Positions 1-34,185 of a stretch of 34,185 nucleotides of DNA are shown here, piece by piece. The position numbers were made by a program, and so were the translations under genes. Under the pieces are notes generated by a model. It was not told the origin of the DNA. It made no database searches and saw nothing but the letters and a program-made list of their open reading frames with translations. Each line of letters starts with the position of its first letter. Position 1 is the stretch's first letter. Origin of the DNA: Candidatus Gastranaerophilales bacterium (GTDB taxonomy: Bacteria > Cyanobacteriota > Vampirovibrionia > Gastranaerophilales > Gastranaerophilaceae); the NCBI GenBank assembly GCA_944322885.1, contig CALUQH010000026.1:1-34185 (forward strand). Direction: 5' to 3'.

Positions 1-1
1 T

Positions 2-64
2 GTTGAAAATAATTATCTGATAAAACACGGTAAAACACGTGGTGCATGGTATACAAAAAATTAA
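2..64 (+). CDS. 3' end of a truncated CDS, possible winged-helix tail
   Basis: The window opens inside a reading frame that ends in TAA at 62-64. The 20 visible residues read VENNYLIKHGKTRGAWYTKN. The pattern GKxRGxxY is common at the C-terminal beta-wing of winged-helix domains, for example at the end of Fic-type or AlbA-domain regulators, so a DNA-binding tail is possible. Twenty residues are too few to name a family. The start lies outside the window. Confidence 0.5.
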   Translation, partial: VENNYLIKHGKTRGAWYTKN

Positions 65-70
65 ATTATG

Positions 71-94
71 TCCAATTGATAAGTTTATCTTGGA
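71..94. repeat. Hairpin just after the truncated CDS
   Basis: TCCAA (71-75) pairs with TTGGA (90-94) and GATAA (78-82) pairs with TTATC (85-89), with a TT bulge, giving a 10-bp stem closed by a GT loop. No T-run follows, so this is not a standard intrinsic terminator. It could be a 3'-end stabilising hairpin. Confidence 0.45.
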
Positions 95-203
95 ATGCTT
101 GATATTACTAGAATATAGAGCAATACTATAAATAGGATAAAATACATAATGGGAAAATCTTGGACATTGTTTCGACTTCTTGTTCGCTCCACCATTAAAT
201 TTT

Positions 204-228
204 AGAGGCTTGTGATAGCCTCTTTTTT
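204..228 (+). terminator. Intrinsic terminator
   Basis: AGAGGCT (204-210), loop TGTGAT, AGCCTCT (217-223), then a run of six T. The 7-bp stem directly followed by the U-tract is a classical rho-independent terminator for transcription from the left. It sits 11 bp after the CCACCA sequence. Confidence 0.8.
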
Positions 229-413
229 AATGCCAATTTCTCAGCACTGTGCGAGCCTTCGCCGATGTAAGAGAATTTGCTTAGTTCGATTTTTAGCGAA
301 TTTTACCAAGTTTGCATCAAAATTCTCTTTGGGCAAATAAAAAGAGTCCTTTTTGTATGTTTATACACAATTAAATTGGATAGTTTTTAAGATTTTCTTT
401 TCTTCAGTTTATC

Positions 414-852
414 TTATATTTTCCAAATACCAAACAATGAAATATAGAACATGCATACTCCGCCTAATGTAATTATTTCATACACTGGAATATAAGCCCA
501 CTCAAAACGATATTCTTTTATTGAAAAAAATAATAAGCAATATAATATTATAACAGCATCATAAGCAAAAGCTAATAACAATGTTGATTTTCTACTATTT
601 ATATTAGTTTTTAATTCTATTGCTACTTTGCTTAATGCAAAATTTGGAAAAGATTTTTCAAAAGTATTAAACAATACATACAAAAGAAAAATTTTTACAA
701 GTATGCTTAAAAAGATTAAGCAATTTGGAATAAAACTATTTTCTGCAATACTAAAAATTACAAAACAGACAAGCAGAGTTACATATGTATATACACAAAG
801 TAATATATTTAAAATATTTAAGCATAAATAAATAAAAATCGAATTTCTTCAT
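414..852 (-). pseudogene. Four-helix membrane protein, frameshifted near its start
   Basis: A frame open from 848 down to the stop at 414 encodes about four hydrophobic segments (roughly residues 8-32, 38-62, 85-103 and 115-138), but it has no ATG with a ribosome site. A strong Shine-Dalgarno (AGGAGA, inside the end of the helicase gene) precedes ATG at 852-850, which starts MKKFDF in the other frame and stops after 33 codons. Deleting one base of the A5 run at 834-838 joins the two frames into a 145-aa protein starting MKKFDFIYLCLNIL. The TTG codon at 683 is a poor start because it would cut off two helices. The gene lies 3 bp after the helicase stop, so the two were probably co-transcribed. 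The family is not recognised. A sequencing error, a phase-variable tract or use of an ATT start are alternatives to a true pseudogene. Confidence 0.6.
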
Positions 853-855
853 AGA

Positions 856-3800
856 TTAAATTTCTCCTAAATTTAGTTTGCATGAATTTTTACACTTATC
901 ATCCGAACAACAAACTATTATTTTTTCAAAATTAGAAGTATATTTTTTATATAAAAATACATTATTTTTTTTGCAATTAGGACATTTTTTTACCTCTCGA
1001 GTGTAATTACAACTTGCTATATTATCTTTACCTGCAAAATTTGAACAACCTATAAAATAAGAGCCTTTTTTATGATTTTGCCTATGCAATAAAGTCCCGC
1101 CGCATATAGCACACTCTTCCGCAATATATAAACATTCATCATTACTGCAAACAACAACATCTCGTTTATCGTCTTTGTACAAAAAACCTTTTCCACAAAT
1201 CGGACATACAGGTGCTTTAAATTGACAATTTTGGTTATGACAATAGTAGAATTTGTCATTCTCTGCAAATGGTCTAACCATCATGCCCGTTTTGCATTGC
1301 GGACACATCTTTAATGAATAATTATCCGGAATATTACAAACATACACAGGATAATTATTTCCTGAATTTGTCAGTTCAATTAAAAATGCAGAAGGGTTAT
1401 CAGTGCCAACCAAATATACTTTCTTTTTTGCGCGTGTTAAAGCGACATAAAAAAGCCGTCTTTCTTCGGCATTGTCAAAATTTTCTTTTTGTGCCATAAC
1501 CAAATCAAGTATCGGGTCATCTTCCTGAGAACTTGGGAAGGCTCCCTGACGTAAGCTTAAAATTATTACATAATCCTTACCCAAACCTTTTGAACTATGT
1601 ATTGTAGAATATTCAATGTCCAATATTTTTTTATAGTCTGGATTCCTTTGTAAGCTTTTTATACATGTATCAAGTTCGATTCCAAATCTATTTTCGGTAT
1701 TAAGTTTATATCTTCCTAATATCAATATTGAAGTCTTTTTATCTACATTATTTTTTGTATCTTCATAAATTTGGTTTATAATATTTTCTAAAGCATTTGC
1801 CTCGTTATCCGAATACCAGATAAGTACAGAGGGAACATCAGCTTCTTTGGCGAGAATTTCTTTTTTTATTTGGAATGGATTTTTTTGAATAAACTTTGAG
1901 GCAACTTCACTAATATTTGAATTGAATCTATAAGTCTGGTTCAGCTTTATTAAAACAGATTTCCGTGTACCGTTTTCACCAAATTCTTTTCCAAAATTTT
2001 TCATAATAAACAAATCACTGCCAGCAAAACGATTTATCGACTGCCAATCATCGCCCACGGCAAATAGCTTGCTGTTATAGTTTATTGCCAACACAAGTTT
2101 CAACAAATTCGCACGACCTTTTGATATATCCTGAAATTCATCAACTAAAATATATTTATATTTTAGTTGATTTGTTTGCTCACTTTTATCAATTTCATCC
2201 GAAGCCTTAGATATCATATCTGCAAAATCATATTTTTTCTTATATTCTAATTCATTCTGATACTTTTTATAAACAGCATTAAAAATCTTAAGGAAGGCTC
2301 TTTTTCTGCGAATTTGATTTATCTCATATCTCAAATTATTAATCTTTAAGTTATTATCAGGATTTTTTGTTTCAATATCCAGTTTTTCTATACATTTTTG
2401 TATTTCAAGAAGTTTCAAACTAAGTAATTTTAATTGATTTGTTAAGGTACTCCACAAAATACCATAATTCAAATTATTTTCTTTAAAATGCTGTAAAAAT
2501 GATACTAATAGACGAGTAAAATTATCTATTTCCGTTTTTGAGTTTAAAACTTTTAAGCGTTCATCTTTGTTAAGAAGTTGTGAAGTATCAACTTTAAACT
2601 TATTTAGTTCGCATTTTAATTTTTTTAATAAATTACCTTCAAACCTATTATAAGAAAACAATTCAATTAACTTTGTATTATTACGTTTGTGCAGTTCCCT
2701 CTTCCACTCAATTGTCTCATTATATTTTTCTTTACTAATCTGTAATAATGTATTATTTTCTCTATCTATACCATAATATTCTATATAAATATCATCATGT
2801 TTATCGTTTGCGGGAATATAAAAATCAGGCTTGTATATATTATGTAACGGGCTTTTGGTATATGAATATTTATATTCTGCTTCATATTCGTAAGGAATAT
2901 TATGTAGAAACAAGAAATTGGCAATATCTATTTCTCCAAAACTTTTAACAATTTCAGAGTTTAATGTTAATAATTTATTTTCGAAAATATAATTTTTATA
3001 TTCTTCAATACTTGCAAATTCATGAATATTTTTAGTTTTATAAAAAAAAGATTTAAAATAAGTATACAATAAGTTATAATAATTACTATCTTCAATAGTT
3101 TCAATAATTATTTTTTTTATAAAATTAAAATATTTTTCTTGTTCTACAGCGATATCAAATATCTGTAGTTCAGGATTATGTTTAAGAATTTTACTTCCAA
3201 ATTTATGAAATGTCGTTATATTATCTTCACTCAATATCGGAATACGTTCTTGAAGTTCCTTAACCGCTTTGTTATTAAAAGCCAGTACCAAAATATCAGA
3301 AGGATTAACATTTAATGTATTTATTAAATAATTAACTTTATGTTCTATTACTTTTGTTTTTCCTGAACCTGCCCCCGCAACAACTAACACATTATCCTCA
3401 TTCGTAATCACAGCTTGAATTTGTTTTTCATTTAATCCTGAAAAATATTTTTTATTGCGTGTAATTTCTTTTGAAAGAAATTCTTTGTTATTCATCAACC
3501 TAAATTTATTTTGATCTATTAAATAATCGTTTAATACTTTATACTTCAATTCAAACTTTATATTTGGGAATATTTTTAAAAAATCATTCCTTGCCAAAAT
3601 ATATCGTTTATATTGTTTTATCTTATTCTCAAAAAATAATCTGTTATCACGATTGGAAATATATTTATCCTTAAAGTAATTATTTATTAAGGTTTCAATT
3701 TCTTCGTACTTTTGATGGATAATTAAGCCTTTACACCAATTATTAACGTTATCTGCTTTCCTTTTAGGCATATAAGGTAATACCACCTTATTCCCTGATT

Positions 3801-4011
3801 TGTTCGTTAATATAATGTCAGCAAAAAACATGTGTGCATTTACTTTAATATCCTTAAAATCTTTTAAATAAAATGGAATTGTTTTATTTTTTGATGAAAC
3901 AACTATTTTAAAATCATTTAAAAGTACAATACTGGTAAATGCAGAAGGATTAAAAATCCTGTATAAAAAATGAGATTTTATTTTTTCAATCTCTTCCATA
4001 GCTTCACTCAT
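856..4011 (-). CDS. HelD/UvrD-like SF1 helicase with nuclease-like insertion and zinc ribbons
   Basis: This 1051-aa protein follows the layout of helicase IV (HelD) of superfamily 1. Walker A AGAGSGKT is at 212-219, motif II LVDEFQD at about 622-628, GDDWQ at 653-657, TYRFN at 693-697, TIHSSKG at 803-809 and YVALTRA at 855-861. Between motifs I and II, residues about 360-455 contain YKPDFYIP (D396), IYIEYYG (E411) and TKLIE, which look like the core of a PD-(D/E)xK nuclease. The C-terminal 150 residues carry four Cys4 ribbons of the topoisomerase I type (CPQC 903, CPIC 936, CAIC 967, CPNC 1010). E. coli HelD is about 680 aa and lacks the ribbons. Expected role: ATP-driven DNA unwinding, perhaps with cleavage, in repair or defence. 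There is no Shine-Dalgarno; a TATAAT ends 6 nt before ATG. The broken membrane gene follows at 852. Confidence 0.9.
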   Translation of the reverse strand: MSEAMEEIEKIKSHFLYRIFNPSAFTSIVLLNDFKIVVSSKNKTIPFYLKDFKDIKVNAHMFFADIILTNKSGNKVVLPYMPKRKADNVNNWCKGLIIHQKYEEIETLINNYFKDKYISNRDNRLFFENKIKQYKRYILARNDFLKIFPNIKFELKYKVLNDYLIDQNKFRLMNNKEFLSKEITRNKKYFSGLNEKQIQAVITNEDNVLVVAGAGSGKTKVIEHKVNYLINTLNVNPSDILVLAFNNKAVKELQERIPILSEDNITTFHKFGSKILKHNPELQIFDIAVEQEKYFNFIKKIIIETIEDSNYYNLLYTYFKSFFYKTKNIHEFASIEEYKNYIFENKLLTLNSEIVKSFGEIDIANFLFLHNIPYEYEAEYKYSYTKSPLHNIYKPDFYIPANDKHDDIYIEYYGIDRENNTLLQISKEKYNETIEWKRELHKRNNTKLIELFSYNRFEGNLLKKLKCELNKFKVDTSQLLNKDERLKVLNSKTEIDNFTRLLVSFLQHFKENNLNYGILWSTLTNQLKLLSLKLLEIQKCIEKLDIETKNPDNNLKINNLRYEINQIRRKRAFLKIFNAVYKKYQNELEYKKKYDFADMISKASDEIDKSEQTNQLKYKYILVDEFQDISKGRANLLKLVLAINYNSKLFAVGDDWQSINRFAGSDLFIMKNFGKEFGENGTRKSVLIKLNQTYRFNSNISEVASKFIQKNPFQIKKEILAKEADVPSVLIWYSDNEANALENIINQIYEDTKNNVDKKTSILILGRYKLNTENRFGIELDTCIKSLQRNPDYKKILDIEYSTIHSSKGLGKDYVIILSLRQGAFPSSQEDDPILDLVMAQKENFDNAEERRLFYVALTRAKKKVYLVGTDNPSAFLIELTNSGNNYPVYVCNIPDNYSLKMCPQCKTGMMVRPFAENDKFYYCHNQNCQFKAPVCPICGKGFLYKDDKRDVVVCSNDECLYIAEECAICGGTLLHRQNHKKGSYFIGCSNFAGKDNIASCNYTREVKKCPNCKKNNVFLYKKYTSNFEKIIVCCSDDKCKNSCKLNLGEI

Positions 4012-4017
4012 TTAAAA

Positions 4018-4023
4018 ATTATA
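4018..4023 (-). promoter_or_regulatory. -10 element placed for a leaderless start of the helicase gene
   Basis: On the minus strand TATAAT occupies 4023-4018, followed by six bases and then ATG at 4011. The +1 expected from a -10 hexamer at -12 to -7 is the A of the start codon. No purine-rich ribosome site is present. Confidence 0.5.
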
Positions 4024-4155
4024 AACTTATATTTATAAAATATAATCATAGATTTAAATGATATTAAAGCTAATCTTACTGAACAGAAAAAAATTTACAA
4101 GGGGGAAAAGTAATTATTACTATCAAATTTTTCCTGTTAAAATTTAAAATTAAAA

Positions 4156-4362
4156 TTATTTAATATTTTTATGTTTTATCGGGAAAACTCCAACCAGCAC
4201 TAAAAAATCTCTAAAAATATTTACTTTCGGAGGAATAGGATTTCTTAACGCAGTCGGACGGGCCAATTGTCTTTTTATATAAGCACAATTACGTTCTTGC
4301 AAAAATTTCATTGTTTCATCAATTTTTATATTATTGACAGATTTTATTGATGGTACTTTCAT
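4156..4362 (-). CDS. Small protein of unknown function, 68 aa
   Basis: The frame begins MKVPSIKSVNNIKIDETM and is preceded by AAGGAAAATAAA, a good ribosome site 6-7 nt before ATG. The product is basic (many K and R) with an amphipathic N-terminal half and a short hydrophobic stretch near the C-terminus (DFLVLVGVFP). No family is recognised. It stands alone between the helicase and the acetyltransferase. The ribosome site is the main support that it is real. Confidence 0.55.
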   Translation of the reverse strand: MKVPSIKSVNNIKIDETMKFLQERNCAYIKRQLARPTALRNPIPPKVNIFRDFLVLVGVFPIKHKNIK

Positions 4363-4556
4363 TTTATTTTCCTTATCAACATACTACCATGAAAGTATCT
4401 TACTCTCTATTTTTTTTGCGTTGTATTTTTTATAATCTATTCATATAAAGCATTTTTTACTATGCACTATAGGTATTTGCTATTATTTATAAAATAGTAA
4501 ATAATGATTAATACAGGATTAAATATAGAACAAAATATAAAAAGGAAATATAACTT

Positions 4557-5153
4557 ATGGCATTATTAGAAGCGGAAAAAATAATGAGTATAGAAGAATT
4601 CAGAATTATTATGCAAAAACGTGAATATGTTGATGCAAGTTCGGATTTATTTATTATGTTCCACAAACTAACGCAGGATGCTTTAAAAATTACTATGGAA
4701 ATAAATAATAAGTACCATACACCTGAAGAAATCAGGGCATTGTTTTCTGAATTAACAGGGAAAAAGGTTCCGGATACGTTCAGACTTTTTCCGCCTTTTT
4801 ATACGGAATGCGGAAAGAATATAACAGTAGGGGAAAATGTTTTTATAAATGCCTGCTGCAAATTTCAAGATCAGGGCGGAATTACAATAGGTGACGGCTG
4901 TTTGTTCGGACATAACGTAACAATAGCTACGTTAAACCATGAATTTAATCCTGAACATCGGGCAAATATAATTCCAGCTCCCGTTAAAATAGGCAAAAAT
5001 GTTTGGGTAGGTTCAGATTCTACAATATTATCGGGCGTTGAAATCGGTGACGGTGCCATAATAGGAGCGGGAAGTGTCGTAACCAAAAATATTCTGCCTA
5101 ATACAATAGTAGCCGGAAATCCTGCCAAAATAATAAAAAAAATAGATGTATAA
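4557..5153 (+). CDS. Hexapeptide-repeat sugar O-acetyltransferase
   Basis: This 198-aa protein is of the maltose/galactoside acetyltransferase type. The N-terminal helical part (1-75) is followed by left-handed beta-helix repeats such as ITIGDGCLFG, VKIGKNVWVG and VEIGDGAIIG, and the usual closing segment AGNPAKIIKK. The catalytic histidine is H128 in LNHEF. It should transfer acetyl from acetyl-CoA to a sugar hydroxyl, in the cytoplasm. AAAGGAAAT upstream of ATG supports the start. It appears to be a single-gene unit. The acceptor cannot be told from sequence; a glycan precursor is as likely as a free sugar. Confidence 0.88.
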   Translation: MALLEAEKIMSIEEFRIIMQKREYVDASSDLFIMFHKLTQDALKITMEINNKYHTPEEIRALFSELTGKKVPDTFRLFPPFYTECGKNITVGENVFINACCKFQDQGGITIGDGCLFGHNVTIATLNHEFNPEHRANIIPAPVKIGKNVWVGSDSTILSGVEIGDGAIIGAGSVVTKNILPNTIVAGNPAKIIKKIDV

Positions 5154-5247
5154 AGATGTTATACCAAAAAAGTAAAAATTAATATTCATTCTTGATTTTA
5201 TATATTTATTTCATTATTATGTAATTAGAAAAGGTTGTGAAATATTT

Positions 5248-6054
5248 ATGAAATCAATAAAAGAAGTTTCACTTGAATCAAAAATATTAAAAAGACTTGA
5301 AAATCTGCCAAACTGCACAAAATTGGTAAGCTATTTATTTGCCGATGAAGAGTTGCAGGAAATGCAGGATTATGCGAATAATGTTTCAATAAAAAGACTC
5401 GGATATAATGACCACGGTCCTGTCCACATGAGACAGGTTGCCGGAAATGCAATAAAAATGCTTAATCTTCTAAAAGATGCGGGAATTAAAACCTCTCTGG
5501 AAACAGAAGAAGTAGGAACTTTTGAAGACAGCATGTGCGCCGTAATTATAGCCGGTCTAATGCACGATTTGGGAATGATGATAGGCAGACAGGGACATGA
5601 AGATATGTCTGCGCTTCTTGCACAACCTATTATTAAAAGGACTTTATTACATGTATTTCCTGATGATCTCCACAAAAGAGTTATCATAAAATCTCTTGCA
5701 ACAGAAGCAATTGTAGGACACATGTCATCTAAAAAAATTCATTCAATTGAAGCAGGAATTTTATTAATTGCGGACGGGTGCGATATGACAAAAGGCAGAG
5801 CCAGAATTCCAATGGCAATAAATACTACACCGAGAGTCGGCGATATCCACAAATATTCCGCAAATGCTATAAACCGAATCGGAATTCACCACGGGCACAA
5901 TAAACCAATTCGCATTGATATAGAAATGTCAGGTGATGTAGGTTTTTTCCAGATAGAAGAAGTATTGCTTACAAAAATTGAATCAAGTCCTGCAAAGCAG
6001 TTTGTTGAGTTGTATGCCGGGGTTGAAGGTCAGGAAAGCAAAAGATATTTATAA
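5248..6054 (+). CDS. HD-domain metal-dependent phosphohydrolase
   Basis: This 268-aa protein carries the HD signature: H60 in the DHGPVH motif, H106-D107 in LMHDLG, H117, H157 and a later D176 in IADGCD. These form the usual metal-binding set for phosphohydrolases acting on nucleotides or phosphate esters. The segment after about 205 is beta-rich and may be a small accessory domain. The ribosome site (AAAAGG, 13 nt before ATG) is weak. It ends 1 bp before the convergent CxxxCxxCC-protein gene. The substrate cannot be predicted from sequence. Confidence 0.8.
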   Translation: MKSIKEVSLESKILKRLENLPNCTKLVSYLFADEELQEMQDYANNVSIKRLGYNDHGPVHMRQVAGNAIKMLNLLKDAGIKTSLETEEVGTFEDSMCAVIIAGLMHDLGMMIGRQGHEDMSALLAQPIIKRTLLHVFPDDLHKRVIIKSLATEAIVGHMSSKKIHSIEAGILLIADGCDMTKGRARIPMAINTTPRVGDIHKYSANAINRIGIHHGHNKPIRIDIEMSGDVGFFQIEEVLLTKIESSPAKQFVELYAGVEGQESKRYL

Positions 6055-6055
6055 C

Positions 6056-6640
6056 TTATTTAAACCAATCTAAAAGAGGCTTTTTTTCGCCGAAATCAAT
6101 CTTAAAATTTTCTGCAATAGTTTCGCTTGTCAAAAAGTTGTAACTAACATTAAACGCGAGAGGCTGAGGTACATCCCCCAGTTTTTTGTATTTTTCGGAT
6201 GAAATAATTTTTGTTTCAACGTCAAGAACATTTGCATAATTTAAACCTTCAAAAGCACAAAAAGGTATTTTCGAATTTCCATGTTCGTTTATTGCTATCA
6301 ACCCGAAGCTCCTGCATATAATCCCGCGAAAATCATATACGGAACATTCATTATTTATTAAAAACGGACATTTATGAGTAAAAGTTTCTTTATTTTCTTT
6401 TGATTTTTTATCTTTTAAACTCTTAATTTCAGACATAATTTTTTCCTGTACATCAGCAGGCAGCCGTGAAAAACCAATCATCAAAAAATCAAATTCGATT
6501 GCTGAAAACGGGTATTCACCATTCATGCAGCATTTTGCACAACCCTTTTTGCAACAAATATAAGGATATTGTTTTTCAAAAAATCCGTTTAGCTTTTTAT
6601 TCAAATAAGTAATATAAATGACATAATTTTCAAGACTCAT
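6056..6640 (-). CDS. CxxxCxxCC (YkgJ-like) metal-cluster protein
   Basis: This 194-aa protein has the cysteine pattern of the zinc/iron-chelating CxxCxxCC family: C30, C34, C37 and C38 near the N-terminus, then C91, C99, C109 and C128. The segment HKCPFLINNECSVYDFRGIICR is typical of the family (here split by position 89-110). Members bind a metal or Fe-S cluster and their cellular role is poorly known. It begins directly after the stop of the GT2 gene; the GGGAAAG near the end of that gene is the ribosome site. The two are therefore one transcription unit. Confidence 0.8.
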   Translation of the reverse strand: MSLENYVIYITYLNKKLNGFFEKQYPYICCKKGCAKCCMNGEYPFSAIEFDFLMIGFSRLPADVQEKIMSEIKSLKDKKSKENKETFTHKCPFLINNECSVYDFRGIICRSFGLIAINEHGNSKIPFCAFEGLNYANVLDVETKIISSEKYKKLGDVPQPLAFNVSYNFLTSETIAENFKIDFGEKKPLLDWFK

Positions 6641-8254
6641 TTAATACTTTCCCGCATCAATCTTATCTATTAAATCTTTATATCCGAAATTAGACGAATT
6701 TTTTGCATACCGTTTCAAACGGCGTTTTGCAATTGTTTTGAGAAAATCTTTTTTCTCAGGGTTACCATTCTTAATAAAAAACAGCATAGCCTGTTTCCTG
6801 TGTTCAAACAAATCCTCATCGCTCTGACGGGCAAGCACATCTCCGAATGTTTCGGGTCTTGTTTTTCTGTCCCATTCATAAAGAGGTGTTTTTAAAAAGC
6901 AGATAGTTTCTGCGTAAGACAAAATACACGGAGTCCATGAAACATCTTCATATTTTAATTTCCCCAGCGGATGCTCTTTTACAATGGAAGCTTTGTATAA
7001 CTTGTTCCAGATAGCGCAGTTGTAATATCCTGGGGTATACATAATTTCAAGATATTTATCAATATCAACAGGAACATCCTCGGCAAACGGCAAGTCACAA
7101 TGAATTGTATAACCTTTATCCGTAATTCTGTAAAGCGGTGCAATTGCAATATCACATCCATTTTTCTCAGCAGAGTTATAAAGTTTGGAAATCATATCAG
7201 GACGGATTAAATCATCATTGTCCATAAATGCAATATATTTACCCTTTGCTTCTTTTATACCTCTGTTTCTTGCATCGGCAACACCGCCGTTTTCTTTCAC
7301 TACAGATATGACATTTGAATAATTTTTGTCATACCAGTCAATAATTTTTTGAGTACCGTCAGTACTGCCGTCATTAACTATAATAATTTCAAGATTAGAA
7401 AAATCTGATGCAAGAGCGCTGTCTATACTTCTTACAATATAATCCTCAGCATTATAAGCTGGAATAATCAGCGAAACTTCAGGTTTTTTATATCTTCTTA
7501 TCCCGAGCGAAACTTTTTCCGACACTGCTGTGATAACACGTCCATTGATGGTGTTTACAAAAGCCTTTATTATAAAATGAGTACTCCCTTTGTAATCAAA
7601 TAAAGACAAACAGTGGCATAACCTGTCAGTTGTTTCAAAAATCGGAGTTTCAGAGTTTTCAGTATAAACAAGAAAGCCGTCAGATATTCCCTCAAAATTC
7701 CAGGAAAGAAAAAGGTTATAATTAAAAGATTTATACACAGAAAGAGATACAAATCTGTTTGAATCAATATTTACAACAGGGGATGAAGCAATAAATTCTC
7801 TGTTACCATTCTCTTTTTTTACAAAAGGTTTAATCTTAAAGTATTTTTCATCACAGGCTTCAATTTTTATATAGTCGGTATCGGAATTTTTACACCCGTT
7901 AAATCCGACACCCGATTCATCCTTATAAAGTCTATAACCATCAGCCTGTTCATATTTACTGTAGACAAATTTAATTTCATCCTTACTTTCATGAATTACT
8001 TCCACATCAACTTCATCAAAAAGAAACTGATGTCTGCCCGATTCAGCAATAACCCTGCCGTCCTTCAAAGCCTGAATAAAACATTCGTGCTCACCATACG
8101 GGAGAAGCGACAGCCTTAATGAAGTTTGCCCAGAAACAGATGCACATTCATAAAAAATGTCGTCCTTTTTCATAAAAAGCTTGTAGCAATCAGCTTTTAT
8201 ATCTATCCAGGACAAATATATCTTTGATTCCTTAATCTCTACAGTTAAATCCAT
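6641..8254 (-). CDS. GT2 glycosyltransferase with N-terminal beta-sandwich modules
   Basis: This 537-aa protein has about 250 N-terminal residues that look like three fibronectin-III-like beta modules (about 1-78, 82-163 and 167-250), judged from repeated patterns such as GYRLYKDE and GFLVYTEN. A GT-A domain follows: SLIIPAYNAE at 261-270, NDGSTDGT at 294-301, ENGGVADARNRG at 321-332 and the metal-binding FMDNDD at 343-348. It should move a sugar from a nucleotide donor to a glycan or protein in cell-surface synthesis. No membrane helix or signal peptide is visible. An extended -10 promoter lies just upstream. Beta modules on a cytoplasmic GT2 are unusual and may bind the acceptor. Confidence 0.88.
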   Translation of the reverse strand: MDLTVEIKESKIYLSWIDIKADCYKLFMKKDDIFYECASVSGQTSLRLSLLPYGEHECFIQALKDGRVIAESGRHQFLFDEVDVEVIHESKDEIKFVYSKYEQADGYRLYKDESGVGFNGCKNSDTDYIKIEACDEKYFKIKPFVKKENGNREFIASSPVVNIDSNRFVSLSVYKSFNYNLFLSWNFEGISDGFLVYTENSETPIFETTDRLCHCLSLFDYKGSTHFIIKAFVNTINGRVITAVSEKVSLGIRRYKKPEVSLIIPAYNAEDYIVRSIDSALASDFSNLEIIIVNDGSTDGTQKIIDWYDKNYSNVISVVKENGGVADARNRGIKEAKGKYIAFMDNDDLIRPDMISKLYNSAEKNGCDIAIAPLYRITDKGYTIHCDLPFAEDVPVDIDKYLEIMYTPGYYNCAIWNKLYKASIVKEHPLGKLKYEDVSWTPCILSYAETICFLKTPLYEWDRKTRPETFGDVLARQSDEDLFEHRKQAMLFFIKNGNPEKKDFLKTIAKRRLKRYAKNSSNFGYKDLIDKIDAGKY

Positions 8255-8270
8255 AATTCTATTCCGAAAA

Positions 8271-8298
8271 TATTATAGCAGAAATCACATAATAGACA
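8271..8298 (-). promoter_or_regulatory. Sigma70 promoter with extended -10 for the GT2 gene
   Basis: On the minus strand TTGTCT (8298-8293) is followed by a 16-bp spacer and TATAAT (8276-8271), with TGC directly before the hexamer. The predicted leader is only about 10 nt, and the ribosome site (CGGAAT) is weak. Confidence 0.6.
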
Positions 8299-8327
8299 AA
8301 ATTATTTATAAAAAATCATTTTTTTGA

Positions 8328-8333
8328 TATAAT
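8328..8333 (+). promoter_or_regulatory. -10 element for the secreted-peptide gene
   Basis: TATAAT stands 30 bp before ATG 8363 on the plus strand. No good -35 is visible at 17 bp (TTTATA). It is divergent from the GT2 promoter. Confidence 0.45.
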
Positions 8334-8362
8334 AAAAATATAAGGATTACGGAGGGAAGTGT

Positions 8363-8716
8363 ATGTTAAAAAATTTAGTTATTGCATTATTATTAATGGG
8401 ATTTATAACACCGGTTTTTGCGGAAGAAATAAATATGACACCGCATGCAACTTTTTCAGGAACATTTAACACAACACATCCAGCATATCCTCATTTGAAA
8501 AAACCGCTTTCTGCCTCTGATATTGTAGAAGAAGAAGGAGTAGACGATATAATGGGCCCAAAATCCGTCAGACAGATGGGAGATATAACTCCATCAACAA
8601 ATAAACAAACTCCAATGACATACAGCCAATTCCCTCAATATATGGACAGCTCTAACAGTATGATGATGATGCAGGGCATACAGGGCGGAATGCAGAATAT
8701 GTTTATGGGGTACTAG
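8363..8716 (+). CDS. Small secreted protein of unknown function, 117 aa
   Basis: The N-terminus is a clear Sec signal peptide (K3, hydrophobic 5-16, TPVFA-E cleavage after A20). The mature part has no cysteine, is rich in Met, Gln and Ser near the C-terminus (SMMMMQGIQGG) and looks disordered. A strong ribosome site (GGAGGGAAG) precedes ATG. It ends 5 bp before the end of the convergent HTH gene. The family is unknown; an exported structural or low-complexity protein is the safest description. Confidence 0.7.
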   Translation: MLKNLVIALLLMGFITPVFAEEINMTPHATFSGTFNTTHPAYPHLKKPLSASDIVEEEGVDDIMGPKSVRQMGDITPSTNKQTPMTYSQFPQYMDSSNSMMMMQGIQGGMQNMFMGY

Positions 8717-8721
8717 AACAA

Positions 8722-8937
8722 CTATTTATTTTTTATGAATGCAATATGATAGCCTAAAATTTTGGCAATAGCTTGGCATTCTCTGAATGATAATGAATCT
8801 CTATCCAACTTGCCGTATAAACCTTGTCTTGTATAAGGTTTTCCTAATTCTTTACTCATTAATTCTGCTAATTTTATAATTGATACATTATGCAAAGTTA
8901 ATAATGAGCGAATATAGCTTTTATTTTCATTATCCAT
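8722..8937 (-). CDS. Small HTH DNA-binding protein, 71 aa
   Basis: The protein is little more than a lambda-repressor-like fold: SIIKLAELMSKEL as helices 1-2, TRQGLYGKLDR as the recognition segment and FRECQAIAKILGY after it. This is the form seen in small phage-type or plasmid-type regulators. There is no ribosome site; TATAAT ends exactly 6 nt before ATG, so a leaderless transcript is likely. It is divergent from the HTH gene at 9035, with a promoter and palindrome between them. Confidence 0.75.
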   Translation of the reverse strand: MDNENKSYIRSLLTLHNVSIIKLAELMSKELGKPYTRQGLYGKLDRDSLSFRECQAIAKILGYHIAFIKNK

Positions 8938-8943
8938 AATTAA

Positions 8944-8949
8944 ATTATA
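8944..8949 (-). promoter_or_regulatory. -10 element placed for a leaderless start of the HTH gene
   Basis: On the minus strand TATAAT (8949-8944), six bases, then ATG at 8937. The predicted +1 equals the start codon. No Shine-Dalgarno is visible. Confidence 0.5.
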
Positions 8950-8955
8950 TTTTTA

Positions 8956-8984
8956 TTGACAAAATAGTTCCAATAAAGTATAAT
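8956..8984 (+). promoter_or_regulatory. Consensus sigma70 promoter
   Basis: TTGACA (8956-8961), a 17-bp spacer and TATAAT (8979-8984) match the consensus at every position. It points towards the HTH gene at 9035. A promoter this strong would normally need repression, and the palindrome at 8990-9004 sits at the predicted +1. Confidence 0.85.
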
Positions 8985-8989
8985 TTGTC

Positions 8990-9004
8990 TTGTATATAAT
9001 ACAA
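8990..9004. promoter_or_regulatory. Operator-like palindrome TTGTAT-ATA-ATACAA
   Basis: Perfect 6-bp arms with a 3-bp centre overlap the predicted transcription start of the promoter at 8956-8984. One of the two flanking HTH proteins is the natural candidate to bind. A near copy (TTGTATTAATACAA) occurs at 28770-28783. Confidence 0.55.
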
Positions 9005-9034
9005 ATTACTTATCAATGAGAATTTTATTAAGAT

Positions 9035-9265
9035 ATGATAAGAAGCAAAATAGCAAACAATTTTGGTAATATGGATATTGTTGCATCAGTAATAAAAGAA
9101 AAAAGAATAAGTAAAGGCTATTCCGTAAAAACACTGTCAGAACTTACAGGCTTACCGGTTTCAGTTATTGAAAAGGCAGAAAAAGGCAGTGTAAATATTA
9201 GTTTTGAACAATATATTATAATTTTTGTTGTTCTTGGAATTATAAAGCCTGATTTTTTCTTATAA
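9035..9265 (+). CDS. Xre-family HTH protein, 76 aa
   Basis: The segment IKEKRISKGYSVKTLSELTGLPVSVIEKAEKGSVNISFEQYIIIFVVLG (about 20-68) is a Cro/CI-type helix-turn-helix, with the recognition helix near PVSVIEKAEKG. It probably represses its own strong promoter upstream, through the palindrome at 8990. The ribosome site is weak; ATG at 9071 (Met13) is an alternative start. Its last 6 bp overlap the end of the convergent pgeF gene. Confidence 0.75.
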   Translation: MIRSKIANNFGNMDIVASVIKEKRISKGYSVKTLSELTGLPVSVIEKAEKGSVNISFEQYIIIFVVLGIIKPDFFL

Positions 9266-10000
9266 TCTGACAACGGCGCTGTGCCTGTTTGTTGTAGCAT
9301 TTTCTTTTCTGTAAGAAAAGAAAAGTTCATTGTTACAAACCGTACAGTAAGGGCATACATCTATATTTTCATCTTTCAAACCGGACTCAATAAGCTGTCT
9401 TTTATTTATCCCTTTTAAATCCACAAATATGCTGCCCTGACGAATTTCAGACAATCTGTCAAAGTTTCTGACAGATACCATTAGCTGTCTGTAGACATCT
9501 TCACCGACATTATAACAACAAAATGATATTGCAGGGCCTATAGCCGCTTTTAAATAAAGCGGGCTGCTTCCAAACTCATCTTTCATTTTTTGGACTGTTT
9601 TTGCAGAAATCTGTCCTGCAGTACCGCGCCAGCCTGCATGAGAAACTGCTGCAATATTATTTCCCGCATCATAGATTATAACAGGCGTACAATCAGCGAA
9701 GTTCAAATAAACCGCCTGAACATTGTTTGCCAATATTAACCCGTCAGTATCAGGATAAGAGGAAACTCCAATTTTTGCAACATCAACATTTGATGTATGC
9801 GTTTGGGAAGGATGGATTAAATCTTTCTCATCAATACTAAAATATTTACAGATATCTTTTTTATTATTCTCAACAATTGACTCAAATTCAGGTTCTTTAG
9901 TTTTTATAACACTTTCCCGAGTTGTAAAAAAATGGTTTAAACCGTTGAGAACAGAGCTCTTTAATATTTTCTTACCGTTAATCTCTTCAAAATAAAACAT
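9260..10000 (-). CDS. pgeF: PgeF, peptidoglycan editing factor (multicopper-oxidase-like DUF152)
   Basis: This 246-aa protein is full length for the YfiH/PgeF (laccase-like, CNF1-like fold) family. The metal/active-site triad is visible as H68 in SQTHTSN, C104 in ADCTPV and H121 in VSHAGWRGT, with GPAISFCCYNVG following. In E. coli PgeF removes wrongly placed serine from peptidoglycan precursors; other members act as purine nucleoside phosphorylases. There is no ribosome site; TGG-TATAAA ends 6 nt before ATG, so a leaderless transcript is predicted. It is divergent from the aquaporin gene. Confidence 0.88.
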   Translation of the reverse strand: MFYFEEINGKKILKSSVLNGLNHFFTTRESVIKTKEPEFESIVENNKKDICKYFSIDEKDLIHPSQTHTSNVDVAKIGVSSYPDTDGLILANNVQAVYLNFADCTPVIIYDAGNNIAAVSHAGWRGTAGQISAKTVQKMKDEFGSSPLYLKAAIGPAISFCCYNVGEDVYRQLMVSVRNFDRLSEIRQGSIFVDLKGINKRQLIESGLKDENIDVCPYCTVCNNELFFSYRKENATTNRHSAVVRL

Positions 10001-10006
10001 AAGATA

Positions 10007-10015
10007 TTTATACCA
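10007..10015 (-). promoter_or_regulatory. Extended -10 placed for a leaderless start of pgeF
   Basis: On the minus strand TGG-TATAAA (10015-10007) is followed by six bases and ATG at 10000. The predicted +1 is the A of ATG. Confidence 0.5.
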
Positions 10016-10078
10016 TAAAAGATTAATTGAACAAATTAAAAAAATATGTTAAAATTCTCTCGAAAAAAGGAGAGAGAA

Positions 10079-10714
10079 ATGAAAGAACTTTTAAAAAAAT
10101 GTCTGGTTGAATTTATAGGAACATTTTTCCTTGTATTCACAATAGGCTGTGCTTTGTTTCCTAACAGCAGCGGCGGATTTCCTCCAATGGCAATCGGCTT
10201 TGTATTAATGGTAATGGTCTATGCAGGAGGACATGTGTCAGGCGGTCATTATAATCCTGCGGTATCACTTGCAGCAGCAATAAGAGGGGCACTTGCTTGG
10301 AGAGATTTTGCACCATACATTATTTCTCAATTTATCGGAGGAGCATTAGCTGCACTTTTAGCCGGTTACATTGTTGCAATCCCGCCTTATGCAAATGAAA
10401 CATCATATTCTATGATGCCAATGATTATTTGTGAATTTTTATTTACTTTTGCACTTTGCTACACTGTTTTGCATACTGCAACATCTGAAGATACAAAAGG
10501 AAATTCCTATTTTGGGCTTGCAATAGGTTCAATCGTACTTGTAGGTTTGCTCGCTACGGCAGGAACATGTTACGGGGCATTTAACCCTGCGGTTGCTCTC
10601 GGTATTTTTACTATGGGAATTACGCAGACAAAACTTATACTTACAACTCTTTTAACAAACTTTGTTGCAGGAGCTGCTGCTGCGGGAGTTTATAAAATAA
10701 CTTCAAATAATTAA
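10079..10714 (+). CDS. MIP-family channel (aquaporin-like)
   Basis: This 211-aa inner-membrane protein has six hydrophobic segments and two half-helix motifs: GGHYNPAVS (NPA at 59-61) and GAFNPAVALG (NPA at 169-171). ATG 10079 is chosen over the upstream ATG 10046 because AAAGGAGAGAGAA stands directly before it. In AqpZ and GlpF the second NPA is followed by arginine, which forms the selectivity filter; here it is V172. Selectivity may therefore differ from both water and glycerol channels. A terminator follows at 10713. Confidence 0.88.
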   Translation: MKELLKKCLVEFIGTFFLVFTIGCALFPNSSGGFPPMAIGFVLMVMVYAGGHVSGGHYNPAVSLAAAIRGALAWRDFAPYIISQFIGGALAALLAGYIVAIPPYANETSYSMMPMIICEFLFTFALCYTVLHTATSEDTKGNSYFGLAIGSIVLVGLLATAGTCYGAFNPAVALGIFTMGITQTKLILTTLLTNFVAGAAAAGVYKITSNN

Positions 10715-10743
10715 AAAAAGCACCTTTAAGGGTGCTTTTTTTT
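10713..10743. terminator. Bidirectional intrinsic terminator
   Basis: AAAAAGCACC, loop TTTAAG, GGTGCTTTTTTTT. It closes the aquaporin gene on the plus strand, and its A-run/T-run symmetry lets it also serve the convergent Cys-rich gene ending at 10742. Confidence 0.85.
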
Positions 10744-10975
10744 ATAATTGTAATCCTTTATTCTCATCCATAAAACATTGACAGGTAGGGCTTAATGTTC
10801 CGTCACAGCATTTTGTACGTCCGCCCGAGCAGCCACATACACCACCGTGACGGGAGCAGCACCCTCGACCTGCAATAAGACAATCATAAGATTGAAATGA
10901 ATGCAAGGTTGTAAAAGTTTGTAATCCTAAACAAAAAAATGCAATTAATGCAAAAACAAATAAAAATTTTTTCAT
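10742..10975 (-). CDS. Secreted cysteine-rich peptide (CCSxHGGV motif), 77 aa
   Basis: An N-terminal signal or anchor segment (KKFLFVFALIAFFCLGL) precedes a 40-residue domain with nine cysteines: C32, C39-C40, C47, C49, C56-C57, C65, C67. The pattern GCCSxHGGVCGC...CCDGTLSPTCxC resembles a small exported motif found in several bacterial periplasmic proteins (from memory). The cysteines should form disulphides or bind metal outside the cytoplasm. A good ribosome site (AAAGGAG) precedes ATG. It is divergent from the hydrolase gene, with about 30 bp between the starts. The function is unknown. Confidence 0.75.
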   Translation of the reverse strand: MKKFLFVFALIAFFCLGLQTFTTLHSFQSYDCLIAGRGCCSRHGGVCGCSGGRTKCCDGTLSPTCQCFMDENKGLQL

Positions 10976-10991
10976 ATAAATTACTCCTTTG

Positions 10992-11000
10992 TGCTATTAT
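10992..11000 (+). promoter_or_regulatory. Extended -10 placed for a leaderless start of the hydrolase gene
   Basis: TGC-TATTAT (10992-11000), six bases, then ATG at 11007. No Shine-Dalgarno is present. The predicted +1 equals the A of ATG. Confidence 0.5.
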
Positions 11001-11006
11001 ATTAAC

Positions 11007-12203
11007 ATGAAAAAGATTTTAGGGATTATTTTAGGTTTAGTTTTATTACAGAACATTTGTATTGCAGATACAGGCTTGAGTTTCGTTTACATCAACGGCT
11101 CAAATAACAATGATGAAAAAATGCGCAACTGGTATATTAAAGGTGTGCAGAAACTTCATCCTGTCCTGAAAAAAAAGTTTGAAACAAACAAAGAAATACA
11201 AGAAGCATTCCTTGACAAACCCCAATACAAAATTAATGAAGAACCGGTTATATTTTTCTGGGGGGACAAAAGCAAAAATGATCTGGAATTTGTACAGCGC
11301 CAGCTTGATTTGTCAAAGGCTTTCAGTCCGACACTCGCTTACAAAGTCCGCTCAATGCTGACTGCTTATCTTCATGATGCTATATGGGTGCAAAAACAGC
11401 ATAATATGCTTCCTATACTTGATGATTTAAATGATATGGTTATTCAGGAAGCCCAAAAAGGAAATAAAGTAATATTATACGGATATTCTGCAGGAACGTT
11501 CGTTACGTATGAATATATGTTTAACAAACTGCCGTATCTGGATCCTGAAGTTTTGTTTAACGAAATAGAAGTAAGCGATAATGTGAAAAAATTTGCCATT
11601 GAACATCCGCTTGAAAATACATGTATTTCAGCTCTTTCAAAAGCACAGATAGGAACCGTTTCGCAAAACGGACATCTTCTTTTAAAGAAAATTGATGATA
11701 ATTCGCTTGAAGAAAGTTATTTGAAATTACATGAAGCAACCAAAACAGCCTGTGCCCCTGCTGATTCCCTGCAGGGTGTTGTAAATTTTGCAAGTCCTCT
11801 GGTGCTTTTTTATTCGGACCTTGCAGACCCCGATTATGAGCTGAATTACTATAACAGGCTTATGCTTAAATACATTATAGAAAACGGGTTGTTTTTTATT
11901 ACGGTGAACTTCCGCGAAGATCCGCTTGGTTTCCCAAGCTCCAGAAACCTCACAATAGATGAGATGCAAAAACTTGCAAATATAGAAATTAATAATCCGA
12001 AAGGATTTGTCTATGATAATTCAAGCGTCTGGTCAAAACGTTCCGTTTTATTCGCACATACATCTTACTGGAGTGCAAAGGGTACTTTTGCCAAAGCAGT
12101 TGTAAAGGCCTTTACGAACGGGTATAAATTGCAATACGACAAAGAGTTTCAGGAAAAAGTTCTGAAAAACAACCGTTCAAAAATAAAATTTGAAATGCTT
12201 TAA
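11007..12203 (+). CDS. Secreted alpha/beta-hydrolase-like protein
   Basis: This 398-aa protein begins with a signal peptide (MKKILGIILGLVLLQNICIA-D). The core shows VILYGYSAGTFV around residues 155-166, a nucleophile elbow GxSxG with S161, preceded by a beta strand as in lipases and esterases. Earlier text FVYINGSNNND resembles the oxyanion-side strand. The acid and histidine of the triad cannot be assigned with certainty. It should act in the periplasm or outside. ATG 11007 is chosen over TTG 10989 because it begins the signal peptide. It leads a likely operon with the 198-aa protein (28-bp gap) and nagZ. Confidence 0.7.
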   Translation: MKKILGIILGLVLLQNICIADTGLSFVYINGSNNNDEKMRNWYIKGVQKLHPVLKKKFETNKEIQEAFLDKPQYKINEEPVIFFWGDKSKNDLEFVQRQLDLSKAFSPTLAYKVRSMLTAYLHDAIWVQKQHNMLPILDDLNDMVIQEAQKGNKVILYGYSAGTFVTYEYMFNKLPYLDPEVLFNEIEVSDNVKKFAIEHPLENTCISALSKAQIGTVSQNGHLLLKKIDDNSLEESYLKLHEATKTACAPADSLQGVVNFASPLVLFYSDLADPDYELNYYNRLMLKYIIENGLFFITVNFREDPLGFPSSRNLTIDEMQKLANIEINNPKGFVYDNSSVWSKRSVLFAHTSYWSAKGTFAKAVVKAFTNGYKLQYDKEFQEKVLKNNRSKIKFEML

Positions 12204-12231
12204 AAAAATAGTAAAATGAAAGGATATTAAG

Positions 12232-12828
12232 ATGGAGAATAACTTAGAGCTTGAAGAAGGCGTACAATTTGATCCGGGATTTATAAAACACATGAGCGCA
12301 ATTATTCCGAACATTGAATATGCTTACAGTGCATTGGGCAGAATAAAAAGTTTTAACCAGAAAAAACAACAATTCAAAATGTTTTATCCCAAAATATTGA
12401 CGCTTCTGGAAACATATATGAGTTTTTATGCCGGTTCTATATTGTGGGCAGTTTATATTAAAACTCTCGGCAATAAACCGCTTTTAAACAATATTTGCTA
12501 CGGCGGAGAATATGACGAATCCGAAATCCTTTCGGAAGTTGATTTTGTCAGAAATTATCTTGATCAGCTGAAAAAAGATGTAAAATATTATATGGGACAA
12601 GATTTTACCTATGACCCTCAATATTTAACAATCCTTGAGGCGTACAAAGAATTTTTAAAAGAAAATAAAGGTTTTGTAAACGCTCAAACAACAGATGATA
12701 TAGTAATTCCAAAAACATTTAAAACGCCGGATGAAAAAGAACTTGATGAAATATTTGAAAAAATTTATGAAGTTAATGACACAGGTAAATTGAAAGAACT
12801 CCTTCCTCTTGTTTCTACGGTGATATAA
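12232..12828 (+). CDS. Unknown protein, 198 aa, in the nagZ operon
   Basis: A mostly helical soluble protein starting MENNLELEEGVQFDPGF, with no signal peptide and no motif that I recognise. Aromatic residues are frequent in the middle (TYMSFYAGSILWAVYIK). AAAGGA precedes ATG. Its TAA stop shares its last A with the nagZ ATG (TAATG), so the two are translationally coupled, which ties its role to NagZ or to the preceding hydrolase. Confidence 0.65.
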   Translation: MENNLELEEGVQFDPGFIKHMSAIIPNIEYAYSALGRIKSFNQKKQQFKMFYPKILTLLETYMSFYAGSILWAVYIKTLGNKPLLNNICYGGEYDESEILSEVDFVRNYLDQLKKDVKYYMGQDFTYDPQYLTILEAYKEFLKENKGFVNAQTTDDIVIPKTFKTPDEKELDEIFEKIYEVNDTGKLKELLPLVSTVI

Positions 12829-13796
12829 TGGCAGATTTAAAGACTAAACTTTACCAGATGTTTATTCTCGGCATAGAGGGAGGCGGGTATGAAAGAGCCT
12901 TGTCGAACGGCTTAGGCGGAATGATTTTTTTTACAAAAGATATTCAATCCCCTGAGCAGTTTCGCAAACTTATTAGCGGCATAAAATCAAAATCTATGAT
13001 ACCTCCTTTCCTATCAATTGATCAGGAAGGCGGAAGAGTAGAAAGAACCGAAAATATTCATAACGGCAAAAAATATCTGTCAGCTAAATTTGCGTACGAA
13101 AAAGGCGAAGATTTCCTGCGGAAACAAACATACGAGATTGCACAGGAATTAAAAAGTTACGGCATAAATCTGAACTTTGCACCCTGCATTGACGTAAACA
13201 CTAACCCGAATAATCCTATAATCGGCGAACGTGCTTTTTCAAACAATTCTGATGATGTTATAAAAGGTGAAAAAATAGTTTCTCAAACATATCGGGGAAA
13301 CGGAATTGTACCTTGCGTAAAACATTTCCCCGGACACGGCGATGCTAATGCTGACAGCCACCTGACGCTTCCCGAAATAGATTTAACACTTGAGGAAATG
13401 GAGCAAACCCACATAAAACCTTTTGCCGCCTGTGCTAAAACAATAGAAATGGTTATGGTTGCACATCTTCACTGCACCTGCTTTGAACGCGATGTTATTC
13501 CGACATCTTTAAGCAAAAATGCAATCTCTTATTTGAGAGATAAATTAGGCTTTGACGGCGTAATAATTTCAGACGATATGATTATGGCGGGTGCTGCGGG
13601 TTTTGAACCTGTACAGGCTTGCGAAATGGGGATTCGAGCAGGATTAAATATGTTCATCTACCGAAATTCCGCCCCTGAAACTATTGAAATTATTGAAACA
13701 ATTGCCCAAAAAGCTCTTACAGATAAAGAATTACAAAAAGCAATTGAAAATTCTTATGACAAAATAATTAAGCTGAAAAAGAAATATCTATTTTAA
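12828..13796 (+). CDS. nagZ: Beta-N-acetylhexosaminidase NagZ (GH3)
   Basis: This 322-aa protein is near full length for cytoplasmic NagZ. It shows SIDQEGGRVER at 63-73, KHFPGHGDANADSH at 165-178 with the Asp-His acid/base dyad (D176, H178) of the mobile loop, and IISDDMIM around 246-253 with the Asp nucleophile. It removes GlcNAc from anhydro-muropeptides during peptidoglycan recycling. No signal peptide is seen. It overlaps the upstream gene by one base, and its 3' end overlaps the convergent TPR gene by 9 bp. Confidence 0.93.
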   Translation: MADLKTKLYQMFILGIEGGGYERALSNGLGGMIFFTKDIQSPEQFRKLISGIKSKSMIPPFLSIDQEGGRVERTENIHNGKKYLSAKFAYEKGEDFLRKQTYEIAQELKSYGINLNFAPCIDVNTNPNNPIIGERAFSNNSDDVIKGEKIVSQTYRGNGIVPCVKHFPGHGDANADSHLTLPEIDLTLEEMEQTHIKPFAACAKTIEMVMVAHLHCTCFERDVIPTSLSKNAISYLRDKLGFDGVIISDDMIMAGAAGFEPVQACEMGIRAGLNMFIYRNSAPETIEIIETIAQKALTDKELQKAIENSYDKIIKLKKKYLF

Positions 13797-14279
13797 ATAC
13801 TTCTGTAAAATAAGTTTTTTCAAAGCTCTTGAATAAACAGCATTCGGATCAATAGCCAGAACTTTATCAAGAGTCTCCAGAGAACCCTTGTAGTCCTCAA
13901 ATTTCTTTTGAAGAACAGCTTTATAATAAAGCGCATCTACAAATTTCGGGTCAAGGTCTATTGCTTTATTCAAATCAGTCATAGCAGAGTGCAATTTTTC
14001 ATCATCCGCCTCTTTATCCGCAAGAAGCACCTGCGCACGATTGTAATAAGCATCAGTCATTCTTGAGTCAAAATCAATTGCTGTTGAATAGTTATCATAA
14101 GCAGATTCCAAATCATTCAAATGCTGAAAAACAATACCTTTTGAAAAATATGCTAACGGCCTTTTAGGGTCAAGCGCTATTGCATGATCAAGAGAATCCA
14201 ATGCTTCTTCAAATTTGCCTTCATTAGTTTCCGTGATGCCTTTATCTATATAAAAATTATAGCCGTTTTCCTGTACCAT
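13788..14279 (-). CDS. TPR-repeat protein, 163 aa
   Basis: About four tetratricopeptide repeats fill the protein (about 7-40, 41-74, 75-112 with an insertion, and 113-146), with the usual pattern such as AYFSKGIVFQHLNDLESAYD and DALYYKAVLQKKFEDYKGSL. TPRs mediate protein-protein contacts. There is no signal peptide or membrane segment, so it should be cytoplasmic. No clear ribosome site is visible; a TATAAT lies about 40 bp upstream. Its partner is unknown. Confidence 0.85.
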   Translation of the reverse strand: MVQENGYNFYIDKGITETNEGKFEEALDSLDHAIALDPKRPLAYFSKGIVFQHLNDLESAYDNYSTAIDFDSRMTDAYYNRAQVLLADKEADDEKLHSAMTDLNKAIDLDPKFVDALYYKAVLQKKFEDYKGSLETLDKVLAIDPNAVYSRALKKLILQKYLK

Positions 14280-14370
14280 TATAGTATCTCGTAAGTTTAC
14301 ATATATAATTACTATTATAACTCAAATTTATACAATTTACAAGGGTAGTACTAACTTTTTGAATTATACA

Positions 14371-14379
14371 TGCTATAAT
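14371..14379 (+). promoter_or_regulatory. Extended -10 placed for a leaderless start of the GT4 gene
   Basis: TGC-TATAAT (14371-14379), six bases, then ATG at 14386; no Shine-Dalgarno. The predicted +1 is the A of ATG. Confidence 0.55.
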
Positions 14380-14385
14380 TTTTCT

Positions 14386-15510
14386 ATGAAAATTCTTTTT
14401 ATCACCGACCTATACCCTGTCACAAGGGATGAAAAAACAACACCGAAGACTTTATTAAGTTTTGTACAGGAATGGGAAAAACAGGGACATAGCGTTGACA
14501 TTATAAAACCGAATTTTATTTTAAACTCATTTTTGAGAGGAAAACCGTTTTACAAAACAGATCAATATGGCAAAATTTTGAATATAAACTATTGGACACC
14601 ATTCTGGTTTGATGTAACCAAGAAGAGTAGATGCATAGACGCAAACAGGCAATGTTCATTTCACGAAAAGACTTTTCACTCTTCACCCTTCACTTTTCAC
14701 TATGATATAACTATAGCCCATATGCCCTCCGGAATTTTGTTTGCGGATAAACTCGGACTTCCGTTTGTTGCGGGTGTACATAATTCCGATTTGGAAGTTT
14801 TGACAAGTCCTTTATATAAATTTCATTTCAAAAAAAGGCTCAAGCAAGCTCTTGATAATGCAAAAGCCATTGCCTGCCGTTCTTTTGTCATCAGGGATAA
14901 ACTGCTCAATCTTTATCCGGAATATGAACATAAGACATTCACTGCACCATCTGGTATTGATGAAAATTTAATTCACCCTTCACACATCACTCATCACTCT
15001 TTACCCGTCAAGGTTTTGACCTGCGCTAATTTCAAAAAAAGAAAAAATATCGACAAAGTTATAGAAGCCTGTAAAGGGCTTGAAGGTTTTGAATTGACTG
15101 TAATAGGGGATGGAAAAGAACGCAAAAGACTTGAAAAAATTGATAAAAACGTAAAATTTACGGGCTGGCTTTCTCATGACGAAGTACTTGCAAAAATGAG
15201 TGAGAGTGATATTTTCATCCTGCCAAGCATTGGTGAAACCTTTGGGATGGTCTATCTGGAAGCCATGTCACAGGGCTGTATTACAATCGGAACAATAAAT
15301 GACGGTATAGCAGGAATTATTAAAAACGAAGAAAATGGTTTTTTAATACTTCCGATTTCAGATGAAATAAGAAAAATACTTCTTAATATAAAAAACATGG
15401 ATGATGACAAGCTAAAAACCTTGCGCTACAATAGTTTTCAAACAATTAAAAAATATACTTCAAAACAATGCGCAGATGAATATTTGCAACAAATTTTTAA
15501 GATTTTGTAA
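14386..15510 (+). CDS. GT4-family (GT-B) glycosyltransferase
   Basis: This 374-aa protein begins MKILFITDLYP, the usual first strand of GT-B glycosyltransferases, so ATG 14386 is preferred to 14359. The C-terminal domain shows VLTCANFKKRKNID (donor-side strand), LTVIGDGKERKRL and the nucleotide-sugar motif SIGETFGMVYLEAMSQG. It should add a sugar to a lipid-linked or surface glycan. Two stretches of degenerate NNTTCAC heptanucleotides interrupt the coding sequence, giving His/Ser/Thr-rich inserts at about residues 96-105 and 195-206; the second lies at the junction of the two Rossmann domains. The frame is intact through both. Confidence 0.88.
   Translation: MKILFITDLYPVTRDEKTTPKTLLSFVQEWEKQGHSVDIIKPNFILNSFLRGKPFYKTDQYGKILNINYWTPFWFDVTKKSRCIDANRQCSFHEKTFHSSPFTFHYDITIAHMPSGILFADKLGLPFVAGVHNSDLEVLTSPLYKFHFKKRLKQALDNAKAIACRSFVIRDKLLNLYPEYEHKTFTAPSGIDENLIHPSHITHHSLPVKVLTCANFKKRKNIDKVIEACKGLEGFELTVIGDGKERKRLEKIDKNVKFTGWLSHDEVLAKMSESDIFILPSIGETFGMVYLEAMSQGCITIGTINDGIAGIIKNEENGFLILPISDEIRKILLNIKNMDDDKLKTLRYNSFQTIKKYTSKQCADEYLQQIFKIL
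14673..14700 (+). repeat. Heptanucleotide repeat (NNTTCAC x4) inside the GT4 gene
   Basis: TTTTCAC, TCTTCAC, CCTTCAC and TTTTCAC follow one another without gap; a further ATTTCAC lies about 10 bp upstream. They are translated as part of a His/Ser/Phe-rich loop. Short tandem heptanucleotide repeats of this style are known from cyanobacterial genomes. Confidence 0.75.
14970..15004 (+). repeat. Second heptanucleotide repeat (NNWTCAC x5) in the GT4 gene
   Basis: AATTCAC, CCTTCAC, ACATCAC, TCATCAC and a decayed TCTTTAC run in tandem. Translated as HPSHITHHSL between the two GT-B domains. The same motif family as at 14673-14700. Confidence 0.7.
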
Positions 15511-15627
15511 AGATTTGACATCATAAAGCCATGTTTCTGGTAGTATAAAATTTGAGGGTTGGTGATAATTTGATTTTATTAGCCGAAACCAAAATTTTCC
15601 GTAAGTACCCCGAAAGGAACAAACTTA

Positions 15628-17208
15628 ATGAACAAATTTTTAATCGTACTTTTGACACTTTTATTTAACATTCAACAGGCAAACGCTTTCAACATTGATG
15701 CGTTTATGGACAAAAATGTCGCGCCGGTTTCAGATGCTATTGCGGCCGTAATATTCCATCCTGTGCATGTTTTTGGTGCAGATGTACCGATTATAATTTT
15801 TTGGATACTGTTTGCAGGAATCTTTTTTACGTTTTATTTACGCGGTATTGCCGTATGGGGTTTTAAACACGCAATTGACCTCGTTTTTAAGCCTAAAAAA
15901 TCTGATGACGGAACAGGAGAAACTTCTCCGTTTCAGGCTTTGATGACTGCATTGTCAGGTACTATAGGTTTGGGAAGTATTGCAGGTGTAGCAATTGCAA
16001 TTTCGATGGGCGGGCCGGGCGCTGCATTTTGGATTATTGTCGGAGCACTTCTCGGGATGTCATTAAAATTTGTAGAAGCAGCACTAGCTGTAAAGTACAG
16101 AAGATTTAACCTTGACGGTTCAATATCCGGCGGCCCTATGCATTATATGGCACACGGACTTACAAGAAAAAAACTCAGATGGCTGGGACAGCCTTTATCT
16201 GTTTTATTTGCAATTCTTTGTATCTGCGGCGGTATCACAGGCGGTAATATGATTCAAATAAATCAGGCTGCAAACCAGTTTGTTAACGTCTGCGGAGGTG
16301 CAAACGGACCTTTGCATGGACTTCACTGGGTTATCGGTCTTGGCATGGCAATCGTTGTAGGTCTTATCGTTATCGGCGGAATTAAAAATATTGTTAAAGT
16401 TACGGAAAAAATTGTTCCGTTAAAGATTTTTATATACTTATTTGCGGCAATGGCTGTTATTGTATGCAATTTTAAATTAATCCCGCATGCAGCGTGGGTA
16501 ATTGTGAAAGAAGCTTTCAAACCTGAATCAGTTTACGGCGGAATGTTTGTTGCAATGATTATGGGGTTAAGACGTTCTGTACAGTCTAACGAAGCCGGTA
16601 CAGGGTCTGCACCGATTGTTTATGCAACAGTTAAAACTGATGAACCGTTATCTCAAGGGTTTGTTGCTCTGCTTGATCCGTTCTTAACAGGTTTTATGTG
16701 TACTTTAACAGCATTTGCAATTGTTATAACAGGTGTTTACAAAACTCATGCCGGTGAAACATCTGGTATTGAAATGACATCGGAAGCGATTTCATCTGTT
16801 ATGCCTTTCTTCCCGACACTTCTTGCAGGTATAGTTCTTTTATACGCTTTATCAACAATCATAAGCTGGGCTTATTACGGTCAAAAATCCTGGAACTTCT
16901 TGTTCGGGGAAGGCAGAAAAAGAACACTTACATTCCAGTTTATATACTGCGGTTTCATTTTAATCGGCTCGGTGCTCAATGTAACTTCCGTTATTAATAT
17001 CACAGATGCAATGATGATTGCTATGTCAGTGCCTAATATTATAGCAATGTATATCCTAGCACCGGAAATTAAAAAAGATTTGAAAGAATATTGTAAATTA
17101 CATCAGCTTGGCAAATGGATTAACCGCGACTGGTTAACCCCCGAACCTGTAAAAGCTGAAGATGATGACGATGATGAGGTAATATGTCAGATCAACAAAT
17201 TATCATAA
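15628..17208 (+). CDS. Alanine/glycine:cation symporter (AGCS family)
   Basis: This 526-aa inner-membrane protein has about ten or eleven helices and the AGCS hallmark sequence near residues 105-130 (ALSGTIGLGSIAGVAIAI, then GGPGAAFW). Later LRRSVQSNEAGTGSAPI is also typical. It imports alanine or glycine with sodium or protons. It has an extra signal-peptide-like N-terminus (MNKFLIVLLTLLFNIQQANA) and an acidic C-terminal tail (EDDDDDE). AAAGGA precedes ATG. The 90-bp leader was checked for a glycine riboswitch and does not match. The ACT gene overlaps its end by 25 bp. Confidence 0.9.
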   Translation: MNKFLIVLLTLLFNIQQANAFNIDAFMDKNVAPVSDAIAAVIFHPVHVFGADVPIIIFWILFAGIFFTFYLRGIAVWGFKHAIDLVFKPKKSDDGTGETSPFQALMTALSGTIGLGSIAGVAIAISMGGPGAAFWIIVGALLGMSLKFVEAALAVKYRRFNLDGSISGGPMHYMAHGLTRKKLRWLGQPLSVLFAILCICGGITGGNMIQINQAANQFVNVCGGANGPLHGLHWVIGLGMAIVVGLIVIGGIKNIVKVTEKIVPLKIFIYLFAAMAVIVCNFKLIPHAAWVIVKEAFKPESVYGGMFVAMIMGLRRSVQSNEAGTGSAPIVYATVKTDEPLSQGFVALLDPFLTGFMCTLTAFAIVITGVYKTHAGETSGIEMTSEAISSVMPFFPTLLAGIVLLYALSTIISWAYYGQKSWNFLFGEGRKRTLTFQFIYCGFILIGSVLNVTSVINITDAMMIAMSVPNIIAMYILAPEIKKDLKEYCKLHQLGKWINRDWLTPEPVKAEDDDDDEVICQINKLS

Positions 17209-17462
17209 CAGTTTCAGGAGTTGATAAAGTAGGAATTGTTGCAAAAGTTTCGGCTGTCCTTGCCGAGTATGAAGTAAATATTGAAGATATTAAACAAACT
17301 TTAATGCAGGGGCATTTTGTAATGTTTATGCTCGGCAATATTGAAAAATCAAAATATTCATTTAAAGAAATAAAAGAAGCTCTGACAAACACTGGTGATG
17401 AACTAGGGATGGAAATCTGGGTTCAAAGAAAAGAAATTTTTGATAATATGCATAATATTTAA
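17184..17462 (+). CDS. ACT-domain protein (UPF0237 / GcvR-like)
   Basis: The 92-aa protein is a single ACT domain: IIITVSGVDKVGIVAKVSAVLAEY at 5-28 with the ligand-loop glycine, then VNIEDIKQTLMQGHFVMFML. This is the usual length of the free-standing ACT family. Such proteins bind small ligands, often amino acids, as dimers. ATG 17184 lies inside the symporter gene with GAGG before it; the 25-bp overlap implies coupled translation. A role in sensing the imported amino acid is inference. Confidence 0.88.
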   Translation: MSDQQIIITVSGVDKVGIVAKVSAVLAEYEVNIEDIKQTLMQGHFVMFMLGNIEKSKYSFKEIKEALTNTGDELGMEIWVQRKEIFDNMHNI

Positions 17463-17498
17463 CTCGCATTAACCACTAAACAAACCGAAGGGAGTATA

Positions 17499-17936
17499 AT
17501 GACAGTATTAAAAATAGAACGTTTGCAGCATAACAAATTTTTGCCCGAATACAAAACAGAAGGCGCTGCCGGAATGGATTTGTGTGCAGCAATCTCAGAA
17601 CCCGTCACTTTAAAACCGCTTGAAAGGGCCTTGATTCCAACAGGGTTAAAAATTGAACTTGAACACGGATATGAAGCTCAGGTAAGACCGCGTTCGGGAC
17701 TTTCAATTAAACACGGAATTACTCTAATTAATTGTGTAGGCACAATTGATGAAGATTACAGAGGAGAAGTTTGTGTCCCCGTAGTAAATCTTTCCAATGA
17801 AACATATACTATTCAGCCTGATGAAAGAATTGCTCAAATGGTTATTGCCAGAGTCGAACAGGCAGAAATAAAAGTCGCTGTAGAACTTACAAGCACCGTT
17901 AGAGGAGAGGGCGGTTTCGGCTCAACAGGTAAATAG
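17499..17936 (+). CDS. dut: Deoxyuridine 5'-triphosphate nucleotidohydrolase
   Basis: All five trimeric-dUTPase motifs are present in the 145-aa protein: AAGMDL (23-28), RPRSGLS (63-69), GTIDEDYRGEV (81-91), RIAQMV (110-115) and RGEGGFGSTG (135-144). It hydrolyses dUTP to dUMP and pyrophosphate, keeping uracil out of DNA and feeding dTMP synthesis. GAAGGGAG precedes ATG. It is the last gene of the symporter-ACT operon, 36 bp after the ACT gene, and is followed by a terminator. Confidence 0.96.
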   Translation: MTVLKIERLQHNKFLPEYKTEGAAGMDLCAAISEPVTLKPLERALIPTGLKIELEHGYEAQVRPRSGLSIKHGITLINCVGTIDEDYRGEVCVPVVNLSNETYTIQPDERIAQMVIARVEQAEIKVAVELTSTVRGEGGFGSTGK

Positions 17937-17940
17937 ACTA

Positions 17941-17972
17941 AAAAAAGAACCTTATTTTGAAGGTTCTTTTTT
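17941..17972 (+). terminator. Intrinsic terminator after dut
   Basis: AAGAACCTT (17945-17953), loop ATTTTG, AAGGTTCTT (17960-17968), T-run. The flanking A and T runs make it usable in both directions. Confidence 0.88.
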
Positions 17973-18006
17973 AAACTTTACACGAAGAAATAGAGGAAAT
18001 AAATCT

Positions 18007-18171
18007 TTATTTTTTACAGCCGTTAAAAATAGAAATTTCTTCTAAAGCACGGTCTGTATTGAAGTTAGAAAGAGGAGAAATTTGCTGCTCTTTGTTGTTA
18101 TTAAACTTTTCCCAGTATGACTGATCCAGTTTTGGCTGTCCCTTTGGTAATTCACTATTAAAATCAACCAT
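18007..18171 (-). CDS. Small protein of unknown function, 54 aa
   Basis: ATG at 18171-18169 is preceded by AAAGGAAAC, a good ribosome site 8 nt upstream, and the frame runs MVDFNSELPKGQPKLDQSYW to ...NGCKK. It is hydrophilic, with no signal peptide. It lies 83 bp downstream of the GH57 gene on the same strand and may be its last cistron, or an independent small gene. The family is not recognised. Confidence 0.6.
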   Translation of the reverse strand: MVDFNSELPKGQPKLDQSYWEKFNNNKEQQISPLSNFNTDRALEEISIFNGCKK

Positions 18172-18254
18172 ATTTTTTGTTTCCTTTGCTTATCATTTTT
18201 AACGGCACTAAATAAAAAAACTTGAGTTTTTTCAGTTATTTATGTAATAAATTG

Positions 18255-20483
18255 TTACAATCGTTTTATTGTTAACAGCATTTCATTCGGAATATAAAAA
18301 TCTTTGACTCCATAGTTTGCATTAATAAAAACAAATTCCAGAGTATCACCTTTTTCAATTCCAATATCGTCGAACGGTATACTGATATCTGCAACTTTGT
18401 CATAGACTGCTTTTATATTTTTTGAATTTGCAATGGCCCACAGATTGTTAGGAATTGCCTGAACAAGTCTGACAAGATTTATTTCTCCGTCATAGATGGA
18501 AATTTGCATTTCATTATGGAATTTTTCTTTTGATATCGGTAAAAGACTTTCCGTTTTCTGAATAATTCTTATGGGAGAAAGAGTTTGCTTTTTACTCTGA
18601 TTACGCATATAAACATACATTTGATTAACACGCTTGGAAACAGACGGAATATTTTTTGTATACTCATTTATATAAAAGCGCAGATATAAATTATCTTTAT
18701 CATAGCCAAAACAAATTTTATCATAAAATTTGTCTTCCTTAAGCACAGGGCCGTCCGGGATGCTTATACATCCAGCATTCAGCCAGCTTTCGTCATCCTT
18801 TTCCTTACCGTCAATTACAGGAGTAAATTCTCCTTTAGGATATCTTGACGGTTTTGTAATAGCTGATAACAAAGGGGTATCAAGATATTGCGGGGGTTCA
18901 AGCCCCAGATACAAATATATATTCTTTAAATGTTCTCTGAATATATAGTCAAATATATTGTCACGTCCCGAATTATTAGGCTCGCCGTACCACCAGAACC
19001 AATCGCTTCCTTCACAAATAAACAATTCTTTCCTTGCTGCTTCAATATTCGGATTAACGGGATTTTTCTTAACATAATTTGAAAAATCATCTCTAACCTG
19101 TTTTAAATATGTCCAGGCAAGATTTTTCAGCGGTTCATCAATCCACAACTTAAAATTTCTGTTAACCCAGGAACCTGAACTTATTTTATTCAGCGGTTTA
19201 GGTGTATCTTTACTAAGATAATCACTGATTAAAACAGTTTCCAATGTCGGATCGTTTTCTATAAGACCGTATATGGTTTCAAGGAATGTAGAACCGTCAT
19301 GAGTATAATTTTCCCAGCAATTTTCACCATCCATTGCAATTGTAAGAAGATGATTTTCGTCAGGTGATGACAAAAGTTTGCTCTGTGCTGATTTTATTCT
19401 GTCATAAAGGTCATTTGCCGCATTTTCAGGATCATGGTTAGGATATTCAAAACCGATTAAATTAGGAATTACGGAATCTCTGAATATAATATCCAGTCCG
19501 TTTTTATATTTGTAAGATTTTAAAAGATGATAAGGATCTTCAAGATACCCTCTAAAATCCCTTACAAATTCAAAGTTTATAGAATTCGAAAGGATACCCT
19601 CATCAGAGATTGTCCATTCAAGTCCCAATTCCTTAAACAAATCAAGTTCTTTTGAGCTGACGCACTGCTCTGAAGGCCAAATACCTTTAGGACGTCTGCC
19701 AAAAAGATTTTCAATTCTGTCAAGTGCCATTTCCGTCTGCATTTTTGCATCCAGCTCCATTTTCAAATTAGCCGGCAAATCCGCTCTGGATGTCCTTTTA
19801 ACTTCTTTTATATCCAACAAGATAGGAATAATCGGATGGTAGTATGGACTTGTTGTAATTTCTATTTTGCCATCCTCCAGAAATTTTTTATAAGCAGGAA
19901 TTATTTTTTTTATAATATCTCTGTGGATTTCGATAATTTTAACCCTGTCAGAAAGAGAATAATTTTTTCCTTTTTTAAAGAGTTTTTTTAATTCAGGATA
20001 ATCATTTTTAAAACTCGGATCAATCCACACGAGATTAAAAAGCGCCATTAAATCAGAATATTCCTGAGCCGAAAAAATATGAATATCATTTTCCTCACTC
20101 ATTTGATATTTTTGAAAAAGTCTTTTATACTCGTCATTCGGGAGAATCATTGAATGAAAATTTGCATCAAAAAAATTATTTATAATAAATTCTTTATCAT
20201 CATCGGTTAAATCATCAATATCAGTTATGGTGAGTCTGGAATGAATGTCATGCAAACCGTTTTCACCGTAATCTATCAATGCATCGAGCAGAACCGGCAC
20301 AAGATTAAAATTTAATTTCAAATTCTTGAATTTATTGATAATAAGCAGCATGTCAAGATAATCCTTAACGGCATGTAATCTTACCCATGGCATCAGATAG
20401 TCGCCCTCAGGCGAAAGCTGATAAACAGGCTGATGCATATGCCAGTAGAATGCTATAGACAACTTTTTAGTTTGGCTCATCAT
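18255..20483 (-). CDS. GH57 glycoside hydrolase (alpha-glucan active)
   Basis: This 742-aa protein opens with YWHMHQPVYQ (HQP at 17-19), the first conserved GH57 region. KGIWPSEQC places the catalytic nucleophile at E272, and IAMDGENCWE places the acid/base at D385. The family contains alpha-amylases, amylopullulanases and 4-alpha-glucanotransferases. After about residue 550 a beta-rich domain begins (FTPVIDGKEKDDESW), similar to C-terminal domains of glucodextranase-type proteins, likely for carbohydrate binding. No signal peptide, so probably cytoplasmic glycogen or maltodextrin metabolism. An extended -10 (TGC-TATAAT) lies about 35 bp before ATG; the ribosome site is weak. Confidence 0.9.
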   Translation of the reverse strand: MMSQTKKLSIAFYWHMHQPVYQLSPEGDYLMPWVRLHAVKDYLDMLLIINKFKNLKLNFNLVPVLLDALIDYGENGLHDIHSRLTITDIDDLTDDDKEFIINNFFDANFHSMILPNDEYKRLFQKYQMSEENDIHIFSAQEYSDLMALFNLVWIDPSFKNDYPELKKLFKKGKNYSLSDRVKIIEIHRDIIKKIIPAYKKFLEDGKIEITTSPYYHPIIPILLDIKEVKRTSRADLPANLKMELDAKMQTEMALDRIENLFGRRPKGIWPSEQCVSSKELDLFKELGLEWTISDEGILSNSINFEFVRDFRGYLEDPYHLLKSYKYKNGLDIIFRDSVIPNLIGFEYPNHDPENAANDLYDRIKSAQSKLLSSPDENHLLTIAMDGENCWENYTHDGSTFLETIYGLIENDPTLETVLISDYLSKDTPKPLNKISSGSWVNRNFKLWIDEPLKNLAWTYLKQVRDDFSNYVKKNPVNPNIEAARKELFICEGSDWFWWYGEPNNSGRDNIFDYIFREHLKNIYLYLGLEPPQYLDTPLLSAITKPSRYPKGEFTPVIDGKEKDDESWLNAGCISIPDGPVLKEDKFYDKICFGYDKDNLYLRFYINEYTKNIPSVSKRVNQMYVYMRNQSKKQTLSPIRIIQKTESLLPISKEKFHNEMQISIYDGEINLVRLVQAIPNNLWAIANSKNIKAVYDKVADISIPFDDIGIEKGDTLEFVFINANYGVKDFYIPNEMLLTIKRL

Positions 20484-20575
20484 AAAATTTTACCGATGCT
20501 ATTCTTTGAAAATATTATAGCATTCAAAAATAAAAAAAGGAACAGGTTCTCAACAATTTCAATAAAAAATAAATA

Positions 20576-20611
20576 AAATACCGGCAGTATAAATAAAACC
20601 TGCCGGTATTT
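20576..20611 (-). terminator. Intrinsic terminator after alaS
   Basis: AAATACCGGCAG (20576-20587) pairs with CTGCCGGTATTT (20600-20611), a 12-bp perfect stem with a 12-nt loop. On the minus strand it is followed by a T-rich tract, 19 bp after the alaS stop. Confidence 0.8.
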
Positions 20612-20629
20612 AAGTGTTATCATAATTAA

Positions 20630-23257
20630 TTAAACTTTTACAGATTTCAATTCATCTTCAATTTTTGCAAGAATTTCATCCAGCTTTGAAGAATCTTTTA
20701 TACCGCCCTGTGCAAAATTCGGACGTCCGCCGCCATTTGCACCCGTTGCTCTGGCTATTTCGCCGACAATCTTACCTGCGTTTACACCTTTTTTCACAAA
20801 AGTGTCAGAAATTTTTGCAATTACCATACGGCTGTTAGCAAGTACTATAATACTTTCGCCGAGTTTTTGGGCCAAAAATTCTATACCTATTTTTGCACCG
20901 ACAGGATTCATATCCTCAAACTTGGATATAAACAATTTACCGCCTTCAATATCCTGAGCTTTTGATGCAAATGTTGCAAATTTGGCTCTTGAACTTTCTT
21001 CCTCAAGTTTCTCTATCTGCTTTTTCAAATCATGAATTTCTTCCTGAAGTTTTTCGACACGTTCAACAACGCCATCATATTGAACTTTAAACATAAGAGA
21101 AAGTTTATCCATCTCTTTCACTTTTGCATTCATAAAGTCAAATGCAGAGCGCCCGACAACAAGTTCAATACGTCTTGTGCCTGCCGAAATAGCACCTTCC
21201 GTTACTATTTTAACAAGTCTTAAATCGCGAATATTTCTAGCATGAGTTCCGGCACAGAATTCTTTTGAAATACAGGTTTTACCGTCAGTAATTGAAACAA
21301 CTCTTACAATATCATCGTATTTTTCGCCGAACAAGGCCGTTGCACCTGTAAGTTTTGCCTGTTCAATATCCATAACATCAGTTACAACATCATAACCCTT
21401 TGAAATCCAATTATTAATAATTTCTTCGGTTTTAAATAGTTCTTCCGGAGTCATTGCACGCGGGAATGTAAAGTCAAAACGCATTCTGTTTTCTTCAACC
21501 TGTGAACCTGCCTGATGAACTTCATCACCGAGAACCTTAATTAAAGCAGCCTGAAGCAAGTGGGCAGATGTGTGATGTAGTCTGATATTTTCACGTCTTT
21601 CTACATCAATTTTTGCATGAACTTCAACACCAACTAAATCGTCACCGTTAATAACTTTACAACGATGTACAAAAAGCTTATTAACTTTAAAAGTTGTAAG
21701 AACTTCCAGCTTAACCTCTTGTCCGCCGGACTTTCTGTCCTCTATTATGCCGCTGTCGCCGACCTGACCGCCGCATTCTGCGTAAAACGGAGTTTTGTCA
21801 AGAACTACATCAACATATCCATCACCGTCAACAGTTGCAAGAATTTTTGCATCACACTCGTTTTCAGTATAACCGACAAAGTCTGTTGACCCGACTTCAT
21901 CTTCGATTTTTGCATACTTAATATCGCCTGTTACGCTGATTTTTGCAGCAGCAGCTTTTGCGCGGTCTTTTTGTTCCTGCATAGCCTCTTTATATCCAGC
22001 TTCGTCAACGTTCAATCCGTTTTCAGCGGCAATTTCTTTTGTCAATTCAAACGGGAATCCGTATGTATCATACAATTTGAAAGCACTTTCGCCATCAATA
22101 TCTTTCTTGGCGGAAATAAATTCATCAAGCATTTTATAACCGCGGTCAAGAGTTTTTGCAAAGCGTTCTTCTTCTTTTTTGATTGTTTCAACAATTTTTG
22201 CTTTATTCTTGACTAAATCCGGATAAGCTTCACCGTAATTTTCAACAACAACGTCAACAAGTTTATATAAGAACGGTAAATCCATACCAAGAATTTTGCC
22301 GTGGCGTAAAGCACGTCTTAAAATCATTCTTAAAACATAGCTTCTACCTTCATTCCCCGGGATTACACCATCAGAAATCAAGAAAGTTACGCATCTTGCA
22401 TGGTCTGTGATAATCCTCAAAGAAATATCCGTTTTTTCTGATTTTTTGTAAGGAACTCCGCTCATCTCAGAAACCTTATCCATAATAGGTCTTAAAAGGT
22501 CGGTTTCAAAAGTTGAGGCAACTCCCTGACAAACCATTGTAATACGTTCCAAACCCATTCCGGTATCAACGTTTTTGCTCTCAAGCGGGGACTGATTACC
22601 TTCTTCATCCTGATAGAGTTCAGTAAATACAAGGTTCCAAATTTCAACCCATCTGTCGCATTCACAGGTATCAATTCCGCATCCTCTCGGATCATCACAT
22701 TTATACTGCTCGCCTAAATCGTAGTGAATTTCAGAACAAGGCCCGCATGAACCCGACGCCCCCGGTGGTCCCCAGAAATTATCTTTTTTGCCTTTACGCT
22801 TAATACGTTCGGCAGGAACACCTACGCTTCTCCAAATTTCATAAGCTTCGTCATCTGTTTCAAAAATCGTAATCCATAATCTGTCTTTATCAAGTTTCAA
22901 AACTTCAGTAACAAATTCCCAAGCCCAGGGAATAACTTCTTTTTTATAATAGTCGCCGAAAGAAAAGTTCCCGAGCATTTCAAAGAAAGTATGATGTCTC
23001 GGAGTTCTTCCGACATTTTCAATATCTGAATCTTTACCGCCGGCTCTGGCACATTTCTGGCAGGAAGTGGCTCTTGGCGGATTGTAAGGCGATTTTACAA
23101 TCCCTAAAAAAATCGGTAAAAACTGCAGCATACCTGCAGTTGTCAATAAAACAGTCGGATTATCCGGCACAAGGCTTGAACTTTCAACAACTGTGTGCTG
23201 ATGTTTATCTTTAAAATAATCTAAGTATAATTTTCTTATCTGATTTCCGGTTAGCAT
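20630..23257 (-). CDS. alaS: Alanyl-tRNA synthetase
   Basis: The 875-aa protein is standard length for bacterial AlaRS. It begins with the class II aminoacylation domain (TSCQKCARAGGKDSDIENVG and RHHTFFEMLGNFSFGDYYK), has the zinc-binding and editing domain with HHTSAHLLQAAL (HxxxH) and FCAGTHARN, and ends with the coiled-coil and DHHA1 domain containing GANGGGRPNFAQGG. It charges tRNA-Ala and deacylates mis-charged Ser and Gly. AAGGGAAT precedes ATG, and a TATAAT lies about 45 bp upstream. It is a single-gene unit. Confidence 0.97.
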   Translation of the reverse strand: MLTGNQIRKLYLDYFKDKHQHTVVESSSLVPDNPTVLLTTAGMLQFLPIFLGIVKSPYNPPRATSCQKCARAGGKDSDIENVGRTPRHHTFFEMLGNFSFGDYYKKEVIPWAWEFVTEVLKLDKDRLWITIFETDDEAYEIWRSVGVPAERIKRKGKKDNFWGPPGASGSCGPCSEIHYDLGEQYKCDDPRGCGIDTCECDRWVEIWNLVFTELYQDEEGNQSPLESKNVDTGMGLERITMVCQGVASTFETDLLRPIMDKVSEMSGVPYKKSEKTDISLRIITDHARCVTFLISDGVIPGNEGRSYVLRMILRRALRHGKILGMDLPFLYKLVDVVVENYGEAYPDLVKNKAKIVETIKKEEERFAKTLDRGYKMLDEFISAKKDIDGESAFKLYDTYGFPFELTKEIAAENGLNVDEAGYKEAMQEQKDRAKAAAAKISVTGDIKYAKIEDEVGSTDFVGYTENECDAKILATVDGDGYVDVVLDKTPFYAECGGQVGDSGIIEDRKSGGQEVKLEVLTTFKVNKLFVHRCKVINGDDLVGVEVHAKIDVERRENIRLHHTSAHLLQAALIKVLGDEVHQAGSQVEENRMRFDFTFPRAMTPEELFKTEEIINNWISKGYDVVTDVMDIEQAKLTGATALFGEKYDDIVRVVSITDGKTCISKEFCAGTHARNIRDLRLVKIVTEGAISAGTRRIELVVGRSAFDFMNAKVKEMDKLSLMFKVQYDGVVERVEKLQEEIHDLKKQIEKLEEESSRAKFATFASKAQDIEGGKLFISKFEDMNPVGAKIGIEFLAQKLGESIIVLANSRMVIAKISDTFVKKGVNAGKIVGEIARATGANGGGRPNFAQGGIKDSSKLDEILAKIEDELKSVKV

Positions 23258-23336
23258 AATCTTTATTCCCTTATAAATTACTACATTATGAGAAAATTAT
23301 ACTCTAAAAAAAAACTGTTGCAAAGTTATCAGGCAT

Positions 23337-23369
23337 AAAAAAATAGGGAACAATGTTCCCTATTTTTTT
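23337..23369 (-). terminator. Intrinsic terminator after the hendecad-repeat gene
   Basis: AAAAAAATAGGGAAC, loop AAT, GTTCCCTATTTTTTT. It lies 27 bp after the stop at 23396 on the minus strand; the stem is symmetric and could stop transcription from either side. Confidence 0.88.
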
Positions 23370-23395
23370 ATACCAATTATTTTTTTTAATTATTG

Positions 23396-24514
23396 TTATT
23401 GGATATTTTTCCTAGCAATTTTTCTTGCAATATCAACAGCACTGTCAGCTACTCCTGCAATACCGCCACCTAAAGGATTTGGGATATAGAATTCATTTTG
23501 CGAACCGGAGCCTCCTTGAGATATTCTTTTTTGAATTTCATTATGTTTTTCTTCTAATTCAGAATCACTCAAAACTACTTGATCAGCAAAATTTGCAAGA
23601 TTGTCCAACAATTCTTTCTTTTCTTCAAATGAGAGATTTGAAGCTAATATATCGTCACGCATTGCACCTACTGCCTTTACAGTCTTATTAGTATGAGGTT
23701 TGTAACCATTAGTTAAAACATCTGATACTTTTTGAGATAGTGCACCTAATTCCTGAGTTTGCTGTGCAGTATTTCTAACAGTATTACGTGTAGAGGCTCC
23801 TTCTTGATGAACGACATCTCTGGTTTCAGCAGCTTCTTTTGATACCAAATTTCGCGTCATTGCACCCTGTACCTCGACAGTTCTTCGAGTATAAGCACCC
23901 TCCTGATGCACGACTTTTCTTGTTAAAGCACCTTCTCTGTCAACATTGGCATTAATCTCATCAGCATTTCTGTTGTCATTTTCTATAATAGCTTCACCGG
24001 TTGCAATAGTAACAGCTGCATTCATCTCAGCATTAGCATTATCATTTGCAATAATTTGTCCGGCAGTGCCATGTACAAGCTCTTCGGTACTTCTTTCTCT
24101 TTCATTGGCTATTTGAGTCATAGCCATATCTTTCCAGGCACTTAATTGCTGCTGGTAATTAAAGAAACCTTCACGTTTTTTACCGCATTTTGTAGGATCA
24201 GGCATTGACTCAAATTCAATTACAACATCCGGAAATTCATGCTGCAATTGCATATATGCCTTTTTTACATCATTTGCAGCTTCATTTGTTATACGCATTG
24301 CGTCATTTTTATCATTTCCTTTAAATTTTTCAAAATTTGCGATATCTTTCCCAAAAGTATTAAACTCCTTAGGTTTACTTGCATCTGTTTGTTGGGGTTG
24401 GGTACCAGAAGTCATAGGAATTGCACCCATTTTTTGCTCTTCTTGTTTTTTCAATTCATAACTTCCACCTGCATTAGGGGTTCCTGTAACACCTGATACA
24501 TTAAAATTTTCCAT
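23396..24514 (-). CDS. Hendecad-repeat coiled-coil protein, 372 aa, unknown function
   Basis: The central part has 11-residue repeats: EGALTRKVVHQ (194-204), EGAYTRRTVEV, QGAMTRNLVSK, EAAETRDVVHQ, EGASTRNTVRN (238-248) and a decayed sixth. A 22-residue period just before (IIAND at 154, IIEND at 176) extends the same phase. Hendecads form nearly straight, slightly right-handed coiled coils. The N-terminal 60 residues look disordered, and the C-terminus has a Gly-rich segment and an amphipathic DIARKIARK. No signal peptide is seen. AAGGAG precedes ATG. A filament, scaffold or surface-appendage protein is possible. No family recognised. Confidence 0.75.
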   Translation of the reverse strand: MENFNVSGVTGTPNAGGSYELKKQEEQKMGAIPMTSGTQPQQTDASKPKEFNTFGKDIANFEKFKGNDKNDAMRITNEAANDVKKAYMQLQHEFPDVVIEFESMPDPTKCGKKREGFFNYQQQLSAWKDMAMTQIANERERSTEELVHGTAGQIIANDNANAEMNAAVTIATGEAIIENDNRNADEINANVDREGALTRKVVHQEGAYTRRTVEVQGAMTRNLVSKEAAETRDVVHQEGASTRNTVRNTAQQTQELGALSQKVSDVLTNGYKPHTNKTVKAVGAMRDDILASNLSFEEKKELLDNLANFADQVVLSDSELEEKHNEIQKRISQGGSGSQNEFYIPNPLGGGIAGVADSAVDIARKIARKNIQ

Positions 24515-24698
24515 ACATTTTCTCCTTACATTTTGTAGTACACACGTTATATAAAAAAGTTACGGAATAAGAAGCCAAAAACTTTAATAAAAAATATTTT
24601 CGTTACAGCTTTAAATTTATAAAATATTGATTTATCTGGAATTTGCAAGCATCTTTAAAGTTTACAATACTTTACATATATAAAATAAAACAATTATC

Positions 24699-24726
24699 TT
24701 GCAAAGAAAAATTTTTGTGTTAGTAT
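24699..24726 (+). promoter_or_regulatory. Putative promoter of the tRNA gene
   Basis: TTGCAA (24699-24704), a 16-bp spacer and TAGTAT (24721-24726), with TGT before the -10. It lies about 65 bp before the tRNA start. Confidence 0.45.
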
Positions 24727-24793
24727 AAATTCTATGAGGGATTATACAGGTACCCCACGAAACCAAACACTTGTCTAAGCCCTCTGGATCCAA

Positions 24794-24867
<74 letters not shown>

Positions 24868-24872
24868 TATGT

Positions 24873-24904
24873 AAAAAAAGACCCAAATATTTGGGTCTTT
24901 TTTT
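24873..24904. terminator. Shared terminator of tRNA-Arg and the convergent gene
   Basis: AAAAAAAGACCCAAA and TTTGGGTCTTTTTTT form a long stem with A and T runs on both sides. It ends the tRNA transcript, and in reverse the gene that stops at 24903. Confidence 0.88.
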
Positions 24905-25238
24905 ACATATTTTTTTCATTTAATCTTTCAGCTTTAGCAACTGCTTCTCTTAAAAAATCATAGTTAAACATTGATTTTTGAATATAAACATCTTTTTTTG
25001 ATCCGTTTAATACAGTCGCCTTAAGGCCCCACCAATACTCTTTATTAGATTCTATAAAAACTTTTACCGGATTCTTTTTCATTTTATCCTGCAAAGAACC
25101 TACAACCCGACCGTGTTCAACTCTGGCATCAACCGAGCAAGGCATTCGTTCAAACAATTCTTCAAGTTTACTATTTGCACTCGGTCTTACATATAAACCG
25201 TTAAAATTTTGTTGGGAAGTAATTTTATCCACACGCAT
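24903..25238 (-). CDS. NFNG-tagged small protein, 111 aa, unknown function
   Basis: It begins MRVDKITSQQNFNGLYVRPS; the NFNG at 11-14 matches the NFTG near the N-termini of two nearby proteins (the AAA+ ATPase and the 222-aa protein). The remainder is a small alpha/beta protein with a conserved-looking WWGLKATVLNGSKKDVYI segment. No signal peptide or membrane helix. GGAAAGGGG precedes ATG, and TGC-TATACT lies about 30 bp upstream as an extended -10. It shares a terminator with the tRNA. The function is not known. Confidence 0.7.
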   Translation of the reverse strand: MRVDKITSQQNFNGLYVRPSANSKLEELFERMPCSVDARVEHGRVVGSLQDKMKKNPVKVFIESNKEYWWGLKATVLNGSKKDVYIQKSMFNYDFLREAVAKAERLNEKNM

Positions 25239-25388
25239 AAATACCCCTTTCCTGACTTAAGTTTTAGTATAGCACAAAAATCTTTAACTTATTGTGCCAT
25301 TGAAAAAGAGAGGTGGTGTTTAATTGTTAAAAACGAAAGAAAGCCCGCTCGTCTTATGGAAAAACGTCTCCAAATTTAATATTGTTGA

Positions 25389-25437
25389 TAATTTACCCTG
25401 ATAGTGAATGCAAAATTTATAAGGATAAGGTAAATTA
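25389..25437. promoter_or_regulatory. Inverted repeat upstream of the cupin gene
   Basis: TAATTTACC (25389-25397) and GGTAAATTA (25429-25437) are perfect 9-bp complements separated by 31 bp, ending 21 bp before ATG. It may be an operator pair or a leader hairpin close to the ribosome site. Confidence 0.45.
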
Positions 25438-25458
25438 CGAGGGTAAAGGAGGAATAAA

Positions 25459-25764
25459 ATGTTTTATAATGTATTAAAAGCAAAAGATATTATTGATTTA
25501 GGGGAAGAAAAATTCAAACGTGAAGTTTTAATGGAAGATAATAACAATTGCCTTTCTGTTATTGCAATCAAGAAAAATGAAATTATTGATACGCATACAT
25601 CAATATGTGATGCGGCCGTTTATGTTTTAGACGGGGAAATAGAATTACATTTTGATGCCGAAAAATTCAAAGTTGATAAGGGTGAAATTCTTATGTTTAA
25701 AAAAGATAGAGAGCACAAAGTCGTTGCCCTCAAAGACAGTAAATTCTTTTTAATAAAAATCTAA
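25459..25764 (+). CDS. Small cupin-domain protein, 101 aa
   Basis: The sequence fits a single conserved beta-barrel cupin: IIDTHTSICDAAVYVLDGEIELHFD (first motif, about 42-66) and VDKGEILMFKKDREHKVVAL (second motif, about 72-91). Only some of the usual metal-binding histidines are present (H46 and H86 are visible). Roles range from sugar or metabolite binding to stress response. A near-perfect ribosome site (AAAGGAGG) precedes ATG. A terminator follows directly, so it is a single-gene unit. Confidence 0.82.
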   Translation: MFYNVLKAKDIIDLGEEKFKREVLMEDNNNCLSVIAIKKNEIIDTHTSICDAAVYVLDGEIELHFDAEKFKVDKGEILMFKKDREHKVVALKDSKFFLIKI

Positions 25765-25796
25765 CAAAAAAAGGAGCCATAGCTCCTTTTTTTGTT
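25763..25796. terminator. Bidirectional terminator between the cupin and AAA+ genes
   Basis: AACAAAAAAAGGAGC, loop CATA, GCTCCTTTTTTTGTT. It serves the cupin gene, and in reverse the AAA+ gene whose stop is at 25795. Confidence 0.88.
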
Positions 25797-27330
25797 AATT
25801 TCTTATATTATAGCTGGCAAATCCGATTGGCCTTCTTGAAGATTTATTATTAACAGATGAAAAATCATCTATAGCTTTTGTAAAATCTTCAAAAATCAAG
25901 CGCATATTTTCAATATCTTCATTTTTAAAAGTTCCGTTTTCCATTTTTTGATATATACCGGCTCGTTCAAAAGCTCGTTCATTGGCACTGTTAACAATAT
26001 GTGCAATATCTGCACCTGTTGCTTTTATTTTTAAGAGCTGCTCGGCAACTTTGTCTTTCGGGAAGTCCAATGCCAGCGGCTTATTCTGTGTGTGTATATC
26101 AAAAATTTTTAGTACAGCCTCTTTTGTATCCGGGGCCTTTATTTCGATATGTTTTCCAAAACGCCCGGAACGGGTAATTGCACTGTCAAGCATGTCCAAT
26201 CTGTTTGTGGCGGTAACAACAAATATATCATCTCCGTTCTTTTCAACATCACTCATTAACGTCAAAAGCTGATTTACAACCTTGTCACCGTATACATCAG
26301 CACCGCCTCTTCTTTTTGCTACCGCATCAAATTCATCAATAAATATTATTGACGGCTGATTTTCTCTGGCAGTATCAAAAAGTTTACGCCAGTTTTCTTC
26401 AGATTGCCCGACCCATTTTGATTCCATCTCAAGTCCGTTCAATTTTATAAATTCTGCATTTGTTTCATTTGCTAAAGCTTGAGCAATAAGAGTTTTACCC
26501 GTTCCCGGAGGCCCGTATAAGATATAACCATGGTTTATAATACTATGTTTATAAGCACCGGGGTATTTTATCGGATACAAAATTCCCTTTTTTAATTCAT
26601 TTATAGCACTGTCCTGTCCGCCAACATCCGCAAAAGAAAGTTTTTTACCCTTTCCCGAAAGTGTCTGTAAAATTGAATAAATAGATTTTTGATTTTGGCG
26701 TTTAATTACAGGATTAACCTCATTCGTAAAATCAAAAGTTCTCACAAATGTATCTCTAAGCATGCTTAAATCAGCTAAAGGTTTATCTTTTATTTTCAAA
26801 TCACTGTCATTTATCTTCAAAACATCTTCCGTCTCAAGATAAAAGCTGTCACCTTTATTCATAGTATAGGCAGATTTACCGCTTTTCAAAATAAAATCAA
26901 ATTCATTAGGATTATAAGCCTCCAGCTCATTATTACTATTTTTAAATAACACAAGAGAAGCTTTTAAATTATCATCCTCAATATAGAAAAAACGTTTCAT
27001 GATGTTGTGAAAAGAATTTCCTATTCCTTTCAGACTTTTTTGAGCAGATTTTAGCGTTTCATCAATAACTATAACATCGCCCTGTTGTATAAGCTGTAAA
27101 ACAGAAGCCAGACGGTCTTCAAGCGGAATTTTTTTTACATGCGCAAGAGCAGTTGATTGTATCCCTGTAAAATTAATCTGATGATAAAATTTATATCCGG
27201 GCAAAGTTGAAATCTGCCAACTCGCCGAATTTACAGATTTATTTTGACTTTGTACAGGTTTTGTATTGTTATTTAGTACATTATTAGTGTATTGCGGACA
27301 ATAATAATTTTGAACAGGGCTTATTTTCAT
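25795..27330 (-). CDS. AAA+ ATPase with lineage-specific N-terminal half
   Basis: This 511-aa protein has one classical AAA domain: GPPGTGKT (273-280), IIFIDEFDA with D332-E333, TATNR with sensor N376 and SGRFGKHIE with the arginine finger near R390; it resembles the second half of FtsH or Cdc48 ATPases. No protease motif is seen. The first 220 residues are not recognised and contain INFTG at 52-56. ATG 27330 is preferred to GTG 27336 because AAGGAGG stands 7 nt before it. It should remodel or unfold a protein partner. It is divergent from the NFTG-tagged 222-aa gene, with two 12-bp palindromes between them. Confidence 0.88.
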   Translation of the reverse strand: MKISPVQNYYCPQYTNNVLNNNTKPVQSQNKSVNSASWQISTLPGYKFYHQINFTGIQSTALAHVKKIPLEDRLASVLQLIQQGDVIVIDETLKSAQKSLKGIGNSFHNIMKRFFYIEDDNLKASLVLFKNSNNELEAYNPNEFDFILKSGKSAYTMNKGDSFYLETEDVLKINDSDLKIKDKPLADLSMLRDTFVRTFDFTNEVNPVIKRQNQKSIYSILQTLSGKGKKLSFADVGGQDSAINELKKGILYPIKYPGAYKHSIINHGYILYGPPGTGKTLIAQALANETNAEFIKLNGLEMESKWVGQSEENWRKLFDTARENQPSIIFIDEFDAVAKRRGGADVYGDKVVNQLLTLMSDVEKNGDDIFVVTATNRLDMLDSAITRSGRFGKHIEIKAPDTKEAVLKIFDIHTQNKPLALDFPKDKVAEQLLKIKATGADIAHIVNSANERAFERAGIYQKMENGTFKNEDIENMRLIFEDFTKAIDDFSSVNNKSSRRPIGFASYNIRN

Positions 27331-27424
27331 ACACACACCTCCTTGGTTCTATGAGATTACTCCTTTTTTTAAAAATCGTCAATAGGCATATCAGATAGAA
27401 AAAATCAGTATTTCGGGCAATATG

Positions 27425-27436
27425 CTACAAATGTAG
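27425..27436. promoter_or_regulatory. Operator-like palindrome CTACAAATGTAG
   Basis: One of two copies, in opposite orientation, of TATACTACAWTTGTAGCA in the divergent region between the AAA+ gene and the 222-aa gene. Confidence 0.55.
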
Positions 27437-27520
27437 TATAAAAATAACAAATTTTGCTCTTTTTGTTTTTCTTATCTTTTAATTTATTATTAAATAATCA
27501 TATTTTTATAAAAAAATATA

Positions 27521-27532
27521 CTACAATTGTAG
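27521..27532. promoter_or_regulatory. Operator-like palindrome CTACAATTGTAG
   Basis: A perfect 12-bp palindrome, 96 bp from the other copy at 27425. The distance is about nine helical turns. Together they could bind one dimeric regulator and loop the DNA. Confidence 0.55.
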
Positions 27533-27637
27533 CAAAAACACTTTTTTATGAATTGTTACATTTATTTACTTAATATTATTCAGAGAACAATAGCAAAAAA
27601 TTTATTTTTCAACCTTTGACTAAAAGGAGAATAAATT

Positions 27638-28306
27638 ATGCAAGTTTATAAAACAACAAATACTAATTTTACGGGTACCTTTATTTTAAAACCCGAAAAT
27701 AACCAAATAAAAGAGGCTATACCAAATATTATAAAAAAAGGCAGACAGCTATTTTACAATATAGAAAGCGAAGGAGATGTTGTGCTTGTCACAAGAGATA
27801 AATATGATAAACGTATTGGCGAATTTATTCAGGCGCAAAATCTAAATTTCAAGTATTATCCTGAAATTTCGACTCAAAGCGGTCTTGATGATGAGGTTCC
27901 GTCAATGCTAAAAAAACTCCTCACCATAAAAAACAATTGTGTAATAAATAATTTGAAAATATTGAATAAATTTTTATCAAACCATAATATTGCACTTAAT
28001 AAACAACGTGAATATTTTGAACAGGCAATAAATACTTTAAGACTCAGCGTTGAAACCCCTAAAATTGAAATCGATGCTAAAGGTATTTTTGTTATACGCG
28101 ATAACCCAAAACAGCGAACGATAAAATCTACGGGGTTCCGTAATGGTACTGCATACATTTATATTTTACCTGATTCTATTAATCAGGAAACAAAAAGATT
28201 TCTGATAGGACAAAACGGTAAACAAATTATAAAAGAATTTACTTCCCCGAAAGATATGCAAAATTTTAATAAAAAATTTAGGAAACTTATAGAATTAGAA
28301 AATTAA
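27638..28306 (+). CDS. NFTG-tagged protein, 222 aa, unknown function
   Basis: It starts MQVYKTTNTNFTGTFILKP, with NFTG at 10-13 as in the neighbouring AAA+ ATPase and the 111-aa protein. The rest is a basic alpha/beta protein with no signal peptide. AAAGGAG precedes ATG. It is divergent from the AAA+ gene and probably co-regulated through the palindromes at 27425 and 27521, so it may be a substrate or partner of the ATPase; this is inference. Two terminator-like hairpins follow within 180 bp. Confidence 0.7.
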   Translation: MQVYKTTNTNFTGTFILKPENNQIKEAIPNIIKKGRQLFYNIESEGDVVLVTRDKYDKRIGEFIQAQNLNFKYYPEISTQSGLDDEVPSMLKKLLTIKNNCVINNLKILNKFLSNHNIALNKQREYFEQAINTLRLSVETPKIEIDAKGIFVIRDNPKQRTIKSTGFRNGTAYIYILPDSINQETKRFLIGQNGKQIIKEFTSPKDMQNFNKKFRKLIELEN

Positions 28307-28460
28307 AAAACAGGCTTATCAGCCCATTTTTCGGCGGCAGCGGGAATTTGCTTAGTCGTAGGCGAGAATATGAAATTTGAGCCGTACGAATAAGTATGCA
28401 AAGCTTACCTTTAAAATTTTCCGACAGAAAATTTTAAGGTTCAATTCACACACCGGCATA

Positions 28461-28486
28461 AAAAAACAGGCCATTAGCCTGTTTTT
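28461..28486 (+). terminator. Intrinsic terminator
   Basis: AAAACAGGC (28463-28471), loop CATTA, GCCTGTTTT (28477-28485). A weaker copy (GGCT-TATC-AGCC then T-run) lies just after the 222-aa gene at 28313-28330. Both are followed by TTTTTCGGC. Confidence 0.75.
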
Positions 28487-28517
28487 CGGCGATTTAGGGG
28501 CTATCATAGAACCGAAC

Positions 28518-28646
28518 TTAATAATGCAAGATAAACAAACCGTATTCAATAATGTATACAACTTCTTCATTGTGTGTATTTACTTCAAATATAAACATAA
28601 GCTCATTAAGTTTATCAAGCAAAATTTTTTTTTCGGCTCGAACCAT
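28518..28646 (-). CDS. Small protein of unknown function, 42 aa
   Basis: ATG at 28646-28644 is preceded by AAGGAGATAAG, a strong ribosome site, and by a good promoter at 28708-28735. The product, starting MVRAEKKILLDKLNELMFIF, has a charged N-terminal helix and then EVNTHNEEVVYIIEYGLFIL. It contains no clear membrane span. The reading frame crosses an A9 run (28625-28633 as T on the plus strand), a place where length errors can occur. The function is unknown. Confidence 0.55.
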   Translation of the reverse strand: MVRAEKKILLDKLNELMFIFEVNTHNEEVVYIIEYGLFILHY

Positions 28647-28707
28647 ATAACTTATCTCCTTAAAAATCTCAAACACATACAATTTTTTTAGCGTTTGTAT
28701 ATTATTT

Positions 28708-28735
28708 TTTATATGACTTTAAAAATTTTTGTCAA
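28708..28735 (-). promoter_or_regulatory. Sigma70 promoter of the 42-aa gene
   Basis: On the minus strand TTGACA (28735-28730), 16-bp spacer, TATAAA (28713-28708). The leader of about 55 nt contains an inverted ATACAA...TTGTAT pair. Confidence 0.65.
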
Positions 28736-28769
28736 TATAAAATCGTCAAAACCCTTGCCAATAGTGCAT

Positions 28770-28783
28770 TGTATTAATACAAG
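28770..28783. promoter_or_regulatory. Operator-like palindrome TTGTATTAATACAA
   Basis: A perfect 14-bp palindrome just upstream of the minus-strand promoter at 28708-28735. Its arms TTGTAT/ATACAA match the palindrome at 8990-9004 near the small HTH genes. Confidence 0.5.
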
Positions 28784-28933
28784 ATTTGGGACAGCTTCTG
28801 ATTATAAGGGGCATAAGCTTTATTAACTTTTGTTAACTTGAAATATCAAATGATATGACATTTTTAAATTTTATACAGTTGTTTTAAATTCTTTCCAATC
28901 CTTAACCGATTTTTCTGGGAGTTGTATTCCGTC

Positions 28934-28976
28934 ATCCAATGCGCAAAATAATATTTTGACGCATTGGATTTTTTGA
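28934..28976 (+). terminator. Long terminator hairpin
   Basis: ATCCAATGCG (28934-28943) and CAAAATA pair with TATTTTG and CGCATTGGAT (28960-28969), a 17-bp stem with a single bulged A, followed by T-rich sequence. No gene is visible just upstream, so it may end an unannotated transcript that starts near 28800. Confidence 0.75.
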
Positions 28977-29020
28977 TTTTTTAGGATTTTTCAAATCAAA
29001 CAGGCTTATTCTGCTTTTTG

Positions 29021-29097
29021 CTTCTAGTCCAAAATAAAATTTTTGTTACTCCAATTCCATAGAAGATTGAAAATCCCGCCGAGTAACAGACTAGAAG
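29021..29097. other. Paired-stem element of unknown nature
   Basis: CTTCTAGTC (29021-29029) pairs with GACTAGAAG (29089-29097), and inside it GTTACTC (29045-29051) pairs with GAGTAAC (29081-29087). There is a 15-nt one-sided bulge and a 29-nt apical region. It could be a structured leader RNA or a recombination or regulatory DNA site. It lies 116 bp before the broken higA. Confidence 0.5.
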
Positions 29098-29212
29098 TCT
29101 TATCAGGTGACAGGTAGGGACAATACTCTATCAGAAGTATCGTATCTTTAATACTTAAGAGGGGATAATTTTACGTAGTACAGACCTTATAATATAAGTA
29201 AAGAGGTCAAAA

Positions 29213-29503
29213 ATGGCAGAACTTATTGAACTTGCAACTGTCGGCGAAATGCTTAAAGAAGAGTTTATTGACGCATTCGGTATTACACAGAATATACTCG
29301 CTGCTGCAATTTTTGTACCGCCAAATAGAATTATCAAATAGTTAAATGAAAGAAGAATTACGGCCGAGATAGATTTACGTTTAACTAAATATTTCGGTCT
29401 TACGCAAGAGTATTTTTTACGTTATCAGGGAGATTACGAATTTCGTATGATGAAATGTAATATTACCGATGACATTGCAAAAATTGTATTGATTAAGGCT
29501 TAG
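29213..29503 (+). pseudogene. higA: HigA-type antitoxin gene interrupted by an amber codon
   Basis: From ATG 29213 (ribosome site AGAGG) the frame reads MAELIELATVGEMLKEEF...NILAAAIFVPPNRIIK, then TAG at 29339-29341, and continues in the same frame LNERRITAEIDLRLTKYFG...YQGDYEFRMM to TAG at 29501. The whole, 96 codons, matches the HigA antitoxin pattern (PGEmLxEEF, NRI, RRIT, RLxKYFG, LQxxYdlr). The amber falls where the family usually has a hydrophobic residue, one base from TTG (Leu), so a nonsense mutation is more likely than recoding. Other genes here end in TAG, which also argues against recoding. No toxin gene lies beside it. Confidence 0.75.
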
Positions 29504-29532
29504 AAAATACTATTCCACTGAGATTTGATACA

Positions 29533-29562
29533 TTGACGGATTTTGGTATCAGGTGGTATAAT
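29533..29562 (+). promoter_or_regulatory. Sigma70 promoter with extended -10
   Basis: TTGACG (29533-29538), 18-bp spacer, TGG-TATAAT (hexamer 29557-29562). It drives the secreted protein at 29594. Confidence 0.75.
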
Positions 29563-29593
29563 AATCAGATACGGTATAAACAAGGAATATGTA

Positions 29594-30085
29594 ATGAAAA
29601 ATTGTATCATAGCATTAATGTGTTTATTATTAGCACCGCCTGTATTTGCATTTGGTAGCTATAAAAAGCTTGATTTTCTAAACGGCGAATCAGCTCCTCA
29701 GTCAAACAAAATCCTTTATGAATATATCTTGAAGGAACAAAATATGACACCTGAGAGGATTAAAGATTTTGCAAGAATTGAACCACAGTCAGTAAAAGCT
29801 TTTGAGGTTGACTTGAACGATGACGGTACTAAAGAAGTTTTAGGAGTTGTCTATTCAACACTTTATATGGGTACAGCCGGGTATTCCTTGTTTATTTTAC
29901 AAAAACAACCTAACGGATATAGCAATATATCCATTTTGGTATTTGAGCCACAAGCTGAAGTATATATTATGAAAGAAATGTCGAACGGATATCATGATAT
30001 TAAACTTTCCGGCTCAAATGGAGATGGCGGACAATATGTGGCAAAGTATAAAGATGGTATGTACCAGTGGGCATACAAACTATAA
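29594..30085 (+). CDS. Secreted protein with a calcium-type loop, 163 aa
   Basis: ATG 29594 is chosen because AAGGAAT precedes it and because it begins a signal peptide (MKNCIIALMCLLLAPPVFA-F). The mature protein contains VDLNDDGTKEVLG (about 72-84), which fits the DxNxDGxxE calcium-binding loop of EF-hand or FG-GAP-like proteins. The following segment, rich in Tyr and Gly (YMGTAGYSLFILQ), looks beta-structured. It acts in the periplasm or outside. The family is not recognised. It lies between the broken higA and the lysozyme-like gene and may be element cargo. Confidence 0.75.
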   Translation: MKNCIIALMCLLLAPPVFAFGSYKKLDFLNGESAPQSNKILYEYILKEQNMTPERIKDFARIEPQSVKAFEVDLNDDGTKEVLGVVYSTLYMGTAGYSLFILQKQPNGYSNISILVFEPQAEVYIMKEMSNGYHDIKLSGSNGDGGQYVAKYKDGMYQWAYKL

Positions 30086-30191
30086 GTTTAAATAAAAACT
30101 TTGCTGCTGAGTAGAAATATAGATAGCATAGCAGGATAGGTATTACAAAGTGATACCTCTATTTTGTGATGAAAAACAGAAAGGAAAAATT

Positions 30192-31166
30192 ATGACAAAA
30201 ACACTAGATGACTTTTACAATGACTTAGGAGCCAGAGAGTCTGGGGGAAATTACAAGGCTGTGAATACTGCGGGTTATATCGGTAAATATCAGATGGGTG
30301 AAGCTGCAATGGTAGATGCGGGTTATTATAAACCAAAACCAAATGGCAATTATAACAACAAATGGGATGGTCAATTTACTGGTAAAGATGGTATTTACAG
30401 TGTTGAAGATTTCTTAGATAACCCTCAGGCTCAGGAGAATGCTCAACGAATTTATAAACAAAAACAGTGGACATATATAAAGAATTTTGCACAAAAATAT
30501 GATGGAAAAACGATAAACGGGATTCCGATTACACAATCTGGTATGCTTGCTGCTACACATTTATTAGGTCAAACCAAACTCTTAAAATATCTTCAAAGTA
30601 ATGGCAGGTATATTCCAAAGGATGGTTATGGCACAAGTATTGAAGAGTATTTAAGAAGGTTTGCCGGTTACGATGTTTCAGAAATCACAGGATTAAAAAG
30701 TAGCAGTACTGCAACTGTTCAACCCAATTCTGCAAAATCGGCAACACCTCAACAACCATCAAAACTTATAAAAATTGGAATAGAAATGAATGTCGACAAA
30801 GACGGCAACCGTATCTTTACACCTCAGGAAATCGGCGAAATGAGCCCTGATGAATTTCAGGAAAATCTTCCGTTAATTGAACAACAGTTAAAAGACGGTC
30901 TAATTAAACCGCAAGCGCAGGATTATTCAGGTTATTTAAATCCGGTCAGTGGTAACAGCAAACTTTTTTCAAGAGAATTGATTTCACAAATGTCTGGTGA
31001 TGAATATACTGCTAATGAACCTGCTATTATGGCGCAATTACAGGCAATCGAAATTCCGACAGATAGCGAACTTGAAACAGCAAGTCTGAGAGGCGGAACA
31101 GTTTATGTAAGACCATACACAAGATCTGACGGCACAGAAGTCCGCGGATATTACAGATCGGTATAA
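30192..31166 (+). CDS. Lysozyme/transglycosylase-like protein with duplicated motif
   Basis: This 324-aa protein opens with LGARESGGNYKAVNTAGYIGKYQMG, a lytic-transglycosylase-like segment with E16 as the likely catalytic acid and GKYQMG as the family's G-x-YQ region. Two copies of a 26-residue motif follow, IFTPQEIGEMSPDEFQENLPLIEQQL (208-233, here quoted in parts: MSPDEFQENLP) and the matching MSGDEYTANEP (258-283), 50 residues apart. The C-terminus YVRPYTRSDGTEVRGYYRS resembles a tail motif seen in phage and exported proteins (from memory). ATG 30192 has AAAGGAAAAA before it. No signal peptide, so phage-type release or a virion-associated role is possible. Confidence 0.78.
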   Translation: MTKTLDDFYNDLGARESGGNYKAVNTAGYIGKYQMGEAAMVDAGYYKPKPNGNYNNKWDGQFTGKDGIYSVEDFLDNPQAQENAQRIYKQKQWTYIKNFAQKYDGKTINGIPITQSGMLAATHLLGQTKLLKYLQSNGRYIPKDGYGTSIEEYLRRFAGYDVSEITGLKSSSTATVQPNSAKSATPQQPSKLIKIGIEMNVDKDGNRIFTPQEIGEMSPDEFQENLPLIEQQLKDGLIKPQAQDYSGYLNPVSGNSKLFSRELISQMSGDEYTANEPAIMAQLQAIEIPTDSELETASLRGGTVYVRPYTRSDGTEVRGYYRSV

Positions 31167-31196
31167 AACAATGCGGAGTATTTGCCTACTCCGCTT

Positions 31197-31403
31197 TTAA
31201 ATTTCTTCTAATAAATTTGCAGTCCAAATAGCATAAATTAATTCGTTCATCCTTGTAACATTCAACTTTTTAAATATTGATCTTTTTAACTTCACGTATT
31301 CATTATAGTCCAGTCCAAGCCAGTCTGTTATTCCCCTGTAATTCTGACCTCTTATAAGCATATATAAAACTTCTGTCTCTTTTGGCGTCAAAGTTTCTAA
31401 CAT
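31197..31403 (-). CDS. Small LuxR-type HTH protein, 68 aa
   Basis: Almost the whole protein is a GerE/LuxR helix-turn-helix: LTPKETEVLYMLIRGQNYRGITDWLGLDYNEYVKLKRSIFKKLNV (about 5-49), with the start LTxxExEVL and the ending KKLNV as in the family. There is no receiver or ligand domain. Its ATG shares its A with the stop TAA of the upstream gene (TAATG), so it is the third of three coupled genes. Confidence 0.78.
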   Translation of the reverse strand: MLETLTPKETEVLYMLIRGQNYRGITDWLGLDYNEYVKLKRSIFKKLNVTRMNELIYAIWTANLLEEI

Positions 31404-31654
31404 TATACATACCTCCTAAACATTTCAAGGCTTACTAAATTATTCTTTATCACATAAAAAGCCAACTGTCGCCTGTTTTGAAGATGAAGTTCTTTCATAA
31501 GTTTTCGTACCCTGTAAATAAATTTGTAAGTTTGTCTTGAATAAAATCGCTTCGCAATCTCACGATATGACAGTCCTGTTAAAAGGTAATACAACTCCTT
31601 CATATCCACAACATCATATAGTCTATCTCCGATATCATAAAACATCTTGAGCAA
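31403..31654 (-). CDS. LuxR-like HTH protein, 83 aa
   Basis: Residues about 18-70 (MKELYYLLTGLSYREIAKRFYSRQ...RVRKLMKELHLQNRRQLAFYVI) fit a divergent LuxR-type HTH, with the LLTGLSYREIAKRF turn and a basic recognition helix. The first 16 residues are a short extra helix. It overlaps the 276-aa gene by 20 bp and the 68-aa gene by 1 bp, and is the middle gene of the trio. Confidence 0.72.
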   Translation of the reverse strand: MLKMFYDIGDRLYDVVDMKELYYLLTGLSYREIAKRFYSRQTYKFIYRVRKLMKELHLQNRRQLAFYVIKNNLVSLEMFRRYV

Positions 31655-32465
31655 CTCCTTTTATGGCATCAACAATTTCTTCATGTGTTGACCGACTCCA
31701 GAAAAATGGATTGAGTAGAAGAATTCTAAAAACTACCTGAATAATATTTTTGACATGAAACTTTGCAGGCAATTGTTCAATAATTTCTTCCACGTTTTCA
31801 GCGTTACTAATTGCCGGATTTAATTTATAATCTGCTATTGCATTTGAATCATACCCGTTTAATAAACCTGCTGCCATAACTTCGCAGTCATTATGCGTTA
31901 ATCCTGTGACGGGTTTGTATTTATTCTTATCTGCCCAATCTAGCAGAAGCGGAAAATTATGTATTATTTCGTGAGCTTGAAACTCCATTACGTCATCCAA
32001 ATCATCATTTAATATACAATAAAGCAGAAGCAGGTTTATTTGTTTATAATCCAGAAAACTCTTTTTTATAAGTGAGATATCAAATTGAGCTTGTTCATCT
32101 AACTCCGCCCTTGCATCAAGCATCATATGTTCAGATACAAAGTCTGAAAACTTTCTAAACACAGGATTAATTTTAAACTGCCAGCTATAAAGACACAAAA
32201 ATCTGTTGAACTGTTTACGGCTGTCGATAACTTCAAGGTAGCTCTTAATAATGTTCTTCATCTCTGCCGGTATAAGATAAAGATAATAATTTAACGTTAC
32301 TAAATTTATTATATTCTTTTGTGCCGCATATTCAATTTCTTTTTGCAGTTTCTTTTCGGTAAGATTATCTACATCCCCGTCTATACCAAGAATTGTTTTC
32401 ATGAGCTGTATTCTAAGGTATGTGTTGTATAAAGTTCTGTACGGTATAGTAAATTCTCCACGCAT
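31635..32465 (-). CDS. 276-aa regulator-like protein with C-terminal LuxR-like HTH
   Basis: The first 185 residues are helical and unrecognised (TLYNTYLRIQLMKTILG ...). From about 190, GLTHNDCEVMAAGLLNGYDSNAIADYKL and later EQLPAKFHVKN follow the same LuxR pattern as the two small genes downstream (LTxxExEVL, LLxG, xIAxx, KF/LxV). It may be the sensor or partner-binding member of the set. AAAGGATT precedes ATG. It is divergent from the Xre gene at 32641, with TATTATCGTAGT and TCGTAT operator-like sites between them. Confidence 0.62.
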   Translation of the reverse strand: MRGEFTIPYRTLYNTYLRIQLMKTILGIDGDVDNLTEKKLQKEIEYAAQKNIINLVTLNYYLYLIPAEMKNIIKSYLEVIDSRKQFNRFLCLYSWQFKINPVFRKFSDFVSEHMMLDARAELDEQAQFDISLIKKSFLDYKQINLLLLYCILNDDLDDVMEFQAHEIIHNFPLLLDWADKNKYKPVTGLTHNDCEVMAAGLLNGYDSNAIADYKLNPAISNAENVEEIIEQLPAKFHVKNIIQVVFRILLLNPFFWSRSTHEEIVDAIKGVAQDVL

Positions 32466-32487
32466 GTAAATCCTTTCATACTTTAAT

Positions 32488-32519
32488 TATTATCGTAGTA
32501 TATATAAATATGTTCGTAT
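32488..32519. promoter_or_regulatory. Operator-like sites TATTATCGTAGT and TCGTAT
   Basis: TATTATCGTAGT at 32488-32499 is an exact 12-nt copy of the right half of the palindrome at 33377-33395. TCGTAT at 32514-32519 matches the arm at 33346-33351. They lie upstream of the 276-aa gene. Confidence 0.55.
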
Positions 32520-32614
32520 TATATGCAAGTTATTTTAGTTTTTGAATTGCCTATTCGGCTATATTTTACATGAAATATTGCATATAATTGTAGCAATAAG
32601 TGTTATGGAAAGAT

Positions 32615-32631
32615 TTATGTTTATAACATAA
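32615..32631. promoter_or_regulatory. Operator-like palindrome TTATGTT-TAT-AACATAA
   Basis: Perfect 7-bp arms and a 3-bp centre end 9 bp before the ATG of the Xre gene at 32641. A likely autoregulatory site. Confidence 0.55.
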
Positions 32632-32640
32632 ACTTAATAT

Positions 32641-32982
32641 ATGCCGTTAAAAGCTGATTTTGGAAAACGTATTAAAGAATTGAGAGAGTCATTGTTTATG
32701 TCTCAGGAAGAGTTCTCCGAAAAAATAGGTATTCACAGAAATACCCTTGCAAGAATTGAAAGCGGAGAAAACTTTGTATCACTTGAAACATTAGAAAATA
32801 TAAAAGAAGCTTTAGGTGTTGAGTATAATGAATTATTTACATTTGGAAAGCCGGTTGATAAAGCCCCCCTAAAAGCATTTACTTTGAAACTTCGGGAATT
32901 AAATGATGCAGATGCCAAGTATTTTCTGAAAAATATTAATGCCTATCTTATAGCCAAACAAGAAAACGAAAAGATTAAATAA
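32641..32982 (+). CDS. Xre-family repressor, 113 aa
   Basis: Residues 7-65 (FGKRIKELRESLFMSQEEFSEKIGIHRNTLARIESGENFVSLETLENIKEALGV) form a typical Cro/CI helix-turn-helix, with the recognition helix near HRNTLARIE. The C-terminal 45 residues are helical and may dimerise. No ribosome site is visible; TAAACT ends 6 nt before ATG, a weaker case of the leaderless geometry. A palindrome sits just upstream. It converges on the other Xre gene with a 2-bp gap. Confidence 0.85.
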   Translation: MPLKADFGKRIKELRESLFMSQEEFSEKIGIHRNTLARIESGENFVSLETLENIKEALGVEYNELFTFGKPVDKAPLKAFTLKLRELNDADAKYFLKNINAYLIAKQENEKIK

Positions 32983-32984
32983 AT

Positions 32985-33323
32985 TTAATCCGTAATCGCC
33001 TGCATCATTTTTAACAACATTTGTTTCTTATCTAAGTTCATCTTGTCTAACAGTTTACATGCAGTGAATGAAACTTCATTGTTAGAAACCGCGCCTGTAT
33101 CATCAAAATTGAAAAGGTATGCCAATGGAACATTTAACACTTCAGATAGCTTAAACAGAACTTTAGATGACGGAAAACTGTAACCGGTTTCTGTTCCTGA
33201 AATTGTTTGAGCAGAGCATCCGCATTTTTCAGAAAGCTGTTCCTGAGTTAACCCTGATAAATTCCTGTAGTACCTGACTTTTTCGCCAAATTTTTTCATA
33301 ATTTCAGAAGAATTATAAACCAT
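32985..33323 (-). CDS. Xre-family repressor, 112 aa
   Basis: FGEKVRYYRNLSGLTQEQLSEKCGCSAQTISGTETGYSFPSSKVLFKLSEVLNVPLAYLF (about 12-71) is a Cro/CI HTH with recognition helix near SAQTISGTETG. The tail (KLLDKMNLDKKQMLLKMMQ) is helical. There is no clear ribosome site; TATAAG ends 8 nt before ATG 33323, and ATG 33299 is an alternative start. It is divergent from the recombinase gene, with two palindromes in the gap. It is the best candidate to repress both promoters carrying TATTATCGTAGT. Confidence 0.85.
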   Translation of the reverse strand: MVYNSSEIMKKFGEKVRYYRNLSGLTQEQLSEKCGCSAQTISGTETGYSFPSSKVLFKLSEVLNVPLAYLFNFDDTGAVSNNEVSFTACKLLDKMNLDKKQMLLKMMQAITD

Positions 33324-33334
33324 ATTTAGAGCTT

Positions 33335-33351
33335 ATACGAGCAAGTCGTAT
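33335..33351. promoter_or_regulatory. Operator-like inverted repeat ATACGA-N5-TCGTAT
   Basis: Perfect 6-bp arms around GCAAG overlap the -10-like TATAAG of the minus-strand Xre gene, so binding here would repress that gene. Confidence 0.5.
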
Positions 33352-33376
33352 TTAACAATAGAATAGCTCCGTAGCC

Positions 33377-33395
33377 ACTACGATATTATCGTAGT
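33377..33395. promoter_or_regulatory. Operator-like palindrome with core CTACGATATTATCGTAG
   Basis: The core at 33378-33394 is a perfect 17-bp palindrome around a central T, extended by A and T at the ends. It lies 85 bp before the recombinase ATG. Its right half recurs exactly at 32488-32499. Confidence 0.65.
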
Positions 33396-33479
33396 TGTTT
33401 TTTCTTAAATTGGACTGGAATTTTATATTAAATAAATGCACTACTTTGTGGCATTTGGTGTAAAAAGAAAGGAAAAGAT

Positions 33480-34025
33480 ATGAAGCATTTGGTTGAGCCC
33501 ATCAGGGATAAGAAAAAGATTAGAGATGTTGAAGATTATCTTGCAAAAAGAAGCAAACGGAACAGGTTATTATTTGTGCTGGGCTGTAATTCCAGGTTAA
33601 GGGTTTCTGACATACTCGCGTTGGATGTAAAAGATGTCAGGGGTAAATCCCACATAGAACTTAACGAAAAGAAAACAGGGAAATGCAAGCGTTTCCCGAT
33701 AAATGATAAATTAAAAAAACTTATCAATGATTTTATAAAGAATAAATCAGATAATGAACCGTTATTTTTAAGTCAAAAACAGATGCGGCTAGACCGTTCG
33801 CAGGTGTACAGGATGTTGAATGAAGCGTGTAAAGCTGTCGGAATTGATGTGAATATCGGAACACACAGCATGAGAAAAAGTTGCGGTTATCATCACTATA
33901 ACCAGTTCAAAGATGTTGCGATGTTACAGATGATATTCAATCATTCATCGCCTCAGATAACTTTACGTTATATAGGAATTGAGCAGGACGAAATAGATAA
34001 CAGTTACAAACAGTTTGTTTTATAA
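33480..34025 (+). CDS. Compact tyrosine recombinase, 181 aa
   Basis: The catalytic residues of the family are present: R41 in RLRVSD, K65 in EKKTGK, H129 and R132 in HSMRK, H155 in FNHSS and the nucleophile Y164 in LRYIGI. Usual integrases are 300-400 aa; this one lacks the arm-binding and most of the core-binding domain, as do FimB-like invertases and some element-borne recombinases. It should cut and join short sites for integration, excision or inversion. GAAAGGAAAAG precedes ATG. It is divergent from the Xre gene at 33323 and lies near the right edge of the window. Confidence 0.9.
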   Translation: MKHLVEPIRDKKKIRDVEDYLAKRSKRNRLLFVLGCNSRLRVSDILALDVKDVRGKSHIELNEKKTGKCKRFPINDKLKKLINDFIKNKSDNEPLFLSQKQMRLDRSQVYRMLNEACKAVGIDVNIGTHSMRKSCGYHHYNQFKDVAMLQMIFNHSSPQITLRYIGIEQDEIDNSYKQFVL

Positions 34026-34185
34026 ATCCACTAAAAGAAAAATCCAACAAAATAGTTAAATTTGATGTGTGTAATAAGTAATTTTTACATTTATAGCATA
34101 TTTTCAGGGTTTTTACAAGCAAAAAAGCTACATCTTTTGTTGTATTTTTTGTGAATTATATAAAATCATTTGCACGTAAAAGCTA

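Follow-up and report, generated by a model that had tools for sequence, protein, structure and literature searches.

Overlapping genes for GerE-like helix-turn-helix proteins in a Gastranaerophilales contig: a conserved gene pair and a candidate phage-derived regulatory cassette

The helix-turn-helix (HTH) domains of GerE, NarL, and LuxR typically homodimerise through helix 4. Phage Mu has a regulatory region with the c repressor and two activators, Mor and C. Two cases are described in which two different LuxR-type HTH proteins make up one heteromeric regulator: BldM-WhiI (PMC4125116) and RcsB-BglJ (PMC5025477). In the ipuS/ipuR-upaE and fimS phase switches, a short tyrosine recombinase accompanies an inverted-repeat promoter segment that drives a LuxR-type regulator, and inversion at ipuS has been proven (PMC6083910).

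The locus considered here belongs to a Candidatus Gastranaerophilales bacterium, whose incomplete genome is spread over multiple contigs. One entire contig (G000:C26) was analysed, and "the window" denotes this whole stretch of 34,185 nucleotides. A sequence-only reading had described three overlapping genes encoding proteins of 276, 83, and 68 amino acids (aa), coupled in translation and sitting on a mobile element, and had suggested that they could be parts of a heteromeric regulator. The three open reading frames (ORFs) are indeed present where that reading placed them, all on the minus strand, beginning with the gene for the 276-aa protein (31635..32465). The middle gene is also real, but its length required correction. 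The Shine-Dalgarno sequence AAGGAG (31655-31660) stands directly against the TTG start (31654) of the 83-aa ORF, whereas it lies 9 nt upstream of an ATG (31645) three codons into that ORF, at which the homologues of the middle protein also align. The position of the ribosome-binding site (RBS) and the homologue starts thus rule out the TTG start, together with the 20-bp overlap first read there; consequently, the middle gene (31403..31645, minus strand) encodes an 80-aa protein, and its start overlaps the stop of the 276-aa gene by 11 bp (31635..31645, minus strand; ATGTTTTATGA). The 1-bp overlap between its stop and the start of the 68-aa gene (31197..31403, minus strand) stands as originally read (31403..31403, minus strand; TAATG), and the 68-aa gene has its own AGGAGG. 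With these overlaps, the three genes are translationally coupled, as the sequence-only reading had it. The families of the three proteins are referred to below as 276h, 83h, and 68h.

Divergent from the trio is a gene for an XRE-type (Cro/CI HTH_3) regulator (32641..32982, plus strand; Pfam HTH_3, 2e-13), and between it and the 276-aa gene lies an operator-like palindrome, TTGCCTATTCGGCTA (32547..32561, plus strand). A second XRE-type gene (32985..33323, minus strand; Pfam HTH_3, 9e-15) and a gene for a 181-aa tyrosine recombinase that lacks the N-terminal arm-binding domain, INT180 (33480..34025, plus strand; Phage_integrase, 1e-24), follow before the contig end. No Mu-like structural or transposase genes were identified around the trio before the contig ends at 34185. 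On the other side, the trio adjoins a gene for a 338-aa protein whose match to transglycosylases is weak (30150-31166). Since genome G017 has a relative of it close to a 276h remnant and an integrase (L011:2759-3667), the 338-aa protein may belong to the same element as the trio.

Each of the three proteins carries a tetrahelical HTH of the LuxR/NarL/GerE type, as judged by Pfam for the 68-aa protein and by predicted structure for the 80- and 276-aa proteins. The 68-aa protein matches Pfam GerE at the gathering score (E 4e-5), and the profile of its family matches the HTHs of LiaR, VraR, and NarL (best E 5e-8). The 80- and 276-aa proteins have no significant Pfam match. The best PDB matches of the 83h family profile are LiaR, EvgA, and VraR, and those of the 276-aa family profile are LuxR/NarL-type HTHs; both are weak (E >=0.01 for 83h). 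The AlphaFold2 model of the 80-aa protein (pLDDT 76) is a tetrahelical LuxR-type HTH, which Foldseek matches to the HTHs of LiaR, VraR, DosR, NarL, TraR, and GerE (1fse) at a probability of ~1.0, with weak E-values (>=0.09) that are expected because the domain is small. The model of the 276-aa protein (pLDDT 87, pTM 0.86) comprises an all-helical N-terminal domain (residues ~1-180) and a C-terminal four-helix GerE-like HTH (~181-265). The four best VIA rows for residues 181-265 are all LuxR-type HTHs (phage VqmA, Z 7.3; LasR, 7.0; VraR, 6.5; DosR, 5.7). Neither PDB nor BFVD gave a credible Foldseek match for the N-terminal domain, and its VIA matches are at the background level of helical bundles, which does not imply a new fold. 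In a tree, each of the three HTH groups is monophyletic. Chance resemblance to an HTH is ruled out by the Pfam, profile, and fold results together with conservation. Thus, the claim of an HTH in each protein holds, although the LTxxExEVL motif on which it was based fits the 68- and 276-aa proteins and not, literally, the 80-aa protein. The claim that receiver and autoinducer domains are absent is likewise upheld: Pfam and NCBIfam find neither in any of the three proteins, and the 68- and 80-aa proteins are too short to contain one.

Relatives were sought in 33 genomes of the genus and 383 of the family, and the loci fetched were then scanned locally with profiles. The genes 83h and 68h make up a conserved operon, found at ~25 loci in ~10 genera, and this pair, rather than the trio of the sequence-only reading, is the conserved unit. 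The usual overlap between 83h and 68h among the homologues is 8 nt. Values of dN/dS for orthologue pairs lie between 0.05 and 0.18 (with dS undefined for one 68h pair), and the pair is under purifying selection; the window proteins share only 24-53% identity with family members. Apart from the weakest matches (L091-L094), 83h departs from its pairing with 68h only at a contig end (L087/L152) and at one locus with degenerate copies of both genes (L061). By the names of neighbouring genes, which were read by eye, copies of the pair lie upstream of atpD (L056-L059), within or next to the ribosomal spc operon (L055, L136), and, in four genomes of one genus, beside a secF-like gene (L129, L131-L133). 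At the atpD and spc sites, antiparallel XRE genes are interleaved with the pair in the order XRE(-) 83h(+) XRE(-) 68h(+); the 83h-XRE-68h cassette in or beside the spc operon is seen in two different genera (L055:6894-8598 and L136:5778-7187). These chromosomal copies, upstream of atpD, at the spc operon, and beside secF, may be domesticated versions of the pair.

The 276-aa family comprises 15-17 near-full-length homologues. The single 276-aa sequence gave no matches in genome contigs or viral contigs, and a viral scan with the first alignment gave none; richer alignments did give matches. A collection of 50,697 phage records contained no relatives of 83h or of the 276-aa protein. That the trio represents a known defence or phage family was ruled out, since PADLOC gave no match and the PHROG matches were only marginal. 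Most 276h genes lack the pair at their locus, and they are often oriented divergently to an XRE gene (L008-L010, L138, L139, L143). All three families occur together at only three loci, in two orders: 83h-68h-276h in genome G166 (L125/L161), and 276-83-68 in the window and in L169, an IMG/VR contig of a Mu-like phage. The phage part of L169 encodes a tail sheath, portal, gpF, methylase, and gpG (with PHROG matches for sheath, portal, gpF, and gpG). After gpG come INT180, a 71-aa GerE-like gene, 276h, another GerE gene, 83h, 68h, and two XRE genes, that is, an array of five HTH genes beside a short recombinase of the window's type. In L128 and L124, a large protein different from 276h is followed by 83h and 68h, in overlapping genes behind the same recombinase. 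The suspected association with mobile elements is therefore borne out through homologous genes in Mu-like phage loci (L169, L128, L124, L164, L168), and the survey of related elements found the gene order of the window repeated in L169. Consequently, on both points by which the sequence-only reading could have failed, the predicted HTH in the 80- and 276-aa proteins and the conservation of order, the results agree with it.

Several other features of these loci were observed. Phage proteins of 346-421 aa in the position of 276h (L124:6695-7960, L128:5097-6137, L185, L192) appear by eye to have two GerE-like segments; the two that were scanned have no significant Pfam match. A solo 276h/XRE cluster adjoins an SNF2-type helicase similar to DISARM DrmD (L009:2723-5389; PADLOC E 5e-84), a neighbourhood also seen in L008, L010, and L012, which suggests a possible further role of the 276-aa family in the regulation of a defence island. 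A Mor-like protein (by eye) is encoded near the 276h gene of L008, and L128 (6641-8771) has two adjoining hsdS-like genes with a common N-terminal stretch, as in recombining specificity genes (by eye).

INT180 matches phrog_216 (7e-63) and, weakly and below cut-off, NCBIfam tyrosine-type DNA invertases, and its homologues flank GerE-like arrays in Mu-like phages. An inverted pair of ~20-bp sites lies 3' of INT180 at fixed positions (~+50 and ~+215) in 23 of 29 phage-type loci, many of which are near-identical (for example, L169:8420-8680, L128:4852-5097, and L124:6515-6760; also L164, L168, L171, L174, L178, L185, L188, L190, and L192). The asymmetric spacer of the sites matches between the two copies of one phage even where phages differ. 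The segment between the sites contains an operator-like motif and, by eye, a promoter-like -10; the gene that follows encodes, from its sequence, a GerE-like protein in most of the cases inspected. The sites could thus bound a possible invertible promoter of the array. However, all of the ~24 loci compared have the segment in one orientation and none has it reversed, so a free-running inversion in the phages was set aside. Three Gram-positive phage records carry INT180 homologues with no inverted pair of this kind. The window contig stops 160 bp past INT180, and the trio lies on the opposite side of the recombinase gene, beyond the two XRE genes. Given this arrangement and the single orientation, inversion is proposed for the relatives and is not a finding in the window. 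Elsewhere, a truncated INT180 frame continues into an 83h gene, as if fused by a deletion (L054:6683-7216).

Two motifs accompany these genes. An XRE gene of the window's family lies beside most 276h loci, and a palindrome with the consensus TANCC-N4/5-GGNTA, to which the window copy has one mismatch, is present with <=1 mismatch at a similar place in nine of 10 XRE/276h intergenic regions (shuffles: mean 1.3, maximum 5), as counted in the same sequences in which it was first noticed. In several phage loci, the consensus also occurs ~172 bp past the recombinase gene. The other motif, a 14-bp box, GGAAATATTATTAA, precedes chromosomal 83h-68h operons by 34-74 bp at sites that are unrelated to one another. 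It is rare in the genus, with 30 exact copies among the matches listed for 33 genomes, again counted where it had first been seen; eight of these precede a short GerE-like gene by 33-58 bp (L206, L207, L211, L219, L221, L224, L233, L235), among them genes of the chromosomal 83h-68h operons and canonical solo GerE genes. This placement points to possible self- or cross-regulation. The window contains no exact copy.

From the genes, folds, order, conservation, and motifs observed, a model can be drawn up in which DNA binding, a heterodimer, a direction of regulation, and targets are inferred. In this model, which we hold to be slightly more probable than its negation, the trio is a phage-derived transcription-regulator cassette, or switch, that sets an XRE repressor against GerE-like proteins, with 83h and 68h forming a heterodimer. 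The XRE protein would bind TANCC-N4/5-GGNTA and repress the divergent promoter; release from this repression would allow all three GerE-like proteins to be made together by translational coupling, with the XRE repressor opposing them. The 83h and 68h proteins, which probably act as a heterodimer, would pair through the GerE-dimerising helix and so present two different recognition helices, while the 276-aa protein would be a regulator that uses its helical N-terminal domain for sensing or docking. The targets would be genes of the element itself and the promoter of the cassette. In favour of this cassette are the HTH folds, the conservation and dN/dS values of the pair, the gene order repeated in L169, the overlapping trios of L128 and L124, the palindrome between divergent XRE and 276h genes, and the box upstream of chromosomal pairs and canonical short GerE genes. 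In addition, 83h and 68h are kept together even with an antiparallel XRE gene between them, and in Mu-like phages from the same bacterial family a short tyrosine recombinase precedes GerE-like genes, the pair among them. Against it, 276h joins the pair in only three loci and in two orders, the window has neither phage structural genes nor the exact box, and the Foldseek E-values for the 80-aa HTH are weak. A broader version, in which a minimal recombinase inverts a promoter that drives a swappable array of HTH-only LuxR-type proteins, the members heterodimerise, XRE opposes them, and hosts have repeatedly domesticated the core pair at atpD, spc, and secF, is a tentative proposal that we think unlikely to hold in full.

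The main rival is that the three proteins are GerE-like regulators that homodimerise independently and share no more than an operon, with no heteromer, an explanation we consider doubtful. Three distinct HTH families in one operon could fit three homodimers as well as they fit the cassette; each of the three folds belongs to the LuxR type that forms homodimers, and the row of five different GerE-like genes in L169 resembles a set of paralogous regulators. However, 83h and 68h stay together at at least four unrelated genomic sites, including those with XRE between them, and where 83h decays (L061), 68h is degenerate too.

Two further explanations appear much less probable. In one, which we regard as improbable, the GerE-like proteins are not transcription factors but accessory DNA-bending or directionality factors for INT180. 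Although GerE-like genes adjoin INT180 and the paired inverted sites in phages, the chromosomal pairs persist without an adjacent INT180 at conserved sites (L056-L059, L129, L131-L133), and XRE genes and promoter-proximal boxes accompany them. In the other, which we regard as equally improbable, the window copy is a decaying prophage remnant without current function. The lack of structural phage genes in the window would fit such decay, as would the degenerate or fused copies of the pair in relatives (L054, L060, L061). Prolonged neutral drift, however, should have brought stops, and at 24-53% identity to the family the three ORFs, RBSs, and overlaps of the window are intact.

No matching description was found in the non-subscription literature searched, which included work on Gastranaerophilales/Melainabacteria phages and on phage LuxR arrays; the sequence-only reading likewise knew of no described system with such a layout. 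The domain type is well known; it is the overlapping tandem of HTH-only GerE-like genes on Mu-like phages, with a pair probably domesticated by the host, that was not found described there. Such tandems suggest sensor-less phage regulators made from minimal DNA-binding domains, with specificity achieved by pairing. Furthermore, these non-photosynthetic gut relatives of cyanobacteria have repeatedly kept the pair next to core operons, preceded by a single conserved box, which makes the targets of the pair open to direct tests.

Each known system shares part of this arrangement. The trio lacks the N-terminal domain that defines the classical LuxR quorum-sensing or FixJ/NarL response-regulator class, as judged by Pfam and NCBIfam. 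It resembles Bacillus GerE and the stand-alone LuxR/GerE-type regulators, which are HTH-only proteins of ~70 aa with the same tetrahelical fold; however, GerE is the homodimeric product of a single host gene, whereas here two or three divergent HTH genes overlap and have phage-borne relatives. Like Mu, the cassette would combine a repressor with small DNA-binding activators on a Mu-like element, but the activators of Mu have the Mor/C fold, while the candidates here are GerE-type and several stand in tandem. The phage INT180 arrays resemble ipuS and fimS in that a short tyrosine recombinase lies beside what may be a promoter segment bounded by inverted repeats; ipuS inverts, whereas the arrays are found in a single orientation and have HTH-only regulators on Mu-like phages. 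Finally, the proposed 83h-68h heteromer has its counterparts in BldM-WhiI and RcsB-BglJ, but those are response-regulator or larger proteins encoded by genes that lie apart, whereas 83h and 68h are HTH-only products of overlapping genes. Should 83h and 68h prove to be an obligate heterodimer, they would make up a very small heteromeric transcription factor.
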